64,000 nucleotides of DNA from contig NZ_JACHVB010000060.1 in NCBI RefSeq assembly GCF_014230085.1, positions 62,001-126,000 on the forward strand. Direction: 5' to 3'. The notes beneath the pieces were generated by a model. The model saw nothing but the letters and a program-made list of their open reading frames with translations, searched no databases and was not told the origin of the DNA. Position 1 is the first letter of the stretch, and the number at the start of each line of letters is the position of its first letter. This document shows, in pieces, positions 1-64,000 of this stretch. The translations under genes were made by a program, and so were the position numbers. Source of the stretch: Ruficoccus amylovorans. Lineage in GTDB: Bacteria; Verrucomicrobiota; Verrucomicrobiia; Opitutales; Cerasicoccaceae.

Positions 1-1
1 C

Positions 2-862
2 GCCGAAGCCGCGAAAGCTGCCGGTAAACCCACCCCGGCCAAACCTTCCGCCATCAAATACGGCCCCCTCGACGAGAACCACCCGCAGCGCCCCGGCGGT
101 TACTACAACGGACGCGTAGCTCCTTTTCGCGGACTGTCGGCCCGCGCCGTGATCTGGTATCAGGGTGAAAGCGACGCCGCCGTCAACCTTCCGCCCAGCG
201 ACCGCGAGCACTATGCCGAACAACTTGAAGCCATGATCAGCGCGTGGCGGCAGGACTGGGACAACGACTCTCTGCCCTTCATGGTCGTACAGTTACCATC
301 GTTCCAGAGCACAAGCTTTAACTACGTGCCCATCCGGGCCGCGCAGGCCGAAGCCGTTGAAGCCCTGAAGAACGCGGGATTGGTCGTAACGCTCGACACC
401 GGTAATCCCGACGACATCCACCCCTACGGCAAGCAAGTCGTCGCCGAGCGTTTGGCAGACATGACCCAGGGCATCATCACCGGTAGCCGCTGGGAACAGC
501 AGAGCCCGAACCTGATCAAGGCCGACCGGCAGGGCCGCGTCGTGCTGTTGGAATTCTCGTGTCCCGGAGACAGCGTGCTGCGCAATGCCTCTGCCAGCGT
601 CGAGCTTCTGCTCGAAATGATCCGCGGCAAACAGCAGCAGGCGCTTCCGCTCAGCGGATTCGAACTCGTGGATGCGGAGGGACACGCCCACCCGGTCTCC
701 GCCCAGTTGCTCGGCTCGAACAAAGTAAGACTCTGGAGTGAAGAAGTCAGCGAGCCAGTACGCGTGAACTACCTGCAAGCAGACAATGTATTATCAACGA
801 TCAGCCTTTACAATTCCGAAGGCTATCCGGTCGGCCCGTTCTCCGTCGATCTGACGCGGTAG
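2..862 (+). CDS. sialate O-acetylesterase, C-terminal part (5' end outside window)
   Basis: The reading frame is open from the first bases, so the N-terminus lies upstream; 286 residues are visible. The stretch reading YNGRVAPFRG then AVIWYQGES is the hallmark of the SASA (sialate O-acetylesterase) SGNH family, which removes O-acetyl esters from sialic acids or other acetylated glycans. A later DDIHPYGKQ stretch supplies the expected D-x-x-H catalytic pair. The last 120 residues form a beta-rich tail, common in these secreted enzymes. It stands at the edge of a region rich in sulfatases and glycosidases, which suits a role in stripping esters from an outer glycan. The acetylated substrate cannot be read from the sequence; plant or algal xylan is possible. 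Confidence 0.88.
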   Translation, partial: AEAAKAAGKPTPAKPSAIKYGPLDENHPQRPGGYYNGRVAPFRGLSARAVIWYQGESDAAVNLPPSDREHYAEQLEAMISAWRQDWDNDSLPFMVVQLPSFQSTSFNYVPIRAAQAEAVEALKNAGLVVTLDTGNPDDIHPYGKQVVAERLADMTQGIITGSRWEQQSPNLIKADRQGRVVLLEFSCPGDSVLRNASASVELLLEMIRGKQQQALPLSGFELVDAEGHAHPVSAQLLGSNKVRLWSEEVSEPVRVNYLQADNVLSTISLYNSEGYPVGPFSVDLTR

Positions 863-1077
863 AATAAACAACCATGCGCATCACCGCACCCGACAGGCAC
901 GAGCGCTCGGGGCTCCACTCGGCTTAAAATCAGCTTTCCGCAACAGGAAATAAGCAGGTCTATAACATAAACGCGCATCCACTGGCCCGTGCAATTGACA
1001 CGTATATGGACAATTACAAACATTCCCATTATCAAGTTTACCACCTTGTTAATTAGAACCCCCAACGTTTACGCATT

Positions 1078-2085
1078 ATGCAATCAAAGTATTCGATCCT
1101 GGCACTGACTTTGCTATCTTCGGCCTCGTGGATGAGCGCTCAAACAACCAATTGGACGAACACCGGAACAGGTGATTGGAGCACCGTCTCGAACTGGAGT
1201 TCAGGCCTTCCTTCTGCCACCGTGAATGCTCAAATCAACCTGGGAGAGGCGCAAGTAACCACAAGCGCGCAAGCCAAACTGGTAACAATCGGCGTAGCGA
1301 CAAACGGGAAGCTCTCCGTCCAGACCGGCGCCGAACTCATCACGAGTGACCGCCTGAATCTTGGCCTCAACGGCGGCACCGGCACATATGAACAAAGCGG
1401 AGGGACGGTCAATGTCACAGAATTCCGCTTCAACACGAACGGCAGCAGCATGAAGATAACCGGCGGGTCATTCGTATCCAACGCCAAGAGCTATCTGGCC
1501 ATCAGCACAAATACCAGCAAAGGAACAACCCTCAGCCTGGAAGGAGGCTCACTGACAATAAACGGCAACCTTGTGCTGGCACGAGACGGCAGTGGCATTT
1601 TTAAGGTTTCCGGCGGCTCGTTCAGCGGCACTTACCTGACCTCCGAAAACAACGGCTCGGGTGAAATGCAGATACTCGGGTCCGGCGCCTCCTCCATCTC
1701 ATTCAGCACATCCATCATGGCGGGCGCACTCAATACCCTCATGTATTCCTTCGACAGTGGCGGCGTCACCACCGTCGAGGTGGGAGCCCACGCGGACTTG
1801 ACAGGCGTTACTTTTGTCTTCGACGACATGCCCGGGTTCAGCGCGCAGATCGGTGACACCTTCACGCTGGTTCAGTCGCGTAATACAGCTGGCAATATCA
1901 CGATTGATGAGAACCCGACAATCTCCTCGCTGGGCAACTACCAGTTCAGCTTGGCAGTGGTCGATGTCGACGGATACGATACCCTTCAGGCGACAGTCAC
2001 CGCGATCCCGGAAGTCAACACCTACGGGGTGCTGATCGGTGCTCTCACGCTAGGCTGCCTGTACAGCCGCCGACACAGGAAGTAG
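1078..2085 (+). CDS. PEP-CTERM anchored secreted protein with autotransporter-like beta repeats
   Basis: 335 residues. An N-terminal signal peptide (ILALTLLSSASWMSAQ) is followed by TTNWTNTGTGDWSTVSNW, the usual opening of the repetitive beta-helix proteins of Planctomycetes and Verrucomicrobia, then Gly/Ser/Thr-rich repeats of the type GTYEQSGGTVN. The C-terminus carries a PEP-CTERM signal: PEVNTYG, a hydrophobic helix, then RRHRK. Such proteins are exported and processed by an exosortase, which is not encoded here. Probably a surface or matrix protein. A consensus TTGACA hexamer lies at 995-1000, but no good -10 box follows it. Confidence 0.85.
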   Translation: MQSKYSILALTLLSSASWMSAQTTNWTNTGTGDWSTVSNWSSGLPSATVNAQINLGEAQVTTSAQAKLVTIGVATNGKLSVQTGAELITSDRLNLGLNGGTGTYEQSGGTVNVTEFRFNTNGSSMKITGGSFVSNAKSYLAISTNTSKGTTLSLEGGSLTINGNLVLARDGSGIFKVSGGSFSGTYLTSENNGSGEMQILGSGASSISFSTSIMAGALNTLMYSFDSGGVTTVEVGAHADLTGVTFVFDDMPGFSAQIGDTFTLVQSRNTAGNITIDENPTISSLGNYQFSLAVVDVDGYDTLQATVTAIPEVNTYGVLIGALTLGCLYSRRHRK

Positions 2086-2550
2086 CCATCTCCCCGTATA
2101 AATCAATAACAAGGCCCGGTTTCCGGCTTCTGTGTTGCCCAGGCAGCACAATGGCAAGAAAGCCGGGTCTTGTTGCGTGTCTGGATAAATGACGATGTGG
2201 AACTGGTGCCCTTCTTCGGCAAAACACCAAACCGACGGCTGTTCCGTTCCGTCCGACATCTGGCCATAACAGGCACACAGCAATACGGGTTTCCTGACAC
2301 TCCTCTCAACTGACCGCGAGTAGATACCGATCCCCCCGGCGCTCCAACGAACTGACCAACATGCCCGCTAGCCATCGACGGCACGCCGCGCGGCATATGG
2401 CGCTACGTCATTTCTACATTAGGAATTTTCCGAACACGGGCTGAGGTTTTGAGACGAGTCGAAAAACGCCGATAGCGGGTCGAAAAAGACCATTCCCCTC
2501 CCGTTGAGCGCTGACCTGAGCAGGCCCTAAATCGACAGCCAGCGTCCGCC
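2086..2550. other. 465-bp intergenic gap, no convincing gene
   Basis: This gap lies between a plus-strand PEP-CTERM gene and the 3' end of a minus-strand sulfatase. It starts with a long stem-loop (2108-2174). A minus-strand frame at about 2050-2283 gives a protein-like stretch (SVWCFAEEGHQF) but has no family match I recognise, no ribosome site, and runs into the PEP-CTERM gene, so I do not call it. The rest holds short direct repeats of GTCGAAAAA near 2457-2490 and nothing else visible. Confidence 0.5.
2108..2174. terminator. long two-part stem-loop between convergent genes
   Basis: An outer arm at 2108-2122 pairs with 2160-2174 (15 positions, including G-T pairs), and inside it 2131-2138 pairs with 2143-2150. 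It sits 22 bp after the PEP-CTERM stop. There is no run of T, so intrinsic termination is only a possibility; the structure itself is seen directly. Confidence 0.45.
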
Positions 2551-3972
2551 TCAAAGGCTCGATGTCTCAGGCTCCTCCAGCGGCACCCACTTGCCACCCG
2601 CCAATTTTGCATGCTGAGCACCCAGGCGTTTGAGGTATTCCGGGTCAAGCGTGGGATCGTCCGTTTCCAGGCGCCAGGCCGTCAGTTCCTCCTGTAATTT
2701 AAGCAGCGTATCGGCATAGGCAGGATCGTCGCTGAGATTGTGAAGCTCATATGGGTCCGCCTCCACGTCGTAGAGTTCGTAACGGGGAGGATAGAGGAAG
2801 ACTTCCATCACCGCCCGCCACGGATCGCCCTCCGGCGGAGCCTTGTACTGTCCGGGAACAGCCGGATTTTTCCGCCCGGACTCAAGGTTGAGAATCAGCT
2901 TGTAACGCCCGTCTCGAATCGCCCGGCGCGGGTAGTAATGATCGACGCGGTGGGCCGTGTACTCGGTCGCAATCATTGTTCGCCATTTGGGGTCCGCGTC
3001 GTTCTCGAGCAGCGGCAACAGGCTGCGCCCGGCCAGACCCGGTGGAACCTCCAGCCCCGCCGCCTCCAGAATAGTCGGCATGATGTCAACGGTGCTGACG
3101 AAACGAGCATCGCGGGAACCGTTAGCCAACGCACCGGGCACGTAAACAAGGAATGGAATCCTCACACCGGCCTCGTAGCAGGTCGTCTTGGCGCGCGCAA
3201 AAGGCGCGCCATGATCGCCGACATAAATGATAAGCGTATCATCCAATAAGTTGCGGCGCTTCAAGTCTTCAATCAACAAACCAACGCCCCAGTCCACCCG
3301 TTCAAGCGCACTGTAGTAGCCAGCCACATCATGGCGCATCCCGGGGAAATCCAGGGCGACAAAAGGCAGCAGCTCGACCTCCTCCGCCGTATGCGGGTGG
3401 CTCGGGATCCCCTTGGTCTGAAAAGCTCCCGCATCGTAGGGACGATGCGGATCAAAGAAATTCACGTAGAGGAAGAACGGACGGCCGGCCTTTTCCGCCT
3501 CGCCCATAAAGGCGTCAGCCCGACGCGAGACCTCGGCCACATCCCGTGAGCCCAGCACGAACTTGGAATTGTCCAGATCGAAGGGGAACGCACTGGCGGG
3601 CTCGACATGAAGCTTGCCGATGATGCCCGTCATGTAGCCCGCGTTTTTCATCTCGACGGCCAGGTTGGGAAGCTCGGGGTTGATCGCGTAACCGACATGG
3701 GCCAGCCCCAACTGCCCGTTTTGGTGCGGGTACAGTCCGGTTAAAATACTGCTGCGCGAAGGCGAACACGAGGACTGCGTCACGTAGCCGCGCTCGAACA
3801 GCACGCCCATCTCACCGAGGCGGTTGAGATTCGGTGTATGCGCCTGATCGTCCCCGTAGGCATCCATCTCGACTCCGTGATCGTCCCCCGTGATCAACAG
3901 GACGTTCAGCGGGCGTCCGTACAGCGCACCACTCAGCAATGACAGGAGTAAGACGAGCGTTTTTATGTTCAC
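2551..3972 (-). CDS. sulfatase, formylglycine-dependent (N-sulfoglucosamine sulfohydrolase-like)
   Basis: 473 residues from the GTG at 3972, chosen because it gives a clean signal peptide (MNIKTLVLLLSLLSGALYG); an ATG at 4038 in the same frame would overlap the preceding gene. The alkaline-phosphatase-like sulfatase fold opens with NVLLITGDDHG (metal site). The formylglycine motif C-S-P-S-R lies at residue 69 and is followed by SSILTG. GKLHVEPASAFPFD and YVGDHGAPF resemble heparan N-sulfatases (sulfatase family S1_8), though the exact sulfate ester is an inference. The gene lies directly downstream of the BNR_4 protein on the same strand, so the two are probably one secreted degradative operon. 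A separate anaerobic or aerobic maturase must convert the Cys; none is in this window. Confidence 0.87.
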   Translation of the reverse strand: MNIKTLVLLLSLLSGALYGRPLNVLLITGDDHGVEMDAYGDDQAHTPNLNRLGEMGVLFERGYVTQSSCSPSRSSILTGLYPHQNGQLGLAHVGYAINPELPNLAVEMKNAGYMTGIIGKLHVEPASAFPFDLDNSKFVLGSRDVAEVSRRADAFMGEAEKAGRPFFLYVNFFDPHRPYDAGAFQTKGIPSHPHTAEEVELLPFVALDFPGMRHDVAGYYSALERVDWGVGLLIEDLKRRNLLDDTLIIYVGDHGAPFARAKTTCYEAGVRIPFLVYVPGALANGSRDARFVSTVDIMPTILEAAGLEVPPGLAGRSLLPLLENDADPKWRTMIATEYTAHRVDHYYPRRAIRDGRYKLILNLESGRKNPAVPGQYKAPPEGDPWRAVMEVFLYPPRYELYDVEADPYELHNLSDDPAYADTLLKLQEELTAWRLETDDPTLDPEYLKRLGAQHAKLAGGKWVPLEEPETSSL

Positions 3973-4024
3973 GATAGTAGAGACGGAAGTTAGCAAGATA
4001 AAGGCGTTAAACGATTCTAGGCCC

Positions 4025-5425
4025 TCAAGGATTTTCATCCACACTGACTTTGAACAGGCGCAGCGGCGACGGTTCCGGCCACGGCTTGGGGCGGGCGACG
4101 TCGCGATTCGGCGGTAGCGTTTCCCACTGCAGGATGTATTTTTCACCCGGATTGAGATCCTCGCCCTGATCATAGGCGCGGACCGTCTTCATCCCGGGGA
4201 AGTCCGACTCGACCCGGTACAACTTCCGGTAAAAGGCTTGCTCTGCCGGGTCCGGCTTGAGGATATCAACCACTGAAAAGTCTTCTTCACTCAGCAGGTA
4301 CTCGCCACTGGGATACTTGACGTGGCTGATCTGCTCTTTCAGCAGCCCCTTGCCGGCCGGAGCCACACTGCCGTGACGCACATCCGTGCTTTCGATGGAG
4401 CCGCCGCCGCTGAAATACCAGCGGTAGTCCCAGTCCGAGGTCTGATAAAACTGCCAGTGGTCATCCTCCCAACGGGCATGGTAGAGCTGCGTGTTGCCCT
4501 GCTCGTCGAACTTGTGGTAGGTGAGGACCACCCTTCCCTTTGAGTCGAAGCCGATCTTCCCCGAGCCGTTGATGATCCCACCCTCGACCGGGATCGGGTC
4601 CACGATGAGGCCGGGAGTTTCAATGGTCAGGGGTAGCTTCAGCGGCTCGCCCGCGGCCGTTTCCCAATGGACGAGATCGCGGCTGCGCGCATAGGAAAGG
4701 TCGTGGTTAGTCTCGCAGTCAACGGTGTCGCGCCATACCCAGGACATATGGTAGTAGCCGTCCGGCCCCAAGGTCGGTCCCAGGGGATAGGCGTTCATCA
4801 TAGATTCGCCGTCGAGAATGGAACGGTCTATCAGGCGTTTCCACTTTTGGGTGTCCGTATCATAAATGTTATAGTAGTTCACGCCGTTACCGCTGGAACC
4901 ATCGCGGTAATAAAAGACAAGATCGCCGTCCGCGTTTTTCATGAAACGCGGATAGGTCACTCGCTGCTCGTCCCGGCCGGTCATGGGAGCCGCCTCCAGC
5001 GTCGTGACGTCGTAAGGCTGTGTGGAGCGGAAATAGACCAGCGGGTTGACATGCATGTTGCCGCTGACGTGTATGTACCCCTCCTTGTCGAGGGCCATGA
5101 CGATGTAGTTATGGCTATCCCATCCGAGCTTCGAGGGGAGCCTCTTATAGGTCCAATCCGAGGAATCCAGTCGCCGCTGAGCAATCGTCATCTGCCGGTC
5201 AGCGTCGTAATAGGCCACGTACTGGTACGGAGGAACCGTCAGCAGGTAAAAGCCAACCCGATGCCCCGACCAAACATTGTCAAGCTCCTGCGCATCGAGC
5301 AGTTGGGGCGGAGTAGGCTTGGATTCGTCACTGTCCACAACTGGGCCAGCATGACTGAAATTCATAGCAAACAAAGTGCAGCTCAAGCCAATAACTGCAA
5401 GTCTCATGTGGGGGATGATAGGCAT
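4025..5425 (-). CDS. secreted BNR_4 repeat beta-propeller protein
   Basis: 466 residues with an N-terminal signal peptide (LAVIGLSCTLFAMNFSHA); an internal ATG at 5407 is an equally good start. The conserved block WDSHNYIVMALDKEGYIHVSGNMH and the later YHMSWVWRDT match the BNR_4 family, a seven-bladed propeller found in polysaccharide-active enzymes, among them some ulvan lyases. Conserved His and Tyr residues in these blocks are candidate catalytic residues. The gene precedes a sulfatase on the same strand, which fits attack on a sulfated polysaccharide. Family assignment is firm; lyase activity and substrate are inference. Confidence 0.78.
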   Translation of the reverse strand: MPIIPHMRLAVIGLSCTLFAMNFSHAGPVVDSDESKPTPPQLLDAQELDNVWSGHRVGFYLLTVPPYQYVAYYDADRQMTIAQRRLDSSDWTYKRLPSKLGWDSHNYIVMALDKEGYIHVSGNMHVNPLVYFRSTQPYDVTTLEAAPMTGRDEQRVTYPRFMKNADGDLVFYYRDGSSGNGVNYYNIYDTDTQKWKRLIDRSILDGESMMNAYPLGPTLGPDGYYHMSWVWRDTVDCETNHDLSYARSRDLVHWETAAGEPLKLPLTIETPGLIVDPIPVEGGIINGSGKIGFDSKGRVVLTYHKFDEQGNTQLYHARWEDDHWQFYQTSDWDYRWYFSGGGSIESTDVRHGSVAPAGKGLLKEQISHVKYPSGEYLLSEEDFSVVDILKPDPAEQAFYRKLYRVESDFPGMKTVRAYDQGEDLNPGEKYILQWETLPPNRDVARPKPWPEPSPLRLFKVSVDENP

Positions 5426-5846
5426 AAGGGTATACGAAATTTGATAGTTTCGGGCGGTGCAAAATCCCGCCTTATACTACCAGAGAGATACGCTCGATCT
5501 ATATCCCGAACAACCCGAAAAGACCTGCAGAATACTAACCTTATCAGCCAATTAATAAAATCACGGCGGGATCCCGGTAGCAAATACCCACGGGGGCCCC
5601 TCTTTCATTCAAGACACAGGCTCGACCCTCATCACCCAAAAGAAAGACACGCTTCATCAATAAGTCTGTCCGTTCGCGTACCTGCAGATTAGTGGGGCCT
5701 CGCCCCGTCAACCCGCCTACCCCAACCCCGTCTTGAGCGAATTTGTTATAAATGTGACGAGCCATCCCACTTGCAGGAGACTGACAGTAACACGATCCTT
5801 AATCGTGTCCTTATTTCGAACCAATCAATCCCTAGCGATACCCGTT
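5426..5846. other. 421-bp divergent intergenic region
   Basis: This region separates the minus-strand BNR_4/sulfatase operon from a plus-strand PEP-CTERM gene, so it should hold both promoters. No strong -35/-10 pair stands out. A small GGGGC-CTC-GCCCC hairpin lies at 5694-5706 and a 7-bp dyad at 5790-5808. I see no reading frame worth calling. Confidence 0.5.
5790..5808. promoter_or_regulatory. 7-bp inverted repeat, possible operator
   Basis: ACACGAT and ATCGTGT are separated by 5 bp, a perfect dyad 39 bp before the ATG of the PEP-CTERM gene at 5847. Its position and symmetry suit a regulator binding site, but no second copy was found in the window and no regulator can be assigned. Confidence 0.35.
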
Positions 5847-6641
5847 ATGAAAAACACCCCCCGATTCCTCCTACTCCTCGCAGCCTCCGCGCTGGGCATC
5901 ACTTCGCTTCACGCAAGCACAGTGGTGTTCTCCGATGATTTCAACCGGGCGAATGTCGGCCCGACCAATAATGATACCCTCATAGGCAACGGCTGGGTCT
6001 GGCCGCAAGCTGATGGCGAATGGGCGATCAACGATGGCACCCTCGTCACTGACAAAACCACCCCTCCGGCCCCCCCGACCGGTGCTCCTCGTATCCTCAA
6101 TCAGTCAGTCTCCCTTTCAGACACCCAGTCGTTCACCTACTCGGTGGACATTTTCGCTGCCGATGCATCCACCGGATGGATCGGGCTGATGTTTGATGTC
6201 CATAGCATGAACAATTTCGAAATCGTGCGCTTCAAGATCGGATCAAATTCCTACCAGGCCCTTCGCATGGAAGGCGGCAGCCCTGTGACATCAACACTGG
6301 TCACGAAAAGCGACGCCACCGAAACCTTCACCGCAAACACTTGGTACACGATCACGGTGACGACCTATGTCGAAGATGTCGAAGGAAGCATCGAGTTCTC
6401 CATCACCCGGCGCGGCAGTGAAGAGAATCTGAACGTGGCCAACACCGCCAACTTCGGAGCAGACCCCGAAAGCTGGACCAACAACGGTTTCGGCTTATTC
6501 GCCGAAAGCAACGGCAAACCCACCTTCGACAACATGCTGGTCACCACGGTCCCCGAGCCGGGCGAAACCTCCCTGTGCCTGCTCGCGCTTGCTGGGGCCT
6601 TCACCCTCCTGGGTCGCCGCTACCTGCGCTCGCGCAAGTAA
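5847..6641 (+). CDS. PEP-CTERM anchored secreted protein with concanavalin-like fold
   Basis: 264 residues. The start was set at 5847 because a signal peptide follows (MKNTPRFLLLLAASALG). The mature part opens VVFSDDFNRANVG and continues with GNGWVWPQADGEW, typical of laminin-G or DUF1080-type jelly-roll domains that bind or cut glycans. The end has the PEP-CTERM signal: VPEPGETS, a hydrophobic helix and RRYLRSRK. It lies between two sulfatase loci, and may present a glycan-binding domain at the surface. No catalytic residues can be named. Confidence 0.85.
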   Translation: MKNTPRFLLLLAASALGITSLHASTVVFSDDFNRANVGPTNNDTLIGNGWVWPQADGEWAINDGTLVTDKTTPPAPPTGAPRILNQSVSLSDTQSFTYSVDIFAADASTGWIGLMFDVHSMNNFEIVRFKIGSNSYQALRMEGGSPVTSTLVTKSDATETFTANTWYTITVTTYVEDVEGSIEFSITRRGSEENLNVANTANFGADPESWTNNGFGLFAESNGKPTFDNMLVTTVPEPGETSLCLLALAGAFTLLGRRYLRSRK

Positions 6642-6679
6642 CAAACCCCATTACCCAAGCGCATCAGCACTTTTCTGTC

Positions 6680-6705
6680 GGACCGGGGTCGCACGGCCCC
6701 GGTCC
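6680..6705 (+). terminator. 9-bp GC-rich hairpin after PEP-CTERM gene
   Basis: GGACCGGGG at 6680-6688 pairs perfectly with CCCCGGTCC at 6697-6705 around an 8-nt loop, 38 bp after the stop codon. No T tract follows, so it may end transcription with Rho or simply protect the 3' end. Confidence 0.5.
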
Positions 6706-6795
6706 ACCGCAGAAGACCGTCTCGTTTCCAAGCCTCTTGCCGGATAACTTGTCAAGCGGCTGAAAAGGCTTAATCCAGTTACAGGAAGCCCCACT

Positions 6796-8202
6796 ATGTC
6801 TAATAACAGATTTCTCGGGATCATCCCCTCGGTGGCCACGATCCTCTGCGCAGCCCCGATAGCCCTGCTGCAGGCACAGGGCAATGAGCAGACTGCCCCC
6901 AACGTGCTCTTCATCGCCATCGACGATCTCCGGCCCGAGTTGGGAGCCTATGGCAACAAGGAGATACAGTCACCCAACATTGATCGGCTGGCCGCCGATG
7001 CGACGCTGTTCAATCAGGCCTACAGCCAGGTGCCGGTCTGCGGAGCCTCACGCTCAAGCATGCTGAGCGGAATGCTTCCAACGGCAAAGCGCTTCACTGC
7101 TTTCGACTCGCGCGCCGACGAGGACGCCCCCGGCATGCCCACGCTTCCGGCATGGTTCAAGGAGCATGGCTACACCACGTACAGCAACGGGAAAATTTTT
7201 CACAACAGGAACGATTCAACCGACGGCTGGTCACGGCCCGCCTGGATGCCCTCCATCAGCCACGGCGCCATGCTCAATCCCGAGAGCAAGAAGCACCTCG
7301 GCGGAGTCCGTAATCGCGGCCCGTTTTACGAACGCGCCGAAGTCGAGGACTCGGCCTACTTCGACGGACAAGTTTTGGACAAATCCCTCGCGGACCTCAA
7401 GGAACTCTCCGCCGCCGGGAAACCCTTCTTCCTCGCAGTCGGCTTCATCCGTCCGCACCTCCCCTTCTACGCTCCCGCACAGGATTGGGATGCCTTTGAC
7501 GAGGGCTCGATTTCACTGGCCGTCAACCGGGAGCTACCCGCCGGCTCACCTGAATCCCTTACTCCCTCGAACGAAATCCAGTTCTACGGCGACCACGGCA
7601 TCCCCTACAACAGTGAGCTGTGGCACCAGACGGCCAAGCACGGCTACTACGCCTGCGTCCGCTACGTGGACCGGCTGGTCGGCAAACTCCTCGACGCACT
7701 CGAAGCAACCGGACAGGCCGACAACACAATCATCGTGCTCTGGGGTGACCACGGATGGCTCCTCGGCGAGCATAATGTCTGGGGCAAGCTCATCCTACTC
7801 CCCGAGGCGTTGCGGGTTCCGCTTCTCATCCGCGCCCCCGGGCGCGCCCCGGCCCAGTCAGATGAGGTCGTGGAGGCGGTCGATATTTACCCGACCCTCT
7901 GCGGGTTGGCCGGGCTTCCCGTCCCGCAGCACCTTCAGGGGCAGGACCTCTTTGGGCCGAGCGCGAATACCGGACGCCAGGATTCCGGATACGCCTATTC
8001 GCGCATGTTCAACGGGGACGCCGTCTCAACCGAACGTTATGTCTACGCCCGTTACAACAAGGCTGGCAAGGTCGAGGAACTACTGCTCGACCGGGAGCAA
8101 GATCCCCTCGGACGCAAGAACCTGACAACCGACTCTGCTTACGCAGCCGAGCTGAATACTCTGCGCCAGGCACTCGACGACCAAATGCAACGGGCCAAAT
8201 AG
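6796..8202 (+). CDS. sulfatase, formylglycine-dependent (iduronate-2-sulfatase-like)
   Basis: 468 residues with a signal peptide ending near ALLQAQG. The metal-binding start NVLFIAIDDLRPELGAYG is followed by the modification motif C82-G-A-S-R, then SSMLSGMLP. The pattern IDDLRPELGAYG with CGASR, and the later GDHGWLLGEHNVWGK, is that of the iduronate-2-sulfatase group (S1_7). The protein should act outside the cytoplasm on a sulfated uronic acid or related sugar; the substrate is inference. It is followed by a good intrinsic terminator and then an AraC regulator on the same strand. Confidence 0.9.
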   Translation: MSNNRFLGIIPSVATILCAAPIALLQAQGNEQTAPNVLFIAIDDLRPELGAYGNKEIQSPNIDRLAADATLFNQAYSQVPVCGASRSSMLSGMLPTAKRFTAFDSRADEDAPGMPTLPAWFKEHGYTTYSNGKIFHNRNDSTDGWSRPAWMPSISHGAMLNPESKKHLGGVRNRGPFYERAEVEDSAYFDGQVLDKSLADLKELSAAGKPFFLAVGFIRPHLPFYAPAQDWDAFDEGSISLAVNRELPAGSPESLTPSNEIQFYGDHGIPYNSELWHQTAKHGYYACVRYVDRLVGKLLDALEATGQADNTIIVLWGDHGWLLGEHNVWGKLILLPEALRVPLLIRAPGRAPAQSDEVVEAVDIYPTLCGLAGLPVPQHLQGQDLFGPSANTGRQDSGYAYSRMFNGDAVSTERYVYARYNKAGKVEELLLDREQDPLGRKNLTTDSAYAAELNTLRQALDDQMQRAK

Positions 8203-8238
8203 CACCCGCGAAACCGACGTCCAAACAGTTTCCTCAAG

Positions 8239-8265
8239 GGACCATCCATACCGGATGGTCCTTTT
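8239..8265 (+). terminator. intrinsic terminator after sulfatase
   Basis: GGACCATCC (8239-8247) pairs perfectly with GGATGGTCC (8253-8261) around a 5-nt loop, preceded by AAG and followed by TTTT. It ends the sulfatase transcript and separates it from the AraC gene. Confidence 0.8.
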
Positions 8266-8332
8266 GGAACACCCGCACCCGGACAACGTTCATTTGACGA
8301 CTCCCCCCTGACCGCTTTATTCTCAGTCTGTT

Positions 8333-9226
8333 ATGTTACGGTACTTAGCCTGCGGTCAGCGAAATTTCAAAAACGACGTGGACCCGCTGGCCGTACGCTA
8401 CAGTTGGGAATTCTACGCCATCCTCAAGGGCAAGGGCGCTCCCTTGATAGAGGGCACCACCCCGCTGGAGCCACGCGGGAATTGCCTCTGGCTCATGCGT
8501 CCGGGAATCGTTTACCAGTGGACGACCCGCCCCTCACGCATTACCCGTTTCGCTTTTCACTTCAGCTACGTTCCCGAGCCGCTGCGTAACATGTTCGATG
8601 ACCAGGACTGGCTCTGCCGCGATCTCGATGAAAAGGAGGCCGACACCATCCGGCAACTCGCCGACGACCTGCTGCCGCACTACCATAACCCGACCGAATT
8701 ACTCGACCTGCACGGTAACAAGGCTCTCCTGACCCTGTCCCTCTACTTTCTGGACGATTGCAACTTCAAGCGCCAACGCCCGATCTTCCGTCGTGAGTAC
8801 GAGCGTGTACGCCGGGCCGAAGAGTGGTACCTCGATCACATCCGCCAGCGTCCGACCATGGAGCAGGTCGCCGAGCAGGCCGGGGTCTCCACCAGCCAAA
8901 TGCGCCGAGATTTCCAAACCATGTACAATGTCTCCCCGCTGGTGGTCTTCCGGCGACTTCGCCTGTATGAAGCGACCCGCCTGCTCATGAACACCGACCT
9001 GAAGATCGACAATATCTATCCGCTGGCAGGCTTCTCCAACGCCGTGGATTTCCACCGCAACTTCAAGCGCGAGTATGGCCTTTCCCCCTATCAGTGGCGG
9101 CGACGGCTGACCACCTATAAGGCGGACTCCTCCTCATGGTATTTCGGCCAGAGCTCGCCCGGTGCCCCCATCAGCCTGGCCAACAAATCCCGCTCAAAAG
9201 ATCCGTTCTCCAAGGACCACAAATAA
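8333..9226 (+). CDS. AraC family transcriptional regulator
   Basis: 297 residues. The N-terminal half (about 1-160) is a cupin-like sensing domain with the block LWLMRPGIVYQW. The C-terminal third contains the paired helix-turn-helix of AraC/XylS proteins: MEQVAEQAGVSTSQMRRDF, then IYPLAGFSNAVDFHRNFKRE and GLSPYQWRRRL. It probably senses a sugar and controls neighbouring glycan genes such as the sulfatase upstream. A weak 7-bp hairpin at 9293-9314 follows the gene. It shares its layout with the regulators at 35526 and 19449. Confidence 0.92.
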   Translation: MLRYLACGQRNFKNDVDPLAVRYSWEFYAILKGKGAPLIEGTTPLEPRGNCLWLMRPGIVYQWTTRPSRITRFAFHFSYVPEPLRNMFDDQDWLCRDLDEKEADTIRQLADDLLPHYHNPTELLDLHGNKALLTLSLYFLDDCNFKRQRPIFRREYERVRRAEEWYLDHIRQRPTMEQVAEQAGVSTSQMRRDFQTMYNVSPLVVFRRLRLYEATRLLMNTDLKIDNIYPLAGFSNAVDFHRNFKREYGLSPYQWRRRLTTYKADSSSWYFGQSSPGAPISLANKSRSKDPFSKDHK

Positions 9227-9378
9227 AGAGCGCTACCCGCCTTTCAATGCGCCGGCAGTATAGGCTGGATCAATGTCCCCCCAGCCCTGTGGAGATGAGA
9301 AAAATCACTCATCTTATAAAGGTTACCCGACTTTATGCCGATGATCGACACGGTTACTATTGCGCATGCCCCTGCCCA

Positions 9379-9408
9379 TTGACTGACGGTTTACAAAGCA
9401 CGAATATA
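9379..9408 (+). promoter_or_regulatory. candidate sigma-70 promoter for the pseudopilin pair
   Basis: TTGACT at 9379-9384 is followed 18 bp later by AATATA (9403-9408), about 70 bp before the ATG at 9480. Match to consensus is moderate; no start site data. Confidence 0.35.
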
Positions 9409-9479
9409 TAGGCGACAAGAGAACCCCTGCAAACCCACCCTGAGCCTGGCTCATTTGTTCTCCTCTGACCATACCCCGC

Positions 9480-12400
9480 ATGAACCTTGATACGACAACT
9501 CAAGCTGTCTCGTGTCGCCACCCCAAGAGCCGGCAGTCCGGTTTCGCCTTGATCGTGGCGATCTCACTCATGGCGTTCATCCTGTTGCTGATGATCGCTA
9601 TGTCCACCTTCTCACGGGTCGAGATCTCGACCCAGGTGATGTCGAAGGCAAGGGAACAAGCCCGGCAAAACGCCATCCTGGGTGCCACACAAGCACTGGC
9701 CGAATTGCAGAAAATGACCGGCCCCGACCAGCGCGTAACCGTGTCTGCCGCGATCCTCGACACGACCCCGGCCGACACGGACATGACCGGCGTCGCCAAT
9801 CCGGCCTGGATCGGCGTCTGGGACGTGGACCCCGGAGCGGACCTGCTCAATTCCGACTTCAACCCGACCTCTGATTACTATGATTACGAAAACCGTCGCG
9901 AAACGCGTTTTCTGGGCTGGCTGGTTTCCGCTTCCAATCATTCGTCACTTACCAACCTGGACCACGCCTCCGCTGAAGTCAGCGCCAGCAACCTTGTGAC
10001 GCTGGCCGGAGAAAATCTTCCGCAGGGAAACCCGTCACGGGTGGATGTCGAAGTCGTCGATGTGGACTCAAATGACAAGGCCAAAGGTCGCTATGCCTAT
10101 TGGGTCGGTGCCGAAGGAACCAAGGCCAAGGCAAACCTGCTGGATAGGGGACGCGACGATATGCTGGCGGACATGACGCGTAAGAAGGCCAGCTTCATGG
10201 TCAACCAGCGCAACGCGGTCGAAGCCATCCAGAGCGAAGTCAGCGGGCTTGCCAATTTCCCCCAGTACAGCGATGAGTTTCCGAACCTCATCTCCAACGA
10301 ACACATCGCCAACCTCAGCTCCCTCGGCGGAAGTGTCTCCCGTCAGGAGATGGGCGAGGTGCTCAACGATGTCACAACCTATGGATACGGGCTGGTCACT
10401 GACACGCTGCGGGGCGGGTTCCGGACCGACCTGAGCACGCTCCTGCGCCAGGATGACTCCGGCGCGATGGCCTTCAGCACCGGGCTGCCCCGCTATACAC
10501 AGGCCGGCGGCTCCCATAGCTTTGTCAAATACCCCAACGGCACAGCCACGCACCCCATGCCCGCTGCCCCCACCTGGGAGCAGATGCGCTCTTACTTTCA
10601 CCTGGCGGACGACGACGGCCATCTCGAAGTACGCAAGCATACCGACAGCACCTACGGGCTCTACCCGGTCATCACCCGCTACTGGCTAAAAATCACCCCC
10701 GTCCTCAGACGCAACAACGTACTCGGGGATGTCATGATCTATAAAATCGCCCCCATCGTGGTCTTGTGGAACCCCTATAACGTGCCGTTGAGCATCAATG
10801 ACGACCTCTGGGTGGACTTTGCGCTGGAGCGTCGCTCCTCGGACCGTAAATCAGGCGTCTATCTCGGTAACGACTGGATCAAGCTGTATGATCCGGGCAA
10901 ACTCTTGGTGGAGTGCTTCGACCCGAGCGGATGGGGCGGCAACAGCCTTCCCTTTGGCAACACCAGCGCGCCGAACATTCTCGATAACGGCGACTTGTTC
11001 CGGTTCACCGATACGGTGGGCACCGAGTATACTGGTTTTTCCTTCCGCCTGCCAAGCGTCACCCTTGAACCCGGGCAGGTCCGCTCGTTCGGCGTGTCGG
11101 TTGACGGGGCTGATTACACCGGTAACAATCTACTGGCGACAGAGCCCGCCATGGTCTCGCCAAGCAGCGTGATTATGGAGAACAAGGACAGCACTGGAAG
11201 CCTCATCCGGGCCAGCGTGGAATGGTCCCAGGCGGACAACTCCCCTGAACAGCGCGAGATTTATTCTCCGAATTCGAATGCAAATCCGAATGCAATCTAC
11301 CGGGAGCAGGGAGCCATCCATTTCAATACCGACGTCAAGTCGACAAACATGGACCAGCGTATCAACTCGTTCTACCTCACGCTGGGACTGCGCGATAATG
11401 GAGGTGACTCCCCCCAGATCGACGACTACGTCCAGCTCATCGAGCATGTAGAAGTCGCCAATCCCAATGCCCAGATGCAATATAACGCCCCGGGCCGCAC
11501 TGGGGAATGGCCGCGCAGTGAACGTAACACGGTGGCAGACACGAATAGCCGCGATACCGCCATCCTGCCCTACTTTGGTTTCTCAGATGAGAGCGGGATG
11601 GACAAGCACAGCATCATCTTTGATGCTGTCGCTGCCACTGGGATGACCTATCCGGACAACGACCTGGCCACCCCCGCCCAGACCGGACTCAAGGCTGGCT
11701 ACCGGATCAGCAAGCGCTGGCTGGTCGGCGAGAACTTCCGCGCCCCCCGGCAGATGAAAAACGCCGCCGACCCCGCTGGCAGTTCCAACGTCACCGCAGG
11801 CGCGCTCGGGGTTTACACCAAGTACGCCAATAACGGGCTATTCGGGCTTCCCTCACCAAACATCCAACTCGACCCGAGCACACTGGAGCCGATGTTCGGC
11901 CCGGGGATCGTGCAGGGAACGGGCTTGTCCAAGCTGTCTTTCTTTGACGTACCCCGCGACGGTACCGGCATCCTCTCCCTCGGTGCGCTCCAGCACATGC
12001 TCACCTCGGAGACAAACGCCAGCCATGCCTACGGGATCGGCAGCGGTACCGCCGATCCCCGCCTGCGGGACACCGCGAACTTTTACCTGACCAATGGATT
12101 CACCGGCGCACTCGACAATGAGCTTTCCCCGCTCGACGAGGCTTTTCTCCAAAACCATGCGCTCTGGGACGGCTTCTTTTTTTCCGGGCTAAACACCGCC
12201 CCCTCTCCCACCGAGGTACAGGCCGGAGAGCCGCTGCCCCTGAACTCCCGCTACTTCTACACCAGTAAACCGGACAACATCACCGATCTTTCGGACCCCG
12301 CCCTGACCGCCGAGTACCTCGGCGTGGACGGGATGTTCGACATCAACAGCACTTCGGTCAGCGCCTGGAAAGCCGTCCTGGGCGGGCTCAACCAGCTCAG

Positions 12401-13109
12401 CTACGACCCGGTCAGCAACACCATCGCCGCTGGCCTGGAGTACCCGGTCTCGCGCTTCAGCGATCCGCTGGCCGGAGTGGGCGGCACGACATCCGAGGTC
12501 TGGAACGGCTTCCGGCAGTTGAGTGACGCCGAACTCGAAAGCCTCGCCGAAGCGATCGTCGAACAGGTCAAGCGCAGGGGGCCGTTCTTCTCCCTGAGCG
12601 ATTTCGTCAACCGCCGCCTCGTCACCGGCAACACGGAAGAGGGCCTCTACGGCCCGCTGGAAGCTGCCATCCGCAACTCCGGCATCAACAACGCCATCGC
12701 TTCAGATCACTTCGACAACGGCAGTCTGCCCAATGGTGTAACTATCGGGGCCAATACGATTCCGCAGGTTTTCGAGGGAAGTATGAGCGACGGCATTGCC
12801 CAGTGGGTCAAGCAGGGCGACATACTCCAGGCCATCGCCCCGGTCATCTCGGCCCGCAGCGATGTCTTCCGGATCAGGAGCTATGGCGAGGTGCTCAACC
12901 CCGCGACCGGCGAAATCATGGCGACCGCCAGGTGCGAGCTGGTTGTGCAACGCCTGCCCGAGTACTTTGACAAGGACGCGAACGTTGACAGCGACAGGCC
13001 CTACACGTTCAACTCTACCACTGAAGAGTATGAGGAGACTCCCCTCTCCAGCGAAAACCGAACCTTCGGCCGACGTTACCAAGTCGTCGCTTTTCAATGG
13101 ATCAACTGA
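9480..13109 (+). CDS. giant pseudopilin-like protein (Verru_Chthon cassette protein A type)
   Basis: 1209 residues. Near the N-terminus a short positive leader ends in QSG, then FALIVAISLMAFILLLMIAM, a class III signal and pilin helix as cut by prepilin peptidase. The block ATQALAELQKMTGPDQRVT after it is characteristic of the large Verru_Chthon cassette A and PilX/GspK-like proteins of Verrucomicrobia. The rest is a long periplasmic or surface domain of unknown fold. In the best-known cassettes, B, C and D pilins lie alongside; here only the small protein at 13097 follows, overlapping by 13 bp, so the two are translationally coupled. Function probably lies in a type II or IV pilus-like secretion apparatus; this is inference. 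Confidence 0.75.
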   Translation: MNLDTTTQAVSCRHPKSRQSGFALIVAISLMAFILLLMIAMSTFSRVEISTQVMSKAREQARQNAILGATQALAELQKMTGPDQRVTVSAAILDTTPADTDMTGVANPAWIGVWDVDPGADLLNSDFNPTSDYYDYENRRETRFLGWLVSASNHSSLTNLDHASAEVSASNLVTLAGENLPQGNPSRVDVEVVDVDSNDKAKGRYAYWVGAEGTKAKANLLDRGRDDMLADMTRKKASFMVNQRNAVEAIQSEVSGLANFPQYSDEFPNLISNEHIANLSSLGGSVSRQEMGEVLNDVTTYGYGLVTDTLRGGFRTDLSTLLRQDDSGAMAFSTGLPRYTQAGGSHSFVKYPNGTATHPMPAAPTWEQMRSYFHLADDDGHLEVRKHTDSTYGLYPVITRYWLKITPVLRRNNVLGDVMIYKIAPIVVLWNPYNVPLSINDDLWVDFALERRSSDRKSGVYLGNDWIKLYDPGKLLVECFDPSGWGGNSLPFGNTSAPNILDNGDLFRFTDTVGTEYTGFSFRLPSVTLEPGQVRSFGVSVDGADYTGNNLLATEPAMVSPSSVIMENKDSTGSLIRASVEWSQADNSPEQREIYSPNSNANPNAIYREQGAIHFNTDVKSTNMDQRINSFYLTLGLRDNGGDSPQIDDYVQLIEHVEVANPNAQMQYNAPGRTGEWPRSERNTVADTNSRDTAILPYFGFSDESGMDKHSIIFDAVAATGMTYPDNDLATPAQTGLKAGYRISKRWLVGENFRAPRQMKNAADPAGSSNVTAGALGVYTKYANNGLFGLPSPNIQLDPSTLEPMFGPGIVQGTGLSKLSFFDVPRDGTGILSLGALQHMLTSETNASHAYGIGSGTADPRLRDTANFYLTNGFTGALDNELSPLDEAFLQNHALWDGFFFSGLNTAPSPTEVQAGEPLPLNSRYFYTSKPDNITDLSDPALTAEYLGVDGMFDINSTSVSAWKAVLGGLNQLSYDPVSNTIAAGLEYPVSRFSDPLAGVGGTTSEVWNGFRQLSDAELESLAEAIVEQVKRRGPFFSLSDFVNRRLVTGNTEEGLYGPLEAAIRNSGINNAIASDHFDNGSLPNGVTIGANTIPQVFEGSMSDGIAQWVKQGDILQAIAPVISARSDVFRIRSYGEVLNPATGEIMATARCELVVQRLPEYFDKDANVDSDRPYTFNSTTEEYEETPLSSENRTFGRRYQVVAFQWIN

Positions 13110-13933
13110 ACATGGAACCTCGTTTGACGAACATGTCACCCTCGTCTTGTTTCGCCCGTCCGGCACTTCTGGTCTTTCTCGCCGGCCTGCTCGGGACTTT
13201 GGCGGCCCACGCCGAAGAACCGGAACAGATCTCGGTCGAATTCCGAACGCTGGGCTGGGGCTTGCAGGACTCAAACCTCGTCGCTGGCAGCAACGACTCC
13301 CGCTTCAGTATTTTAAATTCCCAAGTCAGCGGCCCTTACCGCTACGTGGGCCAACCGACGATGTACATCTACCGGGGCAGCGCCCTCCCCCCCAAAGATG
13401 ACATGCTGGACCAGGGACTCGAATCCGCCGAAGCAGACGCCCCCACGGCCACCCCGCCGGGAACGCCCCTGCCCCCACCCAAGCCGATCGCGCGCATCCC
13501 CAACCTGAAAAACCGGCAAAAACTCCTGATATTTTTCCTCCCGAACACCGACCGGAGCAACGGGCAGGCGTATAAAATCCTCACCTTTGACGACTCAGGG
13601 GTAGACCGCAAAGAACCGGGAATCGAATTCTACAACTTCTCCGGGCAGCAACTCGCGCTCAAGATACTGGACGATGTCCATAGCGTGGCGAACGGCCGAG
13701 TCACCTACATCAAGGTCAAGCGCGAGGTCAGCAAATCCGTGATCGCTGTCGCCGTCACCACCCCCAAGCCCGAAATGGTTTATGTCTCGCGTTTCCGGCT
13801 GAAACAGGACCAACGGATGATGTTCCTCGCCATCCCGGACAGCTCCGGCAGCAACGGTGGGGTCAAAATTGTTTCGATGCTCCAGTCGCTTGAGCCATCC
13901 TATTCCGGCCCCCAGGATCTTCCCATTAATTGA
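13097..13933 (+). CDS. secreted protein of unknown function, coupled to pseudopilin
   Basis: 278 residues from the ATG that overlaps the pseudopilin gene; ATGs at 13112 and 13133 are also possible. A signal peptide (ARPALLVFLAGLLGTLAAHA) precedes a mature domain with beta-rich segments such as ISVEFRTLGWG and a Pro-rich linker near residues 115-140. I recognise no family by name; the overlap shows it is made together with the giant pseudopilin and probably works with it at the envelope. Confidence 0.7.
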   Translation: MDQLNMEPRLTNMSPSSCFARPALLVFLAGLLGTLAAHAEEPEQISVEFRTLGWGLQDSNLVAGSNDSRFSILNSQVSGPYRYVGQPTMYIYRGSALPPKDDMLDQGLESAEADAPTATPPGTPLPPPKPIARIPNLKNRQKLLIFFLPNTDRSNGQAYKILTFDDSGVDRKEPGIEFYNFSGQQLALKILDDVHSVANGRVTYIKVKREVSKSVIAVAVTTPKPEMVYVSRFRLKQDQRMMFLAIPDSSGSNGGVKIVSMLQSLEPSYSGPQDLPIN

Positions 13934-13996
13934 TCCCGGAATCAGTCTCCGGCAATCTTCAGGAAAGAGAGCCCGAGGTCAGCCTGGGAGTAAAGT

Positions 13997-14065
13997 GAGC
14001 CCGGCTCGCCCTCGCCACCGGGCTCCAGCAGCGATGAGCAGCTCCCACCGGAGGACAACCTCCGG
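13997..14065. terminator. two hairpins between convergent genes
   Basis: GAGCCCGG (13997-14004) pairs with CCGGGCTC (14018-14025), and CCGGAGG (14048-14054) pairs with CCTCCGG (14059-14065) around ACAA. They lie between the plus-strand secreted protein and the minus-strand GH36 gene. Neither has a T tract. Confidence 0.5.
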
Positions 14066-14080
14066 CAGGACGAGGGTACA

Positions 14081-16210
14081 CTATTTTCCAAAGAGGAAAG
14101 CGTACCCCCGGTAGGCGGGACCGTTTGGCAGAATCAGCCTTCCGCCTGTCAAAACCGGTTCGCCACAACTGGTGTCAGCGAGGCTGAGGGCCAGCGTCCG
14201 GCAGGCGCTCGCGGGGAGTTCGATTACGAGTTCTTCCTCCGGCAGACCGTCAAAGGCATGCACAACCAGCAGGGCGCGTTCGCCCTTTTCATCTTCGCGC
14301 CAGATGCCCTGCCAACCCGTCGGATTATTCCAGTTATCGGGCGTCTGGCCGAGGAAGCGGGTATGCCCGTCCTTGATAATCGGGGCAGCCGACTGGTAGA
14401 AGGCCACCGCCTCCTTAATCAGGTCCATCTGCCCATCCGACAAATCATGGACCGGTCCCGAAAGACACATCCTCCCGTAGAGCGCAGCCGTTAGCGAGTA
14501 GATCAAACGCTGGTCGTCGTCCTCCGGGTACAACACTGCCCAGATCTGGGATTGGCGGGGCGGGATAAGGTAGTGCATCTGCCGCGCGATCACCGGGATG
14601 TTGCGGGACTCGTGCGCGTCCGAGAAAGAGCTCATGCTGGTGAGCGCCATCATGGAAGGCTCCAGCCGGTGTCCCCCCGAGGAGCAGTTCTCAATCACCA
14701 GGTCTTTGACGGATTCGCGAATTCGCTTAAAAGTGGCATGAATGCCGTTCACGTGCTGCCGCAAGCCTTCGCCGATTGAGTCCGGATGGTCGCAACCGAT
14801 ACCGATGGTATCGTTGTAATCGACCTTCAAATACCCCAGTTGGTTCTCGTTGAGGAAGTCGATAAGTTTTTTCCCCAGATAGTCCTGCACCCAGGCATCG
14901 TTGAGATTCCAGAAACGGCGGCTGCCAACCCGGAGTGGCTTGCCCTCGCGCTGCAAATGATGGGCGCTTTCCTCAAATGCTTTCGAGCCGGGGTTGCAGA
15001 CCTCGAACTCGAACCAGATGCCGGGCGTGAATCCCATCTCACGTAATTGCCGGCAGGTCGCCCCGATGCCGTCGGGAAACTTCTGCCTGTCCACGATCCA
15101 GTCGCCATTCGACTGCATGGTCGCTTCGGCCGGGCGCACCGCCCAGCCGTCGTCGATGACCAGGTAGCGGATGCCAGTGCCGAGCAGTCGCCGAGCCAGC
15201 GCCAGGGTCTTGTCATGGCTGGGCGAGCCCCAGTTCGTGCACCATTCATTAAAAATCACGGGCAAATCCGCCTCGGAGGGCGGAGGCTCTGGCAGCAGCA
15301 GCTCCTGCATCCGTACCAGCTTACCGGTCAGGTCGCTTAGTTCGCCCTGCACGCAGGCCAGATGTGCGACCGGTGTGCTCATTCGCTCTCCGGGCTGGAG
15401 AACTTTTTTCCAGTGCCCGAACTCGTAGTCCGCCAGCCCGCCGGAGAGGGACAGTTGGTCACCGCGTCGGGAGACCTCCATCTGCCAGGAGCCGGCCCAG
15501 GCCAGTTGCGCCCCCCAGAGCACCCCCGCCCCGGTGTCTTCAACCGCGACGAAGGGGAAGAACTTCCGAACCGGCATCGTGCCAACCTGGCCGAAGCGCT
15601 CCGAAACCAGGTTGAACCCCGACCAACTGCGCTCCAGGTGAAGAGCCTCCACCGATTCACTGCACAAGCGGCCTTCATTGCTCCACCAGGAGCGGAAACG
15701 ATGGACTTTCAAGCGCCCGGGCGCATCGTCGCTGACAAAAGGCGTGATACCGGACAATACAAAGCTCGACAGCATTTCGAGCGTGAGCGGGCTTTCGCCT
15801 TGATTGATAACGGTGCTCCAGGCGAGCAAGGTACCCTCGACGGGACCCGCTTCGAGGTGTTGCTCGACCACCAGCCCATGCCGCTCATCCTGAAAACGCG
15901 TGACGATGCCAGTCGCCCCGACCTCCTCCCCCACAAAGGCCAGATTCTCCACGCTGGCGCTGTCCTGCATGGTCATTCCGCCCGTGAAGTTGACCTGCAA
16001 GTGGTCGCTTGCCAGCTTGAGTTGCACCATGCTGTCCGGCACCTCCACAATCGGTTTGATGACCTTGCATTCGGGTCGCCCCGTGATGCTCTTGCGATGT
16101 TCGACCTTCCGGCTTTCCGCCTCGGCCGGGCACAGGTGCAATTCGGTCTTCCCGGATTCGTGGGTGACCCGCTCAATCAGCAGGCCGTTTAAGGTCAGGC
16201 GTCTATTCAT
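14081..16210 (-). CDS. alpha-galactosidase, GH36
   Basis: 709 residues from the ATG at 16210; an in-frame GTG lies 15 bp upstream. An N-terminal beta-sandwich (about 1-310) is followed by the TIM barrel with the GH36 signature blocks: YLVIDDGWAV, LKVDYND (nucleophile Asp464), and NCSSGGHRLEPSM with SSFSDAHES carrying the likely acid/base. No signal peptide is seen, so it should act in the cytoplasm on imported alpha-galactosides, or possibly alpha-N-acetylgalactosaminides. It lies upstream-to-downstream in line with the sialidase-like and nucleoside hydrolase genes on the same strand. AGGACA/TGTCCT half-sites bracket the region just before the start. Confidence 0.9.
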   Translation of the reverse strand: MNRRLTLNGLLIERVTHESGKTELHLCPAEAESRKVEHRKSITGRPECKVIKPIVEVPDSMVQLKLASDHLQVNFTGGMTMQDSASVENLAFVGEEVGATGIVTRFQDERHGLVVEQHLEAGPVEGTLLAWSTVINQGESPLTLEMLSSFVLSGITPFVSDDAPGRLKVHRFRSWWSNEGRLCSESVEALHLERSWSGFNLVSERFGQVGTMPVRKFFPFVAVEDTGAGVLWGAQLAWAGSWQMEVSRRGDQLSLSGGLADYEFGHWKKVLQPGERMSTPVAHLACVQGELSDLTGKLVRMQELLLPEPPPSEADLPVIFNEWCTNWGSPSHDKTLALARRLLGTGIRYLVIDDGWAVRPAEATMQSNGDWIVDRQKFPDGIGATCRQLREMGFTPGIWFEFEVCNPGSKAFEESAHHLQREGKPLRVGSRRFWNLNDAWVQDYLGKKLIDFLNENQLGYLKVDYNDTIGIGCDHPDSIGEGLRQHVNGIHATFKRIRESVKDLVIENCSSGGHRLEPSMMALTSMSSFSDAHESRNIPVIARQMHYLIPPRQSQIWAVLYPEDDDQRLIYSLTAALYGRMCLSGPVHDLSDGQMDLIKEAVAFYQSAAPIIKDGHTRFLGQTPDNWNNPTGWQGIWREDEKGERALLVVHAFDGLPEEELVIELPASACRTLALSLADTSCGEPVLTGGRLILPNGPAYRGYAFLFGK

Positions 16211-16303
16211 ATCGCGATAGGACACGACATTTGTCCTGTCGCACAGAAATGTCAGCGGAAAAAGCGACCATCGAGATACGTCTTTTTCCGCGCACGCCGC
16301 GCC

Positions 16304-18064
16304 TCAACCGTCCGCGCCCGTCGGCCAGACTCCGTCTTTAATCTCACGCAGAACCAGCGCCCCGGGGTCGATTTCCGCATGCTTCATACGGACACGGTTC
16401 CAGGTGTAGAGCGCGTGGACAATGCCGTCCTCATCCTGAATGACAACGGGGTAGGAGAATTCCCCTGGCTCATCCTCCAGTACAAGCGCCGCGTACCAGG
16501 TATTACCGTCTTCGGAGACCGCGATGTTCAGTGGTGTGCGGGGGCCGCCCCACTTCCCCTTGGGGATGCCGCTGTGGTTATAAATGAGCAGGTGGCGGCC
16601 GTCCTTAAGCGTTACGGCGTCGATGCCGGAATAGTTGTTGGGCAGGCTCGTTTTTTCCGGTGCCGACCAGGTCACACCGTTGTCGTTCGACCAGCTTTGT
16701 ACAATCACTCCTGTGTGAGAGCGCGCCAGCGCCTGAAGCCGGCCGTCACGGTGAGTCAGAATGGTCGGCTGAATCGCGTCGATCTCACTCTTCGGTGTCA
16801 TGGCGGCAGGCAGCCAGGTTTTTCCGAAATCTTTTGTCCGGTCAAAGCTCATCCGGTTGCCGGAATTATCCGGGCAAATCAGCGTTCCGTCCTGAAGCAA
16901 AACGGGTTTGTTCTTGCTGGCTCCACGCACGCCCGGCGGCAGACGCTGCGGCTCGCTCCAGCTCTCGCCGCCATCCTCGCTCGTCATTAAAAAGCTCATA
17001 TCGAACTTTCCCCCCAGATAAAAAAGCAGCATTGGCCCTCCATCCGGATACTGGAACAGGACGGGGTTGAAACTCGCGCTGAGGGTGTTGTTCGGATAAG
17101 TGGCATGGGCGACTTCGCGCGGCTGACTCCATTCCATCCCGTCAAATTCGCTCTGCCAGATGCCGGAGTCGATATGGCCTTCGCGTGTTCCTCCGAACCA
17201 GGCCGCCACGACCGTGCCATCCTCCCGCTGCGCGAGTGTCCCGGCATGGCATTCCGGAGTCGGCGCGTTATCATAGACGAACTCAGCGGACAGCAATCCC
17301 GGCTGGTCCAGCAAGTGTTCGCCGGTCTCGCTGCCAATGTCGGTATTCGGACGGCCACTGACTTTGAAACGCTCGGGTTGGTTAACGTAAAGCCGGACAT
17401 TATCAAGCTTGCCATCAAAGCGCTGCCCGATGTTTCCCTCCGCGCGGTAATACCCGCCAATCGTCAGGGGGGCTGCGGTATCGGTCAGCGTTCCCATCTC
17501 GGGAGCGGAAGCCCACGAAACCACGCCATCCACCGCGAGTTGCGCATTGTAGAGCCATTGACTCTTGTCCCACATCGCCTCAATGTGGTGCCACTCTCCG
17601 TCGGCCGGGATCTTGTTTTTACTTGTCAGGCGCATCGAGCCTTTTGGCGTCCGGATCATAAATCCGACCTTGCCGTCCTCACGCAAGTAAAGCTGGTATC
17701 CGATCTCGCCATCGGTTTTGCGCACGAGCTGAGCTTGCTTCCCACTGCTGCCGAGCAGGACATCGGCTTCGATAATCAACGACCCGTAGCCACTTCCATC
17801 GTTGTCATGCCCGGTCAATACAGGCGCATCAGCGATAACCAGAGCCACGCCCCGGGAATCCGAAAGCCCCTCATTGTCCAGGTGAAGTACGCCGCCGCTG
17901 ATGTCCAGTTCGGATGGCGCTGAGCCAGCTTGCACCGGAAGCCCGGAAACCTCGCCTTCAAAATCCCAGGACGCGACCTCCCCGCTTCGGGGATTGGCTG
18001 CGGCCACACTCAGGCAAGGCAACAGACCGGCCAGGACAAACGACAGGGGACAAGCATGGATCAT
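16304..18064 (-). CDS. secreted LamG plus BNR sialidase-like enzyme
   Basis: 586 residues with a signal peptide (PLSFVLAGLLPCLSVAAA). Residues about 25-225 form a concanavalin/LamG module (VASWDFEGE, EWHHIEAMWD). The rest is a six-bladed sialidase-like propeller of the BNR_2 type: PTPECHAGTLAQ, AAWFGGTREG, and several Asp boxes (TSEDGGESW, TKDFGKTW, SNDNGVTW). Members of this group include exo-alpha-sialidases, but the Arg triad cannot be proved by eye, so the sugar released is open. It follows the nucleoside hydrolase and precedes the GH36 gene on the same strand. Confidence 0.82.
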   Translation of the reverse strand: MIHACPLSFVLAGLLPCLSVAAANPRSGEVASWDFEGEVSGLPVQAGSAPSELDISGGVLHLDNEGLSDSRGVALVIADAPVLTGHDNDGSGYGSLIIEADVLLGSSGKQAQLVRKTDGEIGYQLYLREDGKVGFMIRTPKGSMRLTSKNKIPADGEWHHIEAMWDKSQWLYNAQLAVDGVVSWASAPEMGTLTDTAAPLTIGGYYRAEGNIGQRFDGKLDNVRLYVNQPERFKVSGRPNTDIGSETGEHLLDQPGLLSAEFVYDNAPTPECHAGTLAQREDGTVVAAWFGGTREGHIDSGIWQSEFDGMEWSQPREVAHATYPNNTLSASFNPVLFQYPDGGPMLLFYLGGKFDMSFLMTSEDGGESWSEPQRLPPGVRGASKNKPVLLQDGTLICPDNSGNRMSFDRTKDFGKTWLPAAMTPKSEIDAIQPTILTHRDGRLQALARSHTGVIVQSWSNDNGVTWSAPEKTSLPNNYSGIDAVTLKDGRHLLIYNHSGIPKGKWGGPRTPLNIAVSEDGNTWYAALVLEDEPGEFSYPVVIQDEDGIVHALYTWNRVRMKHAEIDPGALVLREIKDGVWPTGADG

Positions 18065-18118
18065 ATCAATATCGGGAAAGATGAGGTCAGGTTTTCAGCA
18101 AAAACGCGATAGCGCGAT

Positions 18119-19117
18119 TCAGGCAAAGGCGGAAGAAAGGACAGAGCGGACAGGCTGCGAGACCAGTTGCTTCTGGACTTCGCAGACGCGCTCGCGCTGA
18201 CGTTCGTCCAGGGTCAGGTGAAAATGCTGACCGTCGCTGCGCTCCTCAAAACGAACAATCCCCTCCCGGTCAATCCGGGCGATCCCCGGACGGGAGAGCC
18301 CGAAGTACCCCTGCTCGGGGCGCACCGCGTAGAGCACCGCAGTCAAGTCCCAGGTGGGACGATCGTAGGGCATGGGCAAGTAACGTCCATAGGCGTGCAC
18401 GAGCGGATGCTCCGCACACCAGTTGAAATCATGTACCAGCGATGCCGCCGGATACAGCACCTGTAAGCCGATTTCGAGGCCGGAGAAGTAAATCGGGCGG
18501 GGGCAGGCTCCAATAAACGAGCAGGCACTGGCCACATCACAGCGGATATTGTACTCCCGGTTTTTCATGCTGAGGTTGGCCTGCACAGACTCGGAAAAAT
18601 CCGCTGCCATCATGACGACATGCTTTACCTTGCGAGCAAAAAGCTCCAGCCCGTCAAGCGCGCTGAACTCGTCCTCCCCGCTTTTGAAAAGATGTGCAAG
18701 GTTGGTCGAAAAACCGATCATCACAATGACCACGGACCGGTCTTCCGCCGCCGCCAGACGAGAGCGCAAAACGCTCACGGCATCCGGGTAACCACTCTGG
18801 GAGGGAACCGTGGTGGAAAACATCGCCGTGCCGTCTTCGCCCTTGAGGCCGACAACTTCCTCGATGAAATTTCCCTTCTCCGGCAGCGGAGTCACCCCGT
18901 CACGCACCTTCCCGACAGGGATGTGACCGTAACCATAAAATGTGTTAAAGAGGTCAACGAACGCTGGCGCATAAGGGTTGTCCTTGCTGACCACTACACC
19001 GATAAGCTCGCACTCTCCCCTGCTCTGGAATGCGTGCAGCATGGCCAACGCCAGAGCGTCGTCGATGTCGTTACCCATGTCGGTATCGAGAATTATTTGC
19101 ACCGGGGCTTTTATCAT
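18119..19117 (-). CDS. nucleoside hydrolase (inosine-uridine family)
   Basis: 332 residues from the ATG at 19117; an upstream TTG adds three residues. The N-terminal IILDTDMGNDIDDALAL holds the calcium-binding D-T-D-x-G-x-D-D motif of the IUNH family. Later VVIVMIGFSTNLAHL matches the conserved G-x-x-T-N-x-A block. It hydrolyses an N-ribosidic bond or a related glycoside. In Verrucomicrobia such genes are often found among glycan genes, and here it leads the sialidase-like and GH36 genes. Substrate uncertain. Confidence 0.88.
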   Translation of the reverse strand: MIKAPVQIILDTDMGNDIDDALALAMLHAFQSRGECELIGVVVSKDNPYAPAFVDLFNTFYGYGHIPVGKVRDGVTPLPEKGNFIEEVVGLKGEDGTAMFSTTVPSQSGYPDAVSVLRSRLAAAEDRSVVIVMIGFSTNLAHLFKSGEDEFSALDGLELFARKVKHVVMMAADFSESVQANLSMKNREYNIRCDVASACSFIGACPRPIYFSGLEIGLQVLYPAASLVHDFNWCAEHPLVHAYGRYLPMPYDRPTWDLTAVLYAVRPEQGYFGLSRPGIARIDREGIVRFEERSDGQHFHLTLDERQRERVCEVQKQLVSQPVRSVLSSAFA

Positions 19118-19448
19118 GGTCGGCAATTCAGGGAAGTGTGTGTGCGCCCGAACCGAGGCAAGGGGCGCGAAGCGGATGGGTTATCCAGCAGGCTTTCGGC
19201 ATCACCAAGCCTGGCTGATCGCGGGTTCGCATAGATAATATCATGAACCCGAAAATAAACAATATGACAGATCTGCTATGCGTAGTACATTCCTGCGCGC
19301 GCCGCGCCTCACCCGGCGCGGAACGACCGGCCAAAGAAAAACGACCGCCCTTGCCACCCCCTGCCCACGAATAGCATATGCATTCAAAAAACGTCCCCAA
19401 TCGCCTATTAATTTGACTCTCATTGAGATCATTCTACGGCTTACTGCT
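19118..19448. other. 331-bp divergent intergenic region
   Basis: It separates the minus-strand nucleoside hydrolase from the plus-strand AraC gene and probably holds their promoters. A perfect 7-bp hairpin, CCGCGCC (19302-19308) with GGCGCGG (19315-19321), is visible. No promoter is strong enough to call. Confidence 0.5.
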
Positions 19449-20237
19449 GTGCTGACTCCCCATTTTTCCGTCTTGAAAGACTTCGACACCAAGTCGGCCA
19501 AACTGGTCTTCGCAGGTATCCACCGCAAGGCAGACAACGTGCGGGAACACGCGCACGACTGCCTGGAACTGATCCTGATAAACAAAGGATCGTGCGTCGT
19601 CACCACAGGTGGCAACAGCCTGCACGCGCGCGAGGGCGACATGCTCATGATACCCGCCCGCCTCGTCCATGACCAGGTCTCCGACGGGTACATTGATACG
19701 GTTTACTGCGGCTTGCATGAACCGCGCGCGCTCGGCCTGTCCGAGCCCCAGGTCGTCCATCTGGACAACACCTCCTTCATCGCCGCCAGCATGCAGTTGC
19801 TAGCCTCGATATCCCTCACCCAGATGGACGCCTCCCCCCCGGCCACCGAGCACCTGCTCGCAGCCATGCTGGAGGAGTTGAACCATCAGCGGGCGATGAG
19901 CCAGTTCCTCGTCCAGATGCCGGCCCGCCTGCGGGCCGCGCTTCGATTCATTCAGGAGAACCTGGATCAGCCGCTCACAATCGACTCACTGGCCGGCGAA
20001 GTCTGCGTCAGCCCCGGAAACCTGCACATGATGTTCCGCAAGCATCTTAACACCAGCCCGATGAACTACATACTCGACCTGCGCATGCAGACCGCGCGCA
20101 CGATCCTGCAAACGCCTTATCTGTCGGTCAAAGAAGTCTCGGCTATTTGCGGCTACGCTGACGTCAACCACTTCGTGAGAACGTTTCGCCGGGTACACGG
20201 AGCCCCTCCCGGGCAATGGCGGGACAGCCAGAACTAA
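19449..20237 (+). CDS. AraC family transcriptional regulator
   Basis: 262 residues from a GTG at 19449; the frame stays open upstream to 19278, but those residues look unlike protein. A cupin sensing domain (HAHDCLELILINKG, AREGDMLMIPARLVHD) is followed by the AraC helix-turn-helix pair: IDSLAGEVCVSPGNLHMMFR and VKEVSAICGYADVNHFVRTF. It faces the nucleoside hydrolase/sialidase/GH36 genes across a shared upstream region and is their likely regulator. Confidence 0.9.
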   Translation: MLTPHFSVLKDFDTKSAKLVFAGIHRKADNVREHAHDCLELILINKGSCVVTTGGNSLHAREGDMLMIPARLVHDQVSDGYIDTVYCGLHEPRALGLSEPQVVHLDNTSFIAASMQLLASISLTQMDASPPATEHLLAAMLEELNHQRAMSQFLVQMPARLRAALRFIQENLDQPLTIDSLAGEVCVSPGNLHMMFRKHLNTSPMNYILDLRMQTARTILQTPYLSVKEVSAICGYADVNHFVRTFRRVHGAPPGQWRDSQN

Positions 20238-20439
20238 CGGCTCGGCGGCACGGCCCAAGGCCCCATACACAGTCACGCAAAGAAGCCGTGAATCCAGCGC
20301 AGGGGGTGCTTTGGTGCTAGTAATTGCTGGAATGTCATATTGCGCTCTTTTGCCGAAAAAGGTAATCTCAAGGGGTACCCAGCCGAATGTCAGACGGCAT
20401 TCGCAACAGCACCCAAGCACAATAACCCCGGCACTTGTT

Positions 20440-21387
20440 ATGAATTATCATCACCTCATCCCTCTGGTGGCTTTTGCCTCGACCGGAATCGTCACCCAAC
20501 TCAACGCGCAATCGCAAGTCTTCGGAGAAAACTTCGACGGGCTCACCAGCGGCGTCACCATCACCACCGAAAACACGGACTTCACCTACGTGCGCACGGC
20601 CGGAGCCGCGCCCTACAACGGCACGCTCACGACGCAAAACAGCAGCTTTGGCTCCGGCACCAGCCTGCGCCTGCTCAGTTCCGGCTACGGCAGCACGCCC
20701 AATTTCGTCGGCGTCGGCGCCAACGACCTGGCCAAGTCTTCGGTCTATTCGCTCTCCGTCGATCTCACCACCAACCTCTGGCAGACCGGCAGTTCCAGCT
20801 ACATCATGATGGGCGACTGGACCACCGGGTCGGCCAATCAGGTCTATAACCCGAACACCACCATCACCACCAACGGTGTTTCCCATACCACCATCGGCCA
20901 GCAGTCCCTCTTTGCCCTCCGCATCGTCGGCAGCACTGCGCTCAGCGGTGGCTACCTGCAAACGATCAACCAGGACGGCAGCACCACAAACATTGTGGAC
21001 GGCAACAGCAACCAGATCGTCCTCTCCAACACCGGGAAATACAGCCTGCACATCGTTGCCAACGGCAGCAGCAGCGCGATTGAGCTGGACGGCCAGACCA
21101 TCGGCGCCTCCACCATGGGGATCTACCTGAACAACGTGCTTCTCGGCTTTGCCTCAATCGCCGAAGGGGTCGAGGAGGCCAGCGCCTTCCGCATCTTCTC
21201 CTCCGGCAACAGCAGCGGCAATCTTCAGAATATCATCGAGCTGGACAATTTTAACCTCTGGGACGGCGCGGTGTCCCCCATCCCCGAAAGCTCCTCCTAC
21301 GGAATTTTCGCGGGTCTTGCTGCTCTCTGTCTGTTGGGAGTCATGCGCCGCAAAAAGTCCTGCCTGCCTGCTTCGCGCCAGTCCTGA
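20440..21387 (+). CDS. PEP-CTERM anchored secreted protein
   Basis: 315 residues; the ATG at 20440 is chosen because a signal peptide follows (LIPLVAFASTGIVTQLNAQ). The mature protein is a beta-rich, Ser/Thr/Asn-rich domain opening with VFGENFDGLTSGVT. The C-terminus is a PEP-CTERM variant: IPESSSYG, a hydrophobic helix, then MRRKKS. It ends shortly before the pilin gene at 21492. Ligand unknown. Confidence 0.83.
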   Translation: MNYHHLIPLVAFASTGIVTQLNAQSQVFGENFDGLTSGVTITTENTDFTYVRTAGAAPYNGTLTTQNSSFGSGTSLRLLSSGYGSTPNFVGVGANDLAKSSVYSLSVDLTTNLWQTGSSSYIMMGDWTTGSANQVYNPNTTITTNGVSHTTIGQQSLFALRIVGSTALSGGYLQTINQDGSTTNIVDGNSNQIVLSNTGKYSLHIVANGSSSAIELDGQTIGASTMGIYLNNVLLGFASIAEGVEEASAFRIFSSGNSSGNLQNIIELDNFNLWDGAVSPIPESSSYGIFAGLAALCLLGVMRRKKSCLPASRQS

Positions 21388-21491
21388 GTTTGATCGTCTA
21401 ATCTGGGTCGCGCTTGCGTTATTTAATCCGCCGGCAGGGTCGGAAACTCCGGCCCTGCCCCGCGAAATCAGCCCCATTCACGGATGTATGT

Positions 21492-22331
21492 ATGATGAAA
21501 ATACCCCGCATAGAGAACGACTCCCATCCGCTTGACCGGAACGCCCCTTCCGGCTTTTCCCTCATTGAGCTACTGGTTGTCATCGTCGTGATCGGCATCC
21601 TCGGCTCACTCATCATCGGTGCCGTGCAACACGTGCGCACCATGTCCAAGCGCGTGGCATCGACCAGCAACCTGCGCTCGATCGGCCAGGGCTTCGGTTT
21701 TTACCTGGCTGACAACAACAACACCTACTTCGGAGCCGGCCCCGGCTCGGGGGCCTCTGGCCCGACCTACGAAGCCCGCGGCTACTACCGGTGGCCGCAA
21801 CGCCTGGGGCCGTACATGAATCTGGAAGGGGAGATTCTCAACCTGACGACCTCGGAAGGTGACACCGTGCAGGTGCTTGCGAACGCCTACCGCCACGCCG
21901 TCTTTCACACCCCCTTTACTGACGAGAGACACTGGAAGCAGGGCGATGATATCGGAAAAAATTCGACGATGGGTATTTACGGCATCAACACGAAAATCGC
22001 CATCGGCGCCAACAGAGACGGCCTGAACATCACCGGCGTCCATGCGCTCGATATCCGTAACCCTTCGCGAACAATCCTGATGGGCGAACACTTTGCCGGG
22101 CCGGAATACACGGGCGAATCAGTCAGCACCGCGGGCGTCGAACTCCACCGTTCCGGCCCCTATCCCGACAGAAGCAACGGACTTGCCTCAAACACCCTCG
22201 GGGGCAGCAGCGACACCGGACCGACCATGATTCTGTTCGCGGATGGCCATGTCGAAAGCATTGAAATTTCCGAGTTGGACCCCTGGCCAGATACTGAAGC
22301 TAACCGGACCGGCATCACCTTCCTGCCCTGA
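21492..22331 (+). CDS. prepilin-type protein with H-X9-DG C-terminus
   Basis: 279 residues from the ATG at 21492. The type IV prepilin signal SGFSLIELLVVIVVIGILG shows the Phe at +1 and Glu at +5 after the cleaved Gly. The C-terminal half ends with ADGHVESI, the H-X9-DG type tail common in the many lone pilins of Planctomycetes and Verrucomicrobia. These are cut by prepilin peptidase and built into pilus-like fibres. It is not next to assembly genes; its neighbour upstream is a PEP-CTERM protein. Confidence 0.87.
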   Translation: MMKIPRIENDSHPLDRNAPSGFSLIELLVVIVVIGILGSLIIGAVQHVRTMSKRVASTSNLRSIGQGFGFYLADNNNTYFGAGPGSGASGPTYEARGYYRWPQRLGPYMNLEGEILNLTTSEGDTVQVLANAYRHAVFHTPFTDERHWKQGDDIGKNSTMGIYGINTKIAIGANRDGLNITGVHALDIRNPSRTILMGEHFAGPEYTGESVSTAGVELHRSGPYPDRSNGLASNTLGGSSDTGPTMILFADGHVESIEISELDPWPDTEANRTGITFLP

Positions 22332-22450
22332 GTTTAGCTCAGCACACCGTCCCGGCCTTCCGCTTTTGTCCCTCGCCAACCTTCTTACACTCGATGCGCT
22401 TCCGGCTGAACATTGCCTGTAGAGCGTAATCTTTCTTTTCCCACGTCTTC

Positions 22451-22662
22451 ATGTCCGACGCTAGCCTTGGTCCTCTGGACTATGTGGTGATGACCCTGTA
22501 CTTCATCGCCATCATCCCAATCGGTACTGGATATCGACGCTGATGACCTTCGGCATGATTTTCCTGGCTTACGCATTGGCCAAGATCCGGCGCAGCCAAC
22601 CCGAAATAGGCAACGGCCTGACCATTTTTGCCCCAGCCTCCACCCACGCGAACAAGTCATGA
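22451..22662 (+). pseudogene. internally deleted sodium:solute symporter remnant
   Basis: ATG at 22451 opens MSDASLGPLDYVVMTLYFIA, the typical first transmembrane segment of the SSS sodium:solute symporter family, but the frame stops at 22543. From about 22525, in another frame, comes YWISTLMTFGMIFLAYALAK followed by a polar tail and a TGA at 22660-22662. That end looks like the last membrane helix of a transporter. A functional SSS protein has about 500 residues, so some 1.3 kb is missing. The remnant stop overlaps the start of the kinase gene as ATGA, as expected of a former operon member. Confidence 0.68.
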
Positions 22663-23600
22663 ATACCCATCCGGCAATCGTCGTTTACGGCAGTATAAAC
22701 ATCGACATGATCGTCGAAGCGGCCCACCTCCCGCGTCCGGGCGAAACCGTACTTGGCAATGACTTTCGCATGTCCTGTGGCGGCAAAGGAGCCAACCAGG
22801 CGGTCGCCGCCGCCAAGGCCGGAGCAGACGTCGCTTTCATCGGGCGCATCGGTCAGGACGGCTTCGGCGGGCGCGCGCTGGAAAGCCTTAGCAAGGTGGG
22901 CATCGACACGAGCCGGATCGGAATCGACCCGACCAGCCACACAGGAGTCGCGCTCATCAGCGTCGCTCCCTCTGGCGAGAACCAGATAACCGTCTCCTCC
23001 GGCGCTAACGCGTTTCTGAGCAAAACGGACATCCGCCGCTCAGCCCCCGCACTGGCGCAAGCCCGGATCGCTCTCGCCCAACTCGAAATCCCTCTATCAG
23101 CAGTCTGCGAGGCGGCAATGCTAGCCGCAGAAAACGGCATCCCCTTCATCCTCAATCCAGCTCCGGCCTTCGCCCTCCCCCGCGACCTGCTTGAACTCAC
23201 GAGCTTCATCACCCCCAACGAGAGCGAATGCGAAATTTTAACCGGCATCAGGCCGGACAGTAAATCCGCCCTCGGCAAGGCCGCTGAGCAACTCATGGCT
23301 CAAGGGGTCAAGGGTGTCCTCATAACACTGGGCAAGCGGGGGACCTACTTCGCCACCGCCGAACGGCACCTGCTGATCGAAGCCTTCCCGGTGCAGGCCC
23401 GCGACACGACCGGGGCCGGAGACACCTTTAACGGTGCCTTCGCGGTCGCCCTGGCCGACGGGTTAGCCCCCGAGGAAGCCATCCGTTTCGCCAACGCGGC
23501 TGCGGCCCTCTCCGTCACCCGCACCGGTACCCATGACGCCGCTCCGCTCCGCAGCGAAATCCAGAGCCATCTCGCCAAAGCAAGTCCTCAAACTGCCTGA
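22659..23600 (+). CDS. rbsK: PfkB family carbohydrate kinase, ribokinase type
   Basis: 313 residues. VVYGSINIDMIV, then GGKGANQAVAAAKAGA and the C-terminal DTTGAGDTFNGAFAVAL (anion hole and catalytic Asp) mark the ribokinase branch of the PfkB family. The enzyme phosphorylates a sugar with ATP in the cytoplasm. The neighbours nagB and nagA suggest the operon handles amino sugars, so the true substrate could be an amino sugar or ribose set free by the nucleoside hydrolase nearby; both are inference. It begins on the ATGA overlap with the transporter remnant. Confidence 0.9.
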   Translation: MNTHPAIVVYGSINIDMIVEAAHLPRPGETVLGNDFRMSCGGKGANQAVAAAKAGADVAFIGRIGQDGFGGRALESLSKVGIDTSRIGIDPTSHTGVALISVAPSGENQITVSSGANAFLSKTDIRRSAPALAQARIALAQLEIPLSAVCEAAMLAAENGIPFILNPAPAFALPRDLLELTSFITPNESECEILTGIRPDSKSALGKAAEQLMAQGVKGVLITLGKRGTYFATAERHLLIEAFPVQARDTTGAGDTFNGAFAVALADGLAPEEAIRFANAAAALSVTRTGTHDAAPLRSEIQSHLAKASPQTA

Positions 23601-23711
23601 TCGACGATTCCGGAGCGGCCCAGGGAGGACATTCGCCCCGGATAAATAGCATCACCCCGTTTCTGAAGAACAAAACCACGACCCCCATAGCGCTCGGTAC
23701 GAATTCACGCA

Positions 23712-23753
23712 TTGACACGGGCTCCCATTTATTTTTTCATTGAAAAAATAAAT
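23712..23753 (+). promoter_or_regulatory. nagB promoter region with NagC-like AT-rich operator
   Basis: A TTGACA hexamer at 23712-23717 is followed 17 bp later by TTTCAT (weak -10). Overlapping that -10 is a perfect 13-bp inverted repeat, ATTTATTTTTTCA (23727-23739) and its complement at 23741-23753, with one central base. E. coli NagC and Mlc, both ROK repressors, bind palindromes of the TTATTT...AAATAA kind. A ROK regulator is encoded at 25622 in this operon and is the natural candidate. Confidence 0.6.
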
Positions 23754-23780
23754 AACCCCAACCGCAAACTTACCGTAGCA

Positions 23781-24587
23781 ATGACCACATCCAATAAAAG
23801 TCCTCGCCTATCCATCCACAACACACGGGCATCCATGGGCAACCTCGCCGCCCGCCTCGTGAACGACGAAATTACCCACCTGGTGAAATCGAAGGGACGC
23901 GCCCGCATCATGATGGCCTGTGCTCCCTCTCAGGACGATTATTTCGAGGCACTGGTCCCCCTCGCCCGCCAACAACCCGAGATCTGGAAAAAGGTCACGG
24001 TCTTCCACATGGACGACTATGTCGGGCTCTCTGCCGACCAGCCGCAGAGTTTCCGCTTTTACCTGCGCAGTCACTTCCTCGATCACGTCGAGGTGGCGGA
24101 GTTTCACCCGCTCGGGGCCGATGCGGCCTCCCCTGAGGAGGAAGCCCGCCGCTATGGGGAAATGCTCACCGCTGAGCCGATTGACATCATCAGCATGGGC
24201 ATTGGCGAGAACGGCCACATCGCCTTCAACGATCCGCCCGTGGCCGATTTTAATGACTCTCAGGCCGTGAAAGTCGTTGAAATGGACGCCGTCTGCCGTC
24301 AGCAGCAAGTCAACGACGGCTGCTTCCCGAACATCGACGCCGTCCCCCGCCACGCGCTCAGCGTCACCTTGCCGGTCTTCGCCAGCGCCGGGTTGCTGTG
24401 CTGCATCGCCCCGACCGAGCGCAAGGCCGCCGCCGTGCGTGACACACTCACCGCCCCCGTCGGCACAGAGTGTCCCGCCACCCTTCTGCGCACGCATCCG
24501 CGCTCCACCCTGCTGGTGGATGAGCCCGCCGCCTCGCTGCTTTCGCCCGAGGTGCGCAAGGCGTTCTCCTGCTCCTGCCAACACTGA
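23781..24587 (+). CDS. nagB: glucosamine-6-phosphate deaminase
   Basis: 268 residues. The start at 23781 is placed after the AT-rich palindrome; an upstream ATG would put that operator inside the gene. Conserved blocks of NagB are present: FHMDDYVGL (catalytic Asp), PIDIISMGIGENGHIAFNDPP (Asp and His of the active site). The enzyme turns glucosamine-6-phosphate into fructose-6-phosphate and ammonia. It is followed 13 bp later by nagA, with which it forms the standard GlcNAc route. Confidence 0.95.
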   Translation: MTTSNKSPRLSIHNTRASMGNLAARLVNDEITHLVKSKGRARIMMACAPSQDDYFEALVPLARQQPEIWKKVTVFHMDDYVGLSADQPQSFRFYLRSHFLDHVEVAEFHPLGADAASPEEEARRYGEMLTAEPIDIISMGIGENGHIAFNDPPVADFNDSQAVKVVEMDAVCRQQQVNDGCFPNIDAVPRHALSVTLPVFASAGLLCCIAPTERKAAAVRDTLTAPVGTECPATLLRTHPRSTLLVDEPAASLLSPEVRKAFSCSCQH

Positions 24588-24600
24588 CCTTCGCGCCACC

Positions 24601-25512
24601 ATGTTCACCGACTTGACGGACCTCCAGGTCAACGGCTTCGCCGGAGTAGATTTCCAGCAGGACGACCTCCCGCTCGCAGAGGTTCAGCGGGCCGTGCACA
24701 CCCTTCACGCGCACGGCACCGCCCGCATCCTCTGCACCCTGATTACGGACCGGGTGGACGCTCTTTGCCGACGGCTGGAGCACCTGGAAAAACTCCGCAG
24801 CCAGTGCCCCGAGGTAGCCGCAACCATCGTCGGCTATCACCTCGAAGGCCCCTGGCTCTCGTCCGAACCCGGCTACCACGGTGCCCATGAGCCGGACAAA
24901 ATGGTCCCGCCCACCTCGCAGGATGCCGACCGGCTGATCGCCGCTTCGGGCGGTCTCGTCCGGCTCGTCACCCTCGCCCCGGAAGTCCCCGGCGCGGACG
25001 TCGTGACGGCGCACCTGTGCTCACGCGGCGTACGGGTCTCCGCCGGCCACACCAACGCTGACGAAGCCTCCATCGACCGCTGTATTTCCGCCGGAATGAG
25101 CCTGTGTACCCACTTGGGCAATGCCGTTCCCCCGAGCCTCCACCGCCACGATAACATTATCCAGCGCCTGCTGGCCCGGGACGAGTTGACGGCGGTCTTT
25201 ATCCCCGACGGGATTCACCTGCCGCCACCCGTCCTGAAAAACCTCGTGCGCGCCAAGCCGGCGGGGCGCGTGCTGTTCACGACGGACTGCATGTCCGCCG
25301 CAGGCGGTCCTCCCGGACAATACATCTTCGGGCGGCACACGCTCGAAGTCGGTGCCGACGGGGTCGTTCGTGAACCGGGGAAGCCGAATTTCGCGGGCTC
25401 GTCGCTGACCATGGACCGCGCCGTAGAAAATGTCGTCCGCTTCCTCGGCTGGTCTCCCGAAGAGGCCCACGCCGCCTGCTCAAGCCACGTCAACGAAGTG
25501 CTCGGCCTGTAA
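24601..25512 (+). CDS. nagA: N-acetylglucosamine-6-phosphate deacetylase, short form
   Basis: 303 residues against about 380 usually. The barrel opens at LTDLQVNGFAGVDF, which in E. coli NagA lies near residue 50, and stops at EVLGL, before the usual final C-terminal strands. So both pieces of the small beta-sandwich domain are absent. Metal and active-site residues are all kept: Glu82 in HLEGP, His150 in GHTNAD, His171 in THLGNA, Asp229 in TTDCMSAAG; the two His are 21 apart as in E. coli. It should still deacetylate GlcNAc-6-phosphate to feed nagB. Confidence 0.92.
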   Translation: MFTDLTDLQVNGFAGVDFQQDDLPLAEVQRAVHTLHAHGTARILCTLITDRVDALCRRLEHLEKLRSQCPEVAATIVGYHLEGPWLSSEPGYHGAHEPDKMVPPTSQDADRLIAASGGLVRLVTLAPEVPGADVVTAHLCSRGVRVSAGHTNADEASIDRCISAGMSLCTHLGNAVPPSLHRHDNIIQRLLARDELTAVFIPDGIHLPPPVLKNLVRAKPAGRVLFTTDCMSAAGGPPGQYIFGRHTLEVGADGVVREPGKPNFAGSSLTMDRAVENVVRFLGWSPEEAHAACSSHVNEVLGL

Positions 25513-25621
25513 GCACTCTTCCCCACGGCCTCGGGCTATCCGCCTCGTATTGCCGCCCCGAGCGCTTTCAACGGCACGGTTGACATTTCAACGTCGCCGG
25601 TGGACGCTCAATTATTCAGTG

Positions 25622-26740
25622 ATGGAAGCTTTTGACAACGCCTGGCCGTTTCACGCCCCCGAGCAGGGCGTTTACAACCAGAAAACCGCCGCCGAGAACA
25701 ACCGGCGCAACATTCTGGGCCTGATCGCGCGCCGGCGTTGCCTGACCCAGCGGGAGCTCCGGCAAACCACCGGCCTGCAAGCCTCCACCATCTACAACAT
25801 TGTCACCGCCCTGAAGAAGCAGGGGCTGGTCCGCGAAGGTGCCCAGATCATCGCGGACCGCGTCGGACCGAAAGAGACCGAGCTGGAAATCGTCCCCGAC
25901 TGCCTCTGGAGCGCGGGCATCGCGCTCGACCGGCAGGGGCACCGTCTCACCCTGCTTAACGCCTGCGGCCACACCCTCGCCTCTGAAGACCTGCCGCCCG
26001 GCCTGCCCAATGAGAGGCTCATCCCCACCCTCGCCGAGCGTATCCGCCGTTGCGCCGGTGCCGCCGGGCTCACGCTGGAAACTTTCGGCGGAGCCGGTAT
26101 CAGTGTGCCGGGCGTCGTTGACCCGGTCAGCGGGACCGTGCGGATATCCCGCTCCCTGGGCATGAAGGATTTCGCCCTCAGCCAGCCGCTCTCGCAAGCT
26201 CTGGACGGGCCCGTCTGGGTGGAGCGCAATGTCTCCTGCGGCGCCTACGCCGAGCAAACCGTCGGCACCGCCCGCGAACAAAATTCGTTCATCTACTTCA
26301 GCCTGCGCCTGGGCACGGATCGCAAGCCCCAGATGGGGATGGCGCTGGTCATGGCAGAAAAACTCTTCCGGGGAGAAAACTCCGCCGCCGGTGAAATCGA
26401 AAGCCTCTTCACCCGCACCCCGGACGGGGCAACCCCTTCCGAAGCCCCTTTGACAACAGACAACACGGAGGCGTTTTACCAAACCCTCGCCCGGCGCTTG
26501 ACCGCTATCGTGGATATTCTCGACATCAATTGCGTCGTCTTCGCCTGCAATGACGAGAGCCTGAGCGTCGAGCGCTTCCGGCAACTCGAACACAACCTGA
26601 GCGAGGGGCTTGTCCCTGTCCCCACACGCCGCGTCCAACTCCTGCGCTCCAGCATCGGAAGCAACGGCATCCTCATCGGCAGCGCGCTGCTCGCCCTCCA
26701 CCGGGGGCTGGAACTCTACCGCGCCGGGCAGGCCGAATAA
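25622..26740 (+). CDS. ROK family transcriptional regulator
   Basis: 372 residues from the ATG at 25622. An N-terminal winged helix-turn-helix (CLTQRELRQTTGLQAS, TIYNIVTALKKQGLV) is followed by a ROK-type domain (GISVPGVVDP). The ATP-binding D-x-G-x-T motif and the usual C-x-C-G-x-x-G-C zinc motif are not seen, so it is a regulator and not a kinase. Its place at the end of the nag operon makes it the likely NagC-like repressor acting on the palindrome at 23727. Confidence 0.88.
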   Translation: MEAFDNAWPFHAPEQGVYNQKTAAENNRRNILGLIARRRCLTQRELRQTTGLQASTIYNIVTALKKQGLVREGAQIIADRVGPKETELEIVPDCLWSAGIALDRQGHRLTLLNACGHTLASEDLPPGLPNERLIPTLAERIRRCAGAAGLTLETFGGAGISVPGVVDPVSGTVRISRSLGMKDFALSQPLSQALDGPVWVERNVSCGAYAEQTVGTAREQNSFIYFSLRLGTDRKPQMGMALVMAEKLFRGENSAAGEIESLFTRTPDGATPSEAPLTTDNTEAFYQTLARRLTAIVDILDINCVVFACNDESLSVERFRQLEHNLSEGLVPVPTRRVQLLRSSIGSNGILIGSALLALHRGLELYRAGQAE

Positions 26741-26794
26741 TCCCGGCCCCGGACACGCCCCCCACTCCACCGGTAAGACCGCCGCCTTCCCCGC

Positions 26795-27181
26795 CTACTC
26801 GGCGTAAGGGATCGTCGTCATCAGCGTAAAGTTCGGCTGGGTCACATCCAGCCGCGAGTACTGCACGATGACCGGTTGGTCACTGGCCACTTCGATCCCG
26901 TAGGGGACATCCCGCGGCACCTCGACTCCGCCCAGCATCTCGGGCTTGTGCATGCCGATGTGGCGGTTGCTGCGGGCAGGCAGCTTCAAGCCCTTGATTT
27001 CGATGGGCTCGCGACCGTCAAAGTACAGGATAAAATCCAGCGTGGCGTCTGCCGCCCCCACATTCAGGACGCAGACCGACTCATGGCCCTCCCAGGTTTC
27101 ACCCCGCCCGCAACTGGGCAGGTACGCATCCGCGATGTACCAGCGTGTTTTGCCGGCGGAGGAGGTCGAGGTATTGCTCAT
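26795..27181 (-). CDS. Anabaena sensory rhodopsin transducer-like protein
   Basis: 128 residues. RWYIADAYLP, HESVCVLNVGAADATLDF, FDGREP, PARSNRHI and VIVQYSRLD align by eye with the ASRT family, a small soluble beta-sandwich first described as the partner of Anabaena sensory rhodopsin. No rhodopsin gene lies in the window; many ASRT relatives occur without one and next to sugar genes, where a ligand or carbohydrate role has been suggested. It lies between the nag operon and the DUF1961 gene, on the opposite strand from nag. Confidence 0.85.
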   Translation of the reverse strand: MSNTSTSSAGKTRWYIADAYLPSCGRGETWEGHESVCVLNVGAADATLDFILYFDGREPIEIKGLKLPARSNRHIGMHKPEMLGGVEVPRDVPYGIEVASDQPVIVQYSRLDVTQPNFTLMTTIPYAE

Positions 27182-27344
27182 AAGGGTGTTCGATAAAAGG
27201 GTGTGTTTCTTACCGGATAATGAAATCCTGCTCGTTGCGCGTCAGCCACATTTTTCCGTTCTGGGACAGGGGGCAGCGGCCTCATGAACCTTTTGACGGC
27301 AACAATACAGGCAGGCTGATTGCTGCCATAAGTGAAAATGAATC

Positions 27345-28250
27345 CTACCGCGCCGCCTCAGCCGAAGCAGCCTCACTGACGGAGATATTCGCGTAAGTGG
27401 CGGCGCGAGTCCACATATGGCGCAGCCCGATTCGGCCCTTGTTTACGGGTGGTTTTTGCGAGAGGTCCCAGCGGAACAGCCGCTGCTCGTCCGCATTGCT
27501 GACGTTCATGAATAGCTCGTCGCCCTTGCGCACCAGCGTGATGTGATGCGGCACACCGGGCTGGAACAGCCCCGTGCCGGAAAAGTCCGGCTCCAGCGCC
27601 ATCTGCGCGAACGGATTCGGCCCGGAGTAGATCGAAGTCGGGTAACGCCGGGCGCGGACGTAGGAAGAGGCATCAGTCGCTCCCGGCTCATTCGTGTAGG
27701 CCGCAAAGCTGATGTGGAGCAGGTTCATGTGGTTGAAGTAAGTCTTCATGTAGGGAATCGTCCTCAAGTCGCTCCACTCGACGATATCCTCGACGTACGG
27801 CTCGGGCCCCGCCCCCGTCGCATAGAGGAATAGGATGTTCACGTAGTTATACACCGTGTCCATCCGGGTGTAATCGAACTCCAGCTTGAGGTCGCCCTCG
27901 AAGCTATCCTTGGTCCAGAGCACCGCGTGGGAGGCATTGTCGTCGGGAATCGGCCCGGCAGCGAAAAACATCCCGTCCTCGTGGTTCTCCAGCGTGGCCT
28001 TGCGCCCATCAAGGAACCATTTTTCGCTCCAGTCGCCCTGCCCGGAGTCTTCAAAAACCACTTCCCACGGCTCCGCCAGGGCGGCCTCGTAAGCCTCACG
28101 GTAGCTTTCCTGACCCTCGCAAGCCAGCGGCAAAGCCAGCGCGCAGGCGGCGGCAACCGTCCGCCCAAGTTGCGAAGACCGCCGGGGAAGAGATTTCGCG
28201 GCCAGGTTCTGTGGCACGGGAGTCTCCGCTCCCAAGTTTCTTTTATTCAT
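27345..28250 (-). CDS. DUF1961 family secreted protein
   Basis: 301 residues from the ATG at 28250. An N-terminal export region (TVAAACALALPLACEG, possibly a lipoprotein or Sec signal) precedes a concanavalin-like domain with EPWEVVFEDSGQGDWSEKWF, DGMFFAAGPIPDD and GRIGLRHMWTRAATYANI, the marks of DUF1961. These proteins are found in Verrucomicrobia and Bacteroidota glycan loci and resemble the DUF1080 glycoside hydrolase-like fold. Enzyme activity is not shown. It follows the upstream 544-bp gap and shares strand with the ASRT-like gene. Confidence 0.82.
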   Translation of the reverse strand: MNKRNLGAETPVPQNLAAKSLPRRSSQLGRTVAAACALALPLACEGQESYREAYEAALAEPWEVVFEDSGQGDWSEKWFLDGRKATLENHEDGMFFAAGPIPDDNASHAVLWTKDSFEGDLKLEFDYTRMDTVYNYVNILFLYATGAGPEPYVEDIVEWSDLRTIPYMKTYFNHMNLLHISFAAYTNEPGATDASSYVRARRYPTSIYSGPNPFAQMALEPDFSGTGLFQPGVPHHITLVRKGDELFMNVSNADEQRLFRWDLSQKPPVNKGRIGLRHMWTRAATYANISVSEAASAEAAR

Positions 28251-28794
28251 GGTGGTCGGTTGGTCAGGGTTCGAGAAGTGAGCGGGGCGATCAGCGGTCT
28301 TGAACCGGAATGCCCCTGATTCCGGCACTCCCGCAAACTCCAAGACCAGCACGAGCTACCCCATTAACATCCGGGCCCGTCCACCTCGCTTCAAGCCCAA
28401 TAAGCAGCCAAATCATTATCAAAATCGCCCACCGCAAAGAACGCCCCGGGGTCACCTGTCGGCAAACCGGGAACATTCTCGCCGTTCTGTACGTCGCAGG
28501 AAGCATACAAGCGCCGGAAGACGAATCATCCGCAATACCGGCCCCGAAACGGGCTTCGCCGGAGGCGGCAAGAAAAGACTGGTTTCGCCGGGGCAAAACC
28601 TCTATCAGTAACCGTCTTGGCTCTATCTGCCCACTCGGCAGAGGGAGCCCTTTGGTGGGCAACCGCTAAAGTACGCCTCAACGGCGAAGTTCATGGATCA
28701 TTTGCCAATTCGAGTCATCTTACCAATAAGTACCTAGAAGCACCGGCACCAACAAGGACCTGACGGCAACGAACGTCTAACCAGGAAAATTTGC
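28251..28794. other. 544-bp gap upstream of the E1-KAS III fusion gene
   Basis: The gap separates the divergent DUF1961 and fusion genes. Small GC stems occur near 28625-28665 (GCCCAC pairing with GTGGGC), but I match them to no known riboswitch. A candidate promoter lies at 28702-28730. No reading frame here looks coding. Confidence 0.5.
28702..28730 (+). promoter_or_regulatory. candidate sigma-70 promoter for the fusion gene
   Basis: TTGCCA (28702-28707), a 17-bp spacer and AATAAG (28725-28730) lie 65 bp before the start codon. Five of six and four of six positions match consensus. Confidence 0.4.
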
Positions 28795-31700
28795 TTGAAG
28801 CAGCCACTGCATACATCTTCCCACATCGCAGAGGGGGCAGACGCCACCAGCGTTGACGCTGCCCTGGCGCTCTACCGCTGGATGCGCCTCTCGCGTGAAA
28901 TCGAACGCCTCGAAGCCCGCCTGATCAAGCGCGGCGAAGCCTTCTTCCACGTCGAATGCGCCGGGCACGAGGCCATGGCCGCGCTGGCGGAGTTTCTCGG
29001 CCCGCAGGACTGGCTCCACTGCCACTACCGCGACCGCGCCCTCCAGCTCGCCCGCGGGGTGAAGCCCGAGGCCATCTTCGACGCGCTCTTCGGCAACGCC
29101 CGCTCCAGTTCCAAGGGACGGCAGCTCAACACCATGCACTCCGACCGCGAGCTGCATGTGATGACCATGCCCACCGCCGTCTCCAACAACCTCCTGCCCG
29201 CCGTCGGCGTGGCTGCCGAGGTCAGGGACCAGCCCGAAAAGCCGCTCGTTTACTGCTCCGTCGGCGATGGCGGCACCCAGCAGGGGGATTTCTTCGAGGC
29301 TGTGGCCGAGGCCGTTCGCAATAACCTGCCCGTCCTCTTCGTCGTGCAGGACAACCACTTCGCCCTCTCCACCGTGACCGAGGGCAAGACCTTTTACTCC
29401 CTGCCCGGCGGCAAGCACTACGAGCTTTTCGGCCTGGAGATGACCCGCCTCGACGGGCGCGACGCCCTCGCCGTGCGCGACGGCTTCAAGCAGGTCTGCG
29501 CCAAAATGCGCGAAGACCGCGGCCCGGCCCTCGTGCTGCTGGAGGCCGAGCGCCTCGGCAGCCACTCCAACGCCGACGACCAGAGCCTTTACCGCACGCC
29601 TGAGCAAATCGACCAACTCGCCCGCGAGGCAGACCCGGTCGCCCTCCTCGCCGGAAAACTGGCCGAACTCGGCGTCTCCGAGGACGACATCAAGCGCATC
29701 GACGAGGAATGCCGCCGCTGCGCCGAAGAGGCCGCCGACGATTCCCGCAAGGTGCCCGCGCCCGCCCTCGCCCCTGAGGTCAAGCGCCCGCTCTCCTCGC
29801 ACTACCTTTCCAACAAGGAATACACCGGCAAGGCCGGAAAGGCCGAGCTGTCCATGCGCGAGTCCATCCTGGAAGTCTTGCGCCAGGAACTGGAAACGAA
29901 CCCCGCCGTTAGCCTCTACGGGGAGGACATCGAAGACCCCAAGGGCGACGCCTTCGGCGTGACCAAGGGCCTCTCCACCGCCTATCCCGGCCGCGTGTGC
30001 AACTCCCCGCTGGCCGAGTCCACCATCATCGGCACCGCCATCGGCCGCGCCATGGCCGGGGGCCAGCCCGTTGCCTTCGTCCAGTTCGCGGACTTCTTCC
30101 CGCTCGTTTACAACCAGTTCCACAGCGAGCTGGCCATCACCTACTGGCGCAGCGCCGGGGAGTGGGAATGCCCGGTCATTCTCATGGTCTCCTGCGGCGG
30201 CTATCGCCCCGGCACCGGCCCGACCCACACCCAGACGATGGAGGCCATCGCCGCCCACAGTCCGGGCGTGGATGTCTTCATGCCCTCGAATGCCGGGGAT
30301 GCCGCCGGAATGCTCCGCGCGGCCTTCGCCTCGCGCCGCCCCGCCGTCTTCTTTTACCCGAAAAACCTCCTCAACAACCGCGGCCTGGGCACTTCCACCG
30401 ACATCGACCGGCACTGGGTCCCCGCTGGACGCGCCCGGCTGAGCCGTGAGGGGACGGACCTCACGCTCGTCGGCTGGGGCAACACCCTCCCGCTGTGCGA
30501 AGAAGCCGCCGAGGCCCTCGACACGCTCGGGGTTTCCAGCACCGTGATTGACCTGCGCAGCCTCAGCCCCTGGGACAAACCGCTCGTGACCAAATGGGCG
30601 GAAAAGACCGGCAGGCTCGTGGTTGTGCACGAAGATTCGCTTTCCTACGGGCCGGGCGCGGAAATCTGCGCCGGGGTCGTCGAGGCCGCCCAAAGCCCCG
30701 TGGCCGTCCGCCGCGTGGCCCGGCCCGACACCTACGTGCCCTTCCACTTCCCCAGCCACCTGGAGACGCTGCCCTCGGTGCGCAGCATCGTCACCGCCGC
30801 CGCCGACCTGCTCAAGCTTGAGCTCGGCTGGAAGCGCGAAGCCGGGGACGACGACCAACTCTTTACCATTGAGGCGCTCGGCGTCTCCGCCTCCGACGAC
30901 TCGGTGACCGTGGCCGAATGGCTGGTCGAGCCGGGCAAGGAGGTCAAGGTGGACGACGTGCTCGGCGTCTTCGAGTCCGACAAGGCCGCCGCCGACCTGC
31001 TCTCCCCGCAGAGTGGCACGGTTGAGGAAATCCTCGTCGAGGCCGGGGGCACCGTCCGCGTGGGCACACCGATCCTGCGCCTGCGCGTGGCCAACGAAAT
31101 TGCCGCTGCTGCCGACTCCGCCCGCCGCGTCAAGGAAACCCCGTACCTGCTTTCCGAACCGGAAAAGCCCGCCGCCGAGGCCGCTTCCACCGTCGAAGCG
31201 CCCGCCATTGTCAGCCCGAAGACGCACTTCGTGGGCATCTCCGGCATCGCCTCGTCGACGGGCACGCGGCAGATTTCCAACGCCGAGTTGTTAAAACTCT
31301 TCCCCGACAGCACGGAGGAAAAACTCATCCGTCAGTGCGGCATCCACTCGCGCCCGTGGGTCTCCAAGGGCGAGAACGTCCTCACCCTGGCCGTGGACGC
31401 CGCCACCCGCCTGCTGAGCAAGACCGACCTGCCCGTCGAAAAGCTCGACCTGATTATCTGCTCGACCACCACCCCGGACATCGCGACGCCTTCGCTCGCC
31501 TGTCGCCTGCTGCACGCCATCGGCGGCGACTACGAATGCCCGGCCTTTGACATCAGCGCGGCCTGCTCGGGCTATATTTACGGCCTCGGGCTGGCCCACG
31601 ACTTCCTGCGCGGTCGCCCGGACGCCCGCGTGCTTATGGTCACCTCCGAGGTGATGAGCCCCCTGCTCGACATGGAGGACTACGACACGGCCATCCTCTT

Positions 31701-32181
31701 CGGCGACGCCGCCACCGCCACCCTGCTCGAAGGCCCCGCCGTCGCGGACAAGCCCAAGCTCTGGCTACACCGGCCCGCCCTCGCCGCCGAAGGCGAGACG
31801 GGCGAGTTCCTCTCTGTGCCGCTGCCCGACCCGAAGACCAAGATCTCCATGAGCGGAGGCAGGGTCTTCCAGAAGGCCGTGCGCAAGATGCGCTACATGC
31901 TCGAAACCGTCTGCGAGCAGTGCGACACGCCTCCGACTTCGCTGGAGGGGATCATCCCCCACCAGGCCAACGACCGCATCCTCGACGCGGTCGCACGCCA
32001 GCTCCACATTGAGCCCGAGCGCGTCTGGCGCAACGTCAAGCTGACCGGTAACACCTCCTCCAGCTCCATCCCGCTATGCCTGGAAGAGAACCTGCACCGC
32101 ATCAGCCCCGGAGCCAAGTACGGGCTGGTCGCCTTTGGCGGCGGCTACACCTACGCAGGCGCTATCGCCCACGGGGCCTGA
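28795..32181 (+). CDS. E1-alpha/E1-beta/lipoyl/KAS III fusion enzyme
   Basis: 1128 residues, starting at a TTG with AGGA 8 bp upstream. Residues about 20-320: E1-alpha of a 2-oxo acid dehydrogenase, with the thiamine-diphosphate motif GDG at 157-159. About 350-680: E1-beta (AESTIIGTAIGRAMAGG). About 690-770: lipoyl domain with Lys730 in ESDKAAADL. About 812-1128: KAS III with the full triad Cys924 (SAACSGY), His1056 (IPHQAND) and Asn1086 (GNTSSSS); these are spaced 132 and 30 apart, exactly as in E. coli FabH (112, 244, 274). No E2 acyltransferase motif (HxxxDG) or E3-binding domain is seen. Inferred role: decarboxylate a 2-oxo acid, carry the acyl on lipoate and condense it with malonyl-ACP as a chain starter. 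E3 must come from elsewhere. Confidence 0.9.
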   Translation: MKQPLHTSSHIAEGADATSVDAALALYRWMRLSREIERLEARLIKRGEAFFHVECAGHEAMAALAEFLGPQDWLHCHYRDRALQLARGVKPEAIFDALFGNARSSSKGRQLNTMHSDRELHVMTMPTAVSNNLLPAVGVAAEVRDQPEKPLVYCSVGDGGTQQGDFFEAVAEAVRNNLPVLFVVQDNHFALSTVTEGKTFYSLPGGKHYELFGLEMTRLDGRDALAVRDGFKQVCAKMREDRGPALVLLEAERLGSHSNADDQSLYRTPEQIDQLAREADPVALLAGKLAELGVSEDDIKRIDEECRRCAEEAADDSRKVPAPALAPEVKRPLSSHYLSNKEYTGKAGKAELSMRESILEVLRQELETNPAVSLYGEDIEDPKGDAFGVTKGLSTAYPGRVCNSPLAESTIIGTAIGRAMAGGQPVAFVQFADFFPLVYNQFHSELAITYWRSAGEWECPVILMVSCGGYRPGTGPTHTQTMEAIAAHSPGVDVFMPSNAGDAAGMLRAAFASRRPAVFFYPKNLLNNRGLGTSTDIDRHWVPAGRARLSREGTDLTLVGWGNTLPLCEEAAEALDTLGVSSTVIDLRSLSPWDKPLVTKWAEKTGRLVVVHEDSLSYGPGAEICAGVVEAAQSPVAVRRVARPDTYVPFHFPSHLETLPSVRSIVTAAADLLKLELGWKREAGDDDQLFTIEALGVSASDDSVTVAEWLVEPGKEVKVDDVLGVFESDKAAADLLSPQSGTVEEILVEAGGTVRVGTPILRLRVANEIAAAADSARRVKETPYLLSEPEKPAAEAASTVEAPAIVSPKTHFVGISGIASSTGTRQISNAELLKLFPDSTEEKLIRQCGIHSRPWVSKGENVLTLAVDAATRLLSKTDLPVEKLDLIICSTTTPDIATPSLACRLLHAIGGDYECPAFDISAACSGYIYGLGLAHDFLRGRPDARVLMVTSEVMSPLLDMEDYDTAILFGDAATATLLEGPAVADKPKLWLHRPALAAEGETGEFLSVPLPDPKTKISMSGGRVFQKAVRKMRYMLETVCEQCDTPPTSLEGIIPHQANDRILDAVARQLHIEPERVWRNVKLTGNTSSSSIPLCLEENLHRISPGAKYGLVAFGGGYTYAGAIAHGA

Positions 32182-32293
32182 GCTTATACCGGTACAGACA
32201 AAAGCTTATATTTACTATCCACTGCGTCTGTGATACAGAAGGCCTGCTCATAATTCATTGACTTATCCCAAGTAATAGTGCTTGTATGAAATC

Positions 32294-32815
32294 ATGCATT
32301 TACCCCCCAGACGCATACTTTGTCTCTACCTTGCACTAGCCCTCTGCACCGGAGCTCAGGCTGCGATTACCATCAACTTCGTTCTCAGCGGCTCAAGCAC
32401 TGACTTTACTGCGGTTTTTACCGTCGATAGCGCTGCCGTCAGCCCCAGCGACCACAGTTCAATATTGTCCATCTCAGTTGAAGGGGCAGGTTCATTCGAA
32501 CCCGTCCAATACTACGCAGGTACTTCGGGCTCGATCGGTTACTACAACGCATCTTTTACCAGTGGGTTCTACTTTGATTCTCTCGATTTTTACGAATCCA
32601 TACAGTCAGGCAACACATGGGAGGAAATGGACGGCCAGAGCTACGCGATAAACAACGGTGGCAGCACTACTATGTATGCCGAAGGCGGCAGCGCCATCTC
32701 GGCGACCGGCGGAAGTATCGCCATCAATATCGTCCCTGAGCCCGCTACCTACGCTGTCGGGTTCGGTCTGGCCGCTCTCGCTCTGCTCTGGTTGCGCAAG
32801 AGGCGGCACACCTAG
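32294..32815 (+). CDS. small PEP-CTERM anchored secreted protein
   Basis: 173 residues; ATG at 32294 chosen because the signal peptide follows (ILCLYLALALCTGAQAA). The mature part is a short, low-charge beta domain rich in Ser, Tyr and Gly. The end is a textbook PEP-CTERM signal: VPEPATYAVG, a hydrophobic helix, then RKRRHT. A strong terminator follows at once, so this is a single-gene unit. No domain recognised. Confidence 0.87.
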   Translation: MHLPPRRILCLYLALALCTGAQAAITINFVLSGSSTDFTAVFTVDSAAVSPSDHSSILSISVEGAGSFEPVQYYAGTSGSIGYYNASFTSGFYFDSLDFYESIQSGNTWEEMDGQSYAINNGGSTTMYAEGGSAISATGGSIAINIVPEPATYAVGFGLAALALLWLRKRRHT

Positions 32816-32849
32816 TTGAATCGCAACAATCGTTCATTTTCATCTTTCG

Positions 32850-32881
32850 CGCCCGGAAATCATTTGTTTCCGGGCGTTTTT
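32850..32881 (+). terminator. strong intrinsic terminator
   Basis: CGCCCGGAAA (32850-32859) pairs perfectly with TTTCCGGGCG (32867-32876) around a 7-nt loop and is followed by TTTTT. It closes the PEP-CTERM gene and insulates the riboswitch downstream. Confidence 0.92.
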
Positions 32882-32946
32882 GCGTACCGCCCAACAAACG
32901 CGCAATCAAATTAACTAATTCAAGGACATCTCTATATAAATTTTAC

Positions 32947-32975
32947 TTGACACATTTTCGTCTCGCCCCTACGAC
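32947..32975 (+). promoter_or_regulatory. candidate promoter of the cobalamin riboswitch transcript
   Basis: A perfect TTGACA (32947-32952), a 17-bp spacer and TACGAC (32970-32975) would start RNA near 32982, just before the aptamer. The -10 is weak (three of six). Confidence 0.45.
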
Positions 32976-32999
32976 TGCGCCCGCTACATTCAACAGCCA

Positions 33000-33112
33000 A
33001 CAGCATCGGGGAAATCCTGTGAGAAACAGGAGCTGACGCGCAACTGTGACCGGACCCCAGTCCCGGGAGCCAGAATGCCCGACAAACAGACATCTTCGCG
33101 CTAGGGATGTCG
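33000..33112 (+). ncRNA. cobalamin riboswitch (compact form)
   Basis: The core reads GGGGAAATCC, then AGGAGCTGACGCGCAACTGT, close to the conserved btuB-type cobalamin aptamer, with the 3' B12 box as GAGCCAGAATGCCCGAC. Helices seen: TCGGG (33006-33010) with CCCGA (33078-33082) closing the core; TCCTGT (33015-33020) with ACAGGA (33026-33031); a hairpin at 33050-33066; and GACATC (33089-33094) with GATGTC (33106-33111). The last loop, TTCGCGCTAGG, can pair with the ACGCGC of the core loop, as the known kissing interaction requires. The large P6 insertion of long forms is missing. It lies upstream of the exchanger gene at 33186, which it should switch off when B12 is present. Confidence 0.85.
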
Positions 33113-33185
33113 GTCGCACGGCGTGCCGCCAGTCAATGGAGGCAGGTTGGGGGCCGGTATTCCGGGCTCTCACCAGACAACCAAC

Positions 33186-34793
33186 ATGCCGAGCGACTTT
33201 TTCCAAACCATCCTGAGCAATCCGCTGCTGGCCCTCTTTGGGCTCATCGGCCTCGGGCTCGCCTTGGGCAGCATCCAGATCAAAGGAATCACCCTGGGCT
33301 CCTCCGGCGTGATTTTCACGGCCCTGCTGGCCGGGCACCTGGGCTGCACCATCCCGGCCGGGATCGGTAGCGTCGGCCTGGCGCTCTTTGTCTACTGCGT
33401 CGGGATCAGCGCCGGTAACCGTTTTTTCGGGGCGCTCAAGCGAGAAGGCAGCCAGTTGGCCAAGCTCGCGCTCGTCGTTGTCGGCTCAGGGGCACTCACG
33501 ACCTGGGCGCTGGCCAAGTTCTTCCACATTGATGCGGCCATGGCCGCCGGGGCCTTCGCCGGGGCCATGACCAGCACCCCCGCGCTCGCCGCCGCCACCG
33601 AGGGCAGCGGAGCCGCCGGAACCGATGTCGTCGTCGGCTACGGGATCGCCTATCCCTTCGGCGTCATTGGCGTGGTGCTCTTCGTCCAGCTCATCCCGAA
33701 GCTACTCAAGCTCAAGATCGAGGAAGACTCCGCCGAAACCAAAGGCGACTCCGCCGCTGCCATTGAGCGCCGCCTGGTCGAAGTCCGCAACGAGAACCTC
33801 TTTGGCAAACGCCTCGGGGACAGTAGTCTTGCCGACCTCGGCGGCTGCCAGGTCTCCCGCATCTGGCGTCACAACCGCCTCGAACCCGTCAGCTACGAGG
33901 ATGTCTTCGATGCCGGGCAGCTCGTGCTGCTGGTCGGCGCGCCCAAGGCGGTCAAAATCGCCACGGAGCTGATCGGCCGGGTCAGCGACCGCAACATCGT
34001 CCTCGACGCCGATAACGAGCGCCGCCAACTCGTTGTGACCCAAAAAGAGCTGATCGGAAAAACCCTGGCCGAGATCGACCCGCTGCGTAACCACGGGGTC
34101 GTCGTCACTCGCATCAGCCGCCTGGACTTCACCTTCGTGCCCGACATGAAGACCCGCCTGGAAAAAGGTGACATCCTCACCGCCGTCGGCGCGCAGGACA
34201 AGCTGGCCGCTTTCGGCGAAGCCATCGGCCATCACACACAGGCGTTTTCCGAGACCTCCCTCGCCTCGCTCGCCATCGGACTCGCCCTCGGCGTGGCGTT
34301 GGGCAAGCTGAGTGTCCCCCTGCCCTGGGGTGACACCTTCTCGCTCGGCCTGGCCGGGGGACCGCTGCTCGTGGCGCTCCTGCTCGGGCACTTCGGACGT
34401 GTGGGCGGCGTCGTCGGCTACATTCCCCGGCCCACCCGCGTCCTGCTTCAGGAGATGGGACTGGTGTTCTTCCTGGCCGATGCCGGGATCAAGGGCGGTG
34501 CTTCTATGGGACAAGCGATTCAGACGCAGGGGGCGGAGATTTTCCTCGTCGGCGCGCTCATCAGCATCGTGCCGATGGTCGTCGGCTACATCACTGCCCG
34601 CAAGATCATGAAACTGACCGTGGCCCAGAGCCTCGGCGGGATCTGCGGCGGGATGACCAGTACTCCCGCGCTCGGCGCCATCGTGTCAAAGACCCACCAG
34701 CAGGCCCCGATCGTCAGCTACGCGACGGTCTATCCGGTCGCCGTCATCATGATGGCGTTGCTGGCCAAGTTCCTGATCAAACTCATCGGCTAG
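33186..34793 (+). CDS. AspT/YidE/YbjL-type exchanger under B12 riboswitch
   Basis: 535 residues from the ATG at 33186; a TTG at 33147, in frame and preceded by GGAGG, is an alternative start. Two homologous membrane halves (about 10-170 and 350-535) each carry the repeat GAMTSTPALAA or GGMTSTPALGA. Between them lie two TrkA-C domains (about 195-345; LFGKRLGDSS, LIGKTLAEID). This is the layout of the aspartate:alanine exchanger family. Substrates of most members are unknown. The cobalamin riboswitch upstream suggests a job in uptake of a corrinoid precursor or in handling a metabolite of a B12-dependent reaction. Confidence 0.9.
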   Translation: MPSDFFQTILSNPLLALFGLIGLGLALGSIQIKGITLGSSGVIFTALLAGHLGCTIPAGIGSVGLALFVYCVGISAGNRFFGALKREGSQLAKLALVVVGSGALTTWALAKFFHIDAAMAAGAFAGAMTSTPALAAATEGSGAAGTDVVVGYGIAYPFGVIGVVLFVQLIPKLLKLKIEEDSAETKGDSAAAIERRLVEVRNENLFGKRLGDSSLADLGGCQVSRIWRHNRLEPVSYEDVFDAGQLVLLVGAPKAVKIATELIGRVSDRNIVLDADNERRQLVVTQKELIGKTLAEIDPLRNHGVVVTRISRLDFTFVPDMKTRLEKGDILTAVGAQDKLAAFGEAIGHHTQAFSETSLASLAIGLALGVALGKLSVPLPWGDTFSLGLAGGPLLVALLLGHFGRVGGVVGYIPRPTRVLLQEMGLVFFLADAGIKGGASMGQAIQTQGAEIFLVGALISIVPMVVGYITARKIMKLTVAQSLGGICGGMTSTPALGAIVSKTHQQAPIVSYATVYPVAVIMMALLAKFLIKLIG

Positions 34794-34849
34794 GTGTGGC
34801 GCGCAAGCAGTCATCCTAACCCGCCGCGACAGTTCTGTTCTGAAACCAC

Positions 34850-35470
34850 GTGGACAAGAGTCTTCCGTCAACCTCCGTGAGTGACAACGCCCCCGCCGCC
34901 CAGCCTTCATCCGCACCGGTGCCCACCGCAACAGAGCGTCTCCGGCTGCGCCACTGGCGCGAGGATGACTTCCCGGCGCTGGCCACGCTCTGCGCCGACC
35001 CCGCCGTTATGCGCTACTTTCCCGCCCCCCTGAGCGAGGAGGAAACCCGTACGCTGTTCGCCCGTATTCGCGGGCACTTCGAGGAACACGGATTCGGCCT
35101 TTACGCGGTCGAGAAAAAGGCCGACGCCCGCTGGGTCGGCTTTGTCGGGCTGCTCGAAGTCGGCGCCGACCTGCCCTTCGCGCCCGCCACCGAAATCGCC
35201 TGGCGTCTGAGCCCCGAGCACTGGTACAACGGCTACGCCACAGAGGCCGCCCGCGCGGTGCTCGATTTTGGATTCAACTCCCTCGGGCGAGAGGAAATCG
35301 TCGCCTTCACAACCGAGAGCAATACGCCCTCCCAGCGCGTCATGCGACGACTGGGTATGCAGACCTGTACCGACGAGGACTTTAACCACCCGCGCCTGCC
35401 CGCTGACCACCCGCTTCGACTCCACCGGCTGTATCGACTTCGCCGTCCAGAAGGTCACGCCACCACTTAG
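34850..35470 (+). CDS. GNAT acetyltransferase, RimJ/RimL type
   Basis: 206 residues from a GTG; a second in-frame GTG lies 27 bp later. ERLRLRHWREDDFPAL opens the GNAT fold, WRLSPEHWYNGYATEAARAV carries the acetyl-CoA binding R/Q-x-x-G-x-A-like loop (YNGYATEA), and SNTPSQRVMRRLGM is the usual final segment. It probably acetylates an amine of a small molecule or protein terminus. It stands 56 bp after the exchanger gene and could be on the same transcript. Confidence 0.88.
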   Translation: MDKSLPSTSVSDNAPAAQPSSAPVPTATERLRLRHWREDDFPALATLCADPAVMRYFPAPLSEEETRTLFARIRGHFEEHGFGLYAVEKKADARWVGFVGLLEVGADLPFAPATEIAWRLSPEHWYNGYATEAARAVLDFGFNSLGREEIVAFTTESNTPSQRVMRRLGMQTCTDEDFNHPRLPADHPLRLHRLYRLRRPEGHATT

Positions 35471-35525
35471 CCTTATCGCTCACAATCGGCCCGCATTTTG
35501 TCCGGTCCGGAGATACCGGTCACCG

Positions 35526-36344
35526 TCAATGCCCCTCCAATGGATGCCCGACCGGCACCATCCGCGCGCCAGACCTTAACTCACGAGCACTGGAACCGAA
35601 GCGCCGTTTGAACGCGCGGGAAAACGAACTCAGCTCCTCGAACCCGCAGGCCAAAGCGATTTCCCCGACCGGCAGGTCTGTATCGGTCAGTAGTTGCATC
35701 GCCCGCTGGAATCGCAGTTGGTCGAAAATCTCCCGCGGGCTATTTTGGAAAGACTCGTGAAACAGCCGCCTCAGGTGGGCGGGGGAAACGTGGATCGCCC
35801 GCGCCACCTCATCCAGTCCGGGGTTGTCACGCATGCGGGCGCTGAACCACGAGAGCGCCCCCTGCACGCGGGCATGAACCCGTTGGCCAGTCCGGTGCCC
35901 GTCCCGCCCCAGCGATTCGTAAACCAGCAGCGACAGCTCCATCAGCGCATGCTCATAGCAAAGCATCATGCCCGGCGCCGGATGATCCCAATAAGAGCGC
36001 ACCTGCCCCGCCAAGCGACGCAGCCGGCGACAATCCTCCCCCGTGAGCGAAATCCTGGCCTCACGCCCGCCTCCCAGGCACTGAGCCAAAACCTCAGGGA
36101 TGTAGCGAAAATGAAAGACCACGATCGTCGCTGGCTGCCTGGGCTTACCGCTCCATCCGTGCGTCGAGCCGGGCGGAGAAAGCCACAGCGTACTCTCCTG
36201 TAGCAGCGCAGCGCCCGAGCCATCCGAAAGCGTACGTCGGATGGCCCCCTGCACCACCGCCTGAAACTCCCAGAACAGCCGGACCTGCCCCCGGATCGGT
36301 TCCTCAAAATACCGGCGTCGGCCGTAACTGAAGTAAACCAGCAC
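35526..36344 (-). CDS. AraC family transcriptional regulator
   Basis: 272 residues from a GTG. The cupin-like N-terminus (LFWEFQAVVQGAIRRTL, TLWLSPPGSTHGWSG) resembles that of the regulator at 8333. The C-terminal AraC domain has LDEVARAIHVSPAHLRRLF and VGEIALACGFEELSSFSRAF. It is transcribed away from uxaE across 184 bp, the classic arrangement of an activator and its target. Confidence 0.92.
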   Translation of the reverse strand: MLVYFSYGRRRYFEEPIRGQVRLFWEFQAVVQGAIRRTLSDGSGAALLQESTLWLSPPGSTHGWSGKPRQPATIVVFHFRYIPEVLAQCLGGGREARISLTGEDCRRLRRLAGQVRSYWDHPAPGMMLCYEHALMELSLLVYESLGRDGHRTGQRVHARVQGALSWFSARMRDNPGLDEVARAIHVSPAHLRRLFHESFQNSPREIFDQLRFQRAMQLLTDTDLPVGEIALACGFEELSSFSRAFKRRFGSSARELRSGARMVPVGHPLEGH

Positions 36345-36528
36345 ATATCTACGCTTTCAAAAATGAGCGATAGAGTCAAATCATTGAGCGCCCGGGGCAT
36401 GGACTTTTTCGCGCATATTCGGTATTCTATTGTTGCAGCAATGCTTCCGCTCAACGGCGAAAGATACCTTTGCAATCTCCGAACCACAAAGCCTCCCCCA
36501 TCCGCCAAAACATCCAGCACACCTTATC

Positions 36529-37785
36529 ATGATCCAGACTATCGAACGTTTCACTTTCGGCATGGGCGACCGCTTCGGACTCCAGGGCAAAGCCCAACTC
36601 CAGGCCGTCCTCAACGCGCACGCCAAGGGCATCGACCTTTACCCGGTTTGGAACAAGTCCCACCGTGAGCACACGATAGTCGGCACACGTCCGGACTCGT
36701 TGCGGGCCGAGGCTGACGACGCCGTAAGCGCCCTCAAGTGGAACGGCAGCTACTACGTGGACGCCGATCACATCCGGCTCGAAACCGTCGATGCCTTTCT
36801 GGCGGGCAGCAACTTCTTCACCCTCGACGTGGCCGACTATGTTGGCGAAACGCCCGCCACCGAAGATGTCTCAGACTGGCTGAAATCCGTCGAACCGTAT
36901 TTTGGCCAGCAACAAATTGAGGGGCTCGCCCAGCCGCTCGTTCTTTCGCGCGAATCCGCCGAGGTCGCCGCTGCCAAATACCTCACAGCCATCGCCAAGG
37001 CGGGTGAGCTGTATCGACATATTGATACACAAAAAGCCGATTCTTCCTTCGTAACCGAAGTCTCCATCGACGAGACCGATCAGCCGCAGGGCCCGGCCGA
37101 CATTTTTTATCTTCTCAGCATGATGGCCTGGCAAAAAATCCCTGCCCAGACCGTCGCCCCAAAGTTTACCGGACGCTTCAACAAGGGGGTGGACTATGTG
37201 GGAAATCTTGCCCGCTTCGAAGAGGAGTTCCACGCCGACCTGTGCATCATTCGCTTTGCGGTGAATAACTTCGGACTGCCCGCCAGCCTGAAAATCAGCG
37301 TCCACTCCGGCAGCGACAAGTTCTCACTCTATCCGGTCATCAGGCGGCTTATTCGCGAGCACGGGGCCGGGCTCCACGTCAAAACGGCTGGCACGACCTG
37401 GCTTGAGGAAGTCATCGGCCTGGCCCGAGCCGGTGGCGAAGGCCTCGCCATCGCCAAGGAAATCTACGCCGAAAGCCTGGCCCACTACGCCGAGCTGACA
37501 GCCCCCTACAGCACCGTCATCGACATCGACACCGACCGCCTGCCCGCCGCCGAGAGCGTCGCGCAGTGGAGTTCGGAGCAGTTCGTGGCGGCGCTCGAAC
37601 ATGACGTATCCAACTCTGAATACAATCAACATCTCCGGCAGTTGATCCACGTCGGGTTCAAGATCGCCGCGAAAATGGGCGACCGCTACCTCAACGCGCT
37701 TGATGAGCACGCCGCCATCATCAACCAGGGTGTGACCGACAATCTTTACCGTCGTCACATCCTGCCCATCTTTGGCCAGATATAA
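36529..37785 (+). CDS. uxaE: tagaturonate epimerase
   Basis: 418 residues; the ATG at 36529 gives MIQTIERFTFGMGDRFG, the normal UxaE start. Conserved blocks FSLYPVIRRLIREHGAGLHVKTAG and YHADLCIIRFAVNNF-like EEFHADLCIIRFA match the UxaE family, a TIM-barrel, metal-dependent enzyme that turns D-tagaturonate into D-fructuronate in galacturonate catabolism. The other genes of that route (uronate isomerase, reductases, aldolase) are not in this window. It is divergent from an AraC gene that probably controls it. Confidence 0.88.
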   Translation: MIQTIERFTFGMGDRFGLQGKAQLQAVLNAHAKGIDLYPVWNKSHREHTIVGTRPDSLRAEADDAVSALKWNGSYYVDADHIRLETVDAFLAGSNFFTLDVADYVGETPATEDVSDWLKSVEPYFGQQQIEGLAQPLVLSRESAEVAAAKYLTAIAKAGELYRHIDTQKADSSFVTEVSIDETDQPQGPADIFYLLSMMAWQKIPAQTVAPKFTGRFNKGVDYVGNLARFEEEFHADLCIIRFAVNNFGLPASLKISVHSGSDKFSLYPVIRRLIREHGAGLHVKTAGTTWLEEVIGLARAGGEGLAIAKEIYAESLAHYAELTAPYSTVIDIDTDRLPAAESVAQWSSEQFVAALEHDVSNSEYNQHLRQLIHVGFKIAAKMGDRYLNALDEHAAIINQGVTDNLYRRHILPIFGQI

Positions 37786-37816
37786 AAAAATCCCGGCCGG
37801 GATCACCCGGCCGGGA
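37784..37816 (-). terminator. bidirectional terminator between uxaE and DUF1328 gene
   Basis: TCCCGGCCGGG (37791-37801) pairs perfectly with CCCGGCCGGGA (37806-37816) around ATCA. Seven A residues before it give a T run on the minus strand, so it is a strong intrinsic terminator for the DUF1328 gene; in the plus direction the T tract is poor, though it may still end uxaE. Confidence 0.82.
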
Positions 37817-37902
37817 AATCTGAATTTATCGTATTACCCACAGGCCTCGGCCTGCATCAGCGGGCCCGGCAATCGGAGTCGGGCCCGTCTTGTCCGTCAA
37901 CC

Positions 37903-38073
37903 CTATGGGGTTCGTCCGCGCACGGCGGCGGAAATAGCTGCCACGATCAGCAGCACAAGGAAGATGAAGAAGAGAATTTTTGCGATGCCAGCAGCAGCGC
38001 CGGCAATACCGCCAAAGCCAAGAACTCCAGCGATGATAGCTACGATAAGGAAGACAAGTGCCCATCCTAACAT
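37903..38073 (-). CDS. DUF1328 small membrane protein
   Basis: 56 residues. The start [19 protein letters not shown], a Gly/Ala-rich middle and a second helix [16 protein letters not shown] followed by VRGRTP are the full DUF1328 (YtjA) family pattern: two transmembrane helices and nothing else. AAGGA lies 7 bp before the ATG. Function of the family is unknown; members are often stress-induced. It is a single gene with its own terminator downstream. Confidence 0.93.
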
Positions 38074-38224
38074 AGGAGATTCCTTTCCAGTTTTTAGTGT
38101 TATTTCATCAGCAGTGTTTGCTGACTAACAATATAACGCATAGCCACAAAACGTCAACTAATCGACGCATTTAGATCCCCTTATGAGGCTAAAAGCGGCA
38201 AAAAACAGGACGAGCCTTTCCCCC

Positions 38225-39946
38225 TTAAAGCGCTAAAAACACAGCCGCCGTCCACCCGATTCCAGCCAGCACTGCGGCAATTGTCGCCGGCCCGATTTGC
38301 GTCCTGACGTGGTCCATCAGGTCGCACCCCGTGGCCATGCTGCTAAGCACGGTCGTGTCGGAAATCGGGGAGCACTGATCGCCGTAAACGCTGCCGTTGA
38401 TGACGGCGGCAAAGCAGATACTCAGGTAGAGCACCGGGTGCTCCATCCCGAGCGAGAGCGCCGTGGCCCAGGCCAGCGGCATGACCAGCGGAAGGGCCAC
38501 CGCGAAGGTGCCAAAGCTCGTCCCGGTGGAAAAAGCGATAAACATCGTCAGCACTTGGAACAGGACCGGCAGCATCCAGAACGGCAACTCCCCGGCGAAA
38601 ACATCCATCAGGTAAATGCCTCCACCCGCATTGCGACTGATGCTGCCGATGATGACAGCCAGCAGTAGCACGACCGAGCCATAGACGACGCCCTTGAGTC
38701 CGTTGGTCAGGCCACCCACTGCATCCTCCAGGCTCATGCCCCGCGCCAGTGTCACGCCAAAGGCGACCAGCAGGGCGATCCCGAAGGCCGAGTGCACATC
38801 GGGGGAGCCGAACCAGAAAGCCGTCCCCAGCGCCACGCCCACGATCAGGCCCAGCGGGACAAAGAACTCCCACACGCTCGGGCGGTAGCCCTCGGGCGGA
38901 TCGCTCGTTTCCAGTTCACGGGCCAGCATCGGTTGGGCTCCCGGACGGTCGAGTTGGCCGGTTTCACGCGAGCGACGGATCGCCTCGCGCATCCCCGCGC
39001 CGAGAAAGGGCAGTTTGTCAAAGCACAGCAGCAGGGTAAAGAGCACTGCAAGCATGGCGTAAAACGACAGCGGGACCGATGTAATGAAAAAACGGATACG
39101 GTCAGTTTCGGTTGCCAGAAAGCCCGCGCCGGAAACGAAGATCAGCCCTTGCAGATAAAAGGCCCAGGCATTGAAAGGGATCAGGATGGCAATGGGCGAA
39201 GCCGTCGAGTCCACGATGTAGGAAAGCTCCTCGTGACTGATTTTCTCCTTGTCCGCCACCGGACGCACCGTCGTGCCGACCAGCACGGTGCTGAGCGTAC
39301 CGCCCTGGAAAAAGAGTACTCCGAGGAACCAGGCGACCAGTCGCGCCGTCACCGGCCCGCGCACGAAGCGCCGCGTCATCAGCTCAGCGAAGGCGAGAGC
39401 CGCGCCATTGCGCGACCAGATCCCCATGATTCCCCCGAGGAACCACAGGTAAAGCACGAGAATCCCGGCCCCGCTGCGCGTTGCCAGTGCCGGGATGAGC
39501 ACGTCGCCAGCCACGTCGTACTGGTGCATGAGCAGCGCCCCCGCGAGGATGCCGCCGGTCAGTGCCGTGATCGGCTCGCGGGTGACAAAGCACAGCGCCA
39601 CTGCCATGACTGCGGGCAGGAACGACCAGTAGCCCCAGTGCTTGCGCGGCGTCAGGGAAAAAATCTCGAAAGTCCCGTCTTCCTGGTCCACGCGCACCCA
39701 CTCGGGTTCCTCAGTGGGCACCGTTTGCGATGAACTCCCCTGGCTCGCCCACAGCAGGGAGTCATCTGCCGGTATTGCCCGCTGGACATTTTCCTCGTTG
39801 GCCTTGTCGAGCGAAACCTTCTGCACGTACCAGGACGGGGAAATCGACTGCCCCACAAATAAGGACAACGCCATCCCAACCGCAAAAACCCAGAATCCCA
39901 CGGACCCGAATATCCGCACGGCAAAATGCTTGTCGGCAGCAACCAT
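38225..39946 (-). CDS. NhaC family Na+/H+ antiporter
   Basis: 573 residues from the ATG at 39946. About twelve hydrophobic segments; the conserved YGDQCSPISDTTVLSSMA near the C-terminus and PIAILIPFNAWAFY mark the NhaC branch. A long periplasmic stretch (about residues 35-105, with several acidic residues) follows the first helix, larger than in typical NhaC. It exchanges sodium for protons or, in some members, organic ions; a sodium-rich habitat fits. It precedes the DUF3253 gene's 3' region on the same strand. Confidence 0.88.
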   Translation of the reverse strand: MVAADKHFAVRIFGSVGFWVFAVGMALSLFVGQSISPSWYVQKVSLDKANEENVQRAIPADDSLLWASQGSSSQTVPTEEPEWVRVDQEDGTFEIFSLTPRKHWGYWSFLPAVMAVALCFVTREPITALTGGILAGALLMHQYDVAGDVLIPALATRSGAGILVLYLWFLGGIMGIWSRNGAALAFAELMTRRFVRGPVTARLVAWFLGVLFFQGGTLSTVLVGTTVRPVADKEKISHEELSYIVDSTASPIAILIPFNAWAFYLQGLIFVSGAGFLATETDRIRFFITSVPLSFYAMLAVLFTLLLCFDKLPFLGAGMREAIRRSRETGQLDRPGAQPMLARELETSDPPEGYRPSVWEFFVPLGLIVGVALGTAFWFGSPDVHSAFGIALLVAFGVTLARGMSLEDAVGGLTNGLKGVVYGSVVLLLAVIIGSISRNAGGGIYLMDVFAGELPFWMLPVLFQVLTMFIAFSTGTSFGTFAVALPLVMPLAWATALSLGMEHPVLYLSICFAAVINGSVYGDQCSPISDTTVLSSMATGCDLMDHVRTQIGPATIAAVLAGIGWTAAVFLAL

Positions 39947-40014
39947 GCCCGCAGTAAGAGCACGAGCAGGACCGCAGTCAAGGCCGCGCAACGCACCGAA
40001 TCATCTTGGCTCGG

Positions 40015-40269
40015 CTAAAACTTGCCCGGCGGCAGGCGCAGGCGAAAGGCTCCCTTGGCTGTGGCGGGATCGACCGGCTGGCCGTTTTGCACCATGACGA
40101 TTTCGCCATCGGCGGCCATACGGCGGGCCGCACCGATAATTTGCGGCATGAGCGCACGCCACTTGTAAGGGGAGATTTTCCGGGCCGCATCGGACGGGCA
40201 GGCCGTACCGCTCTCGCCACGCTCACGCGTCACCCCAAAAATCACCCGCCGCATTTTCGCTTCATCCAT
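40015..40269 (-). CDS. DUF3253 family small protein
   Basis: 84 residues from the ATG at 40269. The segments CPSDAARKI, WRALMPQIIGAARRMAADGEIVM and VDPATAKGAFRLRL cover the DUF3253 family, a small winged-helix-like domain without known role. It lies 69 bp ahead of nhaC on the same strand. Confidence 0.85.
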   Translation of the reverse strand: MDEAKMRRVIFGVTRERGESGTACPSDAARKISPYKWRALMPQIIGAARRMAADGEIVMVQNGQPVDPATAKGAFRLRLPPGKF

Positions 40270-40394
40270 CCTGCGGCAATCTAGCGCCTGCCCCGCAGCC
40301 GGCAAGCCCCATTAGCGCCCCTGCAGGGCACAGGACACTATCGCTAAACAGAAACGGAACCGGGCTGCGAATCTCTCAGGCCATCGACGAGGTG

Positions 40395-41408
40395 CTAATC
40401 AAAGATCGCAAGGTAGCCCGGCTCGCTGGCGCCAAAGGTGTAGTTAAAACCAATCCGGAAGCGCACCAGTTGCTCAGCCACGTCCGTATTCACAAACCAT
40501 CTCCAGTCCTTCACCAGCGCCTCGCCGCCGAAGTTGATACTCAGCCGGTGGCCGAGCGTGAAAAAGTCATCCGAAAGCTCGCCGCGCAGGCCGAAGTTCG
40601 GGTTGATGTAGGTGTAGGCGACCCCGACGGTGACCGGGGAGGTTCGCAGGCGGGCAGCAGCAGCCCAGGCCCAGGTCGGCGTGGTAAAGTTGTGCAGGGC
40701 TTCGAGCGCGCCGGTCAAGGTCATGCCCTCGTCGAGCGTCCACTGGCGCGCGATCTCGGCACCGACATAGTTCTGGTCGGCGAGGTACTCGTAGGAGAGC
40801 CCGCCCCGCAGTTCCCACCACGGCAGCGGCTGTTCGAGGATCGCGCCGAAGTAGTTCCACTCGTTCCAGGTCTGGAAGGCGTTCGGGTCGCTCAGGTGGT
40901 CGATGGCCCCGGTAACCAGTTGCAGGCGGCCCTCGCCGAGCGGGGCCGTCACCCGGCCCCCGCGCACCCAGCCGTCCACATCGTAGCCGAGGGTCGGGAT
41001 ATTGTCGCCGTTGGGCGGGATAACGCCGATCTGCCCCGTCCAGCCCTCGAAATTATCCTGCAGGTAAATCTGCCGCATGTTGAAGACCTGGTCGGGCACG
41101 GTCTGCCCCACGGTCGAGACGAAGCTGTTCCAGGACGAGGTGTAGGAGCGCCCCGTCCCGGCGATCCCGCGCAGGGTAAAGTCCCCCGCCGGCGAGCTAA
41201 GCAGCCCCAGCGCGTAGCTGATCTGCCCGCGGTACTGGAGCCAGCCCGTCCGCTGGTCCATCGTGTCCTTGTCGAACTGCGTATTGTAGCGCATGCCGAT
41301 CCTGAAACTGATCGAGCTGGGTTCGAGTTCTGCGGCCACCGGCAGGGTGAAGCTTACCAGCAGGCCAACCAACAGGCCCACGGTGAGAGTAAGTGTACGG
41401 ACAGACAT
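40395..41408 (-). CDS. putative outer-membrane beta-barrel protein, copy 2
   Basis: 337 residues from the ATG at 41408, with a signal peptide (TLTVGLLVGLLVSFTLPVAA). The mature part is made of alternating amphipathic strands rich in Trp, Tyr and Gly (FRIGMRYNTQFD, GWTGQIGVIPPNG). It ends FGASEPGYLAIFD, as does its neighbour at 41526 (FGASTPGYLARFD), and the two align along most of their length, including GIAGTGRSY/GLAGTGNQF and EWNYFGA. They are tandem duplicates. Barrel structure and a porin role are inference; no terminal Phe typical of proteobacterial barrels is present. Confidence 0.65.
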   Translation of the reverse strand: MSVRTLTLTVGLLVGLLVSFTLPVAAELEPSSISFRIGMRYNTQFDKDTMDQRTGWLQYRGQISYALGLLSSPAGDFTLRGIAGTGRSYTSSWNSFVSTVGQTVPDQVFNMRQIYLQDNFEGWTGQIGVIPPNGDNIPTLGYDVDGWVRGGRVTAPLGEGRLQLVTGAIDHLSDPNAFQTWNEWNYFGAILEQPLPWWELRGGLSYEYLADQNYVGAEIARQWTLDEGMTLTGALEALHNFTTPTWAWAAAARLRTSPVTVGVAYTYINPNFGLRGELSDDFFTLGHRLSINFGGEALVKDWRWFVNTDVAEQLVRFRIGFNYTFGASEPGYLAIFD

Positions 41409-41440
41409 AGCGAAGGGTCGCCCCGAGGGGGGCTGGGTCG

Positions 41441-41463
41441 GTGACAATTGTGGCAATTGTCAC
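41441..41463. promoter_or_regulatory. perfect 10-bp inverted repeat, probable operator
   Basis: GTGACAATTG and CAATTGTCAC are separated by TGG. The dyad lies 33 bp upstream of the second barrel gene, inside the 117-bp gap between the two copies, and a further ACAATCGTGACAATTG-like half repeat adjoins it on the minus strand. It could bind a dimeric repressor or fold into an attenuating hairpin. Confidence 0.6.
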
Positions 41464-41525
41464 GATTGTTACGCAACGCATAGACTGGCAGGGCCGGGGC
41501 AATCAAGCCTAAGTCTCGCCCGCCC

Positions 41526-42695
41526 TCAATCGAAACGGGCCAGATAGCCGGGCGTGCTCGCGCCAAAACCGTAATTAAAGCCTGCGCGCACCCGCAACCG
41601 CTGCTCGGTCAGGTCCGTCATGACGAACCAGTTGAGCCCGTCCACCAGCGGGATGTCGCCGTTGAACTCCACATCGAGGCGGTGCCCAAATCCGAAAAAG
41701 TCCTCCGAAAGCATGCCCCGCAGACCGAAATCGCGGTTGATGTAGGTGTACTCGACGATGACGTTGACCACCTCGGTCTGGAGACGGCCCGAAACACCCC
41801 AGGCCCAACTCGGGGTCGTGAAATTATAAATCGCCTCGACCTGACCCAGGAAGTCGATCCCCTCGTCCAGCTCCCAGGTCCGCTGCAATTGCATGTCCAC
41901 GTAGTTCTGGTCCTCCAGGTACTCGTAGGAGAGGTAGCCCTTTAGTTCGTACCAAGGCAGCGGCTGAACCAGCTTGGCCCCGAAATAGTTCCACTCCCCC
42001 CACTCCTGAAAGGCGCTCGGGTCGGTCAGGTGGTCAATGATCCCGGTGACCAGTTCCAGGCGGCCTTCGCCCAGCGGGGCAGACACCCGCCCGCCATCAA
42101 TCCAGCCGTCCGTGTCGTAGCCCAGGTCGGTAATGTCGCCGCCGTTGGGCGGGATGACCCCGGCCTGGAATTGCCAGCCCGCGTAGTCGTTCTGGAGGTA
42201 AATCTGGCGCATGTAGAAATCCTTCTTCGGCACTGTCTGGCCCATCGTGCTGGCCACGCTCATCCACGAGGAAATGAACTGGTTCCCGGTTCCGGCCAGG
42301 CCCTTGACCTTGAAGTTCCCGGCCGGGGTCGCCGCCACCCCGAGTGAGTAGTGAATTCGCGCCCGCAGTTGGAACCAACTGCTAAGGGCGTCCAGACTGT
42401 CCCGATCAAAAGTCCCGCAGTACTCGGCTCCAAGGGAGAAACGCACGTAATTCGCGTCCGGTTCGGCGGGCACCTCGGGGGCATCGGAGGCATTCCCAAC
42501 GCCCTCGATGAAAAGATCGTCCTCCCCGGCCACAACCACCGGACCCACCCCCGCCGCCTCCACCGCAACCGCAACCGCTGGCTCAACCGCGTCAACGGGC
42601 TTCGAGGCACCATCTTGGGCCGCCCTGACGGAAATCCCCACTCCCGTCAGGCTTACCAGCATCATAAGATATTCTTTTTTAAAAAATCCCAACAT
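41526..42695 (-). CDS. putative outer-membrane beta-barrel protein, copy 1
   Basis: 389 residues. An N-terminal signal (LMMLVSLTGVGISVRAA) leads to an Ala/Val/Pro-rich linker of about 55 residues absent from the second copy, then the shared strand-rich domain: VRFSLGAEYCGTFD, FYMRQIYLQNDYAGW, IIDHLTDPSAFQEW. It is the first gene of the pair and most likely co-transcribed with 40395. No family recognised by name. Confidence 0.65.
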   Translation of the reverse strand: MLGFFKKEYLMMLVSLTGVGISVRAAQDGASKPVDAVEPAVAVAVEAAGVGPVVVAGEDDLFIEGVGNASDAPEVPAEPDANYVRFSLGAEYCGTFDRDSLDALSSWFQLRARIHYSLGVAATPAGNFKVKGLAGTGNQFISSWMSVASTMGQTVPKKDFYMRQIYLQNDYAGWQFQAGVIPPNGGDITDLGYDTDGWIDGGRVSAPLGEGRLELVTGIIDHLTDPSAFQEWGEWNYFGAKLVQPLPWYELKGYLSYEYLEDQNYVDMQLQRTWELDEGIDFLGQVEAIYNFTTPSWAWGVSGRLQTEVVNVIVEYTYINRDFGLRGMLSEDFFGFGHRLDVEFNGDIPLVDGLNWFVMTDLTEQRLRVRAGFNYGFGASTPGYLARFD

Positions 42696-42833
42696 AAGAA
42701 TCGTTTACACTGCCGCGTTACGATTAGATGACAAACCCAAACTTTTACGGACCGGAAATAAAATCCCACGGACAAGCTTCCCGCCGGGTAAAAAGCATTG
42801 CCGCCTCCGGCCCCGAAAAGACAGGCTGACCGG

Positions 42834-43709
42834 GTGTTGGATAAAAACAGCGGCAGCGCCTACCGGGGACGGCTCGCCCCCACCCCCACCGGCTGGCTCC
42901 ACCTGGGGCACGCGGCCACCTTCCTGCGCGCACAGGAGCGCTGCCGGGCGGCGGGCGGAACGCTCATCCTCCGCAACGAGGACCTCGACCCCCAGCGATG
43001 CCGTCCGCAGTACGCCCACGACGCGCTCGAAGACCTCCGCTGGCTCGGCCTTGACTGGGCGGAAGGTCCGGACGTGGGCGGCCCGCACGCCCCCTACAAC
43101 CAGAGCGAACGCCTGCCCCACTACCTCGCCGCCTGGGAAAAACTCCGCGACGCCGGAGCCATCTACCCCTGCGAACGCTCCCGGCGCGAACTGCGCGAGC
43201 GCGTGGCCGCCCCCCATGAGGAGGACGAGGAGGCCGAGCCGATTTACCCGCCGCAGTGGCGCCCCGCCCCCGGCACCGGCCGCGATGCCCGCTCGCCGGA
43301 AGGCGTCAACTGGCGCTTCCGCGTCCCCGACGGCGAAGTTATCGGCTTCCGGGACAAACTGGCGGGCGAGCAATCCTTTGTCGCGGGCGAGGATTTCGGG
43401 GATTTTCTCATCTGGCGCCGCGACGGTGTGCCCGCCTACGAACTGGCCGTTGTGGTGGATGACCTGGCCATGCGCATTACCGAAGTCGTGCGCGGAGCCG
43501 ACCTGCTCAAGTCCACCGCCCGCCAGCTTTTAATCTACCGGGCGCTCGGGGCTACCGCACAGGTGCCCGCCTTCGCCCACTGCCCGCTCGTCCGCGACAC
43601 TCATGGCAAACGGCTGGCCAAGCGTAGCGATGCCCTCAGCCTGCGCACCCTCCGCGCCAGAGGCACGCCCCCGGAGGAAGTCCGCCACCTCGCGGCGCAG
43701 ATGAGCTAG
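42834..43709 (+). CDS. gluQ: glutamyl-Q tRNA(Asp) synthetase
   Basis: 291 residues from the GTG at 42834; a TTG at 42798 is an alternative. GRLAPTPTGWLHLGHA (HIGH motif), LRNEDLDPQR and the C-terminal GKRLAKRSDA (KMSKS-like) show a truncated class I GluRS catalytic domain with no anticodon-binding domain, which attaches Glu to queuosine of tRNA(Asp). The zinc ligands of E. coli GluQRS (C-x-C ... Y-x-x-x-C) are largely gone: YPCERSR keeps one Cys only. The stop codon coincides with the edge of a MITE-like element. Confidence 0.92.
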   Translation: MLDKNSGSAYRGRLAPTPTGWLHLGHAATFLRAQERCRAAGGTLILRNEDLDPQRCRPQYAHDALEDLRWLGLDWAEGPDVGGPHAPYNQSERLPHYLAAWEKLRDAGAIYPCERSRRELRERVAAPHEEDEEAEPIYPPQWRPAPGTGRDARSPEGVNWRFRVPDGEVIGFRDKLAGEQSFVAGEDFGDFLIWRRDGVPAYELAVVVDDLAMRITEVVRGADLLKSTARQLLIYRALGATAQVPAFAHCPLVRDTHGKRLAKRSDALSLRTLRARGTPPEEVRHLAAQMS

Positions 43710-44015
43710 TGTCCCGTTAGCTTAGTTCCTGATAAAAATATTTTCACCGCAGAGGCGCAAAGACGCAGAGCGAACTCTGTATCCACGAAGTTTTTTGTGC
43801 TTCTTGTGCCTTTTTGTGGCCATTAACATTTATTAAGAACTTAGAGCGTTTCAAAAAATACTGTAGCCACAAACTTTGAATAGCTAAATGGCTAATTGTT
43901 AATTGTTGGATGCCGAACATAGGAAATAACAATTAACCATTTAATCATTTAGACATTCGGCCCTTTTGTGACGGCTACGACTTTATTGGAAACGCTCTAG
44001 CTAACACGACACTAG
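43706..44015. mobile_element. MITE-like element A with 17-bp terminal inverted repeats
   Basis: CTAGTGTCCCGTTAGCT (43706-43722) and AGCTAACACGACACTAG (43999-44015) are inverted repeats with 15 of 17 matches. The element has no coding capacity. Its left half (TTTTCACCGCAGAGGCGCAAAGACGC and on) is similar to the element at 53466. A second palindromic element sits inside at 43843-43998. The left end contains the TAG stop of gluQ. No transposase is seen, so any movement would need one elsewhere. Confidence 0.72.
43843..43998. mobile_element. inner folded palindrome nested in element A
   Basis: AGAGCGTTTC (43843-43852) pairs with GAAACGCTCT (43989-43998). Further in, ACTGTAGCCACAAA faces TTTGTGACGGCTACGACT, and CTAAATGGCTAATTGTT faces AACAATTAACCATTTAATCATTTAG, so almost the whole 156 bp folds on itself. 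TAG occurs at both junctions, a possible short target duplication. The related copy at 53466 lacks this block. Confidence 0.65.
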
Positions 44016-44129
44016 GGCCTCAAGTTCCGGGCATACTCACCGAGGGATTACGCAGCCCGCACCCGCGACAGGCAGATTACTGGTCCAGACGGACCCTGCA
44101 CATTCTGCTGCTCCCAGCACCGCCAAGGA

Positions 44130-45512
44130 TCAGCGCGGCGGACGTCCACCCCAGAAAAAGCCGCCGCGGCGGTTGCTGCCGCTGGGCTGGACGTTTTCCA
44201 GCTCGGCTTTCAGGGTGTCGGGAATGTCAGCGCTCTTGAGATACTCGGCGAAGGCTTCGGGATCCTGGGCTTTCCACTCGCTGGCCACACGGTTCATCAG
44301 GCGGCCCTTCATCTGGTCGGAGGTGATGGATTCGGCCCAGGTCATGGCTCCGGCGGGGTCTTCGGAAGCCGCCTGAAAGGTGAACATGGCCACCGCACGG
44401 TCGGTTTCTTCATTCGCGGGCTGGCTGTTGAGCCATTCCCCGGCGGCGGCGAGGTCGTAGCGGCCCCACTCGGCGACCAGCATCGTGGTCAGGCGGCCCA
44501 CGTCGGGGTCTTCCGCATCCATGCCCGAAATATAATCCGCCACCGAGGCCGGATCGCTACGCGTCCACGAGCGAAGCATACTGTTGCGCAACTCGCTGTA
44601 ATCGTCGCGCCCGGAAAGCGTTTCCAGGTAAGCGGAGGCGGCATCGGGGTCGTAACGGGTCCAGTCCTCAAGGATTTCCGAAAGCGCGGCAGTCTGAGTC
44701 TCGCCTGCCGGAAGCTGCGAGGTCCAGGCCAGCGCATCGGTCAGCCGGCCCTGCTCCAGCATGGAATCCACCACCGTCTCGATGGCGCGGTTTTTCAGGC
44801 GACGCCCCTCGACCGAATCCTCGGACATGGCCGAGACGTACTGGAACGCGCCGAAGGGGTCGAGTTCGGAGTAACCGCGCAGGATGGAGTCAAGCTGGCG
44901 GTTACCCTCCCGACCGGAGACGGTGTTCGCATCGGAGGACCACCAGGCGAGGGCGTTCTGCGGGTCCACCCGCGCCCAGCCCTGAAGCGCCTCGTTCAGC
45001 GCGAAGTTAGACAGCTGCATGCTGGGCAGGCTCTGGGCATAGACGATGGCGGCCTGCGGGTCGTAGGTCGCCCATTGACCGACCAGTTCGGCCAGCAGGC
45101 GGTCGCGGTTGGAGCCGGCGGGCATTTCCTCGATCATGGCAAGCGCGCCACTGATCTCGTCCGCGCCGAGCGACTGGATCATCAGGCTCAACTGCTGACG
45201 CGCCAGGCGGCTGCCGGGATTGGCCAGGTAGGCGGCCACGGCCTGATTGAGCGTGACGCCCCCAGCGCCACCGGACAACTCCCCGGACTCGTCCGCACCA
45301 GCGGAACCGAGGATGGCGGCGGTCTTGTCCGCCTGCGAGGAGTCGATGATAAAGGTCTTGGCTCCGCCGGAGGAGGTCCCCGGTCGAGCCGTGGCGGCGG
45401 CGGTTGTTCCCTCTCCGGACTCCGTGAGGGAAGAACCCGCGAAATAGGCGACGCCGACAGTCACGCACCAGGCGCCTGCCAGCAGGAGGACTTTCTTGGA
45501 AGACAGGGACAT
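44130..45512 (-). CDS. helical-repeat envelope protein, unknown function
   Basis: 460 residues. One N-terminal hydrophobic segment (VLLLAGAWCVTVGVAYFAG) acts as signal or anchor, then a Ser/Gly/Thr linker to about residue 80. The rest consists of tandem repeats of about 35 residues with the pattern W-x-x-x-D-P-x-A-A-x-x-W/Y, for example GWARVDPQNALAWW, DWTRYDPDAASAYL and SWTRSDPASVADYI. This predicts an alpha-solenoid. It is a shorter paralogue of 50305. The Gly/Arg-rich end (RRGGFFWGGRPPR) is odd. I know no named family. Confidence 0.72.
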   Translation of the reverse strand: MSLSSKKVLLLAGAWCVTVGVAYFAGSSLTESGEGTTAAATARPGTSSGGAKTFIIDSSQADKTAAILGSAGADESGELSGGAGGVTLNQAVAAYLANPGSRLARQQLSLMIQSLGADEISGALAMIEEMPAGSNRDRLLAELVGQWATYDPQAAIVYAQSLPSMQLSNFALNEALQGWARVDPQNALAWWSSDANTVSGREGNRQLDSILRGYSELDPFGAFQYVSAMSEDSVEGRRLKNRAIETVVDSMLEQGRLTDALAWTSQLPAGETQTAALSEILEDWTRYDPDAASAYLETLSGRDDYSELRNSMLRSWTRSDPASVADYISGMDAEDPDVGRLTTMLVAEWGRYDLAAAGEWLNSQPANEETDRAVAMFTFQAASEDPAGAMTWAESITSDQMKGRLMNRVASEWKAQDPEAFAEYLKSADIPDTLKAELENVQPSGSNRRGGFFWGGRPPR

Positions 45513-45588
45513 GGCATTAAAAACCCCGGCGAAGCGGGTTGGTTGCGAGGGTGGAGATTTTGGTGAAAAAGAGTTTTTGGGGAAATAC

Positions 45589-45736
45589 GGTCACGAAGGA
45601 CACCAAGGAGACACGAAGAGCACGAAGCGCTGCTCAGGCAATAGCCTTTGCCTGCGGACGGTAAACCTGTGGATAAAAGAAATGAGACATAAAGGAACTT
45701 TGTGTTCTTCGTGTCTCCTTGGTGTCCTTCGTGACC
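45589..45736. repeat. 39-bp near-perfect inverted repeat (CACGAAG type)
   Basis: 45589-45627 and 45698-45736 are inverted copies with two mismatches over 39 bp, built of CACGAAGGACACCAAGGAG-like units, around a 70-bp centre. It lies between the start of the helical-repeat gene and the end of purU. Such CACGAAG and CACAAAG palindromes are scattered between genes here (see 61571). Confidence 0.85.
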
Positions 45737-45759
45737 AGTTTTCCTCTCGTCGGGAAAGC

Positions 45760-46611
45760 TTAGTCAAAGACCACAGTCTTGTTATGATAGACGAGGATGC
45801 GGTTCTCCAGGTGCCAGCGGACGGCCTGGGCGAAGACGGTCTTCTCCAGATCACGGCCCCGGCGCACGAGGTCGGGCGGGCCGTGGCGATGGGTGACGCG
45901 GGCCACGTCCTGCGCGATGATCGGCCCCTCGTCCAGATCGGCGGTGGCGTAGTGGGCGGTCGCCCCGATGAGCTTGACCCCGCGCTCGTAAGCCTGATGG
46001 TAGGGCTTGCCCCCGGCGAAGGCGGGCAGGAAGCTATGGTGAATGTTAATCACCGGGCAGCCCACGTTTTTCAAAAACGACTCGCTGAGCACCTGCATGT
46101 AGCGGGCCATGATAACCAGCTCGGCCCCGGTCTCGCGGAGGATTTTCACCTGCTCGGCTTCGGCCTCGGCCTTGTTCGCGCGGGTAACGGGGATGTGGTA
46201 AAACGGCAGCCCGTAGGCGGCAGTGGCGGCGGCCAGAGTCTCATGGTTCGAGACGACGGCCACGAGTTCGCCCGGCAACTCGCCCGAGCGAAAGCGCAGG
46301 ATAATATCGTGGAAACAGTGCTCGATCTTTGAGACCATGATGGCGACCTTCGGCTGGTCGCTGGAGAGCATGACGCGGGCGCTCATACCCAGTTCGCGCT
46401 CGGCCAACTCGCGGAAAGCGGCTTGCTCCTCTTTAATATCACCGGCAGGCACCCACTCCACGCGTTGGAAAAACACCTCGGCCTCGCTGTCGCGGTGCTG
46501 GTCGGCGTGGATGATGTTACCGTGGCGCTCGTAGATCCAACCCGCCACGCGGGCGACGAGGCCCGGCTGGTCCGGGCCTGAGAGCAAGGCGATAATACTG
46601 GGCGGCTTCAT
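45760..46611 (-). CDS. purU: formyltetrahydrofolate deformylase
   Basis: 283 residues from the ATG at 46611. An ACT domain (about 5-80; SGPDQPGLVARVAGWI) precedes the formyltransferase fold with MARYMQVLS, NIHHSFLPAF (catalytic Asn and His), PYHQAYERGVKLIGATAHY and DLDEGPII (catalytic Asp). It releases formate from 10-formyl-tetrahydrofolate, balancing one-carbon pools and supplying formate for purine synthesis. Full family length. It lies 132 bp after the ABC transporter gene, past a hairpin. Confidence 0.96.
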   Translation of the reverse strand: MKPPSIIALLSGPDQPGLVARVAGWIYERHGNIIHADQHRDSEAEVFFQRVEWVPAGDIKEEQAAFRELAERELGMSARVMLSSDQPKVAIMVSKIEHCFHDIILRFRSGELPGELVAVVSNHETLAAATAAYGLPFYHIPVTRANKAEAEAEQVKILRETGAELVIMARYMQVLSESFLKNVGCPVINIHHSFLPAFAGGKPYHQAYERGVKLIGATAHYATADLDEGPIIAQDVARVTHRHGPPDLVRRGRDLEKTVFAQAVRWHLENRILVYHNKTVVFD

Positions 46612-46712
46612 GGAAAGCCCCACCCTAAGCCGACCGTACCCGAAAGGTAAAGCCCGCGTTTGGGGTGGCGTAAGGGCAGCCTCATTGTCCTGTGCGGCCA
46701 CGCACCGCGGGG

Positions 46713-46731
46713 GCGGGCTGCGCAAGCCCGC
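46713..46731 (-). terminator. 7-bp hairpin after ABC transporter gene
   Basis: GCGGGCT (46713-46719) pairs with AGCCCGC (46725-46731) just past the ABC gene stop. No T tract; weak terminator at most. Confidence 0.4.
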
Positions 46732-46743
46732 AATCACAGCCAC

Positions 46744-48495
46744 TTAATTCACCGAGTTCTCGAAGTCCTCCTGAATCACGTCCACCTGGTGGAGCCAGAG
46801 GTTGGCGTAGCGGCCCTGTTCGAGCAGAAGCTCGTCGTGGGTGCCCATCTCGATGATGCGGCCTTTTTCGAGGACGACGATCTTGTCCGCCTTGCGCACG
46901 GTGGAGAGCCGGTGGGCGATAATCAGCACCGTGCGGTCGGCCATGAGATTGTCCAGTGCGCTCTGGATCTGGCGCTCCGTGATCGTGTCCACCGAGGCGG
47001 TGGCCTCGTCGAGGATGACCAGCGGCGGGTTTTTCAAAAGCACACGGGCAATGGTCAACCGCTGCTTCTCGCCCTGGGAGAGCCGGACGCCCTTCTCGCC
47101 GATGTTGGTGTCCATCTTCTCCGGCAGGCGGTCCACAAAGTCCCACGCGCTCGCCCCTTCAAGCGCGGCCACCAGTTGCTCCTCGGTGGCGTCCTCGCGG
47201 GCCAGCAAGAGGTTCTCGCGGACCGACCCCTCGAACAAAAACGGCTCCTGCGCGACATGCCCGATCTGCCCGTGTACCTCGTGCAGGGAAAGCTCGCGGA
47301 TGTCGATGCCGTTGACCAGCACGGCCCCGGCAGTGGCGTCGTAGGCGCGCATGGCGAGGTTGGCCACGGTGGACTTGCCCGCGCCGGTGTGGCCGACCAG
47401 GGCGGTGACTTTACCGGCTTCGAGCGTGAGATTAAAATCCTCCAGCACGGCGGGGCGACCGGGATAGCGGAAGTCCACCCGGTCAAACTTCACTTCGATG
47501 TTACCGGCTGGGAAGGGCTTGGGCGCGGGCGGCTCGTCCACCTCGACCTCGGCGTCGATGATTTCGAATACCCGGTCCCCGGAGGCCTTGCCGGAGGCGA
47601 GCATCTGGTTGAGCATGGTCAGCCGCCACAGCGGCATGTAGAGCATCTGCGCCAGCAGGAAGAAGGCGAAAAACTCCCCGATGGTGAACGCCTGCTCGGT
47701 GATAATCAGGTACCCCCCGGCGGCGAAGACGGCCACCGTCCCCAGGCTGGCCACGAACTGGCTGCCGGGCATGTAAAAAGACCACAGGAACATCGTTTTG
47801 AGGCTCTTCTTGCGCAAATCCTGCGCCATCGCATCGAAGCGGCGCGACTCGCGCTCCTGCAAGGCAAAGGTCTGGATCATGCGGTTGCCCTGGATATCCT
47901 CGACCAGTAAGGCATTGAGGGCGGCGGCGGACTTGCGAACCGCGCTCCAGTGCTTGCGGGAGGTTTTGGCGTAGCGGAAGGCCCACCACAGCACCACCGG
48001 CAGCGGCAGGATGACCCAGAAAGCCAGAAACGGCTGCATCAGGAACATCATCACCGTGATGCCCACGATCTGCACCACCACCGTCGTTCCCTGCTCGGTG
48101 CCGTCGAGCAGGGCGCGTTCGACGTTGTTGACGTCGTCCACCACGCGCGAGGCGATTTCCCCGCTCTTGCGCTGGTCGTAGAAAGAAACCGGCAGGCGCA
48201 GGAGCTTGGCGTGGATCTCGCGGCGCATGTCCACCAGCACCTTTTGCTCCAGGATGTTATTTACCCGGATACGGAAAAAATTAAACAGCTCCCGCCCGAA
48301 GTAGCACCCAAGGATGACCCCGATCCCCAGCCACAGGCTCGTCAAGTCACTGTCGGAGAGGCTGTTGATGAGCCACTCCAGCGCGCGCGGGATGGCCAGC
48401 GTAAAAGCAATCGAGAGCACGGCGAACAGAATCGTCAGCCAGTACAGCAGTCGGTAGCGGAAAAGGTATTGCGCGACGCGCCAGATCGTTTTCAT
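46744..48495 (-). CDS. ABC transporter, fused permease and ATPase
   Basis: 583 residues from the ATG at 48495. Six membrane helices in about the first 310 residues, with the coupling stretch LLVEDIQGNRMIQTFALQE, then a nucleotide-binding domain: Walker A GHTGAGKST, Q-loop HVAQEPFLF, a signature reading LSQGEKQR in place of LSGGQ, Walker B LVILDEATASVD and the switch His in IIAHRLSTV. It is a half-size exporter of the MsbA/multidrug type, working as a dimer. Cargo unknown. Confidence 0.94.
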   Translation of the reverse strand: MKTIWRVAQYLFRYRLLYWLTILFAVLSIAFTLAIPRALEWLINSLSDSDLTSLWLGIGVILGCYFGRELFNFFRIRVNNILEQKVLVDMRREIHAKLLRLPVSFYDQRKSGEIASRVVDDVNNVERALLDGTEQGTTVVVQIVGITVMMFLMQPFLAFWVILPLPVVLWWAFRYAKTSRKHWSAVRKSAAALNALLVEDIQGNRMIQTFALQERESRRFDAMAQDLRKKSLKTMFLWSFYMPGSQFVASLGTVAVFAAGGYLIITEQAFTIGEFFAFFLLAQMLYMPLWRLTMLNQMLASGKASGDRVFEIIDAEVEVDEPPAPKPFPAGNIEVKFDRVDFRYPGRPAVLEDFNLTLEAGKVTALVGHTGAGKSTVANLAMRAYDATAGAVLVNGIDIRELSLHEVHGQIGHVAQEPFLFEGSVRENLLLAREDATEEQLVAALEGASAWDFVDRLPEKMDTNIGEKGVRLSQGEKQRLTIARVLLKNPPLVILDEATASVDTITERQIQSALDNLMADRTVLIIAHRLSTVRKADKIVVLEKGRIIEMGTHDELLLEQGRYANLWLHQVDVIQEDFENSVN

Positions 48496-48635
48496 GGGAT
48501 CAGTCAACAAAGCAGCTTTTCCGCCTTTGTCCAAACATAGATTAGATTATTGAGAATTAGGCTCAACCGCTCCGCGGTATGCCCTGGGCAGCATTTGCGA
48601 TTGTCAAACGGAAGTGGAGCCCTTGTCTTGAGCGC

Positions 48636-49097
48636 ATGAAATCCCGGCCCATCCCCGGCTCGACCGGCGAAGTCCTCACCTGCCTGCCCTCCCCCTACGA
48701 GGCGCACCCGGCCACCGGTCTGCTCTACCTGCCGCGCTTTATCGCGAAGATCCGCTACGTCAAGGCCCACGGCGAACTGCCCAAGAGCTACCGCAAAAAC
48801 TACAAGCGCGGGCTCGACCGCTTCCTCAGCCAGCACCTCGGGGTGGAACCCGACGCGGTCGAGGAGGCCATTGCCGGAGCGGCGGACGAGGCCGACGCCG
48901 AGGCCCGCTTGCGGGCCGTCCTGCCCGCCGACGTGCGCGCCCCGGCCTGGAATCGCGACCTGGTGCAAAAAGGCATGACCGAGGCCGGACGGGAATTTCT
49001 GGCCGAGGCGCTGGAGAAAATGGGCTGCGCCGATCGCGTGGGCGAAATCAAGTCCGTGCCCGACCTGATCGACTTCGACGAAGGCCGGATCGAATAA
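48636..49097 (+). CDS. DUF5069 family protein
   Basis: 153 residues from the ATG at 48636. LPRFIAKIRYVKAHGELPKSYRKNY and the later WNRDLVQKGMTEAGREFL are the DUF5069 pattern. The family is small, soluble, mainly found in Verrucomicrobia and relatives, and of unknown function. It is divergent from the ABC gene and 100 bp ahead of the TPR gene. Confidence 0.85.
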   Translation: MKSRPIPGSTGEVLTCLPSPYEAHPATGLLYLPRFIAKIRYVKAHGELPKSYRKNYKRGLDRFLSQHLGVEPDAVEEAIAGAADEADAEARLRAVLPADVRAPAWNRDLVQKGMTEAGREFLAEALEKMGCADRVGEIKSVPDLIDFDEGRIE

Positions 49098-49200
49098 TAC
49101 CCCGTTAATCCTGACATTTTCGCCCCTGCCGATCCGCCCTGCAACCGAGTATTGACTTGCACCGCCGGGCAGGCAAGAGTGCGCCCCTTTTCCAGTCACC

Positions 49201-50061
49201 ATGAACCGGCCCCCGAAAAAGCACAAGAAGACCAAGGACGACATCCTCAACGATCCGCGTTTTGACCGCAAGGACCTTGAGGAGGCCGACCGCCGCCTGC
49301 ACAGCAAGGACGCGCTCCAGGGCGACGACCGCAATCTCGTTCACGTCGATGACGCCTTCAAGGAAGCCGACATTGAGGACCAGGTCTGGCTCTTCTGGAA
49401 CAAGTACAAAAAGAGCATCATTTACCTGATCATCGCGATCTTCCTCGGCGTCATCGCGGTGGAGGGCTACCGGATGTATCAACGCAGTGCCGTCCGCTCC
49501 ATGCAGGCCGCCTACGGCCAGGCCGACACTCCCGAAGCCCTGACCGCCTTCGGTGAGAAGTACGCCGGAAACCCGCTGGCCGGGTTCGCGCTGCTCCAGT
49601 CCGCCGACAGCCAGTACGAGCAGGGCAATTACACCGCCGCCGCGCCGCTTTACAAGTCCGCCGCCGCCTCCCTTGCCAACACTTACGTGCAGGGCCGCGC
49701 CCGCCTCGGTGAAGCCATGTCACAGATTCAGGCCGGGCAAACGGAGCTGGGCAAAAACCTGCTCAGCCAGATCAGCGCCGACCAGACGGCCCTCCTCTCG
49801 ATTCGCGCCGAAGCCACCTTCGACCTGGGCGTCATTGCCCTGGCCGCCAGTGACTACGCCAACGCCCGCCGCTACTTCGAGCAGGCCAGCGCCCTCGACA
49901 AGGACGGCCCCTGGGGCACTCAGGCCGACCGCCAGCTCCAGCAGACGCCCGAACTGGCCGAAGCCGCCTCTGCTCCTGCGCAGGCTGAAGCGCCCGCCGC
50001 TGCTCAACCAGCCACGGACGCCGAAGCGACCACCACGGACGCCAGCGACGCCGCCGAGTAA
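49201..50061 (+). CDS. YfgM-like membrane-anchored TPR protein
   Basis: 286 residues. A charged cytoplasmic N-terminus (about 1-70) leads to one membrane helix (SIIYLIIAIFLGVIAVEGY) and periplasmic tetratricopeptide-like repeats (FALLQSADSQYEQGNYTAAAPLY, DLGVIALAASDYANARRYFEQ), ending in an Ala/Thr/Pro-rich tail. This resembles YfgM, the ancillary subunit of the SecYEG translocon, and the TPR_21 family. A clean terminator follows. Confidence 0.8.
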   Translation: MNRPPKKHKKTKDDILNDPRFDRKDLEEADRRLHSKDALQGDDRNLVHVDDAFKEADIEDQVWLFWNKYKKSIIYLIIAIFLGVIAVEGYRMYQRSAVRSMQAAYGQADTPEALTAFGEKYAGNPLAGFALLQSADSQYEQGNYTAAAPLYKSAAASLANTYVQGRARLGEAMSQIQAGQTELGKNLLSQISADQTALLSIRAEATFDLGVIALAASDYANARRYFEQASALDKDGPWGTQADRQLQQTPELAEAASAPAQAEAPAAAQPATDAEATTTDASDAAE

Positions 50062-50127
50062 TCTTCCCCGATTCGGCCTCCGGGTCCAGGACGACTCTGC
50101 ACTTCCAACGCCGTCATTCATTTCCAC

Positions 50128-50156
50128 AAAAGCCGCGCTCACCGCGCGGCTTTTTT
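50128..50156 (+). terminator. intrinsic terminator after the TPR gene
   Basis: AAAAGCCGCGC pairs with GCGCGGCTTTT around a short loop (50128-50154) and six T residues end it at 50156. Confidence 0.9.
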
Positions 50157-50240
50157 CGTGGGCCACCCAAGGGGTCGTTGAAGGTTCCCGCTCTGGCCAA
50201 GGAACGAAGTTCCGTCACAAAAGTTTTTTGGGGAGAGCGA

Positions 50241-50273
50241 GAGAGGGTGTTTATTTGAAAAAAACACCCTCTC
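50241..50273. terminator. 12-bp hairpin before the end of the helical-repeat gene
   Basis: GAGAGGGTGTTT (50241-50252) pairs perfectly with AAACACCCTCTC (50262-50273) around a 9-nt loop, 32 bp past the minus-strand gene's stop. Probably its terminator or 3' end stabiliser. Confidence 0.6.
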
Positions 50274-50304
50274 GCATACCCCTCAAAGCGACTTCGAATG
50301 AGTC

Positions 50305-52560
50305 TTACTCAATCGCCTTCATCAACTGCTCACGCTCCTCGGCGGAAAAGCCGTTGCTGATCACGAATTGCCGGGCGGCGAATTTGTTCTGCTTGCCCCA
50401 CTCTTTCAGACTCTGCCTAAGGAGTTCCTTACGCTGGCCGTCGTTTTTCACCCGCAGTGACCACTCGGCGGCATAGCCCGGTTCGTACTGGCCGACTTGC
50501 TGCACGAGGCTGCGGATGGCTGAGTCGCGGTTATCGCCAGGCGGCATATCCGTCATGTAGGTGGCGGCAGCGGCGAGGTCCGCCCGCAGCCAGGTCTGCA
50601 CGAGATCGCGCTGGGCGTCATTATAAAGATCGCCTTCGGGGAGGTTTTCAATCCACGCGGCAGTACTGGCCGGATCGGATTGCGCCCAGGCGGAGGCCAG
50701 TTCTTTGATCTGGCTGTTGCGCTCATCGCCCTTGGGCTGGCGGATAACCCAGTCGGCGGCGGCTTGCGGATCGGATTCTCCCCAGGTGCGGATAGCGGCC
50801 TGAACCGCAGACGCGCGCATCTCCCCCTCTTCAATGCCAGAGGCCCAGTCCAGTGTGGCCTCCGGTTCGTAGCGGGACCAGTTATAGGCGATATTGCGGA
50901 CCAGATCTGTCTGGACCTGCCCTTTCTCAATTTGCAGCGCCACCTCTGCGGCCGCAACCGGATCGTCCGAAGCCAACCGGTTATAGTAAGCCGAAAGGGC
51001 TTGTTCACGCTCGCCGGGGTTTTTCAGGGACTGGGCCCAGTCAAGCGCCGCTTCGGGGTCGTACCTGCTCCAACTGTTGGCCAGGCTCCAGATCATATTG
51101 CGGCGGCCCTCACCCAACGGGGATTGATCGACGAGCCGGATCGCCATCTGCGGATCATTCTCCGCCAACTGGAAAATCAGGCTCCGGCTGAGATTCTGGC
51201 GCGCCTGCCCACTGGTGTTGGCCATCATAAAGGCGAGGGCCGCCTGCGGATCTTCGCGGGCCAGGCTCTGGGCCACATTCTGCATCGCCCAGTTGCGCCG
51301 GTTGCCCAGAGGCATCAGCTCCAGCAAGTCGTAGGCCTTGTCCAGCTTCCCGTTTTGCGCGGCGGAGTTGACGAGCCCCTCGTAAATCTCGCCCTTGAGA
51401 CTCGACTCCGGCATCGCCTCCAGCCAGGCCAGAGCCGCCGCCTCATCCTGCTCGTACCAGCTCTGCACAATGTTGTTGCTGGCCTGCTGGCGCAGGCTCA
51501 AGTTCCTCACATTGGTGCTGAGATGCTCGATCGCAGCCTGCGGATCCTCTTCGCCCCAACGCCGGTAGATACTGCTCAAGGCCCATTCACCGGCCCCACC
51601 GGCGGGCAGCTCGTGGTAAATCTCCAACGCCCGCAAGGGCTCGTCTTTAGCCATTTCGTAAAGAATCCCCTGCACCATGCTCTGGCGTGTCTGCCGGTCC
51701 GGGAACTGCAAGGCAACCTCCAGCGCAACGTCCGGCTCCTTTTCCGCCCAGATGCCGACCACCCGGCGCAGGGCATCCCGGCGAGCCTCGGAATCCTCCA
51801 GGCCGGAAGCCACCTGGTATGCTGCCTGCGGATCTTCCCGCGCCCAGTTCGAGAAGACCGAATTATAACGCCAGCGCTCCGGGCTGGCATCCGGATACTT
51901 GGTCAGGAGCTGGTAGGCACGGAGGTAATCCCGCCCTGACACCGAGTTGATAACGTTCCGAATCGCCGTTTGCCGTTGTTTCGGATTCTCCAGTCCGGCG
52001 GCAGCGGCCATCGCGGCCTCGTCATTGAACGAACTCCATACATTCAAAACCTTGTAGATTAATTGCGGCGACGAATCTTCCTTCCGGCCCAGCGCCCAAC
52101 GCAACGCGGCCCGCGGAGAAGCCTCGGCCCAGCGCTCCATCAGGGCCCATTGAGCCGCGTCCCGCTCCCGGGTCTGCGGATGATTCTCTAACGACTCCAG
52201 CACAACCGGCAATTCGGCGATAGGGATATCCTGCGCAACCGCGTAAAGCTTGAGCGTGCGGACAAAGGGGCTGCGTGTCTCCGTCGCCTCGACCAGCGCC
52301 TGCCGGATTGTCTCCACCCGCTCGGCCTGGTCGGGCGAGACAATGGCCGGTTCGCCTGTTCTCGAAATCTCTCCGCTAGCGGCGGCAACCCCATCATCCG
52401 ACTCGCTCGCAGCAGGCGCGTCCCGCACGACCACCTCGACCCGCTCCAGGGACGGTACCCCGCCAAAATCATTGCCCGCCTCCCGCGAGCTAAGGCGACC
52501 GGCGATAAACGCCGCCACGAGCGCGGCGACAACGGAGAGGGCGAGCAGCGTTTTTTTCAT
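50305..52560 (-). CDS. long helical-repeat envelope protein, unknown function
   Basis: 751 residues from the ATG at 52560. A signal anchor (TLLALSVVAALVAAFIAG) is followed by a linker and then about sixteen tandem repeats of roughly 35 residues: NWAREDPQAAYQVASGL, RWGEEDPQAAIEHL, SWSRYDPEAALDWAQSL, TWGESDPQAAADWVIRQP, AWAQSDPASTAAWIENLP. The shared W-x-x-x-D-P-x-A-A core predicts a continuous alpha-solenoid, likely a protein-binding scaffold in the periplasm. It is a longer paralogue of 44130, about 6 kb away. No family name known to me. Confidence 0.75.
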   Translation of the reverse strand: MKKTLLALSVVAALVAAFIAGRLSSREAGNDFGGVPSLERVEVVVRDAPAASESDDGVAAASGEISRTGEPAIVSPDQAERVETIRQALVEATETRSPFVRTLKLYAVAQDIPIAELPVVLESLENHPQTRERDAAQWALMERWAEASPRAALRWALGRKEDSSPQLIYKVLNVWSSFNDEAAMAAAAGLENPKQRQTAIRNVINSVSGRDYLRAYQLLTKYPDASPERWRYNSVFSNWAREDPQAAYQVASGLEDSEARRDALRRVVGIWAEKEPDVALEVALQFPDRQTRQSMVQGILYEMAKDEPLRALEIYHELPAGGAGEWALSSIYRRWGEEDPQAAIEHLSTNVRNLSLRQQASNNIVQSWYEQDEAAALAWLEAMPESSLKGEIYEGLVNSAAQNGKLDKAYDLLELMPLGNRRNWAMQNVAQSLAREDPQAALAFMMANTSGQARQNLSRSLIFQLAENDPQMAIRLVDQSPLGEGRRNMIWSLANSWSRYDPEAALDWAQSLKNPGEREQALSAYYNRLASDDPVAAAEVALQIEKGQVQTDLVRNIAYNWSRYEPEATLDWASGIEEGEMRASAVQAAIRTWGESDPQAAADWVIRQPKGDERNSQIKELASAWAQSDPASTAAWIENLPEGDLYNDAQRDLVQTWLRADLAAAATYMTDMPPGDNRDSAIRSLVQQVGQYEPGYAAEWSLRVKNDGQRKELLRQSLKEWGKQNKFAARQFVISNGFSAEEREQLMKAIE

Positions 52561-52806
52561 GGCGACGGAAACAAACAATGATGAACCAGGATCGCCAGCA
52601 ACCTCACCCGCTACGCGGCAAGGCCCGGCGGGGCGCGATGACCAGACTCTAGTACCCTCTCCGACACGGTGGCAATCCCTCTCGTTCCGACGGGATTGTT
52701 TTTCATCGGTGTAAAGCGGGAGACATCCCGCCGCACTGAGCGTTTACCTGAACAGCCCCGAAGTAAAACCGGAAGCAATCTACCTGCACAGACTTCCTGC
52801 CAGGGT

Positions 52807-53319
52807 CTAAAACGTCCGCCCGTAGAGGCGCTTAACCGACTCCCGGGAGAGCACGATGATGGTAAAAACACCCAAGATCGTCCCCAGTGGGACCGAAAGG
52901 CACATCAGGCAGGCAACGACGAAGCTGTAGATGTAGTTGCGTTGCTGGCGCAGAAAGCGTCCCGAAAGGATGATCCCGACGCCGATGGCGGCGTTGAACA
53001 GTGCGGCCAGCCCGAAAATAACCATGAAGAAACCGCCCAGCGCGGCGGGGACCAGGGCGAACTGGGCCGGGTCGGCGCCCATGCCCCCGTGGGCATGGCG
53101 GGCAGCTTCACTGGCCGCCGCTGCCGCCCCTCCGGTCACAAGTATCGTCCCAAGCAAGAGGTAAAGCAGGGGAAGACAGGAGATAAAAACAAAAATCCCG
53201 CCGACCACATAATGCACAACCGCCAGCGTATCGAGGTGGCTAATATCCTCCCGGCGGGGCATGCCCGACGGAGGCGGTGGCGGTGGATCATAACGGGGCG
53301 GAGATTCGTAGAGATTCAT
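52807..53319 (-). CDS. four-helix membrane protein, unknown function
   Basis: 170 residues from the ATG at 53319. A Pro-rich cytoplasmic start (PPRYDPPPPPPSG) is followed by LDTLAVVHYVVGGIFVFISC and three more hydrophobic segments, ending VKRLYGRTF. The layout is common in Verrucomicrobia and Planctomycetes small membrane proteins. No function can be given. Confidence 0.72.
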   Translation of the reverse strand: MNLYESPPRYDPPPPPPSGMPRREDISHLDTLAVVHYVVGGIFVFISCLPLLYLLLGTILVTGGAAAAASEAARHAHGGMGADPAQFALVPAALGGFFMVIFGLAALFNAAIGVGIILSGRFLRQQRNYIYSFVVACLMCLSVPLGTILGVFTIIVLSRESVKRLYGRTF

Positions 53320-53465
53320 GGCGACGACAACTCTCAGCCTGCCCGGCACGGGCGGCGTTGTCACGCCCGTTCTGGCATCAGGTGGCGGCAGGACCGGGTC
53401 CGGCACCTGTGACTCTGCGGATCCCTTTTTTCAGGAATGCGCCACGAGCTATTTTGCCCACACGA

Positions 53466-53610
53466 CTCAGGGGTCACGTTAGCTTGGTTCTTGGTCAAAT
53501 ATTCTCACCGCAGATGCGCAAAGGCGCAGAGCGGTTCTGCCATTTATGGCGCATTTTATACTTTTTTGTAGCCAATCAATTATTCAAAGGACTTGGCTAA
53601 CAGCTCCTAG
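53466..53610. repeat. MITE-like element B, related to element A without the inner insert
   Basis: It shares with element A the stretch GTTAGCTT-GGTTC, then ATTCTCACCGCAGATGCGC and AAAGGCGCAGAGCG, and ends with GGCTAAC. The ends are more worn than in A. The right end, CCTAG, contains the TAG stop of the nuclease gene on the minus strand. Confidence 0.62.
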
Positions 53611-54050
53611 TTCTGCTGCTTAAGGATGCGTTCGAGGATTTCGGTCATGTCTTCGACCGATTCCAGCACCTTGCGGGCGACGAAGATCGGCTGCTTCGCC
53701 TGCAAGGCTAATACCATCGAATCGCTGGGGCGGGCATCGACTTCGAGCACCTTTTTGCCCAACTCATTTTCCATCGAGAGGATGAGGCGGGCAAAGAAAG
53801 TGCCGTCGTCCACGTCGTTGATGATCACCCGGCGCAGTTGCACACCCAGGCCGGTGAAAATGCTCGTCACCAGATCGTGCGTGAGGGGACGCTCCTTTTT
53901 GACGTTGTTGATCGTCATGGAGATGGCGTTCCCGATGCCTTGGTCAACATAGATGACGAAGGTTTTCTCCGGGCAGCCCAGGAAAATCGCGCAGCCGTTC
54001 GAGGTCGGCATCACACCCTTGATCGTTACTTCCACCACATCGGTGCTCAT
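53607..54050 (-). CDS. bifunctional nuclease family protein (DUF151)
   Basis: 147 residues from the ATG at 54050, with GGAG 5 bp upstream. EVTIKGVMPTSNGCAIFLG, RPLTHDLVTSIFTGLG and ARPSDSMVLALQAKQPIFV are the bifunctional nuclease (DUF151) signature; members cleave DNA and RNA in vitro. The usual family length is reached. The last codons run into repeat element B, which supplies or overlaps the stop. Confidence 0.92.
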   Translation of the reverse strand: MSTDVVEVTIKGVMPTSNGCAIFLGCPEKTFVIYVDQGIGNAISMTINNVKKERPLTHDLVTSIFTGLGVQLRRVIINDVDDGTFFARLILSMENELGKKVLEVDARPSDSMVLALQAKQPIFVARKVLESVEDMTEILERILKQQN

Positions 54051-54308
54051 GTCTCCCAATGTCGCAGATAAAGCCCTTCCCCGCAAGTGCTTTTCCCGAT
54101 TCCCACGGCAACACAGGCCGTGCCAGAAGCACGGTTCACTGGCCTCTGGCTGTAGGCATGCGGTCAGTTTCGGCTCACAGGGAACAGCCCTCCCCCCGCC
54201 CTCTTCGACGGCAACGAACGGCACCGACGTTCTCATTTGCACCCGGCATGTATTTTATTCTTGGTCGCGGGCGGGTGGAAGCGTTCAATGCCCACCGAAG
54301 AATCACCT

Positions 54309-54863
54309 ATGAGCCGCTCATGCAAAACGCCCCGCCCAAACCTGTATCTGGTGGGTTTCATGGGTACCGGCAAGACCACCGTCGGCCGGACGCTGGCGCG
54401 GCGGCTCAGGATGGAGTTCATCGACTCGGACCACGTGATCGAGGAGCAGGCCGGGCAGCCCATCCCCGAGATTTTCGCGGAAAAGGGCGAGGCTCATTTC
54501 CGGGGACTGGAACGAGCCTTTATCGAGTCCGGGCACCCCGCCAGCGGTTGCATCGTAGCCTGCGGGGGCGGGCTCGTCACCCAGCCGGGCATGGCCGAGG
54601 CCCTGCGCGCGCGGGGCGTGGTCGTCTGCCTCTTCGCCTCCCCCAAGACGATCCTCAAGCGCACCTCCTCCAATTCCAACCGCCCCCTGCTCAACGTGCC
54701 CGACCCCGAAGGCCGCATCCGCGAACTGCTCGCCCAGCGCGAACCGGCCTACCTCAACGCCGGTACCTGCATCTACACCGACGAACGCCCCTTCGCTGAC
54801 GTTATCAGCCACCTGGAGCGTTTCTACCGCCGGGCCGCCAACGAATACGCCCGCAAACACTGA
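54309..54863 (+). CDS. aroK: shikimate kinase
   Basis: 184 residues from the ATG at 54309. NLYLVGFMGTGKTTVG is the Walker A segment, FIDSDHVIEEQAG the shikimate-binding Asp, FRGLERAFI and VACGGGLV the conserved Arg and GGG of the family. It phosphorylates shikimate in the aromatic amino acid pathway. Divergent from the nuclease gene. Confidence 0.95.
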   Translation: MSRSCKTPRPNLYLVGFMGTGKTTVGRTLARRLRMEFIDSDHVIEEQAGQPIPEIFAEKGEAHFRGLERAFIESGHPASGCIVACGGGLVTQPGMAEALRARGVVVCLFASPKTILKRTSSNSNRPLLNVPDPEGRIRELLAQREPAYLNAGTCIYTDERPFADVISHLERFYRRAANEYARKH

Positions 54864-55029
54864 AACACCACAGGGCAGCCCGTTTCCCGCCGGCTCTGGC
54901 ATGCAAAAGGATTTTAAACGGAAAGGTCGGGAAGTACAAAAGCGGGGGCACAAGGCGAACGCCAGCCGTCTGACCTGACGTCAACTGCCGTTATCCCATG
55001 TCGCAGGTCCAGGGCCATACCCCAGCCGC

Positions 55030-55431
55030 TCAGGCAAAATGCGAGCCCATCAGGTCGATCAGGGGCCGGGGCGGGCGGACAGGCTCGCCCTGCGGGTTGA
55101 TAAAGCCGTGGCGGGACCAGCCGGTGGCCAGCAGTTCGTCGTGGCGGAGCACTTCGTAGTCGCAGTGGATTTTGACCAGCGGCTTTTCCTTGATCGTGAC
55201 GCGCACGCTCAGCCGGTCGTCAAAAAAGGCCGGGCGGCGATAGCGGACATTGATTTCCAGCACCGGCAGGAAGAAGCCCTCCTCCTCCAGTTGCTTGTAG
55301 GGGTAGCCGATGATGTCGAGCATCTCGACCCGCGCGGCCTCGAACCAGGTCAGGTAATTGCCGTGGTAAACGAGGCCCATTTTATCGGTTTCGGCGTAGC
55401 GGACGCGGATGCTGGTTTGTGTCTGAATCAT
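55030..55431 (-). CDS. acyl-CoA thioesterase, YbgC/4-hydroxybenzoyl-CoA type
   Basis: 133 residues. VRYAETDKMGLVYHGNYLTWFE carries the catalytic Asp and the conserved His/Asn-Tyr of the hotdog-fold YbgC group. It hydrolyses acyl-CoA esters. Its start codon and that of the next gene overlap head to head (CATG at 55429-55432), so one of the two starts may be further in. Confidence 0.92.
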   Translation of the reverse strand: MIQTQTSIRVRYAETDKMGLVYHGNYLTWFEAARVEMLDIIGYPYKQLEEEGFFLPVLEINVRYRRPAFFDDRLSVRVTIKEKPLVKIHCDYEVLRHDELLATGWSRHGFINPQGEPVRPPRPLIDLMGSHFA

Positions 55432-55822
55432 GTGGCTGCTCTTGCTATCGGGAAAAAGCTGGTTTAAGCCGTGTGGCTTGTCCGAAGAAAAAACAAGCCC
55501 AACTCTCACCTCCGGGGCAAGCGTGGAAAGCGCCCCCGGCACATCCGGCCGCTCCTCCGGCCGGGCCTTGCGCGTGCTCGGAGCCGTTTTTCACTGGATC
55601 GGCTGGTGGGCGATCTTCACCTTTTCCTTTATCCTGGCCGGAGGGATCATCGGCGGGGGGATTTTTCTCACCATCGGCCTGCTGACCCATCCCGAGCTGG
55701 AAACCAGCTACCGGCTGAGCAAGGGTTTCCTCAACGGAGCCGAGTACTTCGGCATCTGGGCCGGGGGCATGGGCATCGTCCTGTGCTGGATCAAGGCGCA
55801 CCGGGAGGGTCGTTTTCTGTGA
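55430..55822 (+). CDS. small membrane protein, unknown function
   Basis: 130 residues from 55430; because that ATG overlaps the divergent gene's ATG, the in-frame GTG at 55523 may be the real start. Two hydrophobic helices (WWAIFTFSFILAGGIIGGGI and FGIWAGGMGIVLCWI) are separated by a polar loop. The stop overlaps the GTG of the next gene as GTGA, so the two are coupled. Confidence 0.68.
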   Translation: MWLLLLSGKSWFKPCGLSEEKTSPTLTSGASVESAPGTSGRSSGRALRVLGAVFHWIGWWAIFTFSFILAGGIIGGGIFLTIGLLTHPELETSYRLSKGFLNGAEYFGIWAGGMGIVLCWIKAHREGRFL

Positions 55823-56424
55823 AATTCGCCGACCGCCTGAAAATTTTTGCCGTCGGCTTCACCGTCGGTATGGTGCTCCTGTTCTTTATCCTGAGCAAGC
55901 GCCAGGGCGACCGCAACGAGTTGACCGCCCCCCGGACCGCCGAGGAAGTCCAGCTCGAAGCCGTGCCGGGCATCCTCCATGCCTACCGGGACCGCCGGGT
56001 GGCCATGGACTCGAAGTTCATCACCGAGCAGCACCGCGAGCCGCTGCCGGACAATCGCTGGAAGCGCACCCTCATCCTGCGCGGGATGGACCCCGAACAG
56101 GTCGTGCGGGTCGTGGAATTCACCCACGAGGAAGCCGGGTACGACCTGGTGGACCGGGTCGTAGTCATGGCCCCCGACCGGCTGACCGTCACGCTGCCCG
56201 CAGGCGTATCCCCGCCTCAACTGGCAGAGGCCGTCCACCCCTGGGGCTACCGCCTGACGGAGAAAACCGCCGACGGCACAGGCGTGCTTGTGGCGATCGG
56301 GGGCAATTCCCTCGCCGACTACCGGCAGGCCGTCGAACGCCTGCAATCCCTCTCCGACCTCACGACCGACGTGCAGCCCGTCATTTACGGCGAAGCCGAG
56401 CCCTTCGCTGGGGAGTCATTGTAA
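55819..56424 (+). CDS. membrane-anchored protein of unknown function
   Basis: 201 residues from the GTG at 55819. One N-terminal membrane helix (IFAVGFTVGMVLLFFIL) is followed by a soluble alpha/beta domain (RWKRTLILRGMDPEQVVRVV, GDNSL-like GGNSLADYRQAVERL). No family recognised. The GTGA overlap with the gene before it implies joint translation. Confidence 0.75.
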   Translation: MKFADRLKIFAVGFTVGMVLLFFILSKRQGDRNELTAPRTAEEVQLEAVPGILHAYRDRRVAMDSKFITEQHREPLPDNRWKRTLILRGMDPEQVVRVVEFTHEEAGYDLVDRVVVMAPDRLTVTLPAGVSPPQLAEAVHPWGYRLTEKTADGTGVLVAIGGNSLADYRQAVERLQSLSDLTTDVQPVIYGEAEPFAGESL

Positions 56425-56552
56425 CCGGTGGCGTCCGCGTAGAGCGTTATTGCACAGGCATCGCAAGTGCAGGCTAAAATGCTGGTCCAAGTACGGGGCT
56501 TGGGGGCGCAGAGAGCCCCAAAATTCAATGTAAGAACTTCGCTCACGGTAGC

Positions 56553-58373
56553 CTAGCGGATTTCCAGCGAGTAGGGCAGTCGGGCATAGAGGCCCTTGGG
56601 GTCATTGAAGCTGCGGACGACGGCCAGTTCGGCCTCCAGGCGTTTCATGGCCTGGGTCAAGAGGTCGCCCCGGCCCTTTACGACCGGCGCCTGCTCGCCG
56701 GTCTGCTGGAGAAACTCCTCCAGCGCCTGCGAGAAGTTCTTCCGCTCCGGAATCTGGGTCACGGTGTAGTCGTCGGCCACGCCCGCCTGACCGGCGGCGT
56801 AGCGAATGGCGTCCCCAAGGCCGCCAATCTCGTCCACCAGGCCGATGCCGACCGCGTCCGTGCCGGACCAGACCCGGCCCTGCGCGATGCGGCGCACCTG
56901 CTCGTCGGAAAGGTCGCGCCCCTCGGCCACCTTGTCGATAAAGGCGTCGTAGAGGAAATCCGTGTATTGCTGGACCAGTGCCATTTCCTGCTCCGTCTTT
57001 GGGCGGGAAACCGTGTAAAGGTCGGCGTAGGTCGAGGTTTTTACCCCGTCAAAGGTGATTCCGTGCTCGCTGGCCAGGCCCTCCAGGTTGAAAAACAGCC
57101 CGAAGACCCCGATTGAGCCGGTGATCGTCGTCGGTTCGGCAAAAATCCGGTCTCCGTAGGCGGAAATCCAGTACCCGCCGCTGGCGGCGAGCGAGCCCAT
57201 CGAGACGATGACCGGCTTTTCCTCCGCCGCCTCGCGCATTTCGCGCTGGATGACTTCCGAGGCCAGGGCGCTGCCGCCGGGGCTGTTCACCCGCAGGACA
57301 ATGGCAGCCACGTCGGGGTTAGTCCGCAGGTAGCGCAAATCCCGCGCCAACCGGTCGCCGCCGACCTGCCCGCGCATGCCCTCGCCGTCCACGATGTCGC
57401 CCTCGGCGTAAACCACCGCCACCTGGTTACCGCCGTAGCGGTAGCCGCCGGAAAAGCCCTCGATGCGGACGTAATCGGCCAGCCCGATCTGCCGGAACGA
57501 CTCCAAGTCCGGATCGTAACCGACCTTTTCCTCCAGCAGCCCGATCACCTCGTCCATGTAGGCCACGCGGTCGGCCAGGTCAGCCGACAGGGCCATTTCC
57601 CCGGTAAAAAAGCCCTTTTCGTCGCTGAGAGCCCGCAACTGCACGGGGTCGAGCCCGCGTCCCTGCGCAACGTCGCCCAGGATGTCGCCCCAGATGTCGT
57701 TGAGCAGCTCGGTTGTCTGCAAGCGGTCGGGCTCGCTCATTTTCGAGCCGGTGAACATCTCCACCGCCGACTTGTATTTGCCCACCCGGGTCGTCTGCAC
57801 GCCGATGCCGTACTTTTTAAAGGCGTCACCGAAGTAGATCATCTCGCTGGCCAGACCGTTGAGGCTGAGCAGGCCGAAGGGGTGCAGGATGACCTCGTCC
57901 GCCACCGACATCAGGTAATAGTCGCGCATGGTCGGATCGACCGCGTAGGCGTAAACAGGTTTGCCCGAGGCTTTGAAAGTTTCGACTGCCTCGCGCACTT
58001 CCCGTAGCGCGGCAATGCCGGAGCCGTAGTTCTCGGGGATGAGGCTGCCGTAGAGAAAAAGGGCCTCAATCCGCTCGTCGCGGGCGGCGCGCTCGATCCC
58101 GTCCACCACCTCCAGCAGCGACAGGCGCGGCACCTCCGGCCCGTAAACGGCCTGATCCACCACGTCGCCCAGATTCGTTTCGGGCGGGGAGTCGGAGATA
58201 TTCATCCAAAGATCAACCACGAGCACCGCGCTGCCGGGCACCGAGGGGCGGGGCTTGTTCGCCGAAACCAGCGCGAACATAATCATGAGGAAAAATCCGC
58301 CCATGATGCACACGCCCAGGGCGATGGAGAGCGCGGTGAGGTTTGCCGCAACCATCTTCAGAAAGGCTTTCAT
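56553..58373 (-). CDS. sppA: signal peptide peptidase SppA, 67K type
   Basis: 606 residues, full length for the tandem-domain form. One N-terminal membrane helix (TALSIALGVCIMGGFFLMIM). The N-terminal half carries the general-base Lys201 (GKYKSAVEMF), the C-terminal half the nucleophile Ser398 (AASGGYWISAYGD). It cuts signal peptides left in the membrane after export, fitting for an organism with many secreted proteins. Confidence 0.96.
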   Translation of the reverse strand: MKAFLKMVAANLTALSIALGVCIMGGFFLMIMFALVSANKPRPSVPGSAVLVVDLWMNISDSPPETNLGDVVDQAVYGPEVPRLSLLEVVDGIERAARDERIEALFLYGSLIPENYGSGIAALREVREAVETFKASGKPVYAYAVDPTMRDYYLMSVADEVILHPFGLLSLNGLASEMIYFGDAFKKYGIGVQTTRVGKYKSAVEMFTGSKMSEPDRLQTTELLNDIWGDILGDVAQGRGLDPVQLRALSDEKGFFTGEMALSADLADRVAYMDEVIGLLEEKVGYDPDLESFRQIGLADYVRIEGFSGGYRYGGNQVAVVYAEGDIVDGEGMRGQVGGDRLARDLRYLRTNPDVAAIVLRVNSPGGSALASEVIQREMREAAEEKPVIVSMGSLAASGGYWISAYGDRIFAEPTTITGSIGVFGLFFNLEGLASEHGITFDGVKTSTYADLYTVSRPKTEQEMALVQQYTDFLYDAFIDKVAEGRDLSDEQVRRIAQGRVWSGTDAVGIGLVDEIGGLGDAIRYAAGQAGVADDYTVTQIPERKNFSQALEEFLQQTGEQAPVVKGRGDLLTQAMKRLEAELAVVRSFNDPKGLYARLPYSLEIR

Positions 58374-58649
58374 GGCGGCTCATTATGCAAGCTCCCCCCT
58401 CCCCCACAAGCGCTAACCGGTGCGCAAACGCTCGGCGTTTGATCCGGTTGAGGTGGGGACCGACTGAGCCAGCCATCGCTACACCGTCAGAAAGGCTGCC
58501 CCCTACAACAGGAACCACTGGAGATGAGCGCCGACAGCTACCACGGAGACCAGAAGTGTGTCCGTACGGTGACAGAAACCGGACAATCCTTGCAAGTTGC
58601 GGATCGGGCATTGCCGAACCGGCAGGATATCTGCTTAGGTAGCCCCCGC

Positions 58650-60167
58650 ATGAAGGATCCCCGACTAGAACCCAGCGAACTCACCACCAACCGCAAGGCC
58701 CTCCTCGTCAACCTGGACCAGAATGTTTACGGCACTTTCGCCGAAATCGGGGCCGGGCAGGAGGTGGCGCGCCACTTTTTCAAAGCTGGCGGTGCCGCCG
58801 GTACCATTGCCAAGAGCATGTCGGCCTACGACATGAAGTTCAGCGACGAAATCTACGGCAAGGCCAGCCGCTATGTCTCGCGGGACCGGCTGAGCCAGAT
58901 GCTCGACCACGAGTACAGCCTGCTCATTAACCGGCTCAGCGAAAGCCGCGGCGACAACACCACCTTTTTCGTCTTCGCCAACACCGTCGCCGCCGCCAGC
59001 TACAACAACAACAAGAACTGCCACGGCTGGATGGGCATGCGCTACCAGATTTCCCCCAACAGCCCGCCCAGCGACATCATCATCCACGTGCGCATGTGGG
59101 ACAAGACCGGCTCCGCCCAACAGGAGGCCCTCGGTATCGCCGGGGTCAACTTTATCTGGGCCGCACTCGTCTATTACAAGGAGATGGGCGAGTTCATCCC
59201 CTCCCTCATCGACAACCTCGGCAACGAACGGCTGGAAGTGGACATGCTGGAGTTCCACGGGCCGGACTTCGAGCAGGTGGAGAACCGCGTCGTCTCCCTC
59301 CAACTCGTCGAGCACGGCTTGACCAACGCCGTCATGTTCGGCTCCGATGGCTCCGTCCTCCAGCCCTCCGAGTTCCTTTATAAAAAATCACTCCTGGTCG
59401 AACGCGGCTCCTTCCGCCCGATCACCCATGTCAACACGGACATGCTCAAGTGCGCCGGGGCGCAGTTCATGCAGGAGGACTCCGTCCAGGGCGAGCCCGT
59501 CGTCGCCCTGCTCGAAATCACCATGAAAAACCTCCTGGCCGGGGGCACCGACATCGACTACGAGGACTTCCTCGCCCGTGCCGACGCCATCAACTGCCTC
59601 GGCTACCATGTATTGGTTTCCAACTACATGGAGTACTACCGGCTCAGCGCCTACTTCCGGCGCTACACCCAGAAGATGATCGGCATCGTACTGGGTATCA
59701 ATCACCTGCAGGAAATTTTCAACGAGGAGTACTACGAAGACCTCGACGGAGGCATCCTCGAATCCTTTGGCCGCCTCTTCAAGGCCAACGTCAAGCTCTA
59801 CGTCTATCCGATGAAGGGCAACAGCTACAACAGCTACATCAGCGGCTCCGAAGCCAAGGAAAAGCTCCTCGACAGCGGGGCCAACGGCTTTGCCGACGAG
59901 ATGCTCATCACCGCCGACAACCTCAAGGTCAAAAGCAAGCTGCGGCACCTGTATTCGTACCTGATCGAAAACCACTTCATCGAGCCGGTCATCGGCGCCG
60001 CCCCCGGCCACCTCGACATTTTCTCCCGCAACGTCCTGCGCCAGATCACGGAAAAGAACCCCGCGTGGGAAAAATCAGTTCCGCCCCGCGTGGCCGAACT
60101 GATCAAGTCCCGCGGCCTCTGGGGCTACGGCCAGTGCGACCTCCCCGAAAAAGAGACCGGGAAGTAA
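58650..60167 (+). CDS. conserved protein of unknown function next to polyamine genes
   Basis: 505 residues from the ATG at 58650. Conserved-looking stretches include LDQNVYGTFAEIGAGQEVAR, GTIAKSMSAYDMKFSD and NNNKNCHGWMGMRYQ. Relatives occur in Bacteroidota and Verrucomicrobia and are sometimes labelled nicotinate-nucleotide adenylyltransferase, but I see no H-x-G-H or other nucleotidyltransferase motif, so I do not adopt that name. It lies 170 bp before the carboxynorspermidine synthase on the same strand. No signal peptide, no membrane helix. Confidence 0.72.
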   Translation: MKDPRLEPSELTTNRKALLVNLDQNVYGTFAEIGAGQEVARHFFKAGGAAGTIAKSMSAYDMKFSDEIYGKASRYVSRDRLSQMLDHEYSLLINRLSESRGDNTTFFVFANTVAAASYNNNKNCHGWMGMRYQISPNSPPSDIIIHVRMWDKTGSAQQEALGIAGVNFIWAALVYYKEMGEFIPSLIDNLGNERLEVDMLEFHGPDFEQVENRVVSLQLVEHGLTNAVMFGSDGSVLQPSEFLYKKSLLVERGSFRPITHVNTDMLKCAGAQFMQEDSVQGEPVVALLEITMKNLLAGGTDIDYEDFLARADAINCLGYHVLVSNYMEYYRLSAYFRRYTQKMIGIVLGINHLQEIFNEEYYEDLDGGILESFGRLFKANVKLYVYPMKGNSYNSYISGSEAKEKLLDSGANGFADEMLITADNLKVKSKLRHLYSYLIENHFIEPVIGAAPGHLDIFSRNVLRQITEKNPAWEKSVPPRVAELIKSRGLWGYGQCDLPEKETGK

Positions 60168-60337
60168 GTTTCCCCGCCGGGCGGCTTGCCGCCAAACGCG
60201 TTGCTTGTCGGGCCACGCCAGGAAACACATAGCGCGGTCTGGAAAAGTCCGTCCCCCCTCCCACGCCCCGAAACTGTCACCCGTGCGCTGAGGATTGCGC
60301 TTGCCATGCGGCGGCGCGGGATGCACTCCTTTGGGCC

Positions 60338-61549
60338 ATGAGCAAAGTCATCATTGTCGGAGCCGGCGGGGTGGGCAAAGTGGTCGCGCACAAGTGCGCC
60401 CAGGCCGAAGACATTTTTACGGACATCCTCCTGGCCTCGCGCACGGTGGAAAAGTGTGAACGCATCGCCGAGGAGATCGCCCACATGCGCGGGCGCGTCC
60501 TGCGCACCTGCGCTCTCGACGCCGACAATGTCAGCGCGGTCACCCGCCTGCTCGAAACCGAAAAGCCCGACCTGCTCATCAACGTCGCCCTGCCCTATCA
60601 GGATCTCCCCCTGATGGACGCCTGCCTCGCCGCCGGGGTGGACTACATGGACACCGCCAACTACGAGCCGCTGGACAACCCCAAGTTCGAGTACAAATAC
60701 CAGTGGGCCTACCGCGAACGCTTCAAGGAAGCCAATGTCATGGCGCTGCTCGGCTCGGGCTTCGACCCCGGCGTGACGAACGTCTTCTGCGCCTACGCCC
60801 AGAAGCACCTCTTCGACGAAATCCACACCGTGGACATTGTCGATGTCAACGCCGGCAACCACGGCCTGCCCTTTGCCACGAACTTTAACCCCGAGATCAA
60901 CATCCGCGAGATCACCCAGGAGGGCCGCTACTGGGAAGAGGGCGAGTACAAGGCCGTCTCGCCCATGTCCGTCAAGTGCGACTACCACTTCCCCGCCGGG
61001 ATCGGCAGCCAGCCCCTTTACCTCCTCTACCACGAGGAGCTGGAGTCCCTCGCGCTCAACCTCAAGGGCCTCAAGCGCATCCGCTTCTGGATGGGCTTTT
61101 CGGAAAATTACCTCAACCACCTCAAGGTGCTTGAAAATGTCGGCATGACCTCGCACGAGCCGGTCGTCTTCGAGGGCAAAAAGATTTCGCCGGTCGCCTT
61201 TCTGCGCTCCGTCCTGCCCGACCCGGCCAGCCTGGCCGAACGCTACACGGGCAAGATCTGCATCGGCTGCGACATCACCGGCGTCAAGAACGGCCAGACC
61301 AAGCGCTACTTTGTCCACAGCATCCTCGACCACGTCGAGACCTACACCGACACCCGCAGCCAGGCCATCAGCTACTCCACCGGCGTGCCCGCCGTCACCG
61401 GCGCGGCCATGGTCGTGACCGGCAAGTGGCGCAAGGACGGCGTGTACAACATGGAGGAATGCGACCCCGATCCCTTCCTCGAACTGATGCCCAAGCTCGG
61501 CATCCCCTGGGACGTGACCGAACTCGACCCCGCCGGAGCCATCAAGTAG
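60338..61549 (+). CDS. carboxynorspermidine/carboxyspermidine synthase (saccharopine dehydrogenase family)
   Basis: 403 residues. VIIVGAGGVGKVVAHKC is the Rossmann NAD(P) site; NVALPYQDLPLMDACLAAGVDYMDTANYE and GSGFDPGVTNVFCAYA are typical of the carboxynorspermidine synthase branch. The enzyme joins a diamine (putrescine or diaminopropane, or agmatine in some variants) to aspartate semialdehyde using NADPH. The next gene is the matching decarboxylase, which fixes the assignment. Confidence 0.93.
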   Translation: MSKVIIVGAGGVGKVVAHKCAQAEDIFTDILLASRTVEKCERIAEEIAHMRGRVLRTCALDADNVSAVTRLLETEKPDLLINVALPYQDLPLMDACLAAGVDYMDTANYEPLDNPKFEYKYQWAYRERFKEANVMALLGSGFDPGVTNVFCAYAQKHLFDEIHTVDIVDVNAGNHGLPFATNFNPEINIREITQEGRYWEEGEYKAVSPMSVKCDYHFPAGIGSQPLYLLYHEELESLALNLKGLKRIRFWMGFSENYLNHLKVLENVGMTSHEPVVFEGKKISPVAFLRSVLPDPASLAERYTGKICIGCDITGVKNGQTKRYFVHSILDHVETYTDTRSQAISYSTGVPAVTGAAMVVTGKWRKDGVYNMEECDPDPFLELMPKLGIPWDVTELDPAGAIK

Positions 61550-61570
61550 GAACCTTGGGGACTCTAAATT

Positions 61571-61663
61571 AATGTGGCCACAAAGGGCACAAAGAAGACA
61601 CGAAGGGCGCAAAGCGTTTCCGCGCCTGAGGCCTGTGTGGCTTTGAGACTTTGTGGTTAACAT
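61571..61663. repeat. CACAAAG-type inverted repeat before nspC
   Basis: CCACAAAG (61578-61585) and CTTTGTGG (61649-61656) are the best-paired part of a 93-bp imperfect palindrome made of CACAAAG/CACGAAG units, akin to that at 45589. It ends about 20 bp before the nspC start and may shape its leader RNA. Confidence 0.6.
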
Positions 61664-61682
61664 ATCGCTTCTAGCTGAGTTC

Positions 61683-62834
61683 ATGCGCCACTTCACCCAT
61701 TTCGATCCGTCCCGCGTACCCTCCCCCAGCTACGTGGTGGACCTGCGCGCGCTGGAGAAGAACTGCCAGCTCCTCGGCGAGGTCCAGCGACGCACCGGCT
61801 GCAAGATCCTGCTCGCGCTTAAGGGCTACGCCGCCTTTTCCACCTTTGATGTGATCCGCCCGTACCTGGCCGGGATCACCGCCAGCGGGCTGCACGAGGC
61901 CCTGCTGGGGCAGGAGTTCTTCGGCGGAGAGATCCACGCCTACTCCCCCGCCTTCAAGGAGGCCGAAGTCGAGCACCTGGCCCGCTTCGCGCACTCGCTT
62001 TCGTTCAACTCGCTCGGCCAGTGGCGGCGGATGCGCCCGCTCATCGAGGCGGCGAAAAACCCGCCCAGTTGCGGGCTGCGCGTCAACCCCGAGTACGCCG
62101 AGGTCGAAGTGGAGATTTACAACCCCTGCGCGCAGGGGTCGCGGCTGGGGATCACCGCCGCCGCCCTCGAAGGCGAAGACCTCACCGGGCTGGAGGGGCT
62201 GCACTTCCACACCATGTGCGAGCAGAACGCCGACGTCCTCGCCCGCACACTTCCGCACTTCGAGGAAAAGTTCGGCCACCTCATTCCCCGGATGAAGTGG
62301 GTCAACTTCGGCGGCGGACACCACATCACGCGGGCCGACTACGACGTGGACCTGCTCTGCCGGCTCGTATCAGATTTCCATGACAAGTACGGCGTCCAGG
62401 TCTATCTGGAGCCGGGCGAAGCCATCGCGCTGGGCACGGGCGTGCTCGTCGCCACCGTGGTCGACATCGTGGACAACGCCGGGCCGGTCGCCATCCTCGA
62501 CACCTCCGCCACCTGCCACATGCCCGACACGCTGGAGATGCCCTACCGCGCCGAGATCGTCGGGGCCGGGCTCCCCGGCGAGCATCCGCACACCTACCGC
62601 CTCGGTGGCCCCAGTTGCCTGGCCGGGGACATCATTGGCAGCTACTCCTTTGCCGAGCCGCTCCAGCCCGGCCAGCGCCTCGTCTTCCTCGACATGGCGC
62701 ACTACACGATGGTCAAGAACACGACCTTCAACGGCGTCCCTCTGCCCGCCATCTGCACCTGGTCCCCCGACAGCGACAAGATCACTGTGGCCAAAACCTT
62801 CGGCTACGCCGACTACCGCAACCGCCTCTCCTAA
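61683..62834 (+). CDS. nspC: carboxynorspermidine decarboxylase
   Basis: 383 residues from the ATG at 61683; an upstream ATG would start inside the repeat. The PLP lysine is Lys47 (ALKGYAAFSTF). HFHTMCEQNADVLARTL, NFGGGHHITRADYD (phosphate-binding Gly loop) and LEPGEAIALGTG are the NspC pattern of the alanine racemase-fold decarboxylases. It gives norspermidine or spermidine, completing the non-SAM polyamine route with the gene before it. Confidence 0.95.
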   Translation: MRHFTHFDPSRVPSPSYVVDLRALEKNCQLLGEVQRRTGCKILLALKGYAAFSTFDVIRPYLAGITASGLHEALLGQEFFGGEIHAYSPAFKEAEVEHLARFAHSLSFNSLGQWRRMRPLIEAAKNPPSCGLRVNPEYAEVEVEIYNPCAQGSRLGITAAALEGEDLTGLEGLHFHTMCEQNADVLARTLPHFEEKFGHLIPRMKWVNFGGGHHITRADYDVDLLCRLVSDFHDKYGVQVYLEPGEAIALGTGVLVATVVDIVDNAGPVAILDTSATCHMPDTLEMPYRAEIVGAGLPGEHPHTYRLGGPSCLAGDIIGSYSFAEPLQPGQRLVFLDMAHYTMVKNTTFNGVPLPAICTWSPDSDKITVAKTFGYADYRNRLS

Positions 62835-63029
62835 GCGGGTTGCACCCGCTGGCAATGAGGGGGCGTTGCCCCCTACGGAGCCAGAAAGGCTCCTACCCCA
62901 GTGCGTGTCCGCACAGGACATTGAGGGGCTCTGCCCCTACGCCGCCAGAAAGGCGGCTATCCCAAGACTGGCAGTCTGTACAAGCCTCTCCTCTTAAAAC
63001 GATATCCCTATCGTTAAGCCGTGGCTTAA
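62834..63029. repeat. run of nine tandem small hairpins
   Basis: Perfect stems of 5-7 bp follow one another: 62834-62850, 62859-62873, 62877-62893, 62901-62914, 62924-62938, 62941-62957, 62965-62977, 62998-63015 and 63014-63029. Two roughly 42-bp units (62858-62899 and 62923-62963) repeat the same order of a GGGGC/GCCCC stem and a stem closed by the loop AGAAA, but with different stem bases. The run lies between convergent nspC and the coiled-coil gene. Confidence 0.75.
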
Positions 63030-63077
63030 GCACACTGGCCTCGGGTCTTTCCGGACAGGCCTAGAGGGCGGTGGTGT

Positions 63078-63734
63078 CTATTCTTCGACCACGGTACGCG
63101 CGCGCTGGTTGCTGGGGCGGTAATTGGGGGACCAGACCCGGTAGCCGGGGATGGTAATCGTACCGCCCTCCTTGAAAATCGCTTCCTGCAGCTCGATTTC
63201 GCGTTCGATGATGGCGGCGCGCTTTTTGTCGATCTGCTCGGTCTGGATGCTGAGCTGGGCAAGTTCCTGCTTGCGGCGTTCGATGTCCGCGAGAATGGCC
63301 CGCTGCTCATCAGTGAGGCTGGCACCGACGGCGGCCTGGCGCGCGGCGATCTCGGCCTGCTGCTTGCGGGTCGCCTCCAGTTGGGCCTGAATCTGCTGCA
63401 TCTTGCCCGCGATGTCAGAAGCTTCCCGTTCGGCGGCTTCTCGGGCGAGGGCTTCCTGCCGGAGCTTTTCGTTGAGCGCCTTCAGCCGGGCCTGACGGGC
63501 GGCCTCCTCCTGCTCGGCCTTGAGAGCGGCCATGCGCTCGGCCTCAGCCAGCGCCTTGGCCGCGGCGGCGGCCTCCCGCTTCGCATAGGCTTGATGGCTG
63601 GCCTCCAAATCGGCCAGTTCCTGCTGTTGGGCAAGGACTTCCTGCCGGGCGGCGTGGTTGACATTAATCAGTACGACGACGCCGATGAGCGCCGCCACCA
63701 GGGCGAGCGAAAGGATAATAACGGCTTGTTTCAT
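63078..63734 (-). CDS. membrane-anchored coiled-coil protein
   Basis: 218 residues. One N-terminal helix (VIILSLALVAALIGVVVLI) and then about 150 residues of Ala/Glu/Gln/Lys/Arg heptads without a break, a clear long coiled coil, and a short ordered end (ITIPGYRVWSPNYRP). No family named. It may span or brace the periplasm; nothing in the neighbourhood tells its role. Confidence 0.75.
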   Translation of the reverse strand: MKQAVIILSLALVAALIGVVVLINVNHAARQEVLAQQQELADLEASHQAYAKREAAAAAKALAEAERMAALKAEQEEAARQARLKALNEKLRQEALAREAAEREASDIAGKMQQIQAQLEATRKQQAEIAARQAAVGASLTDEQRAILADIERRKQELAQLSIQTEQIDKKRAAIIEREIELQEAIFKEGGTITIPGYRVWSPNYRPSNQRARTVVEE

Positions 63735-63871
63735 GGGTTTGCAGGCGGGGGAATTGCAGTCAGGTTATGCAATAAGTCAGCAAACACACAGGAATGTTTC
63801 CTGAGGGGCACAAACAGCCTGAAGCATACCCCCCGGCCAAGGCGAGGCCAATCGCGGCCCCGTCTCCACCG

Positions 63872-64000
63872 CTAGCTGGTTGCCGACACCCGCCGCCAGC
63901 GATGCCAGAGCAGTCCCAAACCGATCAGCACGAGCCCCGAACTCCAGGCGCGCCAATCCACCCAGAAGGCCAGAAACACACAACTGGCCAGTCCCGCATA
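63872..64000 (-). CDS. membrane protein, C-terminal fragment (5' end outside window)
   Basis: The last 42 residues of a minus-strand gene are in the window. They read as parts of two hydrophobic helices (LASCVFLAFWVDW and GLVLIGLGLLWHRW) and end RRVSATS. Too little to assign a family. Confidence 0.55.
   Translation of the reverse strand, partial: YAGLASCVFLAFWVDWRAWSSGLVLIGLGLLWHRWRRVSATS

Follow-up and report, generated by a model that had tools for sequence, protein, structure and literature searches.

A widespread fusion of a 2-oxo acid dehydrogenase E1, a lipoyl domain and a KAS III as a candidate CoA-independent starter-unit synthase

Introduction

In the textbook initiation of branched-chain fatty acids, a keto acid is converted to an acyl-CoA, which is subsequently used by FabH. 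The canonical branched-chain or pyruvate dehydrogenase (BCKDH/PDH) performs the oxidative decarboxylation, carries the acyl group on a lipoyl domain and releases it as acyl-CoA through E2, after which a KAS III starts the chain. FabH working with branched acyl-CoA has been reported (PMC5011732), and the adenine of CoA is described as being stacked between Trp32 and Arg151 of FabH (PMC4606726). Judged by its published description, BkdABC from Photorhabdus appears to be the nearest known system to the protein presented here. This branched-chain 2-oxo acid dehydrogenase complex is reported to yield a 5-methyl-3-oxohexanoyl thioester and, when expressed in E. coli, to give branched fatty acids (PMC4578411, PMC4901931, PMC3838401).

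The protein is encoded in a 64,000-nt stretch of DNA from Ruficoccus amylovorans (GCF_014230085.1, contig NZ_JACHVB010000060.1, 62,001–126,000, forward strand), hereafter called the window. It combines E1-alpha, E1-beta, a lipoyl domain and a KAS III in a single chain.

Gene and Domain Organization

The gene is one open frame of 1128 amino acids with a TTG start, located at 28795..32181 on the + strand, as are all features below. In two loci from the same genus (L007 and L008), the first start codon of the open frame is likewise TTG. In the window, AGGA, read by eye as the likely ribosome-binding site, lies 8 bases before the TTG (28783..28786). With a Pfam domain cut-off of E ≤ 0.001, the E1 part consists of an E1-alpha domain (E1_dh, PF00676, E 4.8e-44; residues 28–323, 28876..29763), an E1-beta pyrimidine-binding domain (Transket_pyr, PF02779; residues 351–527, 29845..30375) and an E1-beta transketolase C-terminal domain (Transketolase_C, PF02780; residues 545–655, 30427..30759). 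Together they define a ThDP-dependent E1 with alpha and beta parts, and they were found in 45 out of 45 aligned fusions, in which Glu408 and His478 of E1-beta are each invariant. The lipoyl domain (Biotin_lipoyl, PF00364; residues 704–763, 30904..31083) contains the predicted lipoylation site Lys730 in an SDKAA motif (codon at 30982..30984). The first-pass annotation had already pointed to this residue, and the occurrence of Lys in 45/45 aligned fusions argues for that assignment. The linker between the lipoyl domain and KAS III (residues 769–810, 31099..31224) has a pLDDT <50 at 769–776 and 787–810, and the stretch around it (766–811) varies from 34 to 74 residues across the 45 fusions, with a median of 41.

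The C-terminal KAS III domain (residues 812–1124, 31228..32166) matches the NCBIfam model PRK09352 with 258.2 bits (cut-off 249), contains the Pfam matches ACP_syn_III (918–980) and ACP_syn_III_C (1041–1124), and scores 226.5 bits with the curated FabH model TIGR00747, which is below the cut-off of 292.1. Its predicted fold is FabH-like, i.e., of the thiolase type with a Cys-His-Asn triad, and Foldseek aligned the domain to 4z19 with a TM of 0.93 (target-normalised). Cys924, the condensing nucleophile (31564..31566), His1056 (31960..31962) and Asn1086 (32050..32052) are each present in 45/45 fusions. As the alignments pair them with C112, H244 and N274 of E. coli FabH, the spacings of 132 and 30 residues that had been noticed earlier indeed correspond to those of the E. 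coli enzyme.

At the same cut-off, no E2 acyltransferase (2-oxoacid_dh, PF00198), E3-binding or phosphopantetheine domain was detected in the window protein. The 45 aligned fusions, which carry seven phylum labels, all hold the E1, lipoyl and KAS III domains, with E2 and PP-binding domains in 0/45. The architecture initially proposed, a complete E1, a lipoyl domain and a KAS III on one intact frame lacking E2, is therefore what Pfam recovers. At E ≤ 1e-5, 25 NCBIfam models match the window protein, none of which extends over both halves. With the architecture recurring under seven or more phylum labels and no such model for it, knowing its function would have consequences for annotation in many genomes.

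Proposed Reaction and Partner Enzymes

The observed parts of the system are the domains, their intact catalytic residues, a KAS III where sister proteins have E2, the loss of the CoA-stacking Trp and a gene for E3. Judging from these sequence features, we consider it likely that the fusion is a starter-unit synthase that is self-contained and needs no CoA. In the E1-alpha/beta module, ThDP would decarboxylate a 2-oxo acid of amino-acid origin, most likely 2-oxoisovalerate, and the lipoyl group that we infer on Lys730 would be reductively acylated. Swinging on the linker, the lipoyl domain would then reach the KAS III within the same protein, which is probably a dimer, and the acyl group would pass directly to Cys924, a transfer that would replace both the E2 acyltransferase and free CoA. 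With malonyl-ACP, the KAS III would form a 3-oxoacyl-ACP (4-methyl-3-oxopentanoyl-ACP in the case of 2-oxoisovalerate), which would enter type II fatty acid synthesis. Lastly, dihydrolipoamide dehydrogenase (E3) would reoxidise the arm in trans with NAD+.

The own genome has an E3 (TIGR01350) that exceeds the model cut-off, as do 37 of the 38 genomes in a set that includes 23 fusion genomes, all of them positive. Besides the fusion, the own genome encodes one two-subunit PDH-type E1 and one OGDH-like E1 frame (923 codons), in addition to a sub-cut-off trace; in two other genomes (G085 and G420), E1_dh matches nothing but the fusion. All 23 fusion genomes have another KAS III frame in addition to the fusion, and FabH was found above cut-off in 22/22 further fusion genomes. 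Because of this coexistence, the fusion is an addition to FabH and not a replacement.

Distribution, Lipids and Gene Neighborhood

Homologues of the same domain order, on which the initial reading of the gene depended, proved to be widespread in a search of genomes. The fusion is present in three same-genus genomes (87, 88 and 53% identity) and in one genome of another genus of Cerasicoccaceae (51% identity), and is absent from five other members of this family. Further bearers are found among planctomycetes (Pirellulaceae), spirochaetes and Rhizobiales. Within one Kiritimatiellota order, 39 of the 43 genomes give matches (32 full-length, 7 in pieces), and all 22 near-complete genomes have a full-length fusion. 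A screen of another order yielded a full fusion in 2/396 genomes, one of them being the starting genome. Viral contigs yielded no relative, and among 127 matching plasmid records none reaches 80% query coverage at E ≤ 1e-50.

Cultured Kiritimatiellota are reported to have i-C12:0, i-C14:0, i-C16:0 or i-C18:0, plus C18:0, as major acids (PMC7356697, PMC10880615). An even series from i-C12:0 to i-C18:0 is as expected from an isobutyryl starter, and four genomes tentatively assigned to iso-lipid-making Kiritimatiellota carry the fusion. In the window's own family this link is not seen, as the description of Cerasicoccaceae gives C14:0 and C18:1w9c as predominant and does not stress iso acids (PMC10288369). 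Moreover, iso acids need not stem from the fusion, since iso-C14:0 is also major in Coraliomargarita and Lacunisphaera anatis. Of the branched or odd starters that had been suggested at first, the Kiritimatiellota reports make branched ones the better guess and leave odd ones behind. The probable role of the fusion is the initiation of branched fatty acids.

Neighbours within approximately 8–10 kb were clustered over 100 loci (L050–L149), some of which are the same contig twice; crude gene calling gave no fusion at L059, L066, L070 and L110, and clusters were named by Pfam from one member each. Recurring neighbours are PEP-utilising/GAF (17 loci), aconitase (13), NeuB-like (10), thioredoxin-like (10), BMC shell (8), AcrB-like (8) and short-chain dehydrogenase (SDR; 7) genes. 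They are bound to lineages and, as far as identified, are not polyketide genes. As no neighbour is common across phyla in the 100 loci, deriving a function from a gene cluster was abandoned. Some of the Pirellulaceae have, on the same strand as the fusion, a thioredoxin-like gene upstream and a BMC gene downstream, which makes a local operon possible there; these two neighbours are unaccounted for by a starter-synthase function. A fatty acid hydroxylase adjoins the fusion in one Rhizobiales genome (L146), and a like protein does so in a second genome (L148).

The neighbourhoods bear on a different reading, in which the fusion would provide the starter of a resorcinol, a stilbene-like compound, a polyketide or some different special product instead of membrane fatty acids, and so might serve secondary metabolism. 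Photorhabdus BkdABC, reported to serve stilbene and photopyrone besides iso fatty acids, is a precedent; related E1 proteins lie beside PKS/NRPS in Streptomyces, and in some groups lineage-bound neighbours such as BMC and SDR genes occur repeatedly. We nevertheless regard this reading as unlikely, albeit the best placed of the alternatives, given the lack of a cross-phylum neighbour, the constant presence in near-complete genomes of the Kiritimatiellota order and the hydroxylase or like protein at L146 and L148. The models for the resorcinol-forming ketosynthases DarB and StlD are absent from the 25 NCBIfam families found for the window protein at E ≤ 1e-5; they match 35 and 37 of the 45 fusions, respectively, but even their best E-values (9.4e-12 and 9.7e-13) fall far short of the 5e-83 of PRK09352. 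The resorcinol or polyketide product offered as an option in the first-pass annotation thus has little in its favour, and was rejected as the main reading on these model results together with the lineage-bound neighbours.

The KAS III Domain and the Origin of the Fusion

The preferred reading, a CoA-independent starter-unit synthase, is addressed by a residue comparison in E. coli FabH numbering between 96 fusions, which include near-identical members and hence are not independent, and 56 separate FabH proteins. Fifteen of the latter come from genomes without a fusion; the set omits three fusions cut by the locus end (L259, L261 and L262) and two proteins that are not FabH (L004 and L260). Trp at position 32 occurs in 0/96 fusions (Lys in the window protein) versus 55/56 FabH, and Arg at position 151 in 0/96 (Tyr in the window protein) versus 49/56, so that the window protein lacks both residues of the CoA-adenine clamp. 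The loss, however, is not clean. Trp is found at position 28, next to the W32 site, in 50/96 fusions and might stack the adenine in place of Trp32, while Arg36 is kept in 82/96 fusions, with Gln in the window protein. Among the free enzymes, Arg151 is also missing from 7/56 FabH, and the two non-FabH KAS III proteins have no W32 either. The Cys, His and Asn residues, which form the triad used by FabH in decarboxylative condensation, are retained in 96, 96 and 95 (one gap) of the 96 fusions, and Arg249, the ACP-docking residue, in all 96. Position 87 is Thr in 87/96 fusions versus Phe in 36/56 FabH, a difference compatible with a larger acyl pocket.

In order-mates of the window organism, the same E1-lipoyl module is coupled to an E2 acyltransferase (L011–L023). 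PF00198 lies in the same long frame as E1-lipoyl in 10/10 such genomes scanned, and the C-terminal end was inspected for 7 of the 13 sister proteins. Because these sister modules end in E2, the KAS III stands in E2's place. The fusions form one clade both in the E1 tree (36 rows, SH-aLRT 100) and in the KAS III tree (28 rows, SH-aLRT 99), and the distances of the two halves correlate across 45 members (Mantel r 0.83, 0/999 permutations as high). With both halves monophyletic and their distances correlated, a single joining event is the simplest reading. The trees result from quick searches with a simple model and chosen rows, and their finer branching was left unused due to a long-branch warning. 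The CoA-free transfer from lipoate to the condensing Cys, put forward in the first-pass annotation, gains support from the combination of a KAS III at the E2 position, a CoA-adenine Trp gone in all 96 fusions, a kept triad and docking Arg, and the wide occurrence of the architecture.

These data also allow weighing of CoA-linked channelling, in which the E1-lipoyl part would make acyl-CoA by enlisting the E2 of PDH or OGDH, with the KAS III of the fusion being an ordinary acyl-CoA-using FabH kept nearby. E2 matches are present in 38/38 genomes examined (two in the own genome, both on other contigs than the fusion), and the FabH-like predicted fold, Arg36 and Trp28 are compatible with CoA use. 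We consider it improbable, as none of the 45 aligned fusions has an E2 domain, none of the 96 compared has Trp32, and the KAS III sits where the sisters have E2. The kept triad likewise makes it quite improbable that the KAS III serves as an acyltransferase only and, with no condensation, transfers the acyl group of the lipoyl arm to ACP or some other acceptor, even though the E2 of the sister proteins is itself an acyltransferase. Acylating ketosynthases, reported for cervimycin, xenocyloin and nonactin (PMC4578411), would be parallels for such a role. Finally, an assembly error, frameshift or recent non-functional fusion is practically refuted for the window, where nothing speaks for it, by the open frame, the invariant active sites and the recurrence of the fusion in genus, family and across phyla, which excludes a local frameshift or assembly join. 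Elsewhere in the phylum, the matching stretch of one genome (G285, locus L036) contains a TGA, and this locus was left out of one alignment.

Significance

A starter-unit synthase of this kind would bypass free acyl-CoA and link two enzymes covalently, so that the starter pool would depend neither on CoA nor on competing FabH enzymes. Such a protein could account for the even iso acid lipid signature of a whole bacterial group, would offer a single transplantable gene for branched fatty acid production, and raises the evolutionary question of how a condensing enzyme came to accept an acyl group from lipoate. In a broader sense, we lean slightly towards regarding the fusions as a widespread class of 2-oxo acid dehydrogenase in which a C–C bond-forming acyl acceptor replaces E2, uniting decarboxylation and initiation in one CoA-free enzyme that sets the even-chain iso acids of Kiritimatiellota and others. 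A search of open-licence papers found no description of an E1-lipoyl-KAS III fusion.

Comparison with Known Systems

The verrucomicrobial E1-alpha/beta-lipoyl-E2 proteins fall, in the E1 tree, within the clade that neighbours the fusions and share the order E1-alpha, E1-beta, lipoyl, but end in an E2 acyltransferase where the window protein ends in a KAS III. Two Streptomyces loci (L181 and L182), whose E1 falls in this neighbour clade as well, have E1-alpha/beta and lipoyl-E2-ACP-KS domains heading a PKS/NRPS, and hence the domains for a lipoyl-borne starter. They keep E2 and ACP, however, and their KS is of the ketoacyl-synt (PF00109) type instead of KAS III. The actinobacterial OdhA, a two-in-one 2-oxoglutarate dehydrogenase, similarly has two dehydrogenase components on one chain; its description joins oxidative decarboxylation to succinyl transfer and, in the part available, mentions no condensing enzyme (PMC10415282), whereas the window protein has a KAS III. 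Canonical BCKDH/PDH and FabH perform, in separate parts, the same chemistry as proposed for the fusion, but FabH takes acyl-CoA and keeps Trp32 (55 of the 56 FabH here), which the fusion KAS III lacks. Photorhabdus BkdABC resembles the fusion in being a 2-oxo acid dehydrogenase with a condensed 3-oxoacyl thioester as its reported output, the same as proposed here. Its description, however, names three genes, and the ACP domain of BkdB depends on a phosphopantetheinyl transferase, whereas the window protein is one chain and, like the 45 aligned fusions, has no PP-binding domain.

Architecture of the Fusion Protein

The fusion gene, located at 28795-32181 on the forward strand, encodes a protein of 1128 residues in an uninterrupted reading frame. 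Pfam recognizes E1-alpha, both domains of E1-beta, a single lipoyl domain and KAS III; an E2 catalytic domain and an ACP are both absent. This confirms the claim of the first-pass annotation that E1, a lipoyl domain and KAS III are joined in a single protein lacking E2. According to NCBIfam, the C-terminal part belongs to the KAS III subfamily PRK09352 (258.2 bits; cut-off 249), while the cut-offs of the FabH model (226.5 vs. 292.1 bits) and of the listed E1 models are not reached.

The AlphaFold2 model (45 sequences) has a mean pLDDT of 87.9, with values below 50 at residues 1-11, 769-776 and 787-810. The latter two segments are situated between the lipoyl domain and KAS III, as would be expected for a flexible tether. 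FabH is the top-ranked structure in Foldseek (4z19, TM-score normalised to the target 0.93), and the E1-beta of the Thermus branched-chain 2-oxo acid dehydrogenase occupies rank 17 (1um9_B, 0.93). A homodimer would provide the equivalent of an E1 tetramer together with a KAS III dimer, so the stoichiometry fits.

Distribution

The full fusion is present in 5 of 54 genomes of relatives, i.e., the own genome, three of the same genus and Cerasicoccus arenae from another genus of the family. Thirteen others match via E1 and partly the lipoyl domain only (open frames of 1005-1140 codons), and the other 36 lack a match at E <= 1e-100. At the phylum level, 63 of 387 genomes match; counting rows by hand, these comprise 34 full fusions (including G285, with an inner TGA), two partial ones (G102, starting at the contig start, and G163) and 27 that stop before KAS III.

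Among named species genomes, KAS III is reached in all of the best 80 of 258 relatives, one of which (L123) is truncated close to the end of its contig. Removing identical stretches leaves 79, labeled as Planctomycetota (24), Spirochaetota (18), Kiritimatiellota (14), Verrucomicrobiota (12), Pseudomonadota (7), Lentisphaerota (2), Sumerlaeota (1) or without phylum (1), although most are MAGs whose labels may be wrong. Rhizobium rhizogenes OV677 and C. arenae, however, are named strains. E1, lipoyl and KAS III domains were found by Pfam in 45/45 aligned fusions, and an E2 or PP-binding domain in none of these 45. Homologues with the same domain order, for which the first-pass annotation had suggested a search, are thus real and widespread.

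In Kiritimatiellales (the order of G420, G136 and G174), a match is present in 39 of 43 genomes, at full length in 32 and in pieces in seven, and all 22 near-complete genomes carry the full-length fusion. In another order of the phylum, 8 of 9 genomes match (one in part), including 5/5 near-complete ones. With putative N-terminal extensions, the open frame of the fusion comes to 1521 codons in L069 (genome G130) and 1339 codons in L049 (genome G059). A MAG named Rheinheimera tuosuensis (L132, G452) also has the fusion, whereas E1-alpha/beta frames of about 700 codons are found in many of the genomes listed for its order; the species name may be misassigned.

Descent

The E1-lipoyl proteins of order-mates terminate in an E2 catalytic domain, as seen from the E2 motif DHRWxNG in the 7 of 13 whose sequence end was read. 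PF00198 lies within the same long frame in 10/10 scanned genomes with such proteins. Relative to these proteins, KAS III occupies the place of E2. In an E1 tree of 57 rows, made by a quick method, 36 fusions form one clade (support 100), and the neighboring clade (99) consists of 13 E1-lipoyl-E2 proteins and two Streptomyces E1 proteins. The fused KAS III parts (28 rows) likewise form one clade apart from separate KAS III proteins (99), and distances of the two halves correlate (Mantel r 0.83, 0/999 permutations). The simplest reading would be that the two halves were joined once and have since been inherited or transferred together.

Probable Loss of the CoA Clamp

In FabH, the CoA adenine is held between Trp32 and Arg151, as described in an excerpt of PMC4606726. 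None of 96 fusions has Trp at position 32 (E. coli FabH numbering), compared to 55 of 56 FabH proteins, the remaining one having Phe; the fusions carry D (57), A (21), E (11), K (3), G (2), S (1) or Q (1). Arg151 is similarly absent (0/96 vs. 49/56). The catalytic triad is kept (Cys and His 96/96, Asn 95/96 plus one gap), as is the ACP-docking Arg249 (96/96). The window protein has Lys at 32, Tyr at 151, Gln at 36 and Ser at 28. Because Trp32 and Arg151 are absent while the triad and Arg249 stay, the acyl group may pass directly from the lipoyl domain to KAS III. At the sequence level, this strengthens CoA-free transfer, the core of the earlier interpretation. However, 50/96 fusions have Trp at position 28, 82/96 retain Arg36, and Trp32 is also missing from the non-FabH KAS III proteins L004 and L260.

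Genomic Setting

Besides the fusion, E1_dh matches in the own genome comprise a PDH-type E1-alpha, a 923-codon frame resembling OGDH and a trace below the cut-off; the genome's two E2 matches share contigs C32 and C12 with these. This draft genome (97.8% complete) yielded no separate branched-chain complex. The fusion is the sole E1_dh match in G085 and G420. In a 38-genome set, all 23 fusion genomes have a further KAS III frame and an E3 above cut-off, and FabH is above cut-off in 22/22 further fusion genomes, which suggests that the fusion is a second way to start chains.

Recurring neighbors are confined to single lineages. In part of the Pirellulaceae, an AhpC/TSA-type thioredoxin-like gene lies just upstream and a BMC shell gene just downstream, both on the strand of the fusion (L130:10069-10692 and L099:1-1401). 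A fatty acid hydroxylase (PF04116) immediately precedes the fusion in Rhizobiales AFS084704 (L146:6748-7740, forward strand), with a similar protein at the same place in R. rhizogenes OV677 (L148). In the window, a PEP-CTERM protein gene follows directly (32282-32815, forward strand), then a likely cobalamin riboswitch (RF00174; 32942-33100, forward strand; 27.6 bits, gathering score 31.5, E 3.1e-5) and, just downstream, an Asp-Al_Ex/TrkA_C permease gene (33123-34793). At the gathering score, Rfam has no match anywhere in the window.

Substrate and Product

Excerpts of descriptions of cultured Kiritimatiellota list C18:0 and several of i-C12:0, i-C14:0, i-C16:0 and i-C18:0 as major acids (PMC7356697, PMC10880615), an even iso series as an isobutyryl starter yields. 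The fusion is present in G424, G441, G130 and G085, tentatively P. desulfatans, P. sulfatireligans, T. aerotolerans and P. agarivorans, respectively. On the other hand, the description of Cerasicoccaceae, to which both C. arenae and the window belong, gives C14:0 and C18:1w9c, and iso-C14:0 is found in Coraliomargarita and Lacunisphaera anatis too. The product range first proposed, from branched or odd lipids to a polyketide or resorcinol-like compound, is narrowed toward a branched fatty acid start. We consider fatty acid initiation the probable role and, with slightly less confidence, 2-oxoisovalerate the most likely substrate.

Comparison with Known Systems

Searches of the open-licence PMC literature listed no publication on the fusion. 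In excerpts of reports on Photorhabdus, BkdABC forms a 5-methyl-3-oxohexanoyl thioester, BkdB has an ACP domain needing a phosphopantetheinyl transferase, and BkdABC yields branched fatty acids in E. coli (PMC4578411, PMC4901931, PMC3838401). The outcome known from these reports resembles the one predicted from sequence for the window protein, which, in contrast to BkdABC, has no ACP and would carry all steps on a single chain without E2. A different arrangement occurs on two Streptomyces plasmids (L181:14929-32064 and L182:9929-22188). There, E1-alpha/beta is encoded ahead of a PKS/NRPS, and the first 1400 residues of the latter include lipoyl, E2, ACP and KS domains; modular assembly lines of this kind may start from a unit carried on lipoate.
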